This document shows, one piece after another, positions 1-64,000 of a DNA stretch of 64,000 bases (within the stretch, counting starts at the first letter, position 1; each line of letters opens with the position of its first letter). The notes under the pieces were generated by a model. It saw only the letters and a program-made list of their open reading frames with translations. It ran no database searches and was not told the DNA's origin. A program made the position numbers and the translations under genes. Origin of the DNA: a cyanobacterium PCC 7702. GTDB lineage: Bacteria > Cyanobacteriota > Cyanobacteriia > Cyanobacteriales > Nostocaceae. The DNA lies in contig KB235926.1 in NCBI GenBank assembly GCA_000332255.1, forward strand, positions 443,193 through 507,192, in the 5' to 3' direction.

Positions 1-1
1 T

Positions 2-829
2 CGTACACAGGAAGTGGTTAAAAACTATCAAAAAAATTGGCAACGCACCTATCCTTTAAAGTACTTTTTAGAATCTAAACAAGGAGCAGGATACGCACGT
101 CAGCGAGCAATTGAGGAAGCAAAGGGTAAATTCGTCGGTTTTTTAGACGATGATAACTATCCTCTTGGCGATTGGGTTGCAAAAGCTTACGCCTTTGGAC
201 AAGCACATCCAAAAGCAGGTGCTTATGGCAGTCAAATTCATCCCCTCTGGGAAGTAGAACCTCCAAAAAATTTTCAGCGTATAGCTCCGTTTTTGGCTAT
301 TGCAGAGCGAGGAAACTTGCCTTTAGTTTATCAACCCCAAAAAAAAATATTACCTCCTTCTGCAGGTCTTGTTGTTCGTAAACAAGCTTGGATAGAATGC
401 GTACCCGAACATTGTATCCTTACAGGTAGAATTCAAGGTAACATGCTTACTGGTGAGGATATAGAAGTATTGTCTTATATCCAAAAAGCTGGATGGGAAA
501 TTTGGTACAACCCAGACATGGAAATTTATCATGAAATTCCTAGTTGGCGTTTGCAAAAAGAATATTTAATTCCGTTTTTTAGAGGTATTGGTCTTAGTCG
601 CTATGTTACCCGGATGTTAATTATCAAACCGTGGCTTAGACCTTTGGCATTTTTAGCTTATCTCATCAATGACATCAGAAAAATACTCTTTCATCTATTT
701 AAATATAGATGGCGATTAAAAAATGATTTAGTCGCTACTTGTGAAATGGAGCTGTTCATTGGTAGTATGATTAGCTATTTTTATCTTTGGCAGCACGGAT
801 ATTTAAACAGAAATAAATTCTATGAATAA
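2..829 (+). CDS. hpsE: HpsE-like GT2 glycosyltransferase, 5' end missing
   Basis: This is a family 2 glycosyltransferase, probably an inner-membrane-associated enzyme that builds hormogonium/exopolysaccharide chains. The frame is open to the left edge, so the gene starts outside the window; the GTG at 14 is internal. Compared with the full-length paralogue that follows, about 65 N-terminal residues are missing, including the first nucleotide-binding strand. The LDDDN metal/donor-binding motif is present, followed by the long HpsE-type region with EVEPP, LVVRK and EIWYNP signatures. It overlaps the next gene by 8 bp, so the two are co-translated. The residue pattern matches my memory of the HpsE family closely, and it is the closer of the two copies. 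The sugar donor is unknown. Confidence 0.85.
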   Translation, partial: RTQEVVKNYQKNWQRTYPLKYFLESKQGAGYARQRAIEEAKGKFVGFLDDDNYPLGDWVAKAYAFGQAHPKAGAYGSQIHPLWEVEPPKNFQRIAPFLAIAERGNLPLVYQPQKKILPPSAGLVVRKQAWIECVPEHCILTGRIQGNMLTGEDIEVLSYIQKAGWEIWYNPDMEIYHEIPSWRLQKEYLIPFFRGIGLSRYVTRMLIIKPWLRPLAFLAYLINDIRKILFHLFKYRWRLKNDLVATCEMELFIGSMISYFYLWQHGYLNRNKFYE

Positions 830-1826
830 GACGGAAAATCAAAAATTAGATATTACTGTAGCTATACCAACATATAACAGAGCTAATTATCTACCTAAAC
901 TTCTAGAGCAACTCTGGAAACAAACAGGAGTAGAGCATCTGCGTTGGGAAATTATTATTATTGATAACAATAGTACAGACAATACATGTGAAATTGTTAC
1001 TCATTATCAAAGTAAATGGCAAAATCAAGTAACTTTGAGGTATTTTTTAGAAACCCAACAAGGAGCTGCTTTTGCAAGATGGCGAGCTGTACGGGAAGCA
1101 AAAGGAGAGTTAATTGGATTTTTAGATGATGATAATTTCCCTGCACTTTCTTGGCTGAAAGAAGCAGTAGAATTTGGTAAAAAACATCCTTTAGCTGGTG
1201 CTTGGAGCGGACAAATTCACGGCGAGTTTGAAGTAGAGCCGCCAGAAAACTTTGAGAAAATTCAAGCTTTTTTGGCCATCCGGGAACATGGTTCAGAACC
1301 ACATTTATTCGATCCTGTTAATTTAAGGTTACCTCCTGCGGCAGCACTTGTAGTACGTAAACGGGCGTGGAGTGAAAATGTACCTCAAAAACCTGCTTTA
1401 GTAGGAAAACTACCTGGTTTGTTGGTGCAAGGAGATGATTATGAGCCACTGCTGTACATGTATAAGGCAAACTGGGAAATTTGGTATAACCCATTAATGC
1501 ATACTTATCATCAAATACCTGCTTCGCGGCTAGAAAAAAGCTATTTGCTAACTTTAGCGCGTGGCTGTGGTTTGTGTATTTGTCATTTGCGTATGATTAA
1601 TGCCAAAAAATGGCAAAAACCTCTAGTCTTTTTAAGAACTTCGTTAGGAAATTTGCGACGCTTGTTGCAGCATTTCCTTGTTTATAAAAGTCCCTGGAAA
1701 AATGACCTTATTTTCCTCTTTGAAATGGAGTTTTATTGGGGTAGTTTTTTGAGTCCATTCTATTATGCAATCACCAATATTAAATTTCCCTGGGTGGGTA
1801 AACTTGTATGCCTGCTATTTCTGTAA
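822..1826 (+). CDS. HpsE-like GT2 glycosyltransferase, tandem paralogue
   Basis: This is a complete 334-residue family 2 glycosyltransferase. The GT-A core shows the first strand at residues 10-18 (DITVAIPTYN), DNNSTDNT at 48-55 and the LDDDN metal/donor motif at 101-105. The C-terminal half keeps the EVEPP, LVVRK, EIWYNP and KNDL signatures of the upstream gene, so the two are tandem duplicates that have diverged. The start overlaps the previous stop by 8 bp, and its own stop overlaps the next GT gene by 19 bp, indicating one operon. The expected role is adding a sugar during hormogonium-type polysaccharide synthesis; donor and acceptor cannot be read from sequence. Two HpsE-like copies side by side may have different specificities. 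Confidence 0.85.
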   Translation: MNKTENQKLDITVAIPTYNRANYLPKLLEQLWKQTGVEHLRWEIIIIDNNSTDNTCEIVTHYQSKWQNQVTLRYFLETQQGAAFARWRAVREAKGELIGFLDDDNFPALSWLKEAVEFGKKHPLAGAWSGQIHGEFEVEPPENFEKIQAFLAIREHGSEPHLFDPVNLRLPPAAALVVRKRAWSENVPQKPALVGKLPGLLVQGDDYEPLLYMYKANWEIWYNPLMHTYHQIPASRLEKSYLLTLARGCGLCICHLRMINAKKWQKPLVFLRTSLGNLRRLLQHFLVYKSPWKNDLIFLFEMEFYWGSFLSPFYYAITNIKFPWVGKLVCLLFL

Positions 1827-2770
1827 TTATACCTGCTTACAATAGCGAAAAGACGATTCAAAAAACAATCAATTCTGTTTTAGGACAAAATTTTACTGAT
1901 TTGGAAGTTATTGTAATTAATGACGATTCGCAAGATTCAACCTTAGATATTGTTTCACAATTTAATGACTCGAGACTGAAAATATTTTCATATCCTCATG
2001 GTGGTGGAAGTCTGAGTCGGAATCGGGGATTTTCTCATGCAGTTGGAGAATTTGTGAGTTTTTTAGATGCGGACGATCTTTGGACTTTGGATAAGTTGAA
2101 GTGTCAGTTGGAGGCCTTACAGCGTACTCCTACAGCTATGGTTGCTTATAGCTGGACAGATTACATTGACGAGAGCGATCGCTTTTTGTGTGCGGGTACG
2201 CACATTACTGCTAATGGAGATGTATACGAACAGTTACTGATTGCTAATTTCTTAGAAAACGGGTCTAATCCTTTAATTAGAAGGGAAGCATTCAGCGAAT
2301 TAGGCGGATTTGACGAATCCTTACCTGCTGGTCAAGATTGGGATATGTGGTTGCGCTTAGCTGCTCGTTATCATTTTGTGGCCGTACCAGCTGTGCAAAT
2401 TTTTTACAGAGTTAGCGCTAATTCCCTTTCTTCCCATTTACTAAGACAAGAACAAGCTTGCTTGCAAGTTTTGGAAAAAGCATGTCAACAAAGAAAACCA
2501 GTTTTTCCAGACACTTACAGTCAAAGTGTGGCAAACATTTATAAATATCTTGTCTGTAAATCTCTGCAAGCACCATTGCATCGGCAAAAAGGCTTTTTGG
2601 GTGCTATATTTTTATGGAAATTTTTTATTAATGATCGATATCGCTTTCAACGTACTTACTTTACCTTCAAACTACTATTTAAAATCATGATTATTTTAAT
2701 TTTACCTAGTAGCATGGCAATGTCATTATTAACGAGTATAAAAACAGCAGCAGCTTCAAAAAGTTACTAA
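1808..2770 (+). CDS. GT2 family glycosyltransferase
   Basis: A 320-residue GT-A fold glycosyltransferase. It has SVIIPAYN at residues 5-12, VINDDSQDST around 36-45, the DADD metal-binding motif at 87-90, and GQDWDMWLR further on, which is typical of GT2 enzymes acting on cell-surface sugars. A hydrophobic stretch near residues 280-305 may anchor it to the membrane. The gene overlaps the preceding glycosyltransferase by 19 bp, so it belongs to the same polysaccharide operon. It is not a close relative of the two HpsE-like proteins. It could correspond to one of the other Hps glycosyltransferases (HpsF/HpsG class), but I cannot assign which. Confidence 0.85.
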   Translation: MPAISVIIPAYNSEKTIQKTINSVLGQNFTDLEVIVINDDSQDSTLDIVSQFNDSRLKIFSYPHGGGSLSRNRGFSHAVGEFVSFLDADDLWTLDKLKCQLEALQRTPTAMVAYSWTDYIDESDRFLCAGTHITANGDVYEQLLIANFLENGSNPLIRREAFSELGGFDESLPAGQDWDMWLRLAARYHFVAVPAVQIFYRVSANSLSSHLLRQEQACLQVLEKACQQRKPVFPDTYSQSVANIYKYLVCKSLQAPLHRQKGFLGAIFLWKFFINDRYRFQRTYFTFKLLFKIMIILILPSSMAMSLLTSIKTAAASKSY

Positions 2771-2803
2771 CACGCCAACTGAAACGCTTTAGGTGTCACG
2801 ACC

Positions 2804-3424
2804 GTGTATGTGAAATGGAATTCTTCTGTAATTAAAACTTGCTCTAGCAGCGGCTTTAGTTTGTTAGAACTATTAGTAACAATTGTCGCTATAGGTGTAT
2901 TGAGCGCCATAGCTGTTCCTAGCTTTTTAGCTTTTGTAGACCTTTACCGTCTCAATGCTGCTCAAGATGAAATTTACCGTGCTCTGCGTCAAGCCCAAAG
3001 CCAAGCGAAAAAGGAAAAATTGACCTGGCAGTTTAGCTTGAGAGAATATAATGGTATACTGCAGTGGGCAACTCATCAGGCAGAAGCGAGCAAATTTATT
3101 CCAGACGCTGTTATATGGCAGGATCTGGATCGAAGTATTCGTCTAGATCGAGAGCGCAATAACAAAAATAAATACGAGACGACTTTACAAAAGCACTCTT
3201 CACAGCAAGTTTGGCGAGTAATATTTAATTACCAAGGCTGTCCTGTATATAACGTTGGGGATGAATGTACCCATACATCCTTACAAGCTTTAGGACAGAT
3301 AACGCTGTACAGTAAAAATGGTGGTAAAACTAGACGTTGTGTTTATGTTTCTACCATTTTAGGGGCGATGCGAACGGGAAAAGATCGTACTCGAGCCAAT
3401 GAAAGCGATAAATACTGTTATTGA
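2804..3424 (+). CDS. GspH/FimT-type pseudopilin, prepilin-cleavage signal
   Basis: A 206-residue type IV pilin-like protein read from a GTG start. The class III signal is clear: SSSGFSLLELL with cleavage expected after Gly17, Phe at +1 and Glu at +5 (residue 22). A hydrophobic helix follows to about residue 44, then the amphipathic part of the pilin helix (YRLNAAQDEIYRALRQAQSQA) and a globular domain with several Cys residues near the C-terminus. Prepilin peptidase PilD would process it. In Nostoc-type hps loci, pseudopilins accompany glycosyltransferases and are needed for polysaccharide secretion during gliding, which agrees with the neighbours here. It is probably a minor pseudopilin rather than the major pilin. 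Confidence 0.88.
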   Translation: MYVKWNSSVIKTCSSSGFSLLELLVTIVAIGVLSAIAVPSFLAFVDLYRLNAAQDEIYRALRQAQSQAKKEKLTWQFSLREYNGILQWATHQAEASKFIPDAVIWQDLDRSIRLDRERNNKNKYETTLQKHSSQQVWRVIFNYQGCPVYNVGDECTHTSLQALGQITLYSKNGGKTRRCVYVSTILGAMRTGKDRTRANESDKYCY

Positions 3425-3442
3425 GCAAGATCCTACAATCGC

Positions 3443-4081
3443 GTGTCTAATTTGCCAAAAGTAGCAAAAAAGCACTTAATTATCTTTACTCGCTATCCAG
3501 AACCAGGTAAAACAAAAACTAGATTGATACCTGCTTTGGGAAGTGAAGGTGCTGCTAGGTTGCACCGTCAAATGACCGAACATACCTTAGTCCAGGTGAA
3601 ACAATTACAAAAAGTGATTCCTATTTCTTGGGAGGTGTGGTTTGCAGGTGGTAATTATCAATTAATGCAGGATTGGTTAGGAGCACAGTTGATTTATCAA
3701 CCCCAAGATGAAGGAGATTTGGGACAGCGGATGGAGCGATCGCTTTTCCATGCTTTTGAAAGTCAAGCAGAATATGCAGTGATTATCGGTACTGATTGTC
3801 CTGCTCTTAATGCTGAAATTCTCGCTCTCGCTTTTGAGGAGCTCGAGCACTGCGAACTCGTGCTTGGCCCGGCAAGGGATGGTGGTTATTATTTAATTGG
3901 TTTACGCTATCTAAGACCGGAATTATTCACTAACATAGACTGGGGAACAAACCGAGTATTTTCACAAACGGTGGAAATTGCCCATAAGCTTAATTTATCA
4001 ATGGTTTCCTTGCCAGTTTTGGCCGATATTGACCGTCCGGAGGATTTATGTAATTGGGAAGCGCATTTAGTAATTGATTAG
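3443..4081 (+). CDS. TIGR04282/DUF2064 family glycosyltransferase-like protein
   Basis: A 212-residue nucleotidyl/glycosyl-transferase-fold protein with GTG start. The family marks are FTRYPEPGKTKTRL near residues 15-28, GTDCP at 116-120 and GPARDGGYYLIG at 142-153, ending with DIDRPEDL. This is the DUF2064 family, called rSAM/selenodomain-associated transferase 1 in some collections, and it resembles CofC-type guanylyltransferases. The precise substrate is unknown. It lies 18 bp after the pseudopilin gene on the same strand, so it may be part of the polysaccharide operon. No rSAM or selenoprotein partner is seen nearby. Confidence 0.82.
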   Translation: MSNLPKVAKKHLIIFTRYPEPGKTKTRLIPALGSEGAARLHRQMTEHTLVQVKQLQKVIPISWEVWFAGGNYQLMQDWLGAQLIYQPQDEGDLGQRMERSLFHAFESQAEYAVIIGTDCPALNAEILALAFEELEHCELVLGPARDGGYYLIGLRYLRPELFTNIDWGTNRVFSQTVEIAHKLNLSMVSLPVLADIDRPEDLCNWEAHLVID

Positions 4082-4295
4082 ATGATTATTTTGTTTGCTG
4101 ATGAGATTTTCATGCGGATTCTTCGGAAGACACCAAAAAATATAAATGTTACGGTCATATATCAATAAAGTAATGCCAAAATATTTACTTATCAATGTCG
4201 AGGTATACTTTAAGTTTTTAATAATAAGTCGCCCACAAAGTAAATATTGGACTGGGTTGACATAGAATATTCAATCACTCTTAGTTAGCTACAAG

Positions 4296-5120
4296 ATGAT
4301 AATTATGAATAATCGTTTAGCCACCATTACCACTGTCCGGACACTAAAGGTGGTTGGGTTTGTGATCGTTTTGTCTTTTCTAATAGATATTCTAATTTTG
4401 TTGTTTCCTTTCCAACCGACCAATCGAGGATGGCAAATTAACATAGCCACAGCACTAGTGGACCGGGGAATTGTACCAATGGTTGGCTTGGGCATGTTGT
4501 TTGCAGGATACTGGATTGAAAGTACCGATAATAGCGATCGCCACTCTGGTATTGACATTAGATTTCCAGCACTGATATTATCTTGTTTTTTGGGCTTAGT
4601 TTTTTTGTTACTTTTTCCCGTGCACGTTAATAATGTCAACCAAGCGAAAACCAAAAGGGTAGAGCAAATCAACCAAAGTGCAGAACAGCTGGAAAATCGC
4701 TTGCAAGCCCAAATCAACAGCGAGCAATTTAAAGTTTTTATTGAAACTCAAAAAAATCAAGCCAAAGCCATTTCTGAAATCATCAAAGATGAAAAGAAAT
4801 ATCAGCAGATAATACAGGATCCTCAACGTCCACAAGCTGAAAAAGAATTACTGAAAAAATTTAAAGCTAATCCCAAAGAGCTGGAAAAAATCATCACCCA
4901 ACAAACCGATCCTCAAACCATAGCCAATCAAGAATTAAGTAAAATTCGCTCTCAAAGAGAAGAAGCTGAAAAACAAGCCAGAGAAGAAGCTTGGAGGTCT
5001 GGAACTCGGATTGGAATTAACAGTTTATTGTTATCTGTTGGATACATTATTATTGGTTGGACGGGATTAAAAAATATGGGAGCTGGCAAAGATAGCGTAC
5101 GTCAAACCATCCGGCGCTAA
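4296..5120 (+). CDS. hpsJ: HpsJ family membrane protein
   Basis: A 274-residue integral membrane protein. It has three hydrophobic segments in the N-terminal third (about 17-40, 54-75 and 90-110), a long charged, probably coiled-coil region rich in Glu, Lys and Gln (about 115-235), and a last membrane span near 240-262. This architecture and the DRGIVPMVGLGMLFAGYWIE signature fit the HpsJ family of hormogonium polysaccharide proteins. Its molecular role is not established; a scaffold or envelope function is inferred. An ATG three codons downstream is an alternative start. A TTGACA hexamer at 4257-4262 could be a promoter -35 box, but no good -10 box follows at the right spacing. Confidence 0.75.
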   Translation: MIIMNNRLATITTVRTLKVVGFVIVLSFLIDILILLFPFQPTNRGWQINIATALVDRGIVPMVGLGMLFAGYWIESTDNSDRHSGIDIRFPALILSCFLGLVFLLLFPVHVNNVNQAKTKRVEQINQSAEQLENRLQAQINSEQFKVFIETQKNQAKAISEIIKDEKKYQQIIQDPQRPQAEKELLKKFKANPKELEKIITQQTDPQTIANQELSKIRSQREEAEKQAREEAWRSGTRIGINSLLLSVGYIIIGWTGLKNMGAGKDSVRQTIRR

Positions 5121-5163
5121 TTTAAAAATTGCTATCCAGGCAGTAGGAGGGAGAAAAGAATTT

Positions 5164-5229
5164 ATGAAATCTCATACTGCCACTTTTACTAATTTGGGAG
5201 ATAGCGATCGCCAACTCAAAAAAAATTAG
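5164..5229 (+). CDS. 21-codon leader ORF before a glycosyltransferase
   Basis: A short ORF encoding MKSHTATFTNLGDSDRQLKKN. It is preceded by the strongest Shine-Dalgarno-like stretch in this locus (AGGAGG at 5145-5150, with GGAG ending 10 bases before the ATG). Its stop lies 5 bases before the ATG of the next glycosyltransferase, which itself has no recognisable ribosome binding site. Translation of the short ORF could therefore deliver ribosomes to the downstream gene. The peptide has no recognised domain, signal or membrane segment. A fortuitous ORF cannot be excluded. Confidence 0.4.
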   Translation: MKSHTATFTNLGDSDRQLKKN

Positions 5230-5234
5230 CAAAT

Positions 5235-6095
5235 ATGTTTTCCATTTACATATTAACTTATAACGAAGAACTGGATATTGCTGCTTGTATTGAATCGGCT
5301 TTGTCAGCAGATGACATTATTGTCGTGGACTCTTACAGTAGCGATCGCACTGTTGAAATTGCTCGTCGCTATCCTGTCCGTATTGCTCAACATACTTTTG
5401 AAAGTCATGGTCGCCAGCGAAATTGGATGTTAGAAAATATACCTCCCAAACACGAATGGGCATACATTTTGGAAGCGGACGAACGCATGACACCACAATT
5501 ATTTGCTGAATGTCAACAAGCAATTCAAAATCCCAAATATGTTGGTTACTATGTTGCGGAACGTGTCATTTTCATGAATAAGTGGATTCGCCACAGTACT
5601 CAGTATCCCCGTTACCAACTGCGTCTTTTACGCTACGGTAAAGTTTGGTTTACTGATTACGGTCATGCAGAACGAGAAGTTTGTGATGGAGCCACAGGCT
5701 TTTTAAAAGAAACTTATCCCCACTACACTTGTAGCAAAGGTTTGAACCGTTGGATAGAAAAGCACAATCGCTACTCTACAGATGAAGCGAAAGAAACCCT
5801 TTATCAGCTAGAAAACGGAACCGTTCGCTGGCAAAGTTTGTTTTTTGGTAGTTCAGAGGTAGAACGACGCCGTGCTCTGAAAGATTTATCGTTGCGCTTA
5901 CCTGCCAGGCCTTTATTACGTTTTTTGTACATGTATTTTATCCTGGGTGGTTGCTGGGATGGACAGGCTGGATTGGCTTGGTGTATACTGCAGTCTTTCT
6001 ATGAATATCTGATTTTACTGAAAATGTGGGAAATGAAGCATATGTCTGGACAAAGTGTACATACAGCAGTTCCGTCTGGAAAAGAGCTTTACTAA
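5235..6095 (+). CDS. WaaE/KdtX-like GT2 glycosyltransferase
   Basis: A 286-residue GT2 enzyme of the beta-1,4-glucosyltransferase-like (WaaE/KdtX) group. It starts FSIYILTYNEE, has VDSYSSDRT at residues 31-39, RQRNW near 61-65 and the ADER form of the metal-binding motif at 81-84. The C-terminus carries LRFLYMYFILGGCWDG and an aromatic amphipathic segment typical of this group, suggesting association with the inner membrane. The likely job is sugar transfer to a lipid-linked or envelope saccharide. It follows hpsJ and the leader ORF on the same strand, so it probably belongs to the hps-like locus. Assignment to a named hps gene is not possible here. Confidence 0.85.
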   Translation: MFSIYILTYNEELDIAACIESALSADDIIVVDSYSSDRTVEIARRYPVRIAQHTFESHGRQRNWMLENIPPKHEWAYILEADERMTPQLFAECQQAIQNPKYVGYYVAERVIFMNKWIRHSTQYPRYQLRLLRYGKVWFTDYGHAEREVCDGATGFLKETYPHYTCSKGLNRWIEKHNRYSTDEAKETLYQLENGTVRWQSLFFGSSEVERRRALKDLSLRLPARPLLRFLYMYFILGGCWDGQAGLAWCILQSFYEYLILLKMWEMKHMSGQSVHTAVPSGKELY

Positions 6096-6442
6096 AATTT
6101 TCCTCGCTCAACTTTACTCTTCCAACAGAGGCTGCAGTTGTTTTGCTTTTGTCCTCTATCCGGGGAATGATTTATCTCATTGAGACCGTCAAGAGAATGT
6201 CGTGGGCTGCTGCTAGTTTGTAGGCGCTAACATAGGAAAGACCCTTAACACTTGCAACTTTATAGGTCGTTCTAACTAAAGTAACACCCTGTTGACCAGC
6301 GGATATTTCCTCGTCGCTCGTAGCTACTTGCTCTGGCGACAAGTTTTTTGGCAACAGCAGAGAAACTGTTTGTTATTTAGAACATTAATTGGCGGCTTTT
6401 TATACATCGAGCACGTCTTCGCCAACGGAGAAAACTGTTTTT
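6096..6442. other. Intergenic region without a convincing gene
   Basis: About 350 bases between the glycosyltransferase and the DUF502 gene. A 60-codon minus-strand ORF (6172-6354) uses TTG, has no Shine-Dalgarno sequence and a stop codon just upstream, and its translation shows no known domain, so I do not call it. The region presumably holds the terminator of the hps-like operon and the promoter of the DUF502-nusB-ftsY run; I see no clear hairpin or promoter boxes. Confidence 0.5.
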
Positions 6443-7213
6443 ATGAGCACTAATAACAGAAATTCCATCCATCTAAAAAAGGAGAAGCAAATTTTAGTGA
6501 GCCATCGCTGGAAGCAGGACTTAAAAAACGACCTTATTGCTGGTTTGTTGGTGGTGATTCCCTTAGCAACTACTATTTGGCTAACAATTACCATTGCTAG
6601 TTGGGTCGTTAATTTTCTTACCCGCATTCCCAAACAATTGAATCCCTTTGATGGGATGCACCCTATTTTAGTTAATCTGCTCAATTTGTTAGTAGGGTTG
6701 ACGGTACCCCTTTTGAGTATTCTTTTGATTGGCTTAATGGCTAGGAATATTGTAGGGCGGTGGTTACTGGATGTGGGTGAGCAACTTCTGCAGGCGATTC
6801 CTTTAGCGGGACAGGTTTACAAAACCCTCAAGCAGCTTTTGGAAACATTGCTAAAAGATACTAATGGTAAATTTCGCCGTGTTATTTTAGTAGAGTATCC
6901 CCGCAAGGGAATGTGGGCGATCGCTTTTGTAACTGGCGTTGTTAGCAGCGATATCCAAGCTCGCATGTCTCGTCCCGTACTGAGTATTTTTATTCCCACA
7001 ACTCCTAATCCTACAACCGGATGGTATGCTGTAGTTCCAGAGGATGAAGTCATCAATCTGTCCATGTCGATAGAAGATGCCTTTAAAATCATAGTTTCTG
7101 GTGGCATCGTTGCCCCCAACACACCACTACCTGTTGTCATCACCGATGATTGCGATTTAGAAGTGCCACCTTTAGAACCAAACCGGCAGGTTTTTTCCGT
7201 GGAAGATACTTAA
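6443..7213 (+). CDS. DUF502 family membrane protein
   Basis: A 256-residue protein of the DUF502 family. I chose the ATG at 6443 (MSTNNRNSI...) over an upstream TTG at 6389 because ACGGAG lies about 14 bases before it and family members start near the basic KQDLKNDLIAGLL motif. Two membrane spans are visible: one after DLIAGLLVVIPLATTIWL and one around LLNLLVGLTVPLLSILLIGL. A soluble domain follows with the family signatures AGQVYKTLKQLLE, FRRVILVEYPRKGMW and FIPTTPNPTTGWY. The function is unknown. The gene precedes nusB and ftsY, an order I recall from other filamentous cyanobacteria. Confidence 0.85.
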   Translation: MSTNNRNSIHLKKEKQILVSHRWKQDLKNDLIAGLLVVIPLATTIWLTITIASWVVNFLTRIPKQLNPFDGMHPILVNLLNLLVGLTVPLLSILLIGLMARNIVGRWLLDVGEQLLQAIPLAGQVYKTLKQLLETLLKDTNGKFRRVILVEYPRKGMWAIAFVTGVVSSDIQARMSRPVLSIFIPTTPNPTTGWYAVVPEDEVINLSMSIEDAFKIIVSGGIVAPNTPLPVVITDDCDLEVPPLEPNRQVFSVEDT

Positions 7214-7334
7214 AATCTAAATTGTCATTTCACCAGCGAATGCACAAGCTTACGAGCTATCTGTGCCGACTGCATCCTTATTGTGTATGCTATCGGCAAA
7301 CTAATTCTTCTGACAAACTTTTACTTACAACTAT

Positions 7335-7964
7335 ATGCGACCCAGGAAACCTCGTCAAATTGCTCGAGAGCTGGCACTTTTGAGCCTCTCTCAACTACCA
7401 GCCAACCCCAAAAAATTGACCGAGGAACAACTACCAAAATTAGTGTTGGCGGCCGTACGTACTTTGAGATCGGAAGTGCAAGATACTCTAGACAATGCAG
7501 CTGCAGAACTGCAACGCAGCAGCGATCGCCTTTTAAGTAGCGAAATTCGCGCTATCGATCTCAACTCTGCCAGAGCCATGGTCAAAGAAGCAATCTCTTA
7601 CACTCAAATGGCGATTAACCAATTAAGTGCAGCTGTTGAATTCCCGGAATTAATTCAACTAGCAAATCAAGACCGGGAAGTGAGCAGATATGCTATTGAA
7701 ATTGTCAGAACTATAAACGAAGAGCGAGATAACATAGATCGACAAATAAGCACAGCATTAATTGATTGGCAAGTTACTCGCCTAGCACAAATCGACCGCG
7801 ATATTTTGCGCATCGCTGTAGCAGAAATGCTGTATTTAAACGTTCCTGACAAAGTGGCAATTGATGAAGCTGTAGAACTAGCCAAACGCTACAGTGGAGA
7901 AGAAGGCCATCGGTTTATTAACGGTGTTTTACGCCGAGTTACAGAACAAAAACAAACAGTTTAG
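7335..7964 (+). CDS. nusB: Transcription antitermination factor NusB
   Basis: A 209-residue NusB. With NusE (ribosomal protein S10) and NusG it binds boxA RNA and supports antitermination of rRNA transcription. The N-terminus [19 protein letters not shown] is the conserved arginine-rich first helix that contacts RNA. The C-terminal half carries [12 protein letters not shown](R)[10 protein letters not shown] and the [27 protein letters not shown] block that defines the family. Cyanobacterial NusB proteins are longer than the E. coli protein because of an insert in the middle, here around residues 60-100. It sits between the DUF502 gene and ftsY on the same strand; 121 bases separate it from the former. 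Confidence 0.95.
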
Positions 7965-8087
7965 CCTGGGGAAAATTCCCAGACGAAAAACAAACAAAAG
8001 TCAAAACTTTATTTTCCGTATCACTGCTTAAGATATTAAGTTGATAGTGTGGAAATAGCTCACAACAACTAAAATAACCAGCTGCAA

Positions 8088-16282: not shown

Positions 16283-18511
16283 CTAAGGAACTTCAATTGG
16301 AATTAAAGTATTTTCGGGCAAGTAACTGCAGAAGCGTCCTTCATCGGCAAGCATGAGGATCAAGCGTAGAGAATAGTCTGGCGGAACTTGTAAATCTGCC
16401 CAAGGTACGGCAATTTCCAAACAGCGATCCAGCGCTACTTGAGCGCGACTGGTGCGGGGTTGCCACTGATAGTGCTCGCTAGCTTCACGAAACTGAATTG
16501 ATTGAGTTAGCAAGTTAATTTCTAAGTGGTGGTGGAACAGGTAATTAACTGGTTCTACATCTGGTACTTCGGCTAGGGGTGCGGGGCTATTGTACATTGT
16601 TTTGCCAGGGTAAAACCACAGCAAATGTAATTCTGGTGGTAAATCTTGTCCTGGTTGGACTCCTGCTTGCAAGTCTACGCGTAGATAAAAATTGAGGTGA
16701 TCTGCTCCGTACCACAGACGTTGGATGGGGGTGCTGCTGTGCATTGTTCCTCGAGCACCACCTATTTCAATACGTCCAGCTTTATCCCAGTCTTGTTCGT
16801 CTCCTTTCCCATCTATGACTGGATGAATAAAGCTTTGGGGACGGTGGCTAGAGCGTGGTTCATGAACTTCTAAGGGGCGTTGCAGATAGGAGGGTATGGG
16901 TTCATTGAGGGCTTTATAAACTTGGCACAAGTGTTCGCGAAATAATTGGTCAAAGATTGCGTCTTGGTTGGAGGAATGTCCTTCACCGAACCACCAAAAC
17001 CAGTCAGAACCTTCTGCTGCGTATAATGCTTCCCAAGCTGCTGGGTTATTTTCTTCTGTGGCCTCGGGGTGATTTGCCAATACTTCTCTTGCTTGTGCTA
17101 GGTAGTCCCAGGCGCGATTTTTGACGGGATCGCCGATCCAGGTGGTGAAACTACCATCTACCCAAGAACCGCTGTGCAATTGTGCTTGGGGTATTATTGC
17201 TGTGGGTGGAAATTGGGTGATAAATTCAGAAACAGTTACTAGTTTGAGGTGGGGTTCTCGTTCTAGGGTTGCGTACAAAGTTTCCAAAAAGGGTTTACCG
17301 TCTTGCTGGTAAAATTCCCAGCAATTTTCTCCATCTAAGGCGATGGTTACCAACCACGGCTCAGAGTTTTGGCGGTCTCTTTGCATTTTGGCGATCGCTT
17401 GCAAGTGTCCGACCAAGTCTGTTGCGGCTTGTTTGGGTGGCATGGAACCATAGGTAAAGCCTATTAAATCGGACAATCTGTGATCGCGAAAGACAATTGC
17501 CAAATCTCCTGCTGGCGTTTCTAGGCGATACGGTCGGTATAACAGCTCTGGTTGTTGGACATTGCCGACGGCATCGCGGTGGAAAAAGTGTTTTAGCGTC
17601 CAACCCAGTACGGCTTCATCCGAGCAAATCCACTGGAAACCTTGTTTTATTATATACGGTATTATCTCCGGACTGACGGACTGTTCGGATGGCCACAATC
17701 CACGTGGTTCTTGTCCAAATCTATCTGTATAAAGATTCCATGCTTTGCGTAAATGTCGGGAAATATCTTCTGGCCACTGAAATCTCCGTTCTGGTAAAGT
17801 CATATTTGGTACAGCTACTCTGCCGGAGTTCGTATCGGCCAGTAAGGGCAAAATGGGGTGGGTGTAGGGTGAGGTTGTCACTTCTAATTGTCCGCTTTGT
17901 TGCATCTTCCGATGTTGGGGAAGAATGCGGCTGAGGATTTCTCGTTGTTTGGAGTAGATGCGCTGGCGATCGCTTAAAGTAAAATTGCGTTGTTGCTTTA
18001 ACCAGGCATTAATTTGAGGATCGTCCCAAAACAGTGGGTCAATCCAAGCCAAATTGTGCCAAGCTAATAAATCCCCATAGTCATTTTCTTGCCAATTTGC
18101 CAAACACCAAGCTTGTCCTTTTTCCTGTCTTTGGTAATACAATTCCCGGTAACGGGGATGGGGATCGATCAAAGTATGGTGATTGGCATCGAAAAAGTGT
18201 TGGATAATAAATTCTCGTTGTGATTGAGTTAGCTGTTGACAAGGGGTGAGGGTGACTTCTAAATAAGGGTCAAAGGCTGTACCTGCTATGTAATCTTCTA
18301 ACTGTAAAATTAGCGACGGTACTAAATTCACAGTTTGATGTAACTTTGGATACCTTTCTAAAAGGAGTACCAGATCCAAATAATCTTTAGTACCGTGCAA
18401 GCGCACCCAAGGCAGGCGATACTGAACAGATAAAGAGGAAATGCCACTGCAGGATTTGTACAGTGGCTGGTGTTGATGCCAGATAAAAGCAACGTACAGC
18501 GGATGAGACAT
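16283..18511 (-). CDS. Glycoside hydrolase family 57 protein (alpha-amylase-like)
   Basis: A 742-residue GH57 enzyme acting on alpha-glucans such as glycogen. The N-terminal motif FIWHQHQPLY (residues 9-18) is the first GH57 signature. Later come GLWPSEQSVSPE and WICSDEAVLG, a candidate for the nucleophile-containing motif, IVFRDHRLSDLIGF with the proposed acid/base Asp, and ALDGENCWEFY. The C-terminal 200 residues (from about HRPQSFIHPVIDGKGDE) look like a carbohydrate-binding beta domain, as in DUF1925/1926-type tails. No signal peptide, so it probably acts in the cytoplasm on glycogen. Bond specificity (hydrolysis, branching or transfer) cannot be decided from the motifs alone. Confidence 0.88.
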   Translation of the reverse strand: MSHPLYVAFIWHQHQPLYKSCSGISSLSVQYRLPWVRLHGTKDYLDLVLLLERYPKLHQTVNLVPSLILQLEDYIAGTAFDPYLEVTLTPCQQLTQSQREFIIQHFFDANHHTLIDPHPRYRELYYQRQEKGQAWCLANWQENDYGDLLAWHNLAWIDPLFWDDPQINAWLKQQRNFTLSDRQRIYSKQREILSRILPQHRKMQQSGQLEVTTSPYTHPILPLLADTNSGRVAVPNMTLPERRFQWPEDISRHLRKAWNLYTDRFGQEPRGLWPSEQSVSPEIIPYIIKQGFQWICSDEAVLGWTLKHFFHRDAVGNVQQPELLYRPYRLETPAGDLAIVFRDHRLSDLIGFTYGSMPPKQAATDLVGHLQAIAKMQRDRQNSEPWLVTIALDGENCWEFYQQDGKPFLETLYATLEREPHLKLVTVSEFITQFPPTAIIPQAQLHSGSWVDGSFTTWIGDPVKNRAWDYLAQAREVLANHPEATEENNPAAWEALYAAEGSDWFWWFGEGHSSNQDAIFDQLFREHLCQVYKALNEPIPSYLQRPLEVHEPRSSHRPQSFIHPVIDGKGDEQDWDKAGRIEIGGARGTMHSSTPIQRLWYGADHLNFYLRVDLQAGVQPGQDLPPELHLLWFYPGKTMYNSPAPLAEVPDVEPVNYLFHHHLEINLLTQSIQFREASEHYQWQPRTSRAQVALDRCLEIAVPWADLQVPPDYSLRLILMLADEGRFCSYLPENTLIPIEVP

Positions 18512-18550
18512 AAGCGTGAAGGGCTAAGGGTTAAGGGTTAGAGGGTTAGG

Positions 18551-18631
18551 GATGAGGAGACAAGGTCAAAAGCACGCGTAGCGATATTATTGATTTGTCT
18601 CCTACCAGAATACTTCCCTTGTCCTCTTCAT
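18551..18631. repeat. Imperfect inverted repeat between GH57 and nfu genes
   Basis: GATGAGGAGACAAGG (18551-18565) is almost the reverse complement of CCTTGTCCTCTTCAT (18617-18631), with a 51-base loop. It is flanked on the left by short TTAGGG/TTAAGGG-like units (18521-18550) and on the right by CCTATCCCTA, which extends the pairing. Such sequences recur between genes in cyanobacteria. It may act as a transcription stop for nfu, which ends 20 bases from it. Confidence 0.45.
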
Positions 18632-18650
18632 TTTCCCCTATCCCTACTTC

Positions 18651-18881
18651 CTAAAATACTTGTTCAACTTCTGCAATTTCAGGAATCATATCCTTCAAGC
18701 GGCGTTCGATACCCATTTTCAGTGTCATGGTGGAACTTGGACAAGAACCGCAAGCACCCTGCAAGCGCAGTCTGACAATGGGGCCATCAAGTTCTACAAG
18801 TTCTACGTTACCTCCATCAGACATTAGGTAAGGACGCATTTCATCTAGGACAGATTCTACATTTTCAACTGTAAGTTCCAT
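18651..18881 (-). CDS. nfu: NifU C-terminal domain (Nfu) iron-sulfur scaffold
   Basis: A 76-residue Nfu-type protein, the single-domain form common in cyanobacteria and plastids. It assembles a 4Fe-4S cluster on a dimer and passes it on, notably for photosystem I. The key motif is [10 protein letters not shown], with the CxxC pair, followed by [14 protein letters not shown]. The N-terminal helix [23 protein letters not shown] is also diagnostic. I use the ATG at 18881, which has AGAGG nine bases upstream, rather than the start 24 bases earlier. It stands alone, not with nifS or suf genes. Confidence 0.93.
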
Positions 18882-19038
18882 AGCTTCAGACCTCTTTGGA
18901 GTCAAATAATTTTTTTCAATGTTTGTTTTAACTACATCCTAGACCTATTTACTGCTAGATCGTAACTTTCCAGAGGCAGTCTTTTGTCATTAATTATTAG
19001 CGATCGCCGAGAGGTGACAAAGGACTAAAGCTTAAATA

Positions 19039-19689
19039 TTATATAGCAGCAGGTTCGATTAATTTGATATTTAAATAATTAAATTCAGTTTTTGTGTTGT
19101 CTTGAGCTTGGCAATCTTGCACTATTTGTCTGGTGAGAATGTAATAGGAGCCGATTTTTTCGTAGGTATCTTCAAATTTGAGCATGCTTTTGATTTCGTT
19201 AGTTTCCATGTTGCGGAAAATGGCATCGTAGGAGGTAGCAAGATAACCAGAACCTGTATCTAAGTTGGTGTAAGTGTTGATGACAAAACTCATGCGACCG
19301 ATTTCCCGACGTACTTGACAAAATTGCTTGCCTCGGATTTTATAATACGAGTCTATAGAATCACTCCTGACTAAAATCTCTACGGCGCCTGTATCGTCTG
19401 TGTCTTTTTGAATAAACTCGTAATTACCATAACTATCTTCAAAGGGAGCAGGTTTGCGATGGCTAACAACATCTTGCAGTTGAGTATAAATGCCTTGCTC
19501 GACCTGTTCGTTTTTCAATCCGGTTACTTCTATGTTCATGTTGCGGTGGATGCAAATTCCTCCCTGGTAAATTTCTGTTCCTTGAATTACCTGTACGCTT
19601 GCGCTATAGCCGGGGAAGTTGTCGTCCCAGGTGTAACAATTTGCGTAGGCGGTTTGGAATAACTCGCGGGCAGTTTTTACAGTTGTCAT
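19039..19689 (-). CDS. DUF3386 family protein
   Basis: A 216-residue protein matching the cyanobacterial/plastid DUF3386 family: AxELFQTAYANCYTWDDNFPGYSA at the N-terminus, DVVSHRKPAPFEDSYGNYEF in the middle and a beta-rich second half. There is no signal peptide or membrane span. The function is unknown; the family is limited to oxygenic phototrophs as far as I recall, which suggests a role linked to photosynthesis. It lies 157 bases upstream of nfu on the same strand. Start is the ATG at 19689. Confidence 0.85.
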   Translation of the reverse strand: MTTVKTARELFQTAYANCYTWDDNFPGYSASVQVIQGTEIYQGGICIHRNMNIEVTGLKNEQVEQGIYTQLQDVVSHRKPAPFEDSYGNYEFIQKDTDDTGAVEILVRSDSIDSYYKIRGKQFCQVRREIGRMSFVINTYTNLDTGSGYLATSYDAIFRNMETNEIKSMLKFEDTYEKIGSYYILTRQIVQDCQAQDNTKTEFNYLNIKLIEPAAI

Positions 19690-19759
19690 ACAACCACGTT
19701 GAGTTCACCTTTTTCAGTTTAATCTACCCAGGAAGTTAATCCGTCTGATTGCAGCAATA

Positions 19760-21523
19760 CTAATCGATCGATCGCTGTTGATTGTTGTTTTCGGGAGAGG
19801 AAATTGTCAAAGGTTGTTGATAAAGGGGTACGGTGAAGGTGACCGTGGAACCCAATCCTTCGCCTAAACTGTAAAAATGCACTTCTCCTCCCATTGCTTC
19901 TACCAATTTTTGCGATATGACCAGTCCCAAACCCGTACCACCGTACTGGCGGGTGCGCGAACCATCAACTTGGGAAAATAATTGAAACAATTTGTCTTGC
20001 TTATCTAAAGAAACGCCTATTCCGGTATCTGCTACGCGCACTCTTACCATTCCGGGGAATTCTTGTCCTTGAAAGTTCACCTTTTTGCGAACTATATCGG
20101 CGTTGACGGTCACACCGCCTTCGTGGGTGAACTTGATGGCGTTGCCGACTAAGTTGAGCATAACTTGTTTGAGGCGTTGGTAGTCGCCGTAGACGAGAAT
20201 TTCGTCAGATGTTTCGGGTAATTGCATGCGAAAGCTGAGTTTTCTTTGTTCTGCTTGCAAGCGCATAAAGTTTCCCACATCGCTGAAAAGTTCTTGCAAA
20301 CTCATTGCTCTGAGCTCCATTTCCATTTTGCCAGCTTCAATTTTGGCAAAGTCCAGGATGTCGTTTATGATTTCGTGCAGGTGCAGGGACGATTTGTAAG
20401 CTTCGACAATAAACTGCTTTTGTTCTTCTGGATCGTCGGTCATCCCGTCCAAAATGAGCTTTAAGAAGCCGATCATACCGTTAAGGGGAGTTCTGATTTC
20501 GTGGGAAACATTTGCGAGAAATTGACTTTTGAGTCGAGATGCTTCTTCTGCTTGTTGGCGAGCTGCTTCTAATTCTTTGTAGAGGGTGGCGTGGGCGATC
20601 GCCGTACCGAGTTGGTCTGCAACTTCTTTTGCCAATTCTAGATCGGCTGTGGTGATTTCTTCACAATCATCACCCAGGGTTGCGGCTATCAATCCGTTAG
20701 GTTGGTCTTGGTTGCAAGTTGCTACCACCAACATTTTCTTTTGTTCAAACAGGGGGTTTTGGGGATTATCAACCACGATTGGTTCTAAAGTTGCCAAAGC
20801 TTGTGCAAATGCTGGTTCGCAAGCCAGATTAATTTCCAAACCCAGCACGGAATTGACTTGTTTTTGTCGATATTCTGCTATTACCTTTAAAACTTCACTC
20901 GGCGGTTGATAAGGACAGATAATACAGCGCTTTAATTGCAGGGCTTCTCCCAAACTATCAACTGTTTGTTGCCAGATTATATCTAACTCTAGGGTACGGC
21001 GAATATTTCTAGTGATTTTAGTTACTAGCTGTTGGTGCTGCTGCGAACGTAAAGCCAGTTCTAATTCTATTGGCGGTGGTGCTGCTTTTTTTATTTCCGC
21101 TTTGTTGACCGTGGCTTTTAGCAGTCTTCCCATCACGAAAACAGTATTTGCCACGCTACCTAAAGGTGGCAAAATCGGGCTGAGCGTTAATTCAAATTGT
21201 ATTAACTGCTTTTTATAGCTAAACCAGCACTGGCATTTTTCGGGTACCAATGTTTTGAGAATCCGCTGCAATCTTTCTAAGTAAGCTACCCGATCTACTG
21301 GACCAAAAATTACCTCCCCTTCCGTATTTGCAACGAGATGTTGAGGTTCTAAACAAAACTTCTGACTGTGTTGCCAATAAAAAGAGAGGTAACGTCCAGC
21401 ACCATCCTGTACGTACACCAACTCAGCTCCTAAATTTGCCCACGAGCCATTAGCGTGACTGGTAATAGCTTCTTGATTTTCAGACGCAATATTTGGCAAT
21501 TGGGAATTAGCGGTGATACTCAT
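19760..21523 (-). CDS. GAF-domain sensor histidine kinase
   Basis: A 587-residue soluble two-component kinase. A PAS-like N-terminal segment ([19 protein letters not shown]) is followed by a GAF domain (about 180-335, containing two Cys near RCIICPYQ), a coiled-coil linker, a HisKA domain with [19 protein letters not shown] (phospho-acceptor His) and an HATPase domain with N box [14 protein letters not shown]1 DTGIGV and G2 [10 protein letters not shown]. The GAF Cys residues do not sit in a clear bilin-binding motif, so I do not call it a phytochrome. No receiver domain is fused and no response regulator is adjacent. Start chosen at ATG 21523; a TTG nine codons upstream is the alternative. 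Confidence 0.92.
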
Positions 21524-21692
21524 GACTCGAGTTGGATAGACAAATGGCAACCCAAAACATTCTCTATAGCTGCTTCCAGTTTGGCATAAATTTTTACACC
21601 TTGAGCACGTTGAATTAGTATTTTGTCACTGTCAAAAGCAATTAAAAAAATTTACAATATTTTAATCCTCCTTGACAAGATGTGCTGTTGTT

Positions 21693-21929
21693 CTAGTCGT
21701 TCCATTCACCCCGAGGGGGTACTTGGGTGCGCCTGGGAGTGCGGGTTAGTTCGTCGTCTCTGGGTATTTCTCCTCGCAACCACTGGCGGATTGCTACCTC
21801 AATTACTTTACTCGGATCGTTAGTGAGGTGATGAATTTGCTCTAATAACTCGGAGTCTAGGCGAATTGCGATTTCTACCTTATCGGTTAATCTTTGTTCC
21901 GCATCGGTAGCTTTATCTTTCATATTCAT
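21693..21929 (-). CDS. Small ribbon-helix-helix-like protein
   Basis: A 78-residue protein. The middle has a strand (VEIAIRLD) followed by two helices (SELLEQIHHLTN and PSKVIEVAIRQWLRGE), the pattern of MetJ/Arc/CopG ribbon-helix-helix DNA-binding proteins. The C-terminus is basic and Pro-rich (RTPRRTQVPPRGEWND). In a toxin-antitoxin locus this would be the antitoxin, but no recognisable toxin is adjacent; the ORF just upstream is unrelated to known toxins. It could equally be an orphan regulator. There is no strong Shine-Dalgarno before the ATG at 21929. Confidence 0.65.
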   Translation of the reverse strand: MNMKDKATDAEQRLTDKVEIAIRLDSELLEQIHHLTNDPSKVIEVAIRQWLRGEIPRDDELTRTPRRTQVPPRGEWND

Positions 21930-21941
21930 AGTTGATATACT

Positions 21942-22160
21942 CTAGAATTCATTTGTCAAAGACTTTTTTGTATCAGCCTTGAGCCATTGCTGCTGGCGAG
22001 GATTTGCCTTTTGGAGATCTGCATTTTGCAGTTCTAGAAGATTATTGTACGCTCCCAGCTGACCAATACTAGACTTCATAGATAGAGCTTTATATTTTTG
22101 AAAGTTCGTTTGCAACGGGAAATATTGACCCTGGTTTTTTATTTTCCTTGAGTTGCCCAT
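21942..22160 (-). CDS. Small hypothetical ORF upstream of the RHH gene
   Basis: A 72-codon ORF read from ATG 22160, with AGTAGG a few bases upstream. It ends 12 bases before the RHH-like gene on the same strand, so the two could form an operon. The protein is rich in Gln, Asn, Lys and Leu (LLELQNADLQKANPRQQQW) and has no recognised domain, signal peptide or membrane span. The putative partner position makes a toxin-antitoxin pair conceivable, but nothing in the residues supports it. Confidence 0.35.
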   Translation of the reverse strand: MGNSRKIKNQGQYFPLQTNFQKYKALSMKSSIGQLGAYNNLLELQNADLQKANPRQQQWLKADTKKSLTNEF

Positions 22161-22277
22161 ATTCAATACCTACTAGCCGTTCCCAATATCAATAGCAGCG
22201 TCTGAGCGAAGAAAGCATTAAAATACGTTAAGTATATTGCTGTTTTAACTTTGGTTGCTGTTAAAGCAAAAAGTATC

Positions 22278-24089
22278 ATGACTGACGTTCCTGCAGATCG
22301 GATTCGAAATTTTTGTATTATTGCTCACATAGATCACGGCAAATCTACCCTTGCCGATCGCCTGCTGCAAGCTACAGGTACTGTGGACGAGCGGCAGATG
22401 AAGGAACAGTTTCTCGATAACATGGATTTGGAGCGGGAGCGTGGTATTACCATCAAACTACAAACAGCCCGGATGAACTACACGGCTAAAGACGGCCAGT
22501 CCTATGTACTTAATTTAATTGATACTCCCGGACATGTAGATTTTTCTTATGAAGTATCTCGCAGCCTTGCCGCTTGCGAAGGAGCACTGTTGGTAGTAGA
22601 TGCTTCCCAAGGAGTAGAAGCGCAAACTTTGGCTAATGTCTATTTAGCACTAGAGCATAATTTAGAAATAATCCCTATTTTAAATAAAATTGATTTACCA
22701 GGAGCAGAGCCGGACAGGGTAATCTCGGAAATCGAGGAAATTATCGGTTTAGATTGTAGCGGTGCCATTCTTGCTTCCGCCAAAGAAGGAATCGGCATTG
22801 ATGAAATTTTAGAAGCAATTGTCGAGCGCATCCCACCACCTCGAGGTACGGTTGACGAACCTTTGCGAGCCTTAATTTTTGATAGCTACTACGATAGCTA
22901 CCGGGGAGTTGTTGTCTATTTTCGGGTCATGGACGGAACTGTACGCAAAGGCGATCGCATCTATTTGATGGCTTCTGGTAAAGAATACGAAATTGACGAA
23001 TTAGGCGTGCTTGCTCCGAACCAAAAGCCGGTGGAACAATTGCACGCTGGAGAGGTAGGCTATTTGTCAGCAGCAATTAAAGCTGTAGCTGATGCTAGGG
23101 TAGGCGACACCATTACCCTTTCAAATGCTAAAGCCACTCAACCTCTACCAGGCTACAAAGAAGCCAACCCCATGGTATTCTGCGGCATGTTCCCCATTGA
23201 CGCCGATTGCTTTGAGGACTTGCGCGAAGCTTTAGAAAAGCTCAAACTCAACGACGCAGCACTGCATTACGAACCGGAAACCTCAAGTGCGATGGGATTT
23301 GGCTTCCGCTGCGGTTTTTTAGGATTGCTGCACATGGAAATTGTGCAAGAACGTTTGGAACGGGAATACAACCTGGAGTTAATTATCACCGCTCCGTCGG
23401 TAGTGTACCGCGTCACTACTAATAAAGGTGAGGTACTTTATATCGATAATCCCAGTCGTTTACCCTCCCCCAACGAACGGCAAAAAATTGAGGAACCGTA
23501 CGTTCAGGTGGAAATGATTACGCCAGAAACCTATGTCGGTACGTTGATGGAGCTGGCACAAAACCGACGCGGTATCTTTAAAGACATGAAGTATCTCACC
23601 CAAGGACGTACTACCCTCACCTACGAGTTACCCCTAGCAGAAGTTGTCACTGACTTTTTCGATCAAATGAAGTCGCGATCGCGGGGTTATGCCAGCATGG
23701 AATATCACCTTATAGGCTATCGCGAAAATCCTCTGGTGAAGTTAGATATTTTAATTAACGGCGATCCAGTAGACTCTTTAGCAATGATCGTTCACCGCGA
23801 TAAAGCTTACAATGTAGGACGTTCCATGGTTGAGAAGCTCAAGGAATTAATTCCTCGCCACCAATTTAAAGTACCCATTCAAGCTGCGATCGGTAGTAGA
23901 GTTATCGCCAGCGAACACATTCCTGCACTGCGCAAAGACGTACTCGCTAAGTGCTACGGTGGAGATATTACTCGTAAAAAGAAACTTTTGCAAAAGCAAG
24001 CTAGAGGTAAAAAGCGGATGAAAGCAGTGGGTACGGTGGATGTACCCCAAGAAGCATTTATGGCGGTGCTGCGCTTAGATCGAGAGTAA
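22278..24089 (+). CDS. lepA: Elongation factor 4 (LepA)
   Basis: A 603-residue translational GTPase that binds ribosomes and remodels stalled or post-translocation complexes. The G domain starts [21 protein letters not shown] (G1), continues with DTPGHVDF (G3) and NKIDLPGA (G4). Domain II, the EF-G-like domains and the LepA-specific C-terminal domain follow, with [17 protein letters not shown]-like and [20 protein letters not shown] signatures. I chose ATG 22278 over the TTG at 22251 because family proteins begin just before [10 protein letters not shown]. Length matches the family. It is convergent with the methyltransferase-HIT gene, 16 bases apart. Confidence 0.97.
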
Positions 24090-24105
24090 CTTTTGTTTTG
24101 CCAGC

Positions 24106-24996
24106 TCAAGCAAAGCGATCGCATCCACGCACAGATAAATTTCTATCCCTTTTTGGAATCACGCACCTTATTCCACCTTTACTACCAACAGCATCACCTT
24201 TATAGCGAGGAATAATATGAATGCTGGCATGCATCACATTTTGACCAGCTTCTTTATTAACGTTCATCCCTACGTTAAAACCATCAGGTTGAAATTCTTT
24301 CTGAAGAATTTCCTGTACTTTATTTACCATCAACCAACAAGCAGATTGCTCCTTAAACGGTAGCTGAAAATAATTGCTAACATGACGTTTGGGAATCACT
24401 AAAACGTGACCTTTACTAACTGGATAGCCGTCAAATATAGCATATGCTGTCGCTGATTCAGTCAGGATGTTTATATTTTTATGTGGATTGCAAAAGATAC
24501 AATTATTGGTAGAATTTCTTTGGAAATTATAGTGTATGTATTCGTAAATTTCGCAATATTCGTCTAAGTAAATTGACGGAAAAGGAAGTTTAACAATGCA
24601 CTGATAGGTAGGCTTTTTGTGTATGTAATGTTCCCGAAAACCTTCTCTTTTGATATCTCTTCTGACTGCATAATAAGCCTTTCCTCCTAATTTTAATAAA
24701 TGGGATACTTCCATGAGTACATTTGCTTGTTCTTGAGGAAATAAAACATTTAAAACATAAAAGCAAATAATTGTGTCAAATTTACCTTGAGGGTATTGCG
24801 GGAAATAGTAAGGATCGTAACCTGTAATATCAAATCCTTTTTGCCGTAATAATTTAACATCATTACCAAAGCCGCAACCAAAGTCTAGTATTTTACCTTG
24901 GAGCAGTTTTTTATCCAACAAAAACTGTGCTGGTGCTGAAAGGTAAACTCTTTCTATGGCTGTGAGATGACTGAATTGATTTTTCTGCTTGACCAT
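24106..24996 (-). CDS. Class I SAM methyltransferase fused to HIT domain
   Basis: A 296-residue fusion. Residues 1-160 form a class I SAM-dependent methyltransferase with motif I DFGCGFGND (38-46), an acidic motif II (GYDPYYFP) and the post-I stretch FDTIICFYVLNVL. Residues from about 165 form a HIT domain: zinc-type CIFC, IPKRHV and the terminal RYKGD...GGIRCVIP block of the diadenosine-hydrolase-like branch. The histidine triad reads H256-A-S258-I-H260, so the central His, normally the nucleophile, is Ser; the DNA codon is AGC. Methyltransferase-HIT fusions occur elsewhere in bacteria, but the substrate is unknown. The gene stands alone, convergent with lepA. Confidence 0.88.
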   Translation of the reverse strand: MVKQKNQFSHLTAIERVYLSAPAQFLLDKKLLQGKILDFGCGFGNDVKLLRQKGFDITGYDPYYFPQYPQGKFDTIICFYVLNVLFPQEQANVLMEVSHLLKLGGKAYYAVRRDIKREGFREHYIHKKPTYQCIVKLPFPSIYLDEYCEIYEYIHYNFQRNSTNNCIFCNPHKNINILTESATAYAIFDGYPVSKGHVLVIPKRHVSNYFQLPFKEQSACWLMVNKVQEILQKEFQPDGFNVGMNVNKEAGQNVMHASIHIIPRYKGDAVGSKGGIRCVIPKRDRNLSVRGCDRFA

Positions 24997-25318
24997 GAAA
25001 ACAGGTAATTTTAGTAAAATTCTATACTAGAATTTCCGCCAACGCGGTGGTAGATTGTATGTATTTATACAAAAATTAACGTACAGTTCAAATGCATTAC
25101 CGTGGCGATCGCCTTGTTTTTTTTGTTAGAGAAGGAGAGCTGGCAACTATTTTTGCTAACTACAAAAAAGGAAAACAGCCTCCTTACTAAATAAAATTTA
25201 TTTTGTATATATCTGACGGTAGAAAAAATAAATCTTCTTCTGTTCAACTCTTGATGGATGCAATTTTTTAGCTATTCAGAGTATAAAAATTAGTGATTGC
25301 ATCGCTGCCCAAAAAACT
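24997..25318. other. Intergenic region between divergent genes
   Basis: About 320 bases between the divergent methyltransferase-HIT and FAD-Rieske genes. It must contain both promoters. It holds one HIP1-like GGCGATCGCC site (25103-25112) and an AT-rich stretch; the 60-codon minus-strand ORF inside (25065-25247) shows no coding character. No clear operator or hairpin was found. Confidence 0.45.
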
Positions 25319-26839
25319 ATGTCTCAACTTGCTGGAAAAGCAATTTCTTATTGGATTGCTTCAACTTCTCACGCACCAAATTTTCCATCTCTAACGAATG
25401 ATACATTAGTTGACGTAGCAATTGTTGGAGGAGGAATTGCCGGAATTACTGCTGGCATACTTCTCAAACGTGCTGGTAAAAATGTAGCCTTATTAGAGGC
25501 TGACCAAATTGCCACAGGTGTCAGCGGACATACAACCGCTAAAGTAACCTCACTTCACCAGCTCGTTTATGCTCAGTTAATCAAATCAGTTGGTGAAGAA
25601 AGAGCACGGATTTATGCAAATTCCAATCAAACTGCAATTGAAAGAGTAGCAAAATTTGTAGAAGAAGAAAAAATAGACTGTGATTTTAGTCGAACTAGTG
25701 CTTATACATTTGCAGAAACAACAGAAACTTTAAACGATATACACTCAGAAGTAGAAGCAGCAGTCAAGTTAGGATTACCTGCTTCTTTTGTCACAGAAAC
25801 TTCATTGCCATTTGCAATTGCTGGAGCGGTAAAATTTGACAATCAAGCTCAATTTCATGCTCGTAAGTATTTACTTCATTTGGCAAAATTAATTGCAGGA
25901 AATGGTAGTTATGTGTTCGAGAACACCCGCGTTCTCAACGTCGAAGAAGGAAATCCCTCTCGGGTAGTAACAGCAACAGGAATTGTCAGGGCCAGAGACG
26001 TAATTATCGCTACTAACGCTCCCATTTTGGATCAGGGACTGTTTTTTGCCAAAAATTACGCCAAACGTTCGTATATCGTTGCTGCTCGCATCGATCGGGC
26101 AAAAGCTCCTCAGGGAATGTACATAGGTACTAGTAACGATTATTACTCAATTCGCACAACCCCTGCTCCTGATGGAGGATTGCTGCTATTAGTGGGTGGT
26201 GGGGGACATAAAGTTGGTACCGTTACCGATACACAGGAGCGCTACCTAAAGTTAGAAGCTTACGTACGTTCTCGTTTTGGAGTGGAGGAGTTTGAGTATC
26301 GTTGGTCCACCCAGGACATGGTCTCTTTCGACCAGTTACCCTATATTGGTAAGGTTGCACCTTTTAGCAATCATCTGTATGTAGCAACGGGTTTCAGTCT
26401 CTGGGGTATGAGCAAAGGAACGCTAGCGGGAATGTTGCTTTCAGATTTAATTTTGGGAATTGATAATCCTTGGCTCAAACTTTACGACTCCACCCGTGCA
26501 ACTCCCTTTGTGACGGTGGAATCTTTGAAAAATAATTTAGAAGTGGGATTTCACTGGGTAGGCGATCGCCTCAAGGGACTGGAGAATTCTTCTTTTGCTG
26601 ACGTTGAGCGTGAAGAAGGAAAGTTACTCACTATCAACGGTCACAAAATTGCTGCTTACCGAGACGAGCAAGGACAAATTCATGCAGTATCAGCAACCTG
26701 TACCCATTTAGGCTGCATTGTGAATTGGAACAGTGCCGAAAAAAGCTGGGATTGTCCCTGTCACGGAGGACGTTTTAGCTGTGACGGTAAAGTTTTGCAC
26801 GGTCCACCGGTCAAAAACCTCAAACGTTACAAAGCCTAA
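25319..26839 (+). CDS. FAD-dependent oxidoreductase with C-terminal Rieske domain
   Basis: A 506-residue flavoprotein of the DAO/glycine-oxidase fold fused to a Rieske [2Fe-2S] domain. The FAD-binding Rossmann motif AIVGGGIAGITAGILLKRAG is at about residues 34-53, with the ATGVSGHTTAKVT substrate-side motif behind it and the second FAD motif VATGFSLWGMSKGTLAG near 370-390. The Rieske ligands are CTHLGC (461-466) and CPCHGG (479-484), both complete. Electrons could pass from the flavin through the iron-sulfur cluster to an unknown acceptor. The natural substrate is not known for this family. No signal peptide, so probably cytoplasmic. It is convergent with the next gene, with 17 bases between. 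Confidence 0.93.
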   Translation: MSQLAGKAISYWIASTSHAPNFPSLTNDTLVDVAIVGGGIAGITAGILLKRAGKNVALLEADQIATGVSGHTTAKVTSLHQLVYAQLIKSVGEERARIYANSNQTAIERVAKFVEEEKIDCDFSRTSAYTFAETTETLNDIHSEVEAAVKLGLPASFVTETSLPFAIAGAVKFDNQAQFHARKYLLHLAKLIAGNGSYVFENTRVLNVEEGNPSRVVTATGIVRARDVIIATNAPILDQGLFFAKNYAKRSYIVAARIDRAKAPQGMYIGTSNDYYSIRTTPAPDGGLLLLVGGGGHKVGTVTDTQERYLKLEAYVRSRFGVEEFEYRWSTQDMVSFDQLPYIGKVAPFSNHLYVATGFSLWGMSKGTLAGMLLSDLILGIDNPWLKLYDSTRATPFVTVESLKNNLEVGFHWVGDRLKGLENSSFADVEREEGKLLTINGHKIAAYRDEQGQIHAVSATCTHLGCIVNWNSAEKSWDCPCHGGRFSCDGKVLHGPPVKNLKRYKA

Positions 26840-26856
26840 GAGATCGCTTGGACTTT

Positions 26857-27549
26857 CTACGGCATCCATTCTAATACTATACCCATCCGGCTATCTTTAT
26901 TTTCTCGAGAATTCTGCTGCTCAATATCAGTAGATAAACGTAGGTGAGGAGTGATGGCGTAGCCTAAGGATACTGTCGTCAAACCGACTTCTTCGTTACT
27001 ACCAGGGGAAACCCAACTTTGGGTGACGGCAATATCCGCACCGCCACCGCGAGACAATACTAACAGCAGTTTCACACCCACATTTACTCCCTTGGTCGAG
27101 TAGTCGTGGGTCTGTAAATACCGATATCCTACCAGGGGAGCTAAGTTAATATAGCTACCAAGAGGACGCAAATAACAGTACAAATCTGTCCCGTACGTTT
27201 GACGTTTTCCGTCAAACGCTGTTTGATATTGAGCGCTGATGGTAAAGTTGCTGCGACCGATAAACACATCCTCAATGCCAAAATTTATTCCTCCCGTGTT
27301 GTTACTGCTAGAAAAGTAAGAATAACCCAACCTGATTCTGGTGCGAAAACTAGGTTCGCTACGTATATCTTCCAGTACGTTTGGTACTCGACGCCGCCAG
27401 CGTCGCAAAACAGGACTGTTTTTGATAATTTCCGGGCTTATATCTAAGTCTTGAGCTTGGGAAGTTGGAGTTTCACAACGACTGGAAACACAAGTTAAAA
27501 GCAAACTCACACCCAATCCCAAGCAGAAAATAAAGAGTTTACCTTTCAT
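26857..27549 (-). CDS. Exported beta-barrel-like conserved hypothetical protein
   Basis: A 230-residue protein. The N-terminus MKGKLFIFCLGLGVSLLLTCVSS is a signal peptide; a lipoprotein cleavage before the Cys is conceivable but the preceding Thr is unusual. The second half is built of alternating amphipathic strands rich in Gly, Tyr and Thr (RIRLGYSYFSS, NFTISAQYQTAF, LAPLVGYRYL, LTTVSLGYAI, MGIVLEWMP), as in small outer-membrane barrels. No domain name can be given. I prefer ATG 27549 with AGGA upstream, because longer readings of the frame run back into the terminator of acsF. Confidence 0.7.
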   Translation of the reverse strand: MKGKLFIFCLGLGVSLLLTCVSSRCETPTSQAQDLDISPEIIKNSPVLRRWRRRVPNVLEDIRSEPSFRTRIRLGYSYFSSSNNTGGINFGIEDVFIGRSNFTISAQYQTAFDGKRQTYGTDLYCYLRPLGSYINLAPLVGYRYLQTHDYSTKGVNVGVKLLLVLSRGGGADIAVTQSWVSPGSNEEVGLTTVSLGYAITPHLRLSTDIEQQNSRENKDSRMGIVLEWMP

Positions 27550-27582
27550 CCTTGCTGTCCTGCTACAGATATTGGCACTTCG

Positions 27583-27617
27583 TAAAAAAAGTGGCCCTGC
27601 ATTCAGCAGAACCACTT
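27583..27617 (-). terminator. Intrinsic terminator of acsF
   Basis: On the minus strand AAGTGG pairs with CCACTT and CTGC pairs with GCAG around a short loop, and the hairpin is followed by a run of seven T. It begins 26 bases after the acsF stop codon. It separates acsF from the downstream exported protein and argues that the two are not one operon. Confidence 0.8.
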
Positions 27618-27642
27618 AATTTTTAGCAGAAAGCCCGAGAAA

Positions 27643-28719
27643 TTAGCGTACCTGACCTTGGGTAGCAGTAACATCAATAGGTTTGATCGAGTACAGCCGC
27701 AGCATCTGCCAAGCGTTGGAAATGTAGTAGGGTAGTTTTTGGAAGAATTGCAGCAATTTGGGAGTACCGGAATTGGCTATCGCTGTTAACTTCTCGTTGT
27801 TCTTCACACAAACTTCCAGTCGCTGATAAAACTCTGGATGCTTAACATTCAGTATGACCGGGAAAACACGTCCAGCAGTTTCGTTAGTCTTTTCAATCAC
27901 GTATTTATCGTATTCCCGCGCATCCAATCCAATAGAAGCGTAAAAGCCATGACGTTGAATGTCGTTAAGATACATGGTTGCAAACACTGACAGCAAAAAG
28001 AAACGACACCACAGTCGTGCTTTCCAGTCATTGAGCATTTGCGGTTGGGATCTCATCACCGCATCGAAGAAATCTCCGTGGCGATTTTCATCTTGACACC
28101 AGTTTTCAAACCAGCGGAAGATAGGATAAATTCTGTGTTCTGGATGCGCTTCCAAGTGACGGTAGATAGTGATATAACGCCAATAACCTATTTTTTCCGA
28201 AAGGTAAGTAGCGTAGAAAATAAATTTTGGCTGAAAATAGGTGTATTTTTTGCTCTTAGTCAAAAAACCCAAGTCCAGCGACAAGTTAAAATCTGCCATC
28301 GCTTTGTTTAAAAAGCCAGCATGGCGAGCTTCATCTCGAGACATTAAAGCAAAGCATTCTGCCAATACTGGGTTTTTGTCTTTGAGACGGCGACTGAGTT
28401 CCTTATACAGCAAAAATCCAGAAAATTCAGCCGTACAAGAACGCTCTAGAAATTCAATAAATAATCGGCGAGTTTCCCCGTCAATGTGATCCCAGGATTG
28501 TTCAAACTCCGCATCCCGAACAAAGTGATGGCGGTTGTAATCAGCACGAAATTCTTCTAGGATAGCTCTTAACTCTTCCTCATTGGCGGAGATATCCATC
28601 CGCGCCATCGCGTCAAAGTCAGTTGTGTAAAAACGGGGTGTTAACAGGGTTTCTTTTGCCGGAACTTTAATTCCTGGGCGCAATTGTTCAAAACCTGGTT
28701 TTTTTAGGGAATCTACCAT
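27643..28719 (-). CDS. acsF: Mg-protoporphyrin IX monomethyl ester oxidative cyclase AcsF
   Basis: A 358-residue di-iron oxygenase that forms the fifth (isocyclic) ring of chlorophyll under oxic conditions, converting Mg-protoporphyrin IX monomethyl ester to divinyl protochlorophyllide. The carboxylate-bridged iron sites are visible as [30 protein letters not shown] and, later, DENRHGDF, with Glu and His ligands. The N-terminus [17 protein letters not shown] is characteristic. Length and motifs match the aerobic cyclase family (ChlA/CHL27). The gene is alone; no BciE/Ycf54 partner is adjacent. A strong terminator follows it. Confidence 0.97.
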
Positions 28720-28901
28720 GTCGTGATTGCCATAAATGTCTTTTGATTGTTGAATGCCCTGGAAAGCTTATTTGCTTTCAAGTGGCGCAACAGACCAGAA
28801 TAATGCATTTGTGTATTAAAAATCAGTCTACCAAGGTGTAGCGTAACAACGGAAAGATAAAACATTAAGAGTTGCAACAAAACAAAGCAGCCTGTCACTA
28901 T

Positions 28902-28917
28902 GCTAGCGATCGCTAGC
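28902..28917. repeat. 16-bp perfect palindrome centred on HIP1
   Basis: GCTAGCGATCGCTAGC is a perfect palindrome with the HIP1 octamer GCGATCGC at its centre. A second HIP1 copy follows at 28951-28958. It lies between the FG-GAP gene and acsF and could act as a weak hairpin, but no T-run follows on either strand. HIP1 sites are frequent in this window; this one is notable only for the longer symmetry. Confidence 0.6.
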
Positions 28918-28999
28918 TTCTAGCCTGAAAAAAAAGAAACGCTGGCTAAACAGCGATCGCTCCAGATAGCAACTAATTTTCCACAAATTCTAAGATTTA

Positions 29000-30205
29000 C
29001 TAATAAGCCTTCCATTCGCTAGGAACTTTTTGTATATTAACAGGGTTGGCAGTGGTACCGTTGAGCAACCAAATCGTGTTTTCTCCTGTTTGCTCGTCGC
29101 GCCAGAAAATATCGGTCTTACCATCGTTATCAAAATCCCCAACGCTTGCTTTCCAAGACGGACTGCTTGCAGGTAGAAAAGCTTCTGTACCAACAGATGT
29201 ACCATCCATCAGCCAAGCTCTGTTTTCACCGGTTTTCTCGTTATGCCAAAAAATATCTGTTCTTCCATCGCCGTTGAAATCTCCAACAGATGCTTTCCAA
29301 GAGGAATCGAGTTTTGGTAAAGAACCAGAACTAATAAAAATACCGTTCATTAGCCAAACAAGGTTTTCATCTGTTTGGTTATTGTGCCAAAGCAGGTCGG
29401 TTTTACCATCCCCGTTGAAATCACCAGCGATCGCATTCCACGGACCCGCTAGTTTGGGTAGACCGTACTCTGAGGTGTCCGTACCGTTCATAAACCAAAT
29501 TTTGTTTTCCCCTGTGACGCTGTTGCGCCAAAAGATGTCGTTTTTACCGTCACCATTAAAATCGACGATAGTAAAATCCCAACGAGAGTCAGTTTTTGGT
29601 AGAAAAGCCGCAGTAGTAATTTTGGTACCATCCATCAACCAAGTAGCGTTTTCACCTGTTTGAGGATTGTGCCAAAAAACATCGCTTCTACCATCTCCAT
29701 TAAAATCAGCAATAGCAAAAGTCCACGCTGGATTTACTCCTGGTAAAGTAACTGCAGAGGTAATATTTGTACCATCCATTAACCAAATAACGTTGTCACC
29801 GCTATTTTTATTGCGCCAGAACAAATCTGTTTTACCATCACGATTGAAATCGGCATAGGCAAAATCCCAAGAACTATCAACTTTTGGTAGGAAAGCTCCT
29901 GTGGGCTTTGTACCATCCATCAACCAAATAGCAGTTTCACCTGTTTGGGAATTACGCCAAAATTTGTCGGCTTTTCCATCACCGTTAAAATCAGGAACCA
30001 GCGCTGCATTGCTAAACCTAGGATTGGGGTTAGCATTTTTTGCTATGAAAGCTTGCTCGGAGTCTGGTAGTGGTTGTGAGGAGTGTCCAAGGTTCAAATC
30101 AGGATTTGAATAAATCCCGTTCTCAAAAATATTTGTAGAGACAGGAGCATATTTTGATGCCACAGTATTGGCAGATAAACTCGTAGAATTATCAGCGGCA
30201 AGCAT
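29000..30205 (-). CDS. FG-GAP/VCBS repeat protein, seven-bladed propeller
   Basis: A 401-residue protein made of seven repeats of about 47 residues, each with a calcium-loop motif DFNGDGKTDIFWRN, a TGEN turn and WLMDGT. This should fold as a seven-bladed integrin-like beta-propeller with Ca2+ bound in each DxNxDG loop. The first 70 residues are Ser/Asn-rich and disordered. There is no Sec signal peptide or membrane span, and no RTX nonapeptide tail, so the export route is unclear although such repeats are usually extracellular. It is the downstream member of a tandem pair; the other gene lies 228 bases upstream. No enzymatic domain is present. Function unknown; adhesion or matrix binding is inferred from the fold. 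Confidence 0.88.
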   Translation of the reverse strand: MLAADNSTSLSANTVASKYAPVSTNIFENGIYSNPDLNLGHSSQPLPDSEQAFIAKNANPNPRFSNAALVPDFNGDGKADKFWRNSQTGETAIWLMDGTKPTGAFLPKVDSSWDFAYADFNRDGKTDLFWRNKNSGDNVIWLMDGTNITSAVTLPGVNPAWTFAIADFNGDGRSDVFWHNPQTGENATWLMDGTKITTAAFLPKTDSRWDFTIVDFNGDGKNDIFWRNSVTGENKIWFMNGTDTSEYGLPKLAGPWNAIAGDFNGDGKTDLLWHNNQTDENLVWLMNGIFISSGSLPKLDSSWKASVGDFNGDGRTDIFWHNEKTGENRAWLMDGTSVGTEAFLPASSPSWKASVGDFDNDGKTDIFWRDEQTGENTIWLLNGTTANPVNIQKVPSEWKAY

Positions 30206-30433
30206 AATGTTTAATACTAATTTGTATTCATAAACTTTTTAGCTTGGTTGGAATTATTTTTTTGTTAAAAATTAACATCTAATCTTTGCTGAATTGTTTG
30301 TGAAAATAATAAACTATATTTATTATTTCCTTAGAAAACAAGCGGGTAGTAGATGCACTTGCGTGCTGGGATAGTACCGCCGTCTTCTAGCCAAGCACCC
30401 GCTTTGGAACTGTTTGCTTGCGATATTACTGTT

Positions 30434-31660
30434 TTATGCCTTTTTGGGAGTTGTAGCGTCGTACCATTCGCTACCCACTGAAGGCAAAAGCGAAGGTTGG
30501 GGATTTGTAGTACCGTTCATAATCACAATGGCATTCTGACCTGTTTGGGAATCGCGCCAGAACATATCAGTCTTGCCATCACCATCATAATCACCAAGAG
30601 TAGGTGTCCAGCTTGGGCTAGGTGCATCAGCAGCAATTTCACCAACTACCTTAGCATTATCTACTACCCACACTTTACCTTTGCCTGTTTGCTGGTTGTA
30701 CCACAGAACATCGGTCTGACCATCGCCGTTAAAATCGCCAATTAAAGGTTTATAACCCCCCTCTACTTTCCCCAAGGGAGTATCGCTAGCAACGGTTGTG
30801 CCATTCATTGTCCATAATTTCGTCTCACCTGTTGTTTTGTTGTACCAAAGAATGTCGGTTTGTAAATCGCGGTTGAAATACCCGGGTGTAGCTTCCCAAT
30901 TACTATCAAGGGTGGGGAGAAACTTCCCACTGCTAATATTCTTACCATCCATCTGCCAAACAGCGTTTTCACCCGTTGTGGAATTGCGCCAGAAAATATC
31001 TGTCTTACCATCGCCGTTAACATCAACAATGGAAGCAGTCCAGTTTTTATCTAATTTTGGTAGAAAATCAGCCGAGCTAATTTGCGTACCATTCATTTGC
31101 CAAATAGCGTTCTCGCCTGTGGTTGTATTTCGCCAAAGAATGTCGGTTTTGCGATCGCCGTTAAAATCTGCAATCAATGGCGTCCAACCATTAGTTGCTG
31201 GTAAATCTGCTTTGGAGGCAATTTGCGTACCATTCATCAACCAAATTTGGTTCGCCCCTGTAGCATTGTTGTGCCAAAGTAAATCAGTCTTATTATCGCC
31301 ATTGAAATCACCAATCTTGAGGTCCCAATCTTGCCCCATTGTGATGTTATTGCCATTACCGTCCTTAACAAAATCTCCAGTTGGATTTTGTTTGCCATTC
31401 ATCAACCAAATAGCTATCTGACCATTTTGAGAGTTACGCCAGATTTTGTCAGTTTTACCATCACCGTTAAAATCGGGGAAAATCGCTGCACTGGTCAACG
31501 CAGGATTGGGATTTTTAGGAACATCAGCAAGCGCCTCTGAAGAAGCAGAGGAACTATAGTATGACTGAGTTTGTAACTCCTGAGGAACTGTTGAAATTGA
31601 AACTGTACTGGGAATATCTGTATTCAGCGTAGCTTTTTGTGTAGGAGATGAACTCAACAT
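30434..31660 (-). CDS. FG-GAP/VCBS repeat protein, paralogue of the neighbour
   Basis: A 408-residue protein with the same plan as the neighbouring gene: a Ser/Thr-rich leader of about 70 residues and seven FG-GAP repeats with DFNGDGKTDxxWRN and WxMNGT. I chose ATG 31660 (MLSSSPTQ, matching the MLAADNS start of the paralogue) over TTG 31678. Repeat one has a longer loop (KDGNGNNITMGQ). Repeat five reads YFNRDLQTD, so its calcium-binding Asp residues are partly lost. No signal peptide is seen. The pair arose by tandem duplication; the 228 bases between them could hold a separate promoter. Function unknown. Confidence 0.88.
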   Translation of the reverse strand: MLSSSPTQKATLNTDIPSTVSISTVPQELQTQSYYSSSASSEALADVPKNPNPALTSAAIFPDFNGDGKTDKIWRNSQNGQIAIWLMNGKQNPTGDFVKDGNGNNITMGQDWDLKIGDFNGDNKTDLLWHNNATGANQIWLMNGTQIASKADLPATNGWTPLIADFNGDRKTDILWRNTTTGENAIWQMNGTQISSADFLPKLDKNWTASIVDVNGDGKTDIFWRNSTTGENAVWQMDGKNISSGKFLPTLDSNWEATPGYFNRDLQTDILWYNKTTGETKLWTMNGTTVASDTPLGKVEGGYKPLIGDFNGDGQTDVLWYNQQTGKGKVWVVDNAKVVGEIAADAPSPSWTPTLGDYDGDGKTDMFWRDSQTGQNAIVIMNGTTNPQPSLLPSVGSEWYDATTPKKA

Positions 31661-32092
31661 GGCGTGTGTTTGTGACAAGTGGTAATAAACCTTTTAACTA
31701 TTTTTTTGTTTTTAATTCAAGTGTTATTTAATAACAAATTTCTCTTTTTAATATTTTTTTAATAAATTTTAAAAACCTCGAATAAAAGGCTGTTTTTTAG
31801 ATAACTGTATTCCGTAAAATTGTAATTATAATTTTCCAAAAAGTATGAAATCTTACTTTTTAAAAATCAGAACTGTTGCCTAGAAAAACATTCAAAAAGA
31901 TGCAACAGTTTTTATATCTATTTCTCAAGTTAAATAAGCTTCTAGCATATCTGTGACTGTCAAATGTAGCGTGCGGAATAAAAATTGCACAAGTGCAGGT
32001 TATAAATGCCCAGCAAAGCGCCAAAAAAGTATTTGTACTGTAAAATACAAAAAATGGGGCGAGCAAGCAAAGAAAATTTTTTGAGAAAATAG
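31661..32092. other. AT-rich intergenic region between divergent genes
   Basis: About 430 bases between the FG-GAP gene (minus) and pepP (plus). It is strongly AT-rich in its left half, with several runs of T, and must contain both promoters. A minus-strand ORF at 31860-32066 has no coding character. I see no convincing repeat, RNA gene or operator. Confidence 0.45.
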
Positions 32093-33406
32093 ATGATTAT
32101 GCAAACAGAGTATCGGCAGCGTCGAGAAGCATTAATGTCGAAAATTGGCCAGGGTACAGCTATTTTTTGCAGCGCGCCAACGGCAGTAATGCATAATGAC
32201 GTCGAGTATAATTTTCGTCAAGATAGCGACTTCTTTTATTTAACCGGGTTTAATGAACCGCAAGCAGTAGCTGTTTTATCGCCGCACCATCCAGAACATC
32301 GGTTTGTATTGTTTGTACAACCCAAGGACAGAGAAAAGGAAATTTGGAGCGGTTACCGGTGTGGAACAGAAGCAGCTAAAGAAATATACGGTGCGGATGA
32401 AGCTTACCCGATCGCCGAACTGGATGAAAAGTTACCGCAGTATTTGGAAAAATCAGATCGCATCTACTATCACTTCGGACGCGATCGCGCTTTGAACGAA
32501 AAAATTCTGGCAATTTGGCAAAGATTGATCCAGACCTATCCCAAACGAGGTACGGGACCTATTGCTATAGAAGACACCGGTCCTATTCTCCACAGCATGC
32601 GACTGCACAAAAGCCAAGCAGAATTAGAATTGATGCGCCAGGCTGCTAATATTGCTGTGGAAGCACACAATCACGCCATGAAAATTACTGCACCAGGACT
32701 TTACGAGTACCAAGTGCAGGCAGAAATAGAATACATCTTTAGAAAGCGGGGTGCAATGGGACCTGCCTATCCTTCCATTGTCGCTTCCGGTGCTAATGCC
32801 TGCATCCTGCACTACACTGAAAACAATCGGCAAATGCAGGATGGGGAATTACTGCTGATTGATGCTGGATGTGCTTACAATTATTACAACTCCGATATTA
32901 CACGCACATTTCCAGTCGGCGGAAAATTTACTCCCGAACAAAAAGCGTTGTATGAAATTGTTTTGGCTGCACAAAAACAAGCGATCGCCAAAGTGCAACC
33001 AGGCAATCCTTATAATTTAATTCACGAGACTGCCGTACGCGTGCTAACAGAAGGATTGCTAGAACTCGGTATCCTCAAAGGCGAAATAGATCGTTTGATC
33101 GAACAAGAAAAATACAAACCATTCTACATGCACCGCACCGGACATTGGCTGGGTTTAGACGTTCACGATGTTGGAGTTTACCAGCACGGTGAAAACCCGC
33201 AAATTTTGCAACCAGGTCAAGTGCTAACAGTAGAACCAGGATTGTATATCGTTCCAGATACCAAACCTGCAGAAGACCAACCAGAGATCGATCCGCGTTG
33301 GGTTGGTATTGGCATTCGCATTGAAGATGATGTATTGGTAACATCAACAAGCCACGAGGTGTTGACTGCTGGAGTTCCCAAAGAAATCGAGCAAATAGAA
33401 AGATAA
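32093..33406 (+). CDS. pepP: Xaa-Pro aminopeptidase (aminopeptidase P)
   Basis: A 437-residue metallo-aminopeptidase that removes the N-terminal residue before proline. The N-terminal domain (residues 1-170) shows DSDFFYLTGFNEPQAV; the C-terminal pita-bread domain carries the five metal ligands in LLIDAGC (Asp), NSDITRTFP (Asp), HRTGHWLGLDVHD (His), TVEPGLYI (Glu) and GIRIEDDVLV (Glu). A dinuclear manganese site is expected in the cytoplasm. Length and motif order are standard for bacterial PepP. Start is ATG 32093, with a second in-frame ATG two codons later. The gene stands alone; the hyu pair downstream is convergent. Confidence 0.96.
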   Translation: MIMQTEYRQRREALMSKIGQGTAIFCSAPTAVMHNDVEYNFRQDSDFFYLTGFNEPQAVAVLSPHHPEHRFVLFVQPKDREKEIWSGYRCGTEAAKEIYGADEAYPIAELDEKLPQYLEKSDRIYYHFGRDRALNEKILAIWQRLIQTYPKRGTGPIAIEDTGPILHSMRLHKSQAELELMRQAANIAVEAHNHAMKITAPGLYEYQVQAEIEYIFRKRGAMGPAYPSIVASGANACILHYTENNRQMQDGELLLIDAGCAYNYYNSDITRTFPVGGKFTPEQKALYEIVLAAQKQAIAKVQPGNPYNLIHETAVRVLTEGLLELGILKGEIDRLIEQEKYKPFYMHRTGHWLGLDVHDVGVYQHGENPQILQPGQVLTVEPGLYIVPDTKPAEDQPEIDPRWVGIGIRIEDDVLVTSTSHEVLTAGVPKEIEQIER

Positions 33407-33477
33407 ACACCTTGGGGAAGAGGAAACAACACTGCAAGCACAAAAACAGCAACTATCAACCATTAATAATTTTCTTA

Positions 33478-35025
33478 TTATCTAGCACCAAATCCTCCTC
33501 CCCCAGGAGTGGCGATCGCAAACACATCTCCAGGTTGCATTTGCACGGTTGCTGTACTACCTAAAATTTCTTGGCTCCCATCCCGACGTTCCACCCAATT
33601 GCGTCCTACAAGTCCAGCTTCCCCTCCATTTAGTCCAAAGGGAGGAACCAACCGACGGTTAGAAAGAATACTCGCCGTCATGGGTTCTAGAAATCGGATG
33701 CGTCGGAGCACCCCATTTCCACCCGAATGTTTTCCTTTACCCCCGCTATTGGGACGAATGCTAAAGCTTTCCAACAAAACGGGATAACGGGTCTCTAAAA
33801 CTTCCGGATCGGTGAGGCGAGAGTTAGTCATGTGGGTATGCACTGCATCAGTACCATCAAAGTCAGCTCCTGCTCCAGAACCACCGCAGATAGTTTCGTA
33901 ATATTGATAGCGCTCGTTACCAAAAGTAAAATTATTCATCGTTCCCTGAGAAGCAGCCATAACACCCAAAGCACCGTACAAAGCATCGACAATCGTTTGG
34001 GATGTTTCTACGTTTCCAGCTACCACTGCTGCTGGATAAGTTGGGTTGAGCATGCAGCCTTCGGGAATAATAATTTCTAGAGGTTTGAGACAACCAGCAT
34101 TCAGAGGAATACTATCGTTAACCAAAGTCCGAAAAACATACAAAACTGCTGCTTGGGTAACAGCTTTGGGAGCATTAAAGTTAGTATTTAATTGCGCGGA
34201 AGTACCTGTAAAGTCAATAGTAGCACTGCGATGTTCTCGATTAATTGTGATTTTGACTTGAATGCGTGCACCGTCATCCATTTCATAAATAAAAAAGCCG
34301 TCTTTGAGAACATCAATAGCTTTTCTTACTGATTCTTCGGCATTGTCTTGCACAAATTTCATATAAGCTTGGACTGTTTCCAGCCCATACTGAGAAACCA
34401 TTTTCCGCAGTTCTTGCACTCCTTTTTCATTAGCAGCAATTTGTGCTTGAAAATCAGCAATATTTTGCCCGGGATTGCGAGCTGGATAGGGATGGTTGAG
34501 GAGTATTTCTCGCAGTTGTTTTTCCCGAAATTTACCTTGTTCTACTAAGAGAAAATTATCAAACAGAATTCCTTCTTCTACTATTGTAGTACTGTGAGGA
34601 GGCATAGAACCAGGAGTAATCCCGCCAATATCAGCTTGGTGTCCGCGGGAAGCTACGTAGAAAATAATTTCTTTTTCCCCTTCATCAAAAACAGGGGTAA
34701 TTATCGTGACATCTGGGAGATGAGTTCCGCCATTATAGGGATTATTAGAAAGATAAACATTACCAACTTGAAAAGTATCAGCTTTATCATTAATTAAACT
34801 GCGAACACTTTCGCTCATGGAGCCTAAATGTACGGGAATGTGGGGAGCGTTAGCTACTAGTAATCCACAAGCATCAAAAATAGCACAGGAGAAATCCAAA
34901 CGTTCTTTAATATTTACTGATGCGGCTGTGTTTTGCAGGACAATTCCCATTTGCTCGGCAATAAATTGGTAGAGATTTTTGAAAATTTCCAGACGAACGG
35001 GATCGCATTGACTTTGAGCAGACAT
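33478..35025 (-). CDS. hyuB: Hydantoinase B / 5-oxoprolinase subunit HyuB
   Basis: A 515-residue HyuB-family protein, the second subunit of an ATP-dependent 5-oxoprolinase or N-methylhydantoinase-like enzyme. Signature segments are NIKERLDFSCAIFD, HIPVHLGSMSESVR, LSNNPYNGGTHLPDVTIITPVF, SRGHQADIGGITPGSMPP, and the C-terminal RPNSGGKGKHSGGNGVLRRIRF and GGGGFGAR. It lies 136 bases downstream of hyuA on the same strand, so the two probably form an operon and complex that opens 5-oxoproline (pyroglutamate) to glutamate at the cost of ATP. Length is close to the usual HyuB. Start ATG 35025. Confidence 0.94.
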   Translation of the reverse strand: MSAQSQCDPVRLEIFKNLYQFIAEQMGIVLQNTAASVNIKERLDFSCAIFDACGLLVANAPHIPVHLGSMSESVRSLINDKADTFQVGNVYLSNNPYNGGTHLPDVTIITPVFDEGEKEIIFYVASRGHQADIGGITPGSMPPHSTTIVEEGILFDNFLLVEQGKFREKQLREILLNHPYPARNPGQNIADFQAQIAANEKGVQELRKMVSQYGLETVQAYMKFVQDNAEESVRKAIDVLKDGFFIYEMDDGARIQVKITINREHRSATIDFTGTSAQLNTNFNAPKAVTQAAVLYVFRTLVNDSIPLNAGCLKPLEIIIPEGCMLNPTYPAAVVAGNVETSQTIVDALYGALGVMAASQGTMNNFTFGNERYQYYETICGGSGAGADFDGTDAVHTHMTNSRLTDPEVLETRYPVLLESFSIRPNSGGKGKHSGGNGVLRRIRFLEPMTASILSNRRLVPPFGLNGGEAGLVGRNWVERRDGSQEILGSTATVQMQPGDVFAIATPGGGGFGAR

Positions 35026-35161
35026 TTTTTATAAACACCTCTGGCAATTAAGCGTTTACTAAAAATTTAATTCTTTAGGTAATAAGCTGTGGTATCTACA
35101 CTCTCTATAATTAATAAGTACCAAAGCACTACCAGCATTTAATCTCGAGACGAAAATACTT

Positions 35162-37267
35162 CTAATCGCTGCGTTGCAAAATTAAATGATTGCGCTCGGT
35201 TAACCTAGCTTCCCAATTAGGTTCGACAACAATTGTGCTGATTTTCTCAACAATAATTGCAGGACCGCTAATAGTATCTTCTGGTTGTAAATCTTCCCGT
35301 CGATATATGGGAGTATCGTACCATTTTTCAGCAGTAAACATTCTAACTGTTTCCACAGACAAAGGAGGTTCATTCACAGAACGAGTACGAGTAATAAGAG
35401 GTTCTTCGGGAGTATCCATTTTTTGAATTACTTCCACCGAGACAGATTCGACAATTAAGTTTTTTTCTCCTGGAATGAAACCATAGCGAGACTTATGTTC
35501 TATCTCAAATTCTTGTTGCATTAATGCGACGTCTGAGGCAAAATTAACAGTTAAGGTAGAATTAGTTCCTTCATATTTTAAATTAACTTTTTTAACTACT
35601 TCTTCTTTCCTAGTTACTTCAACTTGCTCCGAGAGTAATTCAGTTTTTGCTTGGGTTTCTAGTGTTTCTATTAACTGTAACAGTTGCGGAATTAATGCTT
35701 TTGTTAAAGGCTTTTCCACTCCTTTTTCCCGAATAGCTCGAAGATCGGCTAATCCCATACCATATGCTGAAAGAACTCCAGCGTAAGGATGCAAAAATAT
35801 CCTTTTCATTCCTAAGGTGTCAGCGATTAAACAAGCAACTTGGGCGCTTGCACCGCCAAAACAACAAAGAGTGTATTTTGTGACATCGTAACCCCTTTGC
35901 AGACTAATTTTTTTAATTGCATTGGCCATGTTTTCTACAGCGATCGCTATGAATCCAGCAGCTACTTGTTCGGGAGTGCGGGTGTGACCTGTGGCGTTTT
36001 TAATATCCTGGGCTAAATGGGTAAATTTTTCCACCACAATATCTTTATCTATAGGTAAATTTCCCTCAGGACCAAAGACACGGGGAAAATATTGGGGATG
36101 AATTTTCCCTAACATGACATTTGCATCTGTCACGGCTAAAGGACCTCCACGGCGATAACAAGCAGGACCGGGATTTGAACCAGCAGATTCCGGCCCCACC
36201 CGATAGCGAGAACCATCGAAAAATAAAATGGAACCACCCCCAGCAGCAATAGTATTAATTGCTAACACGGGAACTCGCATCCGCACCAGCGCGATTTCTG
36301 ATTCTAGCTGTCGTTCGTACTCTCCTTGAAAGTGAGCGACATCGGTGCTTGTTCCACCCATATCAAAGGTGATCGCTAAATCAAAACCTGCTCTTTTGCT
36401 AGTTTGTACTGCGCCAACTATCCCTCCAGCAGGACCGCTCAAAATACTATCTTTCCCTTGAAATTTTTCTGCTGCAACTAAACCTCCATCGGACTTCATA
36501 AACATTAATTTCACTCCAGGTAATTGCGCTGCTACTTGATTGACGTAGCGACGCAAAATAGGAGTTAAATATGCATCCACAACTGTTGTGTCACCTCGAC
36601 CGATCAATTTCATCAAAGGACTGACTTGGTGGGATACGGATATCTGCGTAAACCCAATTTCCTGAGCGATTTCGGCGACTTGTTGTTCGTGACGGGGATA
36701 GCGATCGCCATGCACGAACACGATCGCGCAACTGCGAATTCCCTTGTCGTAAGCTGTTTGTAAGTCTTTTTTGACTTGCTCGAGGTTCACCGCAGTTAAT
36801 TCGTTACCTTTTGCATCGTAGCGTTCGTTAACCTCGATTACTTCTTCGTAAAGCATCGTCGGTAAAACAATTTGTCGAGCAAAAATGTCAGGACGATTTT
36901 GATAGCCAATTCGCAATGCATCTTTAAATCCTTTGGTGATCGCAAGAACTACGCGATCGCCTTTTCTTTCTAACAGCGCATTTGTGGCTACTGTTGTCCC
37001 CATTTTTACCACTTCTATGGCTTTTTCCGGAAGGGGATCGTGGGGAGGAATTCCCATCACATCACGAATCCCTTGAATTACTGCATCTTGGTATTGCTCA
37101 GGATTTTCCGAAAGCAGTTTGTAAATTACAATCCATTGCTTTTGGGGAAGAGGAACAATTAAAAAACGTTCTTGATGTTTTGCGAGTCTCTCTATAATTG
37201 CTTGCTCATCAGTAACAACAACAATATCTGTAAACGTACCACCCCTGTCAGCAAATACTTTTAACAT
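35162..37267 (-). CDS. hyuA: Hydantoinase A / 5-oxoprolinase subunit HyuA
   Basis: A 701-residue HyuA, the ATP-binding subunit of the oxoprolinase/hydantoinase. The ASKHA-type phosphate-binding motifs are RGGTFTDIVVV at the N-terminus and FDMGGTSTDVAHF in the middle; GGGSILFFDG and CFGGASAQVACLIAD follow. The C-terminal third (MDTPEEPLITRTRSV, YRREDLQPEDTISGPAIIVE) is the usual HyuA tail. It is the first gene of a two-gene unit with hyuB. The physiological substrate may be 5-oxoproline from glutathione turnover; hydantoins are the alternative. Both subunits look intact. Confidence 0.94.
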   Translation of the reverse strand: MLKVFADRGGTFTDIVVVTDEQAIIERLAKHQERFLIVPLPQKQWIVIYKLLSENPEQYQDAVIQGIRDVMGIPPHDPLPEKAIEVVKMGTTVATNALLERKGDRVVLAITKGFKDALRIGYQNRPDIFARQIVLPTMLYEEVIEVNERYDAKGNELTAVNLEQVKKDLQTAYDKGIRSCAIVFVHGDRYPRHEQQVAEIAQEIGFTQISVSHQVSPLMKLIGRGDTTVVDAYLTPILRRYVNQVAAQLPGVKLMFMKSDGGLVAAEKFQGKDSILSGPAGGIVGAVQTSKRAGFDLAITFDMGGTSTDVAHFQGEYERQLESEIALVRMRVPVLAINTIAAGGGSILFFDGSRYRVGPESAGSNPGPACYRRGGPLAVTDANVMLGKIHPQYFPRVFGPEGNLPIDKDIVVEKFTHLAQDIKNATGHTRTPEQVAAGFIAIAVENMANAIKKISLQRGYDVTKYTLCCFGGASAQVACLIADTLGMKRIFLHPYAGVLSAYGMGLADLRAIREKGVEKPLTKALIPQLLQLIETLETQAKTELLSEQVEVTRKEEVVKKVNLKYEGTNSTLTVNFASDVALMQQEFEIEHKSRYGFIPGEKNLIVESVSVEVIQKMDTPEEPLITRTRSVNEPPLSVETVRMFTAEKWYDTPIYRREDLQPEDTISGPAIIVEKISTIVVEPNWEARLTERNHLILQRSD

Positions 37268-37360
37268 TAGTCAATTTTCCTTGTAGCTCTAAAAGTAGAG
37301 TAACAATCAAACTAGCAGCCTTTCTACATTTTTTGATTCTTGTACGCAAGGCTATACTTC

Positions 37361-40300
37361 CTAACTGTTTTGAAAACTAGAAACTAAAAATTTATTTTCA
37401 CGCACCGCTACTTCCGCACCATGCATAATATGCAATCCCAAGCTTTTGTTATTAGTTAACATCAATTCATCTCTTTGTCGCCAAACGGCAAATATTTTTT
37501 CTCTTCCGTCCTCCAACTTTTTGGAATCGATTTGATAATATTCATCTACTTTTTTCAATTTCAATCCCAGTAATTTTAACAAGCGACCCAGTATATTCAC
37601 AGCAGAAATATTTTCATTTTTCCTAACTAAATTTATGCCAAGTATTCTTTGGATAGGTTTGCTGTAATATACTACAGTATTTTTTAATAACATTAAATCT
37701 GGGTCGTTTTCATTGAATTTTCGCTCTCTACCCAAAAAATTTAATACTCCTAAAGCTTTTAATACTTCTATTTTCAACGTATAATTTTTTAAATCTGGTA
37801 GAAAAACTTTTCCTTCACCTCCTATTAACTGTTCATATAATTGTTGCCTGTCTCTGCTTCGAAAATATTCGCTTTCATGAGTAAGGTAATAATGAGTTAA
37901 TAATTGCTCGTAATAACCTTTATCATCCCGCAATTTTAGTTCTGGAGTTACTTGAACTCCGTATTTTTGTTGCAGAGTATATTTGTGAATTCTATCGCGC
38001 TCCTGGTTTGTAAGGACATTTTTTGCCAGTAAACGTTCGTATTCTAAGTAACTAATATCTTCAGCACTAGCAACAGCATTCGCCGCTAAAAGTTGGTTTT
38101 TTTGTTTAATTTCTCTAAACTTGCGTTTAATTTCCTTAGCTTTTTTACGCTTTTGACACCAATCTTTTTGCACTTTAATAATTTCTCTAATCAGCCTTCT
38201 TTGAGTTGCTAAATCCTTGGGGTCTGTTGCTAAAAAAGCAAGGCGTAAATCTCTAATGATATTGTTGTGAGCTGCGTGACTGCGTATTTGAATTTTATGA
38301 CCATCATTAATTAAGCCATCTTGCATCGATTCGCGGTACAAGTTAATGGAAGCGTTCACCCTTGCTGCTAATTTTGCCCAAGTTCGCAAATGCACTGGAT
38401 CGTAAACTGAGGGGAAATCAACATCTATATCATAGAGGGGACTGAGGAGAGATAAATTTTCTTTTTGATTTTCTTGGTACCAATAAGATAGCAAGCGATA
38501 ATTGGTACTACCAGAGCCAATTAAACCGATACCGCGTTTAGCACACCAAACTATTCGCGGTACGTTATCGCGCACTCTTGCTAATGCTTGTCGTGCTTCT
38601 GAATCAGGAATCACTCCTTGAAAAATTCCGTAAACACAATCAAAATGTTGAACATCAATACTAATTCCCGTTCCCAAACTAGGAGTGACGAAAACAGCAT
38701 CATATGCAGTTACTTTTTGATTAATAGCTGCTATAAAATTAGCTGCTTCATGTCCCGGGGTATTGGTTGTGAGGCTAGTAATTAACAAAGTTTTAGGAAA
38801 TTGGTTTTGCAATCTTTGTAAACGCTCTTGCAGATAACTTGCTATAGTTTCACAACTGTAGCGTCCAGAACGACTGTCAGTCGTAACGTAGCATTTCTTT
38901 CCGGCAAGTAAATCTAATTCTAACTGGTGAATGAGGGGAGTTGGATTGGGAGAATCATAAAAAGTCACGTCCCAACCTTCCTGGGGTTTCCAAATATTTA
39001 CAATTATCCAAGGAGTTAATTTTATACCTGCTAATGCTTGTAAATATTCCAAAGATACATCTGATAAATCGGCATCTTGAGCAATGACTAACCCACCCGT
39101 AGTTATAACTTGAGAAATAAGTTGCTGAAAAATTTTTAAGATTTTGATGCGTTTTTCTTGACAAGTGCTGCTATTGAGTAAATGCCATAAAGATTGTTCC
39201 ACTTCATCTAAAATAACTATTGCTTTTTGCCATTTTTGAGGATCAAGTTTCCAAAGAGAATCCACACACAATCCCAAGGAATTGACAGAGAAAGAAGAAC
39301 CGCAGATAGACACAAACGGGGATATTAATTGAGAAATCTCCTCTGAAGCTGATTTTTCATTTTCTCCATCTTCTTTGCCAAGTCCCCACGGAATACCGAT
39401 TTTTTCACACAGAAATCGTCCGAGTTGGATTCTGTGAGTAATTAACAGAACTGGTTGATTTCTGCTTTTAGCCTGCTTGACAAGCGCTTGTAATGCTGTG
39501 GTTTTACCCGTTCCTTTGGCTGATTTAATTCCCACCAGTCCAGAGGGGGGAAAATTTATTTCTTCTAAGTAGCGACAGTTGAGGGTAACTGCAGGAGTGA
39601 TAGTTAATTTACTGTGGGGTTTGGTGTGAGCAAGATAAACTTCTAAATCCAGACTTTGGCGGTAAATTTTTTCAAAAGCGATCGCTCCTTTAGCAACAAT
39701 AAACTCATCAACTCCTTTTTCCATCCCCGGAAGTTCGATAACTTGCACGCAACAATTTTTCGCCTGAAATAAAAAACCGAGTTGAGAGATAGCGTTGTTT
39801 ACTGCTGCAATTTTCTGGGGTTGAGTTTCAAAGTCAAAGCAAATGTAAAACGTGCGCTTAGCGATCGCAAACGCAGCTAAGTCAGGTAAGAGCTGACGAG
39901 CGATCGCTTTACCAAATTTATCTTTCGTAACCCGATAACCGCTGGTAATTCCAGGAATACCAATAGCTGCATATCCCTGGGTTAAAAGCGCAGCAGCTTT
40001 TTTTGCACCCTCGCAAACAATCACCGGTATTTTCCCTTCCATTACCCATTGCCAAAAGCCCACAGCTTCGCCATTTTCGGCTATACTGATATTCTCAGGC
40101 ATAGCTTGATTGTAACGCCGGGCAACTTGCTGCCAAACACTCAAAGGTACTCGCAGACAAAATATTCGGGTTGGCGTGCAAGGAGGATGTTCGTATTTGA
40201 TGAACTTACCTTTTTGAGGATGTAATCGTGGTCGGTCTGGCTTAAAACATCCCCACTCCATCTGTTTCCAGTCATTTAAGGGATCTAATCCAGAACACCA

Positions 40301-40513
40301 CCAACCACCACAAGTAATAGCAGTGTAACGATGGAGCCAACTACTCTTGACCATTCCAGTGTTGGTACGCGGTAAGCGCTCAGAAATGAACAAATAATCG
40401 TAAACGCTTGCAGCTGAAAGAGAAATAAAGTTGAGTTGAGCTATGTGCTTATCTATACCGCTACCATTGACAATTTCTGCAAAATGTTGGGGTTCTAGAT
40501 AGTACAAATGCAT
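37361..40513 (-). CDS. CyRepA1-family plasmid replication protein, DUF3854 primase-helicase-like
   Basis: A large protein (1050 residues from ATG 40513; TTG 40537 is the alternative). Near the N-terminus is the family signature GGWWCSGLDPLNDW, followed by a DUF3854/Toprim-like region (VIVCEGAKKAAALLTQGY, then FYICFDFE). A P-loop ATPase domain comes next, with Walker A SAKGTGKTTA (Lys about residue 337), Walker B VILDEVEQS (Asp-Glu about 436-437) and later helicase-like blocks (FVTPSLGTGISIDV, ARQALARVRDN). The C-terminal third is basic and coiled. This matches the CyRepA1 group of cyanobacterial plasmid initiators, of which chromosomal copies also exist. No ParAB, relaxase or transposase gene adjoins it. 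It is intact, so it may be active. Confidence 0.8.
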   Translation of the reverse strand: MHLYYLEPQHFAEIVNGSGIDKHIAQLNFISLSAASVYDYLFISERLPRTNTGMVKSSWLHRYTAITCGGWWCSGLDPLNDWKQMEWGCFKPDRPRLHPQKGKFIKYEHPPCTPTRIFCLRVPLSVWQQVARRYNQAMPENISIAENGEAVGFWQWVMEGKIPVIVCEGAKKAAALLTQGYAAIGIPGITSGYRVTKDKFGKAIARQLLPDLAAFAIAKRTFYICFDFETQPQKIAAVNNAISQLGFLFQAKNCCVQVIELPGMEKGVDEFIVAKGAIAFEKIYRQSLDLEVYLAHTKPHSKLTITPAVTLNCRYLEEINFPPSGLVGIKSAKGTGKTTALQALVKQAKSRNQPVLLITHRIQLGRFLCEKIGIPWGLGKEDGENEKSASEEISQLISPFVSICGSSFSVNSLGLCVDSLWKLDPQKWQKAIVILDEVEQSLWHLLNSSTCQEKRIKILKIFQQLISQVITTGGLVIAQDADLSDVSLEYLQALAGIKLTPWIIVNIWKPQEGWDVTFYDSPNPTPLIHQLELDLLAGKKCYVTTDSRSGRYSCETIASYLQERLQRLQNQFPKTLLITSLTTNTPGHEAANFIAAINQKVTAYDAVFVTPSLGTGISIDVQHFDCVYGIFQGVIPDSEARQALARVRDNVPRIVWCAKRGIGLIGSGSTNYRLLSYWYQENQKENLSLLSPLYDIDVDFPSVYDPVHLRTWAKLAARVNASINLYRESMQDGLINDGHKIQIRSHAAHNNIIRDLRLAFLATDPKDLATQRRLIREIIKVQKDWCQKRKKAKEIKRKFREIKQKNQLLAANAVASAEDISYLEYERLLAKNVLTNQERDRIHKYTLQQKYGVQVTPELKLRDDKGYYEQLLTHYYLTHESEYFRSRDRQQLYEQLIGGEGKVFLPDLKNYTLKIEVLKALGVLNFLGRERKFNENDPDLMLLKNTVVYYSKPIQRILGINLVRKNENISAVNILGRLLKLLGLKLKKVDEYYQIDSKKLEDGREKIFAVWRQRDELMLTNNKSLGLHIMHGAEVAVRENKFLVSSFQNS

Positions 40514-40810
40514 TGGTAAGACCGAGAGAGGAGACAATGGATTTTACAAGTTAACATGCCTCTACTCGTTTTTTATAGAAGTTATTTTAACGCTTGCAAT
40601 TCGCTTTTCTTTTTCGGTGACCAGTGATACTACGGTTATAGTTCTGGCTAGTTTTTGTGTCCTTTTTGTCGTTCCAGTAATAAAATTGTATTGTGATTAT
40701 TAATACTAATACAACTTACTTATAAGTAATTTCACCCTGGCGCGAGTGATATCAACCTTGTTTGTGGAAGTAGCGATAATTAAATTTAAACTGTTAGCCG
40801 CAGTCAATTC

Positions 40811-41338
40811 TTAATCTTTCTTCTTGCTGTTTTCTTCCTCTATACTCTTACGCAGCTCGAGAAACTGCTTACCTGCTGCTGTAATTTTCACGTAATTGCA
40901 AAGGTTATTTCCTTTATAGGGTATGTCGCGAATTTCCTCTATCTCATCTATATAACCTAGATCTCGTAAAAAATATAATTCCCTTTCTAATTTCGCCGAT
41001 AAATCATAATTACCATAATCACCAGAGTTAATTTTTTGCAGAGTTTTATACATAGATTCTGGCATGGATAAGATATATAATCTATCCACCCTGTTCTTGG
41101 TGGTAGTCATTTTTTTGTTGAGAGAATTGATTTTATTTTCGATCTTATCCCGGTCTAAGGTTAGCGCAATTACATCATCCGCTCGCGGAAGAAAAAACAT
41201 TAATAAAGCAATAAAAATCAATGCTGCTATTATTAATACAGAACCGCGACCAGAAAATAACATCACCAATAAAATGCCTTCTATAAAGGCAAGACACGAA
41301 AAAGCAGCCCACCACTTTGTGGAGAATTCTTGAGTCAT
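40811..41338 (-). CDS. Membrane protein with coiled coil and winged-helix-like tail
   Basis: A protein of about 175 residues that I do not recognise. Two adjacent hydrophobic segments (WWAAFSCLAFIEGILLVMLF and VLIIAALIFIALLMFFL) form a membrane hairpin. A charged coiled coil (DKIENKINSLNKKMTTTKNRVDRLY) follows, then a domain with helix-helix-strand character (LSAKLERELYFLRDLGYIDEI, YVKITAAGKQFLELR) resembling a winged-helix fold used at interfaces. The start may be ATG 41338 or GTG 41341; GGGAGAG precedes both. It is co-directional with the CyRepA1-like gene, 297 bases upstream of it. Whether the two are linked functionally is unknown. Confidence 0.7.
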   Translation of the reverse strand: MTQEFSTKWWAAFSCLAFIEGILLVMLFSGRGSVLIIAALIFIALLMFFLPRADDVIALTLDRDKIENKINSLNKKMTTTKNRVDRLYILSMPESMYKTLQKINSGDYGNYDLSAKLERELYFLRDLGYIDEIEEIRDIPYKGNNLCNYVKITAAGKQFLELRKSIEEENSKKKD

Positions 41339-41551
41339 CACTTACTCTCCCATCTAGTTTCTAGAGAAGTATTTTCTTGGGAATAAATTTAATTATAGTT
41401 TTAATTGGCAGTGATAATAAAGCCAAAATTTGATGATGTCTTGATAATTTCACCATGGGAAAAAGTATAAATACTTAAAATATTTGCCACCAGAGAAAGT
41501 TTTTTTATTAATTACTAAATTCTCAAGAATTACAGATATCCCTAGAAATTA

Positions 41552-41571
41552 AGTAGCGCTTCGGCGCTACT
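41552..41571 (-). terminator. Hairpin after the CTDH gene
   Basis: AGTAGCGC and GCGCTACT form a perfect 8-bp stem with a four-base loop (TTCG on the plus strand), 35 bases downstream of the CTDH stop codon. No long T-run follows on the minus strand, so it may be a weak terminator, an RNA-stabilising hairpin or a copy of a small dispersed palindrome. Confidence 0.6.
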
Positions 41572-41606
41572 CAAAACAATACAAATTGCATGGGTAGCAC
41601 TTGCTA

Positions 41607-42032
41607 TTAGCGTCGCAAATTCAGTAATTCTTGTGGCGAAGCTAGAAGCTTGATTTTAACATCCAGAATTTGTTTTTCTTGATTGAGAAGAAACTCCCAC
41701 AAAACATTGACCCCGCACCAAGAGGTTTGTGCTTTACCCGTGACTTGAAATTGAGTTTGGCCATTTTCTAAAGCTTCAGCTATTCCTTGGCGGGGAAAAG
41801 CTTTGATACCCTGAGCTTCTTGCTTGAGGTAAGCAGCGATCGCAGACCTACCCGCAATACCAGACTCAAAGGGTGCATGCATAACGCCATTATCTGCAAA
41901 TAAAGCAGCAGTAGCATCAAATTCCCCTGCGTTCAAGGTTTGAAAATACTGCAATATAGCCGGTTCGCTAATTCCCTCAATCACTAAATCTTCCACATCA
42001 TCTACAGATTTTGAAGACCGTGACGAAAGCAT
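41607..42032 (-). CDS. OCP C-terminal domain homologue (CTDH), carotenoid carrier
   Basis: A 141-residue NTF2-like protein equivalent to the C-terminal domain of the orange carotenoid protein. It has ISEPAILQYFQTLNAGEFDATAALFADNGVMHAPFESGIAGR, then FQVTGKAQTSWCGVNVLWEFLLNQ. Cys106 corresponds to the conserved Cys of one CTDH clade that allows a disulfide-linked dimer. Such proteins hold a ketocarotenoid, take it from membranes and hand it to helical carotenoid proteins. That partner is encoded immediately upstream on the same strand, 263 bases away and separated by a strong terminator. The protein is soluble. GGAG lies nine bases before the ATG. Confidence 0.9.
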   Translation of the reverse strand: MLSSRSSKSVDDVEDLVIEGISEPAILQYFQTLNAGEFDATAALFADNGVMHAPFESGIAGRSAIAAYLKQEAQGIKAFPRQGIAEALENGQTQFQVTGKAQTSWCGVNVLWEFLLNQEKQILDVKIKLLASPQELLNLRR

Positions 42033-42196
42033 AATCCTAACTCCAGATGATTTATTTCCATAAACTTACACGCAATAGCAGCTGAGAAACTTGCTACTGA
42101 AGATGTATTTTCCTAAAAGGCAAAAGACACAAAGCACAACAGAGAAGGAACCCAGTCCTGTGTGGTTTGCTAGATGTCTACTACCAACACGCAACT

Positions 42197-42247
42197 AAAA
42201 AATGCTCTTTATATGCGTTCCCGTAGGTAACGGGGATATAAAGAGCA
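42197..42247 (-). terminator. Strong intrinsic terminator between HCP and CTDH genes
   Basis: On the minus strand TGCTCTTTATAT (from 42247) and ATATAAAGAGCA (to 42203) form a perfect 12-bp stem with an inner CCCG/CGGG pairing, directly followed by six T (42202-42197). It lies 48 bases after the HCP stop. It should end most HCP transcripts, so CTDH either depends on read-through or has its own promoter. Confidence 0.85.
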
Positions 42248-42295
42248 ACCTCATATATTCAATAAATTTAGGATTTGACAACAAAATTAATCTGC

Positions 42296-42805
42296 TTAAT
42301 CTGCTAGAGGGTCTACTCCCATATCAGTAACAACTTTACGAAGAACAGTAATTTGTTGACCAAAATCAAGTTGCTTGAGTGTTTCCAACACCTGAGCGCC
42401 ATCACGAGAAAGTTGATAGTTCGCTGGCATTGGTACAACAAATCCCTTTACCATTAATTCAGATAATTCATACCAAAAAGCTAGTTTAGTGTTAGGACTT
42501 AAAACACCGTAAGAGCGAGAAATGGGTGTATTTCTCTTCGCAGCCAGGTCGCGCATTACCTGTAACTGCTCTGCATGAGACATTTGCTTAATTTGATTTA
42601 ATAGACCTTCAGCTAATTGCAAGCGAGCAGCGCCTGTAGCAGCAGGTGTAATGGAACGTCCCATCTCGGTATAAGCATACCAAAGCACTGCCAGCTGGTC
42701 ATCTACGCTCAAGCTATTGAATAAGGCTACAGTAGATGCAACCGCGTCAGTCGGTTGAGTGCTGTAAGCAAAAATCCTTTGAGTTGAATCAGCAGTGAAT
42801 GCCAT
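42296..42805 (-). CDS. Helical carotenoid protein (OCP N-terminal domain homologue)
   Basis: A 169-residue all-helical protein homologous to the N-terminal domain of OCP. It binds one ketocarotenoid and acts in singlet-oxygen quenching, and in the HCP4 group also in quenching phycobilisomes. Carotenoid-pocket residues are visible: YAYTEMG near 43-49 (Tyr) and LAFWYEL near 108-114 (Trp111). The paired CTDH gene downstream points to the HCP4 type, whose carotenoid can be delivered by CTDH. Start: ATG 42805 with GGAGG six bases upstream, better than the upstream start at 42862. The protein lacks the C-terminal NTF2 domain, so this is a split version of OCP, not a truncated gene. Confidence 0.9.
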   Translation of the reverse strand: MAFTADSTQRIFAYSTQPTDAVASTVALFNSLSVDDQLAVLWYAYTEMGRSITPAATGAARLQLAEGLLNQIKQMSHAEQLQVMRDLAAKRNTPISRSYGVLSPNTKLAFWYELSELMVKGFVVPMPANYQLSRDGAQVLETLKQLDFGQQITVLRKVVTDMGVDPLAD

Positions 42806-43005
42806 ATTTGCCTCCACAGTCGATAAGTGAGTACGCTGGGGGTTACTGAGGGATTTTTTCACTCCCGCTTTATATATTGAATCATTTATTTACAAATTGC
42901 AAATAAAATTTACAAATAATCGTTGTAAAAAATAGCAAAGGTATGCATAGCCTGGATAAGGTATAATTTACATGCCACTTTTTTGGCTAACTTTCCATAA
43001 GATAA

Positions 43006-43962
43006 ATGAATCAAATTTCGGGAACAAGAAGTGTTGAAGTAAAAAAGAAAGCCTTGGAATTGGGGTTTCATAAAGTAGGAATAGCTGCTGTGGAAGATGG
43101 GGATAATACGGAGAAGCAGCGGCTGCAAGCATGGCTGGCGTTGGGCTATCACGCCGATATGGAATGGATGAGTTCGCCCAAGCGTCAGGACATTCGCCTG
43201 GTGATGAGAGAAGTGCGATCGCTCGTTTGTGTTGCTCTCAATTACTACACGCCCCATCAACGTCCCGAAGGTAAGGAATATGCCAAAATTTCCCGTTATG
43301 CCTGGGGACGGGACTACCATAAAGTCATGCAAAAAAAATTGAAAGCCCTTTGCTGTTGGTTGCAACAACAAGGCGAAAATATCCAAACCCGTTATTATGT
43401 GGATACAGGTCCGGTGCAAGACAAAGTATGGGCGCAGCGAGCTGGTATTGGCTGGATTGCCAAAAACAGTAATGTCATCACTCGCGAATACGGTTCTTGG
43501 GTGTTTCTGGGAGAAGTATTGACAAATCTGGAATTACAACCAGATACTCCCCATACAGAACACTGCGGTAGCTGCACTCGCTGCTTGCAAGCGTGTCCCA
43601 CAGGTGCGATCGCCCAACCGTTTGTAGTAGATGCCAATCGTTGCATTGCCTACCACACAATTGAAAATCGCCAGGAAAATTTGCCAGAGGCGATCGCACC
43701 CCATTTGCAAGGTTGGGTTGCTGGTTGCGACATTTGTCAGGATGTTTGTCCTTGGAACCAGCGTTTTGCTCGCACCACTGACGTGCCAGAATTTAAACCC
43801 TATCCTGGAAATATCGCACCCAAACTGATAGAATTAGCGCAAATCTCAGATCGGGAATGGGATGAAAGATTTCCAGCTTCGGCGCTGCGGCGGATTAAAC
43901 CAGAGATGTTACGACGGAATGCCCGTGCTAATCTAAACGCATTCCACTTACTACAAGAATGA
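43006..43962 (+). CDS. queG: Epoxyqueuosine reductase QueG
   Basis: A 318-residue cobalamin-dependent iron-sulfur enzyme that reduces epoxyqueuosine to queuosine in tRNA. The N-terminal cobalamin-binding region includes LGYHADMEWM and ARYAWGRDYH-like (SRYAWGRDYHKVM) motifs. The two [4Fe-4S] clusters are bound by CGSCTRCLQACPTGAI and CDICQDVCPWN. GWIAKNSNVI is the active-site segment with Asp nearby (YVDTGPVQDK). The C-terminal HEAT-like extension of longer relatives is short here. The stop overlaps the next gene start (ATGA), so the HAD hydrolase is co-translated. Start ATG 43006. Confidence 0.95.
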   Translation: MNQISGTRSVEVKKKALELGFHKVGIAAVEDGDNTEKQRLQAWLALGYHADMEWMSSPKRQDIRLVMREVRSLVCVALNYYTPHQRPEGKEYAKISRYAWGRDYHKVMQKKLKALCCWLQQQGENIQTRYYVDTGPVQDKVWAQRAGIGWIAKNSNVITREYGSWVFLGEVLTNLELQPDTPHTEHCGSCTRCLQACPTGAIAQPFVVDANRCIAYHTIENRQENLPEAIAPHLQGWVAGCDICQDVCPWNQRFARTTDVPEFKPYPGNIAPKLIELAQISDREWDERFPASALRRIKPEMLRRNARANLNAFHLLQE

Positions 43963-44594
43963 TTCAGAAAGTTATTATTTTTGACTTTGATGGTACAATT
44001 GCCGACACAGTAGACGCCCTTGTAAATATTGCTAACCGCTTAGCCAAAGAATTTGGTTATGCACAGATTGATCCCCAGGAATTAGCTTTGCTGAGAAATT
44101 TGACCTCAAGAGAAATTATCAAGTACTCAGGTGTTTCTCTTTTTAGAATTCCTTTTTTAGCCAAAAGAGTTAAAGGCGAATTAAAAAATAAAATACCGGA
44201 ATTAAAGCCAATTCCGGGCATTAGAGATGCGCTAACAGTACTTAAAACCGAAGGTCACCGCTTAGGAATTATTACCTCTAATTCCCAGGAAAATGTTACG
44301 GAGTTTCTTCAAATCAACGACCTGTATCACTTGTTTGAATTTATCCATTCCGGGGTGACAATTTTTGGAAAAACAACAATTATTAACAGCGTGCTTCGCC
44401 AAAAACAAATCAAGCCAGAAGAAGTTATCTACATTGGAGATGAAACCAGAGACATAGAAGCATCAAAAAAAGCTAATATTAAAGTTATAGCAGTGACCTG
44501 GGGATTTAATTCGCCAGAAGTCTTAGCTAAACAAAATCCCTGTTTTTTGGTTCATCATCCCAGCGAACTTCTAGAAGCGATTAACAGCTGTTAA
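43959..44594 (+). CDS. HAD-superfamily phosphatase (subfamily IA)
   Basis: A 211-residue HAD hydrolase. Motif I is FDFDGTIADT (residues 8-17, nucleophile and acid/base Asp), motif II IITSNS, motif III a Lys in GKTT/K, and motif IV GDETRDIEAS. A small helical cap lies between motif I and II. It overlaps queG by four bases and is surely co-translated with it. The family includes phosphoglycolate and nucleotide phosphatases; the substrate cannot be told from sequence. Phosphoglycolate phosphatase is one possibility in a phototroph. Confidence 0.88.
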   Translation: MIQKVIIFDFDGTIADTVDALVNIANRLAKEFGYAQIDPQELALLRNLTSREIIKYSGVSLFRIPFLAKRVKGELKNKIPELKPIPGIRDALTVLKTEGHRLGIITSNSQENVTEFLQINDLYHLFEFIHSGVTIFGKTTIINSVLRQKQIKPEEVIYIGDETRDIEASKKANIKVIAVTWGFNSPEVLAKQNPCFLVHHPSELLEAINSC

Positions 44595-44617
44595 TCGAGC
44601 AAAAACAAAAATGAAAT

Positions 44618-44954
44618 TTACTTTGATGTTCCCCGGTCTATAGCTTGTTCTGCTAAATCATCGGTAACTTTGCTGACAGCGGGTTCCGAATGTCCTACTT
44701 ACCCGGCCATTTGTTGATAATCTTCAGGATTTCCAGTTGGTTGGGCTGAAGTTGGTTTACTTCTAGGTGCAGTTTCCTTTGTACCTTCGGGCTCAGCGCT
44801 CGCCTTTCGTTGACTGTATTGTTGTGCAGCTTGGTAATCTGCTTCCAGATCGACATTTGGCGCCTTTTCTTCACCGTTGGCGATGCTTTCAGCTGCTAGT
44901 TTTGCATTTTTGCTGGCAACTTCAGAAATATTTAGGCTTAATTTCTTCTGGCAT
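44618..44954 (-). pseudogene. Broken small gene, one frameshift and one stop
   Basis: A minus-strand gene of about 111 codons. The ATG at 44954 has GGGGGA seven bases upstream. After MPEEIKP an extra A in an AAA run shifts the frame; removing it gives a continuous frame NISEVASKNAKLAAES... rich in Ala, Glu, Ser and Pro. A TAA interrupts after YQQMAG, and the same frame then runs on through VGHSEPAVSKVTDDLAEQA to a final TAA at 44618-44620. The total length, 337, equals 112 codons plus one base, as a single-base insertion predicts. The intact protein would have been small, hydrophilic and disordered. Function unknown. Confidence 0.7.
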
Positions 44955-45165
44955 AATCAATCCCCCTAGTAATTTTTCTACACTCACTGCCGAGATTCTA
45001 CCAAAATCAAGTCCTAGGTTCTGGATACCCCCATACCCTCAGATACATTGTTCACCTCTATTAGCAGATAGATAAAAGCACGAATGCGAAATTTGCAAAA
45101 CTCTTTCTAGGGGAGGGCGATTCTTTTTGTTTAGTTTTGTTACTTGTAGGTGGAAAAGTACGCAA

Positions 45166-45924
45166 CTATCTGCTTCCCAACTCCAGCAACTGGTCTGCAG
45201 TCAAATGGGAGTATATGACTTTACCGTCACGGAAGTAAATAATGCGTTGAGTTTGGCGAGCAACATCAGGTTCGTGAGTGACCATCACCACCGTAATGCC
45301 AGTAGCGTTTAATTCGCTAAAGATATTTAATACTTCCTGGGTAGTGCGGGAATCGAGAGCTCCGGTGGGTTCATCTGCTAAAAGCAAAATCGGACGGTTA
45401 ACAATAGCACGGGCGATCGCCACCCGTTGTTGCTGTCCTCCCGAAAGTTGATTGGGTTTGTTGTGGAGGCGCTTTTCTAAACCTACCCGCTTTAACGCTT
45501 CAGTTGCTCTGTAGTGTCTTTCTTTAGGTTTAACACCAGCATAAACCATTGGTAACATCACGTTCTCTAACGCCGTCAGCTGGGGTAAAAGGTGAAACTG
45601 CTGAAAGACAAAGCCAATTTTTTGATTGCGGATGTGGGCTAATTCAGTATCGTCCAATTTCGCCACATCCACGTTATCTAAGTAATAACGCCCCGATGTT
45701 GGACGATCCAAACAGCCAATAATATTCATGGCTGTAGATTTCCCAGAACCAGATGCTCCCATAATCGAGCAATACTCACCCTTTTTTATCACCAGGTTAA
45801 CGCCAGCAAGTGCTTGTACTTCTGTTTCACCACTACCGTAAATTTTAAAGACATTTTCTAAGCGAATAATTTCTCGTGTTTCCAGGGTGGATGATAAACT
45901 TTCCTTTAGTGATGGGGTTTTCAT
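45166..45924 (-). CDS. MacB-type ABC transporter ATP-binding protein
   Basis: A 252-residue ATPase of the MacB/LolD group. Walker A is GASGSGKST, the ABC signature LSGGQQQR, Walker [14 protein letters not shown], and the switch His is in VMVTHEPD. It follows the permease gene by 33 bases on the same strand and would power the MacB-like permease with the HlyD-type adaptor. Unlike E. coli MacB, ATPase and permease are separate proteins, as in many cyanobacterial DevBCA-like systems. It is the last gene of the operon. Confidence 0.94.
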
Positions 45925-45957
45925 AACGCTAGCTGAACCTCTTGTACGAGCTTGTAG

Positions 45958-47175
45958 CTATGTAGTTCTCAAAGCTACAATCGGGTCCAGTTTAGCGGCC
46001 CGACGAGCGGGAAGAACGCCAAAAAATAAGCCTATGCTACCAGATGTAGTAACAGTTATAGCAACGGCCAGAGGAGAAATTTCTGTTTTTAATGGTGTCA
46101 AAGCTCCTACTAATAATATACCGCCACTGCCGATGACTGTACCGATCAAACCGCCCGCAGCTGAAAGAATTATTGCTTCAATCACAAACTGTAGCAGGAT
46201 ATCTCGCTCGGTGGCGCCTATGGCTTTTCGCAATCCAATTTCCTGGGTGCGTTCGGTCACCGAGACCAGCATGATATTCATAATGCCAATGCCGCCTACA
46301 ATTAAAGAAATGGCAGCGATCGCCGCCAGCATAATTGTCAGGGCGCCAGTGATTTGACCGACAATTTGCAAGGCATCTTTTTGAGAACGAATGCTAAAAT
46401 CGTCTTCTCCAGTGATTTTGTGTCGCAAGCGCAGCAAATTGGTAATTTGGAACTCTGCGGCATCTACACTTTGAGAATTGCGTGCCGAAGCAACTATATA
46501 ATCTAAGGCAATGCCGTAGGGGGAGTTGCGTCCCACCAGGCGATTGGCTGAGGTTGTGAGCGGGATTAGGGCTGCTTCGTCATAATTTGCACCCAGGCTA
46601 GAGCCTTTTGCTTCTAACACTCCAATAATTTGAAAGCTGCTATTTTTAATCCGCAGTTGTTCCCCAATTGGATTTTGGGTACCAAACAATCTTTCTGCCA
46701 AGTCTGCTCCTAGGACGGTTACTTGATTGTTCCGCTTGATATCTATATCTGTAAAAAATCGCCCTTTGGCAACTTCAAATTCTCTGACTTTGGGAAAACT
46801 GGGGGTTGTACCAATAATACTGGCATTTGTATTGCGGTTGCGGTATGTGACTACTTGCCTTGTATTCAATTCTGGAGCAACTCCCACCACTGTTGGTACT
46901 TGAGCGGCAATTGCTTGGGCGTCCGCCAGAACTAGGGTTTTTGGTACCTCAAAAGAAATGCGCTGTGTTTCTCTATTTCCAGGCAGTATAAATAATACAT
47001 TCGGTCCCAGGGACTCCAGCTGCTTGTTGACAAATTTTTGGCCTGCTTCTCCAACGCCAAGCATGGCAATTACCGAAGCATTACCGATGATAATACCCAG
47101 CATGGTCAGGGCACTGCGTAACTTATTTGCTAGCAGGGTTTTCCCTGCCATTTGCAGACTTTCCAGTAAGTTCAT
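45958..47175 (-). CDS. MacB/FtsX-like ABC transporter permease
   Basis: A 405-residue permease with the MacB layout: one membrane span near the N-terminus (NKLRSALTMLGIIIGNASVIAM), a large extracytoplasmic domain (about 45-270) and three C-terminal spans with GGIGIMNIMLVSVTERTQEIGLRKAIGA before the second. It overlaps the adaptor gene by four bases (ATGA) and lies 33 bases before the ATPase gene. Together they form a tripartite efflux or export pump working with a TolC-like outer-membrane protein encoded elsewhere. The substrate is unknown; glycolipid, peptide or drug are all possible. Confidence 0.94.
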   Translation of the reverse strand: MNLLESLQMAGKTLLANKLRSALTMLGIIIGNASVIAMLGVGEAGQKFVNKQLESLGPNVLFILPGNRETQRISFEVPKTLVLADAQAIAAQVPTVVGVAPELNTRQVVTYRNRNTNASIIGTTPSFPKVREFEVAKGRFFTDIDIKRNNQVTVLGADLAERLFGTQNPIGEQLRIKNSSFQIIGVLEAKGSSLGANYDEAALIPLTTSANRLVGRNSPYGIALDYIVASARNSQSVDAAEFQITNLLRLRHKITGEDDFSIRSQKDALQIVGQITGALTIMLAAIAAISLIVGGIGIMNIMLVSVTERTQEIGLRKAIGATERDILLQFVIEAIILSAAGGLIGTVIGSGGILLVGALTPLKTEISPLAVAITVTTSGSIGLFFGVLPARRAAKLDPIVALRTT

Positions 47176-48680
47176 TTTGGCGATTGTGCTTGTTTTTGCT
47201 TGTAATCTGGAGGCGGGTTGAGAAAAACGCGATCGCCTGCTTTTAATCCTTCCAAAATTTGAGTTTGGTCTTTGACTTGCGCTCCTATAGTCACCGAGCG
47301 AAACTGAGGTTTGTTGTTGGCATCGGGAACCAAAACTCCAGTATTTCCTTTTTCAGTTACAATAGCCACCGTTGGTACTAACAAAGCATTAGTAACTTTG
47401 TCTCCCAAAAAAGTTAAATCCAAATTCAAACCAGAACGCAGTTCTTGCTGACCGGTATCTATAGCTACTCGCACCTGAAACAAGGTAACTCCCTCTTCCT
47501 TCACTGCTTCTGGAGCAATCAAACGCACATGTCCTTTAAACACGCGATCGGGATAGGCATCCGTGGTAATTTCTACCTGTTGTCCCTTTTTGATTCTACC
47601 AATATCCGCTTCTGGAACTTGAGCTAGTACTTCTAATCCCTTTGCCAAGGCGACAATAGAACTAGAAGTTGCAGAGGCGCTGGAAGAAGCGGAAGTAGTG
47701 GGTGCTACGTAGGCACCGTCGCTAGCATATTTCTGCGTAATAATTCCTGCAAAAGGAGCGCGAATAATAGTATCTTGCAATCTTACCTGTGCTGCTTTTA
47801 ACTGTGCTTGCGCCGCTGCTACTGCTGCTTGGCGTTGAGCAATAACTTCTGAACGAGTACCGCTTTGTAAAAGTTTCAATGCCGCTTGCGCTTGTGCAAC
47901 AGCTGCTTTTCGTTGGGCAATTTCTTCTGGACGAGAACCGTTACGCAATCTTGCTAGTTCTTGTTTGGCAGCTTCCAAGCTGGCTTGAACTTGTTCGAGG
48001 TTGTCTTTAGCGTTGCGTTGTTCTGTCAAAGCTTCGTCGAAATAATCGCGAGATACCGCACCTTGGGATGCGGCGTATTGTCTGCGCTGAACCCGAACTG
48101 TCGCCAATTCCAAGCGGGATTTGGCTTGTTGCAATTGAGCTTGGTATTGATTTACCTGCGCTTGAGCTTTGGCAATTTCTTCCACGCGACTTCCCGCTTG
48201 AGCTTGTGCAAGTTCCGCTTGCGCTTGCGCCAGTCGTGCTCGAGCTTGGGCAATTTCTTGGGGACGACTACCAGCTTGTGCTTCTGCAAGTTGCGCTCGG
48301 GCTTGTTCTAAATTAGCCCGGTACTGCTGAATTTCTGCCTGAATGTTTGCACTATCCATCACCGCAATAATTTGTCCTTTTTGGACGCGATCGCCTTGTT
48401 CAACTTTTAACTTGGCGACAATTCCAGGCTGTTTGGGACTAATGTTTACACTCTGAACCGGTACTACTTTGCCACTGGCAGTAATTCGCAAGGTGATGTT
48501 TTTTGCTTCCACAGGAATGGTCAACGCTGCAATATCTTCTTTGCTTGCTCTCCTAGACCAAACCATTGTATAAATTGTGCCCGTGCCTAGGATCAAAGCA
48601 CCGACCGCCACCAGCCCGACTAGCCAGCGGTAGGGATGCTTAACTTTACCAATTATGGGAATTTCTATATATTTAGCCAT
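47172..48680 (-). CDS. MacA/HlyD-type periplasmic adaptor with long coiled coil
   Basis: A 502-residue membrane-fusion protein. One N-terminal span (WLVGLVAVGALILGTGTIYTMVW) anchors it. A lipoyl half-motif (GKVVPVQSVNISPKQPGIVAKLKVEQGDRV) leads into an unusually repetitive helical hairpin: units of the form GSRPQEIAQARARLAQAQ, GSRVEEIAKAQAQV, GSRPEEIAQRKAAVAQAQ and GTRSEVIAQRQAAVAAAQ. The second lipoyl half and beta-barrel domain follow (DTIIRAPFAGIITQKYASDG). A low-complexity Ser/Ala stretch (SASSSASATSSS) sits just behind it. It is the first gene of the operon adaptor-permease-ATPase. The internal repeats suggest the hairpin grew by unit duplication, which would set its reach towards the outer-membrane channel. 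Confidence 0.93.
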   Translation of the reverse strand: MAKYIEIPIIGKVKHPYRWLVGLVAVGALILGTGTIYTMVWSRRASKEDIAALTIPVEAKNITLRITASGKVVPVQSVNISPKQPGIVAKLKVEQGDRVQKGQIIAVMDSANIQAEIQQYRANLEQARAQLAEAQAGSRPQEIAQARARLAQAQAELAQAQAGSRVEEIAKAQAQVNQYQAQLQQAKSRLELATVRVQRRQYAASQGAVSRDYFDEALTEQRNAKDNLEQVQASLEAAKQELARLRNGSRPEEIAQRKAAVAQAQAALKLLQSGTRSEVIAQRQAAVAAAQAQLKAAQVRLQDTIIRAPFAGIITQKYASDGAYVAPTTSASSSASATSSSIVALAKGLEVLAQVPEADIGRIKKGQQVEITTDAYPDRVFKGHVRLIAPEAVKEEGVTLFQVRVAIDTGQQELRSGLNLDLTFLGDKVTNALLVPTVAIVTEKGNTGVLVPDANNKPQFRSVTIGAQVKDQTQILEGLKAGDRVFLNPPPDYKQKQAQSPK

Positions 48681-48981
48681 AACAGCAGTCTGGGATAATT
48701 ATTTGCTTGGGGAAACAAACCCAGTTTACTTACGTAAATTTTCTTTCTATTAGTGTAAAAAAATACATGTCATCAATCCCTAGTGGAAAAAGCCATATAG
48801 ACTCAACTTATATTTTCTTAATTTTTTTCATAGTAGCTTTTCCAACTAGAAACTCACCTCACCTCAATGGGTGAGTTTACTAACACTTGAGAAATAATGG
48901 TAATTATTTTCTTTTCCATCCCAGCCCAGATCGTTTAAGCTAGCTGAAAGGTGATTGAATTTGTGGTCAAGAGGCGGTAGT
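48681..48981. other. Divergent promoter region with two inverted repeats
   Basis: About 300 AT-rich bases between the efflux operon (minus) and the TPR gene (plus). TAGTGGAAAAAGC (48781-48793) and GCTTTTCCAACTA (48836-48848) form an imperfect inverted repeat around 42 AT-rich bases. AAACTCACC (48850-48858) and GGTGAGTTT (48870-48878) form a perfect 9-bp arm pair with an 11-base loop. Either could be a small mobile palindrome, an operator or an RNA hairpin. Confidence 0.5.
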
Positions 48982-49875
48982 GTGCCGAAACGAATTGGTT
49001 TGATTTGTCTTGTTATTGCCTGTGGTTTTTGGAGTCTCCCCCAAGCTACCCACGCACAGGCATTGGTACCTCATACAGTACAACTAGATGCAGCTAAATT
49101 AGAGCAACAGGGGTTGAGTTTAGCACAAGAAGCAGCACAGCTAGCACAGTTTCAACAGTATGAAATGGCGATGCCAAGAGCACGGTTGGCTGCACAACTA
49201 GCCCCTAAAAGTGATAAAGTTTGGTTTCTTTTAGGCGGATTGTATTTGCAGACCAAAGATATAAATAATGCCATCACTGCCTTGAAAAAGGCACAATCTC
49301 TCAATCCCAAAAATGGCGATGTATTGTTTGCTTTGGGTTCGGCTTATTTCCAACAGCAAAATTACCCAACTGCCGTTACCTACTTCCAAGAGGGTTTAAA
49401 GTTAAAACCAAATGACCCAGAAGGACTGTTTGATTTGGGCAATACCTACTACATGTTGAAGCGATTACCAGATGCTATTGCCCAGTACAATAAAGCAGTT
49501 TCCCAAAATAAAAAATTCTGGCCTGCCATTAATAATATTGGTTTGATCAAGTACGAACAAGGTGACGTTGCAGGAGCAATTAAACAATGGCAAGCGGCGA
49601 TCGCTATTGAAAAACAAGCAGCAGAGCCTTTGTTGGCTTTAGCGGTGGCGCTGTACGCTCAAGGTCAGCAACAACAAGGTCTAGCCCTGGGCGAAACCGC
49701 CCTTCGCATCGACGATCGCTACGCCGATCTAGACTTTCTCAAACAAAATCTCTGGGGCGAACGTTTGCTGGCCGATACCAAAAAATTCCTGCAATTACCC
49801 CGCATTCAAGCAACTCTGCAGCAGCGAGGAGCAAGCAGATCTGCTCCTTCTGCACCATCACAACCTACTCGCTAA
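48982..49875 (+). CDS. Exported TPR-repeat protein
   Basis: A 297-residue protein from GTG 48982, which has AGAGGCGG upstream; TTG 48955 is the alternative. The N-terminus PKRIGLICLVIACGFWSLPQATHAQA is a Sec signal peptide with likely cleavage after AHA/AQA. Four or more tetratricopeptide repeats follow (DKVWFLLGGLYLQTKDINNAI, GDVLFALGSAYFQQQNYPTAV, PEGLFDLGNTYYMLKRLPDAI, FWPAINNIGLIKYEQGDVAGAI), then a less regular tail with a Ser/Pro-rich end. TPR solenoids bind proteins; the partner is unknown. Location is probably periplasm or lumen. Confidence 0.88.
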   Translation: MPKRIGLICLVIACGFWSLPQATHAQALVPHTVQLDAAKLEQQGLSLAQEAAQLAQFQQYEMAMPRARLAAQLAPKSDKVWFLLGGLYLQTKDINNAITALKKAQSLNPKNGDVLFALGSAYFQQQNYPTAVTYFQEGLKLKPNDPEGLFDLGNTYYMLKRLPDAIAQYNKAVSQNKKFWPAINNIGLIKYEQGDVAGAIKQWQAAIAIEKQAAEPLLALAVALYAQGQQQQGLALGETALRIDDRYADLDFLKQNLWGERLLADTKKFLQLPRIQATLQQRGASRSAPSAPSQPTR

Positions 49876-50023
49876 AGCAAGACTTTGAGACTACGCTCTT
49901 AATTGCCATTGCCTTTTGCTCAAATATCCTTTCTAATAGTACATATATATTATTCTGACTGCAGAAGCGGTAAGCCGGCGTTTTGAGCAGGCGCCCGCGC
50001 CAAAGTAGGGAGCTGAACTATCT

Positions 50024-50425
50024 CTAGGAGTCTTTAGGCAATAATGCCACGATCTGGTCAACAAACTGTTGGTGGTCGATGACGGGCTTGGAGATGTAGC
50101 CATCAGCACCGCTTTGTTTAAGAAAATTCTCGCGATCGCCCTCCATGGCGTGTGCTGTCACGAGAATAATTGGTAAGGAAGCAGTTTGAGGATCGGATTT
50201 CAACATTTGTGTAATCTTGATACCGTCCACTGACTTACCTTGATAAACACTTCTAGAAAGAGAAACATCCATTAAAATAATGTCTGCTTCCCTTGCTTGG
50301 GCAATTCTCATTACCTCTTCCACATTTTCAGTATGTTTTACTTCTAGACCACCACGCTTGGTCAAAATTTTGGAAAAAACGCGAGCATTAATGAGATCGT
50401 CTTCGACAATCAAAACAGTTTTCAT
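50024..50425 (-). CDS. Single-domain response regulator (CheY/DivK-like)
   Basis: A 133-residue receiver protein without output domain. The acidic pocket is VEDD near residues 7-10, the phospho-acceptor Asp is in DIILMDVSLS, then the Thr/Ser switch in LVTAHA and the Lys in YISKPV. I use ATG 50425, where the receiver fold begins; ATG 50470 would add 15 residues with no homology. The sequence DxxxNARVFSKIL resembles DivK-like regulators. It would be controlled by a histidine kinase located elsewhere. A short insertion (SRSVYQGKSVDGIK) after the phospho-Asp is longer than usual. Confidence 0.92.
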   Translation of the reverse strand: MKTVLIVEDDLINARVFSKILTKRGGLEVKHTENVEEVMRIAQAREADIILMDVSLSRSVYQGKSVDGIKITQMLKSDPQTASLPIILVTAHAMEGDRENFLKQSGADGYISKPVIDHQQFVDQIVALLPKDS

Positions 50426-50661
50426 GAGAACTTGACTTGTAGGTGTGAAGGGGATAAACACCCGAGTCATTCTAATGTTAAAGTGTGCCTCCTTCGAGAT
50501 CGTCGATGTCTATCCCCGACATCAAGGATAATACTATTGCTTTTTATCCCGTGACTATCAAGATTTTGTAAGGAAAGGCATTTTATCCGCTATGCTGTGG
50601 TTGCTGTAGCGTTCAACAACGAACGACAAATTTTGTAGAGTGAAATTTTAGGGAAAAACTC

Positions 50662-53181
50662 ATGGCAAAACAGTTAAACCTTCTCTGTACGGGACAGGTC
50701 ATATCCACAGCCTTGCATGCTGAAATGCAAAGGTCCTACCTTGAATATGCCATGAGTGTAATTGTCGGGCGAGCATTACCGGATGTGCGCGATGGTTTAA
50801 AACCAGTACACCGGCGGATTTTGTACGCGATGCACGAGCTGGGTCTGACACCCGATCGCCCCTATCGCAAGTGCGCCCGCGTTGTGGGAGACGTGCTGGG
50901 TAAATATCACCCCCACGGCGACCAAGCAGTTTACGATGCTTTGGTCCGACTGGTGCAGGAATTTTCCAGCCGTTATCCCTTACTAGCAGGACATGGCAAT
51001 TTTGGTAGTGTGGATAACGACCCCCCAGCAGCAATGCGCTATACGGAAACGCGCCTTGCACCCATTACTCAGGAAGCAATGCTGGCGGAAATCGGTGCCG
51101 AAACGGTAGAATTTATCGGCAATTTTGATAATTCTCAACAAGAACCTACCGTTTTGCCAGCACAGCTGCCATTTTTGTTGCTCAACGGAAGCGCGGGTAT
51201 TGCTGTGGGAATGGCAACAAACATTCCACCCCACAATCTCAAAGAAGTTGTAGATGGCTTAATTGCTTTAATCGACAACCCCGACTTGTCAGATGAAAAA
51301 TTAATGGCGTTGATACCAGGACCTGATTTTCCCACAGGCGGTGAAATAGTCGGCAATGCCGGAATTCGCGAAGCTTACACCACAGGAAAAGGTAGTATCG
51401 TTCTGCGGGGAGTCGCGCAAGTAGAAGAAGTTGCAAGCGGAAAGAATAACAACAAGCGACGCACCGCAATTGTAGTCACGGAATTGCCTTTCCAAGTTAA
51501 TAAAGCAGCCTGGATTGAGAAAGTAGCAGAGCTGGTAAACCAAGGTCGCTTGCAGGGAATAGCCGATATTCGAGATGAAAGCGATCGCTGTGGAATGCGC
51601 GTGGTGATAGAACTCAAACGTGATATCAACCCCCAAGAAGTTCTCGAACAACTCTATCACCAAACTGCTTTACAAACCAATTTTGGAGCCATTCTTCTGG
51701 CATTAGTAGACGGACAACCGCGCCAGCTGACTTTGCGCGAACTACTGCAACAATTCTTAAATTTCCGAGAACAAACTCTTTTGCGCCGATACACCCATGA
51801 ATTAGGTAAGGCGGAAAATCGTTTGCACTTGCTAGAAGGCTTGTTGAAAGCTTTATCTCATCTAGAGCAGGTCATTGCAATTTTACGGCAAGCAGCAGAT
51901 GCCGCAGGTGCCAAAATTAACTTGCAAAGTCGTTTGCATTTAAGCGAAGTACAAGCAGATGCTATCCTGGCTATGCCACTACGCCGCCTAACAAATTTAG
52001 AACAACAAAACCTACAGCAAGAGTACCAGCAGCTGCAACAGCAAATTGCCAACTTGCAACGCCTGCTCAGCGATCGCCAAGAATTACTAAAAGCCTTAAA
52101 AAAAGACCTGCGCAACCAAAAGCGCAAGTACGGTGACGAACGCCGCACCAAAATAATAGCAGCTCCTGAAAACATACAAAAGGAAACGGCTTCTGCCCCA
52201 AATAAACAGCAAGAAACTCCAAAAACTTCAATTTCTAATCTCAGACCTAAGGCGCCTCCAGAAAAAGTGCTTTTAGAATTTACTCAACGAGGTTACGTGC
52301 GCCGCACCCAACCCAACGGCAAAAAATCAAAGACTGATAGCGGTCTAAGCGATAATGACTTTATCGTTCAAACTGCACTCACAGATACGGAAAAAGAATT
52401 GTTGGTGCTTACCAGTAGTGGTAAGGTATATCCTGTCAAAGTCGCAGATATCCCTCCTACTACCGGACGATCGCCACGGGGAACACCACTGATTAGCCTG
52501 CTGAGCAATACTGCTCAAGAAGCAGCAGAAACTGCTATAGGTCGCTTTTTACTTCCAGAAGATCCCCGCACCGATTTGATTCTCCTAAGCAAGCAAGGAC
52601 GAATTAAACGCCTGTCCTTAATGGAATTTACCAATCTTAGCCGTCGTGGTATCACAATTTTTAAACTCAAAGATGACGATGAAGTGTTACTAAATCTTTT
52701 GGCTTCCCCTGGTCAACAATTAATTGTAGCTAGCTCTGGTGGACGACTGTTGCGCTTTGAAGTCAACGAACAACAGTTACCAGTAGTAGGTCGCACTGCT
52801 ACGGGTCTGCAAGCTTTACGCCTGCGCCACCAGGAAATTATGGTTGGTTGCGTCACTCTTAATACTGAAGAAAATCTCTTGCTCGTGACGCAATTAGGAT
52901 ACGCTAAACGCTTTGTCGCTAAAACTTTACGGTTGGCTAACCGGGGAGATATCGGTACTCAAGCATTAAAATTTACCAAAGAAGACGACTGCCTGGCTGG
53001 AATGGTTTTAGCAAAACCAGGTACTGAAGTAGCGCTGGTAACCAACAATCAAAGAGGTCTGCGCCTTTGTGTAGACGCGGTACCAACCTTAAACAGGGAT
53101 AGCGCTGGTGAAAATCTCGTTCAACTTCATCGAGATGAAAAAATTATTACTGTCGTCGAACTGCCAAAAGAAAGTAACTGA
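50662..53181 (+). CDS. Type IIA DNA topoisomerase subunit A (GyrA/ParC family)
   Basis: An 839-residue DNA-cleaving subunit. The N-terminal domain has [45 protein letters not shown] and the active-site Tyr127 in [11 protein letters not shown] coiled-coil arm follows around residues 430-500. The C-terminal beta-pinwheel is recognisable ([42 protein letters not shown]), but the canonical GyrA box QRRGG[RK]G is absent; the matching place reads [12 protein letters not shown]. GyrA needs that box to wrap DNA and supercoil it, so this may be the ParC-like paralogue that relaxes or decatenates. A low-complexity linker ([17 protein letters not shown]) separates the domains. The partner GyrB/ParE lies outside the window. 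Confidence 0.93.
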
Positions 53182-53210
53182 TGCCATTTTTCAACTTTCT
53201 TCTGGACATG

Positions 53211-54341
53211 CTAACTATTAACCTCCTGTAGTCTCGAAGGTATCAGCCTATCCATCCACTTTTGGAGATAAACTCGATTCAGCCTTTGCTCCTCTGGATT
53301 TTTAGTATCTGCAGGATAAGGCATTAAACCTAAAATGGCAGCTGTGGTCACGCAGAACATCGACTTTTGGAAACTCATGCAAATTTGCACTCGCAAATCA
53401 TCTTCTCCTCGAGGACCGCGACGATAAATTTCATGCAAATACTCCGGTAGAAAATGACGCATGTCTTGCATTAATAAAGTAGGAGGAATACCTGCACCGC
53501 CAATTGGTAAGGGATCGGCATACAAAGCACCATACTGAAATCTCGCTTGATCCGGCGGTACTTGATAAGCTTGAGCGTTGAAGGAAACAGTACCGGGAAA
53601 AGGTGTTCCGCGAAAGAAAACTGCTTCTACATAGGGAACTGCCGTATCTGCAAGGAAGGTTAAACCAACACTGGCCGGAATAATCTCGTAAACTTGACCT
53701 CGAATTTTCACCGCATAGGTAATTGGCTTGTTGGCATTTGCCACTAAACCTGCTTTGATGTGATCTACAACCTGGGGAATGGATTTGATTTCACCTTGTT
53801 CGTAACGGTCTGATAAATTTAAAAATATATCAGCCATTACTCGCCAGAATTGTCCCAGTCCGCTGTAGCAAGCGGAAACTCGCAGCTGTTCGATTAAAAA
53901 ATCGGGAAAAAGTTGATTAATTCCCCTCATAATCGGATTGTTTTTAAATTTTGCTTGAATAACAGCTTGGGCTCTTTGTTGAAATTCTGGCGTGTCCAGA
54001 TATTTATCGAGACCTCCACCCCCATGCCAAAACATTGCTTTCATGCAATACTCGGCATACTCAAAATTGATGCGATCGTGAAACCAGTGGCGCAGTAGTT
54101 TTCGGAAGTTTATTTCTCCATTAAAGTATTTAAAAAACGGAAATAATACTAAAAATTGATGCTCGGCAATGTAAATCAGGTTTTTGGAATAGGCATCTAA
54201 AACTACGCCGTAGCTTTTCAAGATACCTACTACTTCTAACAAGTTTTCTGGGGTGTTGGGAACTAGGGTTCCTCCTGATTCAAGACGATGGATATACTCA
54301 GCCAAGGGGTGATTGGTAGGTTTGGGTTGAGCTGTTACCAT
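53211..54341 (-). CDS. chpY: CO2 hydration protein ChpY (CupA)
   Basis: A 376-residue member of the ChpX/ChpY (CupA/CupB) family, found only in cyanobacteria. In the NDH-1MS complexes it sits on the membrane arm and hydrates CO2 to bicarbonate, driven by electron transport. The whole sequence matches the family (WFHDRINFEYAEYCMKAMFWHGGGGLDKYLDTPEFQ, VYEIIPASVGLTFLADTAVPYVEAVFFRGTPFPGTV, MRHFLPEYLHEIYRRGPRGEDDLRVQICMSFQKSMFCVT). Start ATG 54341 has GGAG eight bases upstream. It is the third gene after ndhF3 and ndhD3, and the block is divergent from the ccm operon; this favours the low-CO2-inducible ChpY type. No cupS gene follows. Confidence 0.93.
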   Translation of the reverse strand: MVTAQPKPTNHPLAEYIHRLESGGTLVPNTPENLLEVVGILKSYGVVLDAYSKNLIYIAEHQFLVLFPFFKYFNGEINFRKLLRHWFHDRINFEYAEYCMKAMFWHGGGGLDKYLDTPEFQQRAQAVIQAKFKNNPIMRGINQLFPDFLIEQLRVSACYSGLGQFWRVMADIFLNLSDRYEQGEIKSIPQVVDHIKAGLVANANKPITYAVKIRGQVYEIIPASVGLTFLADTAVPYVEAVFFRGTPFPGTVSFNAQAYQVPPDQARFQYGALYADPLPIGGAGIPPTLLMQDMRHFLPEYLHEIYRRGPRGEDDLRVQICMSFQKSMFCVTTAAILGLMPYPADTKNPEEQRLNRVYLQKWMDRLIPSRLQEVNS

Positions 54342-54384
54342 TTTTATTCTCCACAAGGAACGGATGTGTATAGTAAGAAGAATT

Positions 54385-55941
54385 TTAATTTTGACCTTTT
54401 GTCTTGACGAAAGAAGTGTTGGCGATCCCGTTGGAAGCATTTAAGACCATGGTGGTAGTTGTTGCTTCTGTCCAATGTACTAACCACCTAGGCTGGATAC
54501 CAAGAACTACAATCAGCACCGCTAAAACGATCGCTGCAGCGCGATCGCTCCAGTAAACCCGTGGTAAATTCGTCACCTGGGCTGACAAGCGCCCGAAAAA
54601 GGCACGATTCATCAAAATTAAGAAGTAAACAGCTGTTAAACCCGTACCAATCATGCATAACAAAGTTTGGACGGGAAAGACTGCAAAACTGCTGCGAAAA
54701 ACCATAAATTCCGCAATAAATCCAAACATCCCTGGAATGCCAGCACTGGCCATTACACCCACTACCATCAAGCTGCCAATTACAGGCATTCCTCGCTCTG
54801 GGTTAAACAGTCCCCCGAGCACGTCTAAATCACGACTTCCAGCTTTTTTATACACAACTCCTACTAACAAAAATAGCAGCGCCGAAATCAAACCGTGGCT
54901 GAGCATTTGCATCACAGTTGCCAAAATGCTCAAAGGAGTGGCCGCTGCTGCAGCTAGCAGCACGTAACCCATGTGCCCGATGGAACTGTATGCCACCATT
55001 TTTTTCATGTCTTTTTGAGCTATAGCACAAGATGCTCCGTAAAGTACGCTTACTACAGCCCAAATTGCTAAAAACGGAGCAACATAAGTCCAGGCTTGCG
55101 GTAACAAGTACAAACCAAAGCGAATTAAACCGTAAGTTCCTAGCTTCAGCAATACTCCCGCTAAAAGTACCGAAATCGGTGTAGAAGCTTCCACGTGAGC
55201 ATCTGGTAGCCATGTGTGGAAGGGGACCAAAGGAATTTTAATGCCAAAACCAATTAAAATTCCTACCAGCAGCAAAATTTGGGTTGCTAAAGGTACAGCA
55301 GATGTATCCAAGGTCTTGAGTGCAAAGCTGGGAGCACCGCTCAGCCATACCAACCCAAGAAAACTTGCCAAAATCAAAATTCCAGAAACAGCAGTGTATA
55401 TTAAAAATTTCGTCGCCGCGTAACCCCGCTTTTGACCGCCCCAAATGGCAATCAGTAAATATAGGGGAATTAGTTCCAGTTCGTAAAATAGGAAAAATAG
55501 CAGCAAATCCTGGGCTAAAAATGCTCCGGTTACCGCGGCGTTTAACAGTAGTATCAAAGAATAGTAAAATCGCGGCCGTTGCAGATCTTCGTCGCTGCTG
55601 TAGATGGCAATGCAAGTTAAAAGCCCGTTTAAAAGTACTAAGGGCAAAGACAAACCATCTACTCCCAGGTTATAACTTAGACCCAAAGCATCTATCCAAG
55701 GCAGGAATTCGCTAAATTGTTGGTTTGCTACTGTGACGTCAAACCTACTGGTTAAAATAATCGCCCACAAGAAAGTAAGGCTTGCAAATACGAAAGCCAC
55801 GCGGCGTAGACGCGCTCTAATGCCATCCGGCACGCTACGCGACCGCGGCTTCTCGGAGAGTGGAAGTTTAGTTCTGCCCAAGGGCAAAAAATTAATTGTT
55901 ACCGCGCCTAACAAAGGTAGCAAAATCAAAGCACTGAGCAT
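54385..55941 (-). CDS. ndhD3: NDH-1 subunit NdhD3 (CO2-uptake type)
   Basis: A 518-residue proton-pumping antiporter-like subunit with about 14 membrane spans. Family motifs include LFFLFYELELIPLYLLIAIWGG, KFLIYTAVSGILILASFL, PLVPFHTWLPDAHVEA and KKMVAYSSIGHMGYVLLAAA. It works with NdhF3 and ChpY in CO2 uptake rather than in the respiratory complex. Between spans one and two residues 29-47 (SEKPRSRSVPDGIRARLRR) look foreign and coincide with a dispersed repeat in the DNA. The assignment to D3 rather than D4 rests on the gene order next to chpY and the ccm operon. It follows ndhF3 by 62 bases and precedes chpY by 43. Confidence 0.92.
   Translation of the reverse strand: MLSALILLPLLGAVTINFLPLGRTKLPLSEKPRSRSVPDGIRARLRRVAFVFASLTFLWAIILTSRFDVTVANQQFSEFLPWIDALGLSYNLGVDGLSLPLVLLNGLLTCIAIYSSDEDLQRPRFYYSLILLLNAAVTGAFLAQDLLLFFLFYELELIPLYLLIAIWGGQKRGYAATKFLIYTAVSGILILASFLGLVWLSGAPSFALKTLDTSAVPLATQILLLVGILIGFGIKIPLVPFHTWLPDAHVEASTPISVLLAGVLLKLGTYGLIRFGLYLLPQAWTYVAPFLAIWAVVSVLYGASCAIAQKDMKKMVAYSSIGHMGYVLLAAAAATPLSILATVMQMLSHGLISALLFLLVGVVYKKAGSRDLDVLGGLFNPERGMPVIGSLMVVGVMASAGIPGMFGFIAEFMVFRSSFAVFPVQTLLCMIGTGLTAVYFLILMNRAFFGRLSAQVTNLPRVYWSDRAAAIVLAVLIVVLGIQPRWLVHWTEATTTTMVLNASNGIANTSFVKTKGQN
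55801..55857. repeat. Small dispersed repeat inside ndhD3
   Basis: On the minus strand this stretch contains GCGTAGCGTGCCGGATGGCA and a segment ending GCGCGTCTACGCCGCG, GC-rich and palindromic, quite unlike the surrounding membrane-protein coding sequence. Its style (GCGTAGCG, GTCTACGC, TTCTCCGAGAAGCC nearby) is that of the small dispersed repeats known from Nostoc-type genomes. It is in frame and adds about 19 hydrophilic, basic residues to a loop of NdhD3. I recognise the style by eye; copies elsewhere in the genome are not checked. Confidence 0.65.
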
Positions 55942-56003
55942 AGTAACTAAAAATTAGGTATGAAAAACTGGGGCAAGAACGACGCTTAGCAAGTAGAAAA
56001 TAA

Positions 56004-57860
56004 CTAAAAAGGTAAATTTGCCAGCAAACCTAATGACCAACTAATGAAGAAACCAAGGATGCTGATACCGATGAGGATAGTCAAGACATATCCTTGAGAT
56101 TGACCGGAAATACTATACTTCAGGCTTTGTCCGCCAAACATGGTTGCAAATCCGACCAAGTTCACTAAGCCGTCTACCAAATAGCGATCGCTCCAAGCTG
56201 AAACTCTAGACAGCAGCGCTACTGCCTTGACCACCGTCACTCGATAAACTTGGTCAATGTAAAAGTCATATCCCAACAAATCTTGCACAAATCTCCAAGC
56301 CAAAATTCTGGAACGCGACCAAGCTTTGTGTAAATATATTGTCGAGCCGATGGCTACTCCTGATAAAGTAGACAAAACTAAAATTGATACCACAAACCAA
56401 TTAATGCTCTCCCAAGTTGGCAGCAAATACCACTGCTGTAACATCACGGGTACTAACAAATTCACTACTATCAGGCATACCATTGGAAATGCCATAAAAG
56501 CCTGAACTTCTGGGGCGCGACGGGTCTTTTGCTGTGGCTCACCCCAAAATACTAACCGAAATACCCGCGTTAAATTCAATGCTGTTAAACCGTTAACCAG
56601 CACCAACACCCACAACACCCAAGGAGTCAACACCACTAAACCGTCAGACCAAGAAAGCATGGCCCAAAAGCTTCCTAAAGGTAGCAGGGAAACCATTCCT
56701 GCAGCACCGACAACAAAAGCAGAAGTAGTCGCTGGCATGCGCGACCACAAACCACCCATTTCCGTTAAATCCTGGGTAGTGGTGGTGTAAATTACTGAAC
56801 CAGCACTCATAAATAGCAGCGCTTTGGCAATGGCATGGGTAAACAGCAAAATCAAAGCTACTCCTCCTTGCTGCAAGCCCACCGCCAAAAACACCAACCC
56901 CAAGTATGCACTTGTGGAATGAGATAAAGCACGCTTGATATCGGTTTGAGCAATAGATACCAAAGAAGCGCCGATCGCCGTTAAAGTTCCCATAATTATC
57001 AAGGCTTGCAATGCCAACGGCGATAGAGCTAAAATTGGTTGCATTTTATACAAAACGTATGCCCCCCCAGCTACTACCATTGAGTTTCGCAACACAGAAG
57101 CTGGGTTGGGTCCTTCCATTGCCTCATCCAACCACAAATGTAAGGGAAATTGAGCGCATTTTCCCGCCGGACCCGCTATTAGGGCTAATCCTAGCAAATT
57201 TGCTGTTAAAGGACTCAGTTGCGCTGTTTGTGCCCATTCATACAAATCAGAAAAGGTCAAACTACCTGCTTTAGTGGAAAGAGTTACTACTCCCATCAAC
57301 AGCAGCAAATCTCCCACGCGCTTGGTCAAAAAAGCATCTCGCGCTGCTGTCACTACCAATGGTTGAGCATACCAAAATCCCACCAGCAAGTAAGTGGAAA
57401 GCGTCAGCATCTCTAATAAAGAATAGCTCAAAAATAACGAGTCGCTGATAGCTAAACCACTAAGTGCTGCTTCAAAAAATCCCATCAAGCCAAAGAACCG
57501 GGCTAATGCCCAATCCTTTTCCATATATCCTAAAGCATAAATTTGTGCTAGTAAACTTAATCCTGCTATTAAAACTGTTGCTCCTACACTGATTGGTGAA
57601 ATTTCTAAAGCAAAATCTATCTGCAAATCCGCAGCACTAAACCACGTAATGACAAAATTTTCTGGTTCTCTATCCCAAATGTCTTTAAAGACTAATAAAC
57701 TGTGAACAAAACCTAGAATTGTTGTCAGTATGTTGACATAAGCTGCTGGCCTTGGCCCTGTACGCCGGATTATACCCGTTGCCCAAGGCAAAGTCAGCAA
57801 AGACCCTAATAAGCTATAAAACGGTATCCACCAAGTTGTTGAGAACAGAAATTGATTCAT
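56004..57860 (-). CDS. ndhF3: NDH-1 subunit NdhF3 (CO2-uptake type)
   Basis: A 618-residue antiporter-like membrane subunit, first gene of the CO2-uptake operon. It has the NuoL/NdhF core (DSLFLSYSLLEMLTLSTYLLVGFWY, AGPAGKCAQFPLHLWLDEAMEGPNPASVLRNSMVVAGGAYVLYKM, TDIKRALSHSTSAYLGLVFLAVGLQQGG) and a long C-terminal helix region that runs along the membrane arm. With NdhD3 it forms the distal part of NDH-1MS, on which ChpY sits. AGGGA lies about nine bases before ATG 57860. It starts 600 bases from the divergent ccmK2 and is expected to be induced at low CO2 by a LysR regulator. Confidence 0.93.
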   Translation of the reverse strand: MNQFLFSTTWWIPFYSLLGSLLTLPWATGIIRRTGPRPAAYVNILTTILGFVHSLLVFKDIWDREPENFVITWFSAADLQIDFALEISPISVGATVLIAGLSLLAQIYALGYMEKDWALARFFGLMGFFEAALSGLAISDSLFLSYSLLEMLTLSTYLLVGFWYAQPLVVTAARDAFLTKRVGDLLLLMGVVTLSTKAGSLTFSDLYEWAQTAQLSPLTANLLGLALIAGPAGKCAQFPLHLWLDEAMEGPNPASVLRNSMVVAGGAYVLYKMQPILALSPLALQALIIMGTLTAIGASLVSIAQTDIKRALSHSTSAYLGLVFLAVGLQQGGVALILLFTHAIAKALLFMSAGSVIYTTTTQDLTEMGGLWSRMPATTSAFVVGAAGMVSLLPLGSFWAMLSWSDGLVVLTPWVLWVLVLVNGLTALNLTRVFRLVFWGEPQQKTRRAPEVQAFMAFPMVCLIVVNLLVPVMLQQWYLLPTWESINWFVVSILVLSTLSGVAIGSTIYLHKAWSRSRILAWRFVQDLLGYDFYIDQVYRVTVVKAVALLSRVSAWSDRYLVDGLVNLVGFATMFGGQSLKYSISGQSQGYVLTILIGISILGFFISWSLGLLANLPF

Positions 57861-58461
57861 TTAATTTTCCCTTGATGTGTCGGTTGGTAATTATTTTTCT
57901 TATTAAATCAACATTAAATAAATTTAAATTTGTAGTAATTAGTATGATTTGAAGATAGAGAAAACTGTCATTTTCTCCCCAAATCATGCTTTGCTGTTTC
58001 TATGCTAACCTCCGTTGGTTGGCTTAAATTTATGATTGCGAAAACAGCTATTAATGTTTATTATAATAAAAACTTATACTACTTCCCAAGAAATATTCTG
58101 CACCAATGAAGATTATGGGGGAAGTACTAACCTATCACTGCTACAGAGCTTGCTGCTTCCCGTCGCTAAAGAATTTGTTTCTGTATGAACTTGTGTCAGC
58201 CTAATGTAATAAAGAAATTATAAAACAGAAGTAGCTACTCTAGGAATCCATGAAGAAAAGTAGAGCAAGATGTACCTATAAAAAAATATTAAGTTTTTTT
58301 AAAGTATTTAATTATAAACTATTATACTAATTTATATTGTCAGGGGCGCCAAGCTTTCCTATGCTTAATTTGAGAACAGTAAATTAGCTCAAGATGAGCA
58401 TCCCCGTCAAAAAATTTCTAGGAAAAAGTACTAATCGCATTTACGGTTTAGGAGTTCTGCG
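57861..58461. other. Divergent ndhF3/ccmK2 regulatory region
   Basis: Six hundred bases without a gene between two carbon-uptake operons transcribed in opposite directions. It is AT-rich and contains a nested dyad (57944-57987, separate entry), a perfect 14-base palindrome TTTATTATAATAAA at 58057-58070 and, just before ccmK2, TTAGGAGTTCTGCG with AGGAG as ribosome binding site. The length is large enough for promoters and operators of both operons plus leader RNAs. The LysR gene at the right edge is the obvious candidate regulator. Exact promoters cannot be fixed by eye. Confidence 0.6.
57944..57987. promoter_or_regulatory. Nested dyad upstream of ndhF3
   Basis: Two perfect inverted pairs are nested: ATGATTTG (57944-57951) with CAAATCAT (57980-57987), and GAGAAAA (57958-57964) with TTTTCTC (57971-57977). 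It lies 84 bases upstream of the ndhF3 ATG, so it is either an operator for a dimeric regulator such as a LysR protein or a hairpin in the ndhF3 leader RNA. Confidence 0.55.
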
Positions 58462-58770
58462 ATGCCTATTGCAGTTGGAATGATTGAAACAAAAGGTTTT
58501 CCCGCGGTGGTGGAAGCTGCTGATGCTATGGTGAAAGCTGCTCGCGTTACCTTGGTCGGCTACGAAAAAATTGGCAGTGCTAGGGTGACAGTTATCGTTC
58601 GAGGAGACGTTTCCGAAGTGCAAGCTTCAGTAGCAGCGGGAGTAGAAGCAGCCAGAAGAGTAAACGGTGGTGAAGTGGTATCTACTCACATTATTGCTCG
58701 TCCTCACGAGAACTTAGAATACGTCTTGCCCATTCGCTATACCGAAGCTGTGGAACAGTTTCGTACCTAG
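58462..58770 (+). CDS. ccmK2: Carboxysome shell hexamer protein CcmK2
   Basis: A 102-residue BMC-domain protein, a major facet tile of the beta-carboxysome shell. The whole sequence fits ([61 protein letters not shown], then [18 protein letters not shown]). The KIGS loop lines the hexamer pore. AGGAG stands eight bases before the ATG. It heads the operon ccmK2-K1-L-M-N-O. The shorter copy in first place corresponds to CcmK2 in other cyanobacteria. A hairpin separates it from ccmK1. Confidence 0.97.
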
Positions 58771-58778
58771 GCAAGCTC

Positions 58779-58816
58779 AGGCAACATCAAACACGTTTCA
58801 AATAACGGGGTTGCCT
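58779..58816 (+). terminator. Attenuator-like hairpin between ccmK2 and ccmK1
   Basis: AGGCAAC (58779-58785) pairs with GTTGCCT (58810-58816) around a 24-base loop, followed by TCTTG. It lies 8 bases after the ccmK2 stop. The T-run is weak, so partial termination or protection of the ccmK2 3' end is more likely than a full stop. Confidence 0.5.
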
Positions 58817-58883
58817 TCTTGTAGCTAACTTTGCTTGTGTTCGTCAATTTGTTGGTTGGAAGCTTCTTACGGAATAAAAAAAT

Positions 58884-59228
58884 ATGTCAATTGCAGTAGG
58901 AATGGTAGAAACGCTTGGCTTTCCCGCGGTGGTGGAAGCTGCTGATGCAATGGTGAAAGCCGCTCGCGTCACCTTGGTTGGTTACGAGAAAATCGGTAGC
59001 GGCCGCGTTACCGTGATCGTGCGGGGAGATGTCTCAGAAGTGCAGGCTTCGGTCGCGGCGGGAATTGAATCAGTCAAGCGAGTTAATGGCGGACTGGTGC
59101 TGTCTACTCATATTATTGCCCGTCCTCACGAAAATCTAGAATACGTTCTGCCGATTCGCTATACCGAAGACGTAGAACAGTTCCGCGAAAACGTGAACGC
59201 GATTCGTCCTTTTGGCAGAAGACCGTAA
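58884..59228 (+). CDS. ccmK1: Carboxysome shell hexamer protein CcmK1
   Basis: A 114-residue BMC protein nearly identical to CcmK2 over the domain (shared [27 protein letters not shown]), with a C-terminal extension of about a dozen residues ([15 protein letters not shown]) that marks CcmK1. It forms hexameric facet tiles and may mix with CcmK2. The DNA of the two genes is also similar over long stretches, showing recent duplication or gene conversion. It lies 113 bases after ccmK2 and 6 bases before ccmL. Confidence 0.97.
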
Positions 59229-59234
59229 AGTACA

Positions 59235-59534
59235 ATGCGAATCGCTAAAGTACGCGGCACAGTAGTTAGCACTCAAAAAGAGCCAAGTCTTAGAGGTGTC
59301 AAACTACTGTTGCTGCAATTGGTAGATGAACAAGGAGGCCTTCTACCGGAATACGAGGTAGCTGCTGATAGTGTGGGTGCGGGAGTGGATGAATGGGTTC
59401 TTGTCAGTCGCGGCAGTGCTGCTCGTCAAATTCTTGGTAACGAGCAGCGTCCGGTAGATGCAGCAGTAGTGGCGATTATAGACACGATTTATGTTGAAGA
59501 TCGCCTAATTTATAGCAAAAAAAATCAAGTTTGA
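59235..59534 (+). CDS. ccmL: Carboxysome vertex protein CcmL
   Basis: A 99-residue EutN/CcmL-type protein that forms pentamers closing the twelve vertices of the carboxysome. It starts MRIAKVRGTVVSTQKEPSLRGVKLLLLQ and contains DSVGAGVDEWVLVSRGSAAR, the pentamer interface and pore segment, and DAAVVAIIDTI. It follows ccmK1 by six bases, so translation is probably coupled. Length is standard. Confidence 0.97.
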   Translation: MRIAKVRGTVVSTQKEPSLRGVKLLLLQLVDEQGGLLPEYEVAADSVGAGVDEWVLVSRGSAARQILGNEQRPVDAAVVAIIDTIYVEDRLIYSKKNQV

Positions 59535-59616
59535 TAGAAATTTGTTAATGGTTAATAGCTGATAGCTAATGCCGATTAACAATTAGCGATGAATAGTTCT
59601 GAGGAGGAATCTCGCA

Positions 59617-61269
59617 ATGGCAGTCCGCAATATCGCGGAGGCGGCTCCCCCAACCCCGTGGTCAAAGAATTTAGCTCAACCAACTATCCATCCGTCAGCC
59701 TTTGTACATTCTTTTTCCAATATTATTGGAGATGTACGGATAGAGGCAAATGTGATAGTTGCACCCGGTACTTCTATTCGGGCTGATGAGGGAACACCTT
59801 TTTATATTGGTGAAAACACCAATATCCAAGATGGTGTAGTAATTCACGGTTTGGAGAAGGGTCGCGTTATTGGCGATGACCAAAAACAATACTCGGTGTG
59901 GATTGGGAAAAATGCCTGCATCACTCACATGGCTTTAATTCACGGTCCGTCTTATGTGGGCGATAACTGTTTTATCGGTTTTCGTTCTACGGTATTTAAT
60001 GCCAGGGTGGGAGCAGGATGCATCGTCATGATGCACGCTTTAATTCAAGATGTGGAAATTCCTCCTGGTAAATATGTACCTTCAGGAGCAATTATTACTA
60101 CCCAGCAGCAAGCGGATCGCTTGCCAGACGTGCAAGCAGAAGATATGCAATTTGCTCATCACGTAGTTGGTATCAATCAAGCACTGCGAGCAGGCTACTT
60201 GTGCGCTGCCGACAGCAAATGTATTAGAACCATTCGTGATGAATTAGAGCAATCTTATCAAAATAATGGTATTAATGGATCGCAAAGGAGCAGTGAGGTG
60301 TCTAGCAGTAGCTTGAGTGCGGAAACAGTAGAGCAATTGCGCTATCTGTTAGAGCAAGGATATAAAATCGGTACAGAACACGTGGACGCACGACGGTTCC
60401 GTACAGGTTCTTGGACAAGTTGCAAGCCGATCGAAGCTAGATCCTTAGGTGAAGCAATTTCAGCACTGGAAGGTTGCTTGGCAGAGCATGCTGGTGAGTA
60501 TGTTCGTCTGTTTGGCATTGATAAAAGCAAACGACGCGTACTGGAGACAATTATTCAACGCCCTGATGGTACAGTCAAAGCACCTGCGACCTTTAAAGCT
60601 CCTTCTACCAGCAGTTCCGGTTATGCAAGCAGCAGCTACAACAGCAATGGTAGCAGTAAACTCAGTAACGAGACAATAGAGCAAATTCGTCAGTTACTGG
60701 CAAGCGGTTACAAAATTGGTACGGAACACGTAGACGAGCGGCGATTCCGCACCGGTTCCTGGCAAAGCTGCAAACCAATCGATGCAAATTCTACCAATGA
60801 GGTAGTAGCTGCGCTAGAAGATTGTATGAATAACCATCAAGGTGAGTACGTCCGCTTGATTGGAATCGATCCGAAAGCGAAGCGCCGCGTGCTGGAAACC
60901 ATTATCCAACGTCCCAACGGTCCGGTTTCTGTATCTGGGAATGAGAAATCCTCCTTTGGTGGTGCAGGTGCTTCTAGCTCGAGAACAACTGGTGCAGCTG
61001 TGAGCACGAAATTAAGTTCTGAAGTAGTAGAACAGCTGCAGCAACTTTTGGCTGGCGGATATAAAATTAGTGCCGAGCACGTAGACCAACGACGCTTCCG
61101 AACCGGTTCTTGGAGTAGCTGCGGTCAAATCCAAGCTAATAACATCAAAGAAGCGATCGCCGCTTTGGAAGCATTCCTCGCTGAGTATAAAGGCGAGTAC
61201 GTACGCCTGATCGGCATCGACCCCAAAGCGAAGCGTCGGGTATTAGAAACAATTATTCAACGTCCGTAA
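59617..61269 (+). CDS. ccmM: Carboxysome scaffold CcmM with three Rubisco-small-subunit-like domains
   Basis: A 550-residue organiser of beta-carboxysomes. Residues about 20-210 form a left-handed beta-helix of the gamma-carbonic-anhydrase type (IHG...[15 protein letters not shown] metal-site region), which binds CcmN and CcaA/shell. Three Rubisco-small-subunit-like domains follow at about 228-318, 348-437 and 464-550, joined by Ser/Gly-rich linkers; each contains RRFRTGSW and [11 protein letters not shown]. They bind Rubisco and condense it. The first two keep both redox Cys (269/287 and 385/403); the third has only Cys502. GAGGAGG precedes the ATG. An internal start at 60298 should give the short isoform. 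Confidence 0.97.
60284..60300 (+). promoter_or_regulatory. Internal ribosome binding site and GTG for short CcmM
   Basis: AAAGGAG (60284-60290) stands seven bases before an in-frame GTG (60298-60300), codon 228 of ccmM, exactly at the end of the carbonic-anhydrase-like part. Initiation here gives a 323-residue protein of about 35 kDa with only the three Rubisco-binding domains. An internal GTG start producing such a short form is known for CcmM of Synechococcus. Confidence 0.8.
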
Positions 61270-61347
61270 CAAGGAAACAGGGTAGCCTGTGACCTTTTAG
61301 CTGTCACATTGCTGACATTTATTCCGGCTTCTGAGGTTAAAATTTCC

Positions 61348-62037
61348 ATGTCTTTGCCGCCACTGCGCCTGGGTCATAACTTCGATGTTTACATCAGTGG
61401 CGAGGTGATCGTTCATCCCAGTGCGGTTATTGCGCCCGGGACCATCCTCCAAGCGGCTCCAAATAGCAAAATTATTATTGGTTCAGGGGTTTGTATTGGT
61501 ATGGGGTCTATCCTCAAGGTCCATGAAGGAACCTTAGAAGTAGAATCGGGAGCAAACCTAGGAGCCGGTTTGCTGATGATCGGTCAAGGCAAAATTGGCG
61601 CCAACGCTTGTATTGGTTCGGCGACAACTATTTTTAACTGTTCTGTAGCACCGGGACAAGTAGTTCCTCCTGGTTCCATTTTGGGAGACACTAGTCGCCA
61701 AGTTCTTCTTGACTCGACTGGTGTTCCCCACAGTCCAAAACCACCAGCATCTGCTGGCAACAATCCTACCTCTGCAAGTGGAATCTGGAACGCCAACAAT
61801 GGGGGAAATACTAGGGATGGAAAACATAACGCTTCCAATCCCGCCTTTACTCAACCCAGTTCGGAAGCGATCGCCCAACAGCCTCCCCAAGACCAGTACA
61901 AACAAGAACCTGTCACTGAATCCACTTCCATCGGTACTCACATCTACGGACAACAAAGCATCCAAAAGCTACTAATTACGCTGTTTCCCCACAGGCAATC
62001 CTTGAATCAACCAAACTCTGACGAGCAGTCCGAATAA
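61348..62037 (+). CDS. ccmN: Carboxysome assembly protein CcmN
   Basis: A 229-residue adaptor between the Rubisco-CcmM core and the shell. The N-terminal half is a left-handed beta-helix of hexapeptide repeats (VIVHPSAVIAPGTILQAAPNSKIIIGSGVCIGMGS), which binds CcmM. A Pro/Ser/Asn-rich linker follows, then the C-terminal encapsulation peptide THIYGQQSIQKLLITLFP, an amphipathic helix that recruits CcmK2. Start ATG 61348 is preceded by GAGGT; the TTG at 61309 is less likely. It follows ccmM by 78 bases. Confidence 0.95.
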   Translation: MSLPPLRLGHNFDVYISGEVIVHPSAVIAPGTILQAAPNSKIIIGSGVCIGMGSILKVHEGTLEVESGANLGAGLLMIGQGKIGANACIGSATTIFNCSVAPGQVVPPGSILGDTSRQVLLDSTGVPHSPKPPASAGNNPTSASGIWNANNGGNTRDGKHNASNPAFTQPSSEAIAQQPPQDQYKQEPVTESTSIGTHIYGQQSIQKLLITLFPHRQSLNQPNSDEQSE

Positions 62038-62156
62038 ATGTTAATTGTAAGTTGTCACCTATAGTAGGAAGCAGTAACCAGGAAGTATGAAGTATTTTTT
62101 TCCTTAAGACTTCATCCTTCTTTCTATTCTTCCTTTGACAATCCCGGAGAATTTAC

Positions 62157-62912
62157 ATGGACGCATACCATCAACAAGCCTATCGTCGAGATAACTTCAA
62201 GGATAGCGCTTTGGGACTAGTCTCCACCCGCAGCTTTCCAGCAATAGTTGGTACGGCAGATATGATGCTCAAATCGGCGGGAGTTCACCTGATCGGATAC
62301 GAAAAAATTGGCAGCGGTCACTGTACTGCGATTGTTCGCGGAGCGATCGCTGATGTCCGCCTTGCCGTAGAAGCTGGTGAGCAAACTGCCAAGCAATTCG
62401 ACCAGTACGTTTCTAGCTTGGTAATTCCCCGCCCTTTCCCCAATCTCGACGCCGTACTTCCCATTACTAGCCGCCTCAGCAACCTTGCTGAAAATAGCAG
62501 CCACAGTCGCTTAAGCAACCAAGCAGTCGGTTTAGTGGAAACACGGGGTTTTCCAGCTATGGTAGGAGCTGCCGACGCCATGCTCAAAGCTGCTGATGTC
62601 CAGCTAGCAGCGTATGAAAAAATCGGCGCTGGATTGTGTACGGCCATTATTCGCGGTTCCGTAGCAAATGTTGCAGTGGCAGTGGAAGCAGGAATGTACG
62701 AGGCAGAACGCATTGGAGAATTAAACGCTGTCATGGTTATTCCCAGACCGCTGGATGAATTAGAGCAAACCTTGCCAGTCGCTAGTTGTTGGATTGAAAA
62801 ACGTCAACCTTTAAAGGTACCGATCAACCTCAAACAACCAGTCCTGGAAACAGAATTAATCGAATTGCCAGACCTATCCATGTTACCCACAAAAGTCACA
62901 GAAGAGTCCTAA
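62157..62912 (+). CDS. ccmO: Carboxysome shell protein CcmO, tandem BMC domains
   Basis: A 251-residue protein with two BMC domains, which forms pseudohexameric trimers needed to join shell facets. Domain one is at about residues 17-105 ([44 protein letters not shown]), domain two at about 123-210 (VGLVETRGFPAMVGAADAMLKAADVQLAAYEKIGAGLCTAIIRG). The two differ more from each other than CcmK1 does from CcmK2. The C-terminal 40 residues are a variable tail. GGAG stands eight bases before the ATG. It is the last structural gene of the operon. Confidence 0.96.
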   Translation: MDAYHQQAYRRDNFKDSALGLVSTRSFPAIVGTADMMLKSAGVHLIGYEKIGSGHCTAIVRGAIADVRLAVEAGEQTAKQFDQYVSSLVIPRPFPNLDAVLPITSRLSNLAENSSHSRLSNQAVGLVETRGFPAMVGAADAMLKAADVQLAAYEKIGAGLCTAIIRGSVANVAVAVEAGMYEAERIGELNAVMVIPRPLDELEQTLPVASCWIEKRQPLKVPINLKQPVLETELIELPDLSMLPTKVTEES

Positions 62913-63371
62913 AATTAGCCGCCGGGAAAAACGTTGTACACACCCAGTGGCTCGCGAGGTTAGCATGACGTTAGCTGATATCCCCAAAAAATGCCTTTCA
63001 GGTGTGCAACGTTGGTTGGAAGGCATCTTACGCTTTGCTTGTTGTTCTGATAATAGCTTGTCGTCTCTATAAATAAAATACCTATTCACCAATGAAACCC
63101 ATAGAATAATACTTATACTCTTAATTCGTAACTTTTGCAAAAATTTGTCTACAGGAGTGACAAGTATTTTGTGATACTAGATTTAGAGTAGTTCTTAGTG
63201 CTGCCCCCTCCTTTGGCTCTCCACTGCATTAATTTGGGAAAATGCAGGCTGATCTTAACAGGTGCTCACTCAAAACTTAGAACTTGTCAAGAGAAAAAAG
63301 GGGTTTGACGCAAACAGACAGAACACTCAAGACTATATCCCAGTAAGTTGCCATCACACAGGAGCGTTACC
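62913..63371. other. Intergenic region between ccmO and the LysR gene
   Basis: About 460 bases. The left part holds competing hairpins (separate entry), which may end the ccm transcript. The right part is the upstream region of the LysR gene, including AGGAG at 63360-63364 as ribosome binding site. A minus-strand ORF at 62883-63140 overlaps ccmO antisense and has no coding character. LysR regulators often bind their own upstream region, but I could not single out an operator here. Confidence 0.5.
62930..63026 (+). terminator. Alternative hairpins after ccmO
   Basis: Arm A, AACGTTGTACACACC (62930-62944), is nearly complementary to arm B, GGTGTGCAACGTT (63001-63013). Arm B lies in the loop of a second hairpin formed by ATGCCTT (62991-62997) and AAGGCAT (63020-63026). 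The two pairings would interfere sterically, as in terminator/antiterminator pairs, or combine as a pseudoknot. A downstream T-run is weak (CTTACGCTTTGCTTGTTGTTC). Confidence 0.45.
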
Positions 63372-64000
63372 TTGAACCAAGCAACACTGCACCAGTTAAA
63401 AGTGTTTGAGGCCGCGGCCCGACACGGTAGTTTTACTCGTGCTGCTGAAGAACTTTTTCTGACCCAACCCACCGTTTCCATGCAGATCAAACAACTGACC
63501 AAATCAGTAGGATTGCCACTGTTTGAGCAGGTTGGCAAGCGTTTGTATCTCACAGAAGCAGGACGAGAATTGTATGCTACTTGTCGGCAAATTTTTGACA
63601 CTATAGCGCAATTTGAAATGAAAGTAGCAGATTTAAAAGGGCTAAAACAAGGCCAGTTGCGCCTGGCAGTGATCACCACAGCAAAATACTTTATACCGCG
63701 TTTGTTAGGACCGTTCTGCCAGCTTTATCCAGGCATTGAAATCTCCCTACAAGTTACAAATCACGAAGGCATTCTGGAACGCATGACAAACAACATGGAC
63801 GACTTGTATATCATGAGTCAAGTTCCAGAGCATTTAGACGTAAATTATCAGCAATTCCTTGAAAATCCCCTCGTGGTTTTGGCACCCATCAATCATATCT
63901 TGGCAGGTGAAAAAAATATCCCCCTACAACGCCTTGCCGAAGAACCATTTATTATGCGAGAACCTGGCTCGGGAACGCGGCGAGCCGTGCAGAGCTTGTT
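63372..64000 (+). CDS. LysR-family carbon regulator (CmpR/NdhR-like), 3' end missing
   Basis: A LysR-type transcription factor read from TTG 63372, which has AGGAG seven bases upstream; the gene runs off the right edge after 209 codons. The N-terminal winged helix-turn-helix is clear (LHQLKVFEAAARHGSFTRAAEELFLTQPTVSMQIKQLTKSVGLPLFEQVGKRLYLTEAG), followed by the first part of the effector domain (GQLRLAVITTAKYFIPRLLGPFCQLYPGIEISLQV). Its place after ccmO and opposite ndhF3-ndhD3-chpY suggests it is the CmpR/NdhR-type regulator that responds to 2-phosphoglycolate, 2-oxoglutarate or ribulose bisphosphate and controls carbon-uptake genes. Which of these cannot be told here. Confidence 0.88.
   Translation, partial: MNQATLHQLKVFEAAARHGSFTRAAEELFLTQPTVSMQIKQLTKSVGLPLFEQVGKRLYLTEAGRELYATCRQIFDTIAQFEMKVADLKGLKQGQLRLAVITTAKYFIPRLLGPFCQLYPGIEISLQVTNHEGILERMTNNMDDLYIMSQVPEHLDVNYQQFLENPLVVLAPINHILAGEKNIPLQRLAEEPFIMREPGSGTRRAVQSL

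Follow-up and report, generated by a model that had tools for sequence, protein, structure and literature searches.

CyRepA1 (Slr7037) of the plasmid pSYSA is required for autonomous replication and maintenance of that plasmid (PMC9978351). Homologues have been reported on the chromosomes of 80 of 145 cyanobacteria, with the remark that their function needs validation (PMC10899382, cited here beside PMC9978351 and PMC10079941), and these genes are probably the same, at least in part, as those treated below. Chromosomal CyRepA copies are therefore already published, although we found no single orthologue group, upstream element or presence in dnaA-less symbionts described in PMC10899382. In the literature that we searched, mostly open-access, we likewise found no paper that treats the chromosomal genes as an orthologue group or deals with their upstream element or a role in dnaA-less symbionts, and a search for the mechanism of N15 RepA returned nothing. 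Synechocystis and Nostoc are described as DnaA-independent, with repeated losses of dnaA in symbionts and no substitute named in the account given by PMC7198777; DnaA is missing in UCYN-A, in spheroid bodies and in N. azollae (PMC6315102, PMC7198777). The gene described here bears on the way in which chromosome replication begins in cyanobacteria that can do without DnaA or lack it.

The window, that is, the whole stretch of 64,000 nucleotides analysed here, covers positions 443193-507192 of a contig of 4,895,220 bp, and because the whole genome measures 4,903,153 bp, the CyRepA gene (Table 1) is placed on the chromosome and not on an extrachromosomal replicon as would be expected for a plasmid initiator. 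The other three contigs comprise one of 3.9 kb with an ABC transporter and two, of 2.4 and 1.7 kb, that consist of unknown letters. DnaA is encoded elsewhere on the same contig as the CyRepA gene. Eight neighbours were scanned (HyuA, HyuB, an M24 peptidase, a SnoaL/NTF2-like protein, a carotenoid-protein N-domain, QueG, a HAD hydrolase and a 176-aa protein without family), and no mobile, relaxase or partition genes were found among them, in agreement with the original prediction of chromosomal surroundings without partition, mobilisation or transposase genes.

Table 1. Positions within the window of the CyRepA gene, its domains and its upstream element
Feature	Position	Strand	Basis or remark
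CDS of chromosomal CyRepA-family protein	37361..40513	(-)	1050 aa, ATG start
SF2-type helicase and C-terminal region	37550..39544	(-)	NCBIfam CyRepA1 NF042913 match, UL9-like profile and fold
Walker A motif SAKGTGKTT	39497..39523	(-)	GTGK invariant in 46/46
DUF3854 (Toprim-like, primase-type) domain	39683..40057	(-)	Pfam PF12965, 160.7 bits, cut-off 23
Upstream element, conserved (candidate origin, operator-promoter or both)	40516..40732	(-)	about 217 bp, travels with the gene
Most conserved word of the element's left half, ATCACAATACAATTTTATTA	40678..40697	(-)	alignment; 1 window match, 0.03 expected

The open reading frame (37361-40537, minus strand) opens with TTG, and we set the start at the ATG at 40513 because the N-terminus MHL..L.PQH is conserved in relatives. 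The protein scores 399.1 bits against the CyRepA1 profile NF042913 (cut-off 200), which assigns it to the CyRepA family, and together with the DUF3854 match and the presence of GGWWCSGLDPLN in the translation this bears out the earlier description of an intact, full-length CyRepA1-like protein. The DUF3854 domain precedes the helicase, as in the family, and the catalytic motifs are intact; EG.KK, D227 and KGVD of DUF3854 are invariant in all 46 aligned relatives, and the Toprim and helicase motifs are unchanged across the same 46 proteins, plasmid Reps among them. A DUF3854 profile search of the own genome gave this gene as its single match.

The helicase part appears to be most similar to origin-binding proteins. 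A profile of 37 relatives searched against the PDB matched UL9-type origin-binding proteins (E 4.6e-7, residues 328-497), and with the structure model (mean pLDDT 82.6, pTM 0.77) Foldseek ranked HSV-1 UL9 first. VIA-align superposed 535 residues on UL9 (Z 21.7, rmsd 15.9) against a Z of 17.7 for the next, generic helicase, and the whole-model alignment to UL9 covers residues 286-1033. Giant-virus and herpesvirus origin-binding proteins were also on top among the BFVD viral models, where these are named. A UL9-like helicase core is hence found by both profile and fold. The C-terminal part (668-1025), searched alone, gave nothing clear, with weak winged-helix matches at E above 0.6, and PADLOC returned weak rows only, the best of them (E 8.9e-5) to a DRT protein.

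An orthologue with 63-81% identity occurs in 133 of the 145 Nostocaceae genomes, the closest named relative being Chlorogloeopsis fritschii PCC 6912, and those orthologues that were fetched lie on contigs of 3.9-11.6 Mb. Twelve genomes have none (G007, G009, G013, G037, G044, G047, G069, G085, G105, G111, G119 and G134, of which G134 is no more than 54% complete); the frame is broken in one of the 133 (G135), and two genomes (G005 and G061) have one stop apiece inside the aligned stretch. Further CyRepA copies in Nostocaceae genomes are 34-47% identical where listed and plasmid-like. Identity stays below 60% in all 449 matching plasmid records (about 40% for the best listed, and about 34% for Slr7037), and in the 40 phage records with a match the likeness is confined to the helicase part. 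Among 31 genomes, the CyRepA and DnaA trees have 21 of 28 splits in common and their patristic distances are correlated (r 0.889; none of 2000 permutations as high). The one conflicting pair of well-supported splits involves G020, G049 and G114, which have long branches, and CyRepA branches are about 1.9 times the length of those of DnaA. The dN/dS ratio, calculated with our own Nei-Gojobori script, is 0.132 between the window gene and that of PCC 6912 and 0.081-0.215 across eight pairs. The chromosomal CyRepA genes of Nostocaceae are orthologous and vertically inherited, and they evolve under purifying selection; CyRepA is also a core and single-copy gene, and these are traits expected of a chromosome replication initiator.

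Chromosomal copies are also found in two parallel groups. A tree of 54 proteins, made with a quick method and containing several long plasmid branches, resolves three chromosomal clades, each with support 100, for Nostocaceae (20 rows), for families f30 and f38 (13 rows) and for f2, f5 and f9 (8 rows), with plasmid copies falling between the three. In family f5, 48 of 50 genomes carry an orthologue at 54% identity or more, the exceptions being G363, without any copy, and G525 (79% complete), with a distant copy only. In-frame stops occur in G396, G401, G527 and G537, and the gene is split in G533 and G389. The f5 upstream region carries TAGTGTTTT-type boxes, one significant palindrome among them, that are still recognisable in the two smallest f5 genomes. 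Upstream of the f30 genes, 3-7 same-orientation copies of TAAC[TG]NNNNCG[TG]A were found in all ten loci with one mismatch allowed, often spaced by 24, 26 or 34 bp. This motif was picked after the sequences were seen, and in shuffled sequences the mean was 0.35-0.55 copies and the maximum 2-4; loci with 3-4 copies are therefore not clearly above shuffles, whereas the five loci with 6-7 copies are. The motif is absent from three f38 loci, and no Rfam family was found in the four f30 upstream regions scanned. The f30 repeats may be described as iteron-like, and it is only there, not in the window or in Nostocaceae, that an arrangement resembling an iteron origin is seen. Upstream neighbours in f30 are apparently shared by 45 of 45 pairs, but this is probably conserved non-coding DNA, because no open reading frame as long as 80 aa is present there in locus L162 and locus L077 has one of 84 aa.

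The region upstream of the Nostocaceae gene is unusually well preserved. In an alignment of 57 loci, strong conservation extends over about 220 bp ahead of the ATG and stops abruptly on the left, the left part being replaced in one of them (L066), and downstream of the gene a single column reaches 90%, so that side is not conserved. The upstream 220 bp have a mean pairwise identity of 0.587, and 58 of their columns reach 90% (31 genomes), compared with 0.551 and 45 columns for the dnaA upstream region (24 genomes) and 0.31 and 9 columns for that of queG; in the next 220 bp beyond the element, identity drops to 0.184 and no column reaches this level. A sequence-only model places the element directly upstream of the gene in all 80 named loci, some of which are from the same species as its training set. 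It is nearly full length in 72 of these, and only its right half is present in eight, among Scytonema, Brasilonema and Tolypothrix. In the own genome the model finds one clear place (110.5 bits) and one at chance level (11.3 bits, E 0.8), and in plasmid and other-clade CyRepA loci it finds none (0/33).

Structured or antisense RNA in the element, considered by analogy with pSYSA, was rejected, since Rfam gave no match at E values up to 1 and neither strand has a consensus RNA fold. Iterons, which the original prediction proposed to look for nearby, were not detected upstream of the window gene, nor were significant internal repeats found in the element, either in the window or in the Nostocaceae alignment. 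A promoter scan of 40400-40900 found none, and one weak terminator-like site (0.5 expected) lies at the left edge. By eye we read a putative extended -10-like TGnTAAggTTTT ahead of the ATG. The gene is probably also self-controlled through the element, which would then act as its operator and promoter.

The surroundings of the gene change between genomes. Among genome pairs, 14 of 435 have an open reading frame within 1.5 kb upstream of CyRepA in common and 23 of 465 one within the same distance downstream (3-5%). The corresponding figures are 399 of 465 and 465 of 465 (86-100%) for queG, while dnaA has 253 of 253 and 154 of 465, these being the only two control genes. The f5 neighbours behave likewise (10/300 and 12/300 pairs), and the distance between CyRepA and dnaA, worked out by hand for 11 genomes, ranges from 0.01 to 0.47 of the chromosome. 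Orthologues exist in relatives but do not occupy the same place, a point that the original prediction had asked to check, and outside the closest genera gene order cannot be used to establish that two loci are the same. Repeats flanking the gene are not longer than in shuffles, the window has no tRNA, no integrase or transposase was found at the locus, and composition around the gene has no clear skew switch; thus, neither the att-like repeats nor the skew change that had been proposed as signs were seen.

The CyRepA gene is retained in most genomes from which DnaA has disappeared. In Nostocaceae, eight of 145 genomes have no DnaA match (G013, G053, G062, G064, G087, G106, G120 and G136) and three have a broken DnaA (G014, G063 and G082), and CyRepA is kept in ten of these eleven, of which G064 and G082 are under 90% complete; G490, present in the class sample only, is also dnaA-less with a CyRepA gene. 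Both genes are missing from one genome (G013), with about 0.9 expected, so there is no sign of mutual dependence between the loss of dnaA and that of CyRepA, and mutual exclusion of the two was likewise rejected for want of any excess over chance. Six dnaA-less genomes of f5 (G511, G512, G480, G506, G545 and G546) have an open CyRepA frame of 1015-1029 aa, and each is a single contig of 1.4-3.1 Mb, which leaves no plasmid for CyRepA to serve. Judging by length, we tentatively take G512 (1,443,806 bp) to be UCYN-A (ALOHA), two of the six apparently being UCYN-A, G480 (2,794,318 bp) to be the Epithemia turgida spheroid body, and G014 (main contig 5,354,700 bp) to be Nostoc azollae 0708. GC skew in G512 and G480 (20 samples of 20 kb each) is weak and irregular, with no extremum at the gene. 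In the class sample of genomes at least 90% complete, a CyRepA match occurs in 8 of 13 dnaA-less genomes versus 156 of 321 others. The five without any match are G013 and four of the six dnaA-less genomes of family f8 (G294, G451, G485 and G509), hence CyRepA is not a universal substitute for DnaA.

This is a real, ancient chromosomal gene of an initiator family, and a role in DnaA-independent replication would be the best-supported explanation of the sequence comparisons. We give nearly even credence to a domesticated Rep helicase-primase that would start chromosome replication without DnaA, probably from its own element. An ancient plasmid-type initiator, combining the Toprim-like DUF3854 with a UL9-like SF2 helicase, would have been captured by the chromosome before Nostocaceae diversified and inherited with it since, along with the upstream element. 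The protein would bind this element, the helicase would then open the DNA there and the Toprim-like domain would lay a primer, giving initiation without DnaA; it may act as a backup initiator in dnaA-bearing species and possibly as the main route where dnaA is gone. We favour an initiator because of the single copy, the retention in reduced, dnaA-less single-contig genomes, the conserved element and the fold of an origin-binding helicase, and on these points the alternative initiator of chromosome replication is the favoured option of the original prediction, but dnaA-less genomes without CyRepA exist. Replication in Nostoc 7120 and Synechocystis is reported to start at multiple sites (PMC7198777), and for Nostoc 7120 this counts against the initiator, because a single-copy element does not predict multiple starts. 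Also against it are the apparently independent losses of dnaA and CyRepA, the GC skew, which was uninformative for locating an origin, the lack of iterons in Nostocaceae, the variable distance from dnaA and the failure of the UL9 match to extend to the C-terminal domain searched alone. Multiple starts would fit if the same domesticated protein were not an origin-specific initiator but a helicase-primase of general use that restarts replication or takes part in recombination-dependent replication of the polyploid chromosome, with the element as promoter and operator only, and so would the lack of iterons, the varying position and the retention without DnaA. We nevertheless regard a restart function as rather unlikely: the closest characterised relative is a Rep that works with its own adjacent region (PMC9978351), the sister clade f30 retains iteron-like repeats, and a mere promoter would not need conservation equal to or above that of the dnaA upstream region.

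The rarely shared neighbours in Nostocaceae and f5, set against those of queG, together with a conserved block that has a sharp left edge and no conservation downstream, could also suggest a small self-mobile replicon, mostly chromosomal, that moves by excision and reinsertion; different neighbours in different genera would then be compatible with a vertical tree. This is improbable, as no integrase, transposase or flanking repeats were found, the gene is single-copy and its tree follows DnaA; moreover, the comparison has two control genes only, and frequent rearrangement beside an active origin would look alike. The catalytic motifs held in common with plasmid Reps might point to a protein that acts in trans on co-resident plasmids, as a helper or in incompatibility, but this is very improbable given that the gene is kept in the six single-contig genomes and that DUF3854 has no second match in the own genome. 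Least credible of all is the fossil of a recent plasmid integration. The family name and the plasmid relatives speak for it, and such copies do exist: the second chromosomal copies of G131 and G049 cluster with Trichormus plasmid A and are what an integrated plasmid copy looks like. The window copy is outside that group, however, orthologues are found in 133 of 145 genomes, dN/dS against PCC 6912 is 0.13, and there are no plasmid genes. A recently integrated element was rejected in general, for there are no att-like repeats, tRNA site or integrase, and presence is not patchy. The fossil of plasmid integration and the very small integrated replicon of the original prediction, taken as recent events, are both contradicted by the near-universal presence, the DnaA-like tree, the purifying selection and the absence of integration marks.

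Returning to the domesticated initiator, we put forward, as a tentative and somewhat doubtful extension, that chromosomal CyRepA may be the missing initiator of DnaA-independent cyanobacteria, that its prior takeover allowed the loss of dnaA, and that nitrogen-fixing symbionts and the organelle-like UCYN-A replicate by it, firing at its own element. An orthologue is expected to be present in Nostoc PCC 7120 and Synechocystis 6803. Because the gene belongs to an initiator family, is part of the chromosomal core, comes with a defined element of 217 bp and persists in symbionts without dnaA, the question can be put to the test directly in culturable Nostocaceae, and if true, this would be a clear case of a chromosome taking over a plasmid function.

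Compared with known systems, the CyRepA protein has a helicase that resembles, by profile and fold, that of UL9 of herpesviruses and its giant-virus relatives, but its C-terminal domain has no match when searched alone, and UL9 is not known to have a Toprim-like domain. RepA of phages N15, PY54 and PhiKO2 (PHROG 4913), one large protein combining primase and helicase roles, matches in the helicase part (PHROG 8.5e-40); it belongs to phage or linear plasmid-prophage replicons and is about 22% identical over 43% of the query. CyRepA1/Slr7037 of pSYSA and its plasmid relatives belong by score to the same family (NF042913) and have the same domain order and all catalytic motifs, and likewise a regulatory or origin region ahead of the gene (PMC9978351). 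Slr7037 is plasmid-borne, whereas the window gene is chromosomal, single-copy and vertically inherited, with an unrelated upstream element in which no RNA structure was found. Finally, although CyRepA and DnaA are unrelated proteins, and CyRepA has no fixed place near dnaA and is not kept in all cyanobacteria, in Nostocaceae it resembles DnaA in that the gene is chromosomal, near-universal, single-copy and vertically inherited and that the region upstream of it is conserved.

A DnaA match is absent from four of the five genomes of g53, a genus of Nostocaceae (G053, G087, G106 and G120; 99% completeness), among them Trichormus sp. NMC-1 (G087), which carries the CyRepA locus L118. Free-living species devoid of dnaA are named in the available text of PMC7198777 just for a clade other than that of g53. 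A DnaA match is likewise absent from G013, a genome of 3.76 Mb in one contig, and there the CyRepA match is absent too, while CyRepA is retained in G062, a genome of the same genus. The joint absence of the two matches from G013 implies a third route of initiation.

Upstream regions of chromosomal CyRepA genes have their own features in two other cyanobacterial families. At five loci of family f30 (L077, L078, L079, L080 and L180), 6-7 iteron-like repeats of the same orientation precede the gene, within a long stretch lacking clear ORFs. In family f5 (L222-L241), the interval 40-110 bp upstream of the gene holds boxes of the TAGTGTTTT type that flank a promoter-like spot, together with the palindrome CAAACGCTAcaTATAGaGTTTG.

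In the window, a neighbouring ORF, for which the neighbour scan found no family match, is linked to CyRepA, as it also is in 4 of 20 compared relatives (L037-L040).

Neighbour of the CyRepA gene in the window
Feature	Window position	Character
176-aa protein	40811-41341	Hydrophobic stretch at N-terminus

Outside cyanobacteria, the term DUF3854 turns up in a study that deals with novel ORFs in the plastome of a fern, as far as the accessible part of that source goes (PMC6220310).

Two loci, L176 (G131:C1) and L177 (G049:C3), represent second chromosomal copies of CyRepA. Because both cluster with a Trichormus plasmid copy, their sequences indicate that genuine integrations of CyRepA plasmids also occur.
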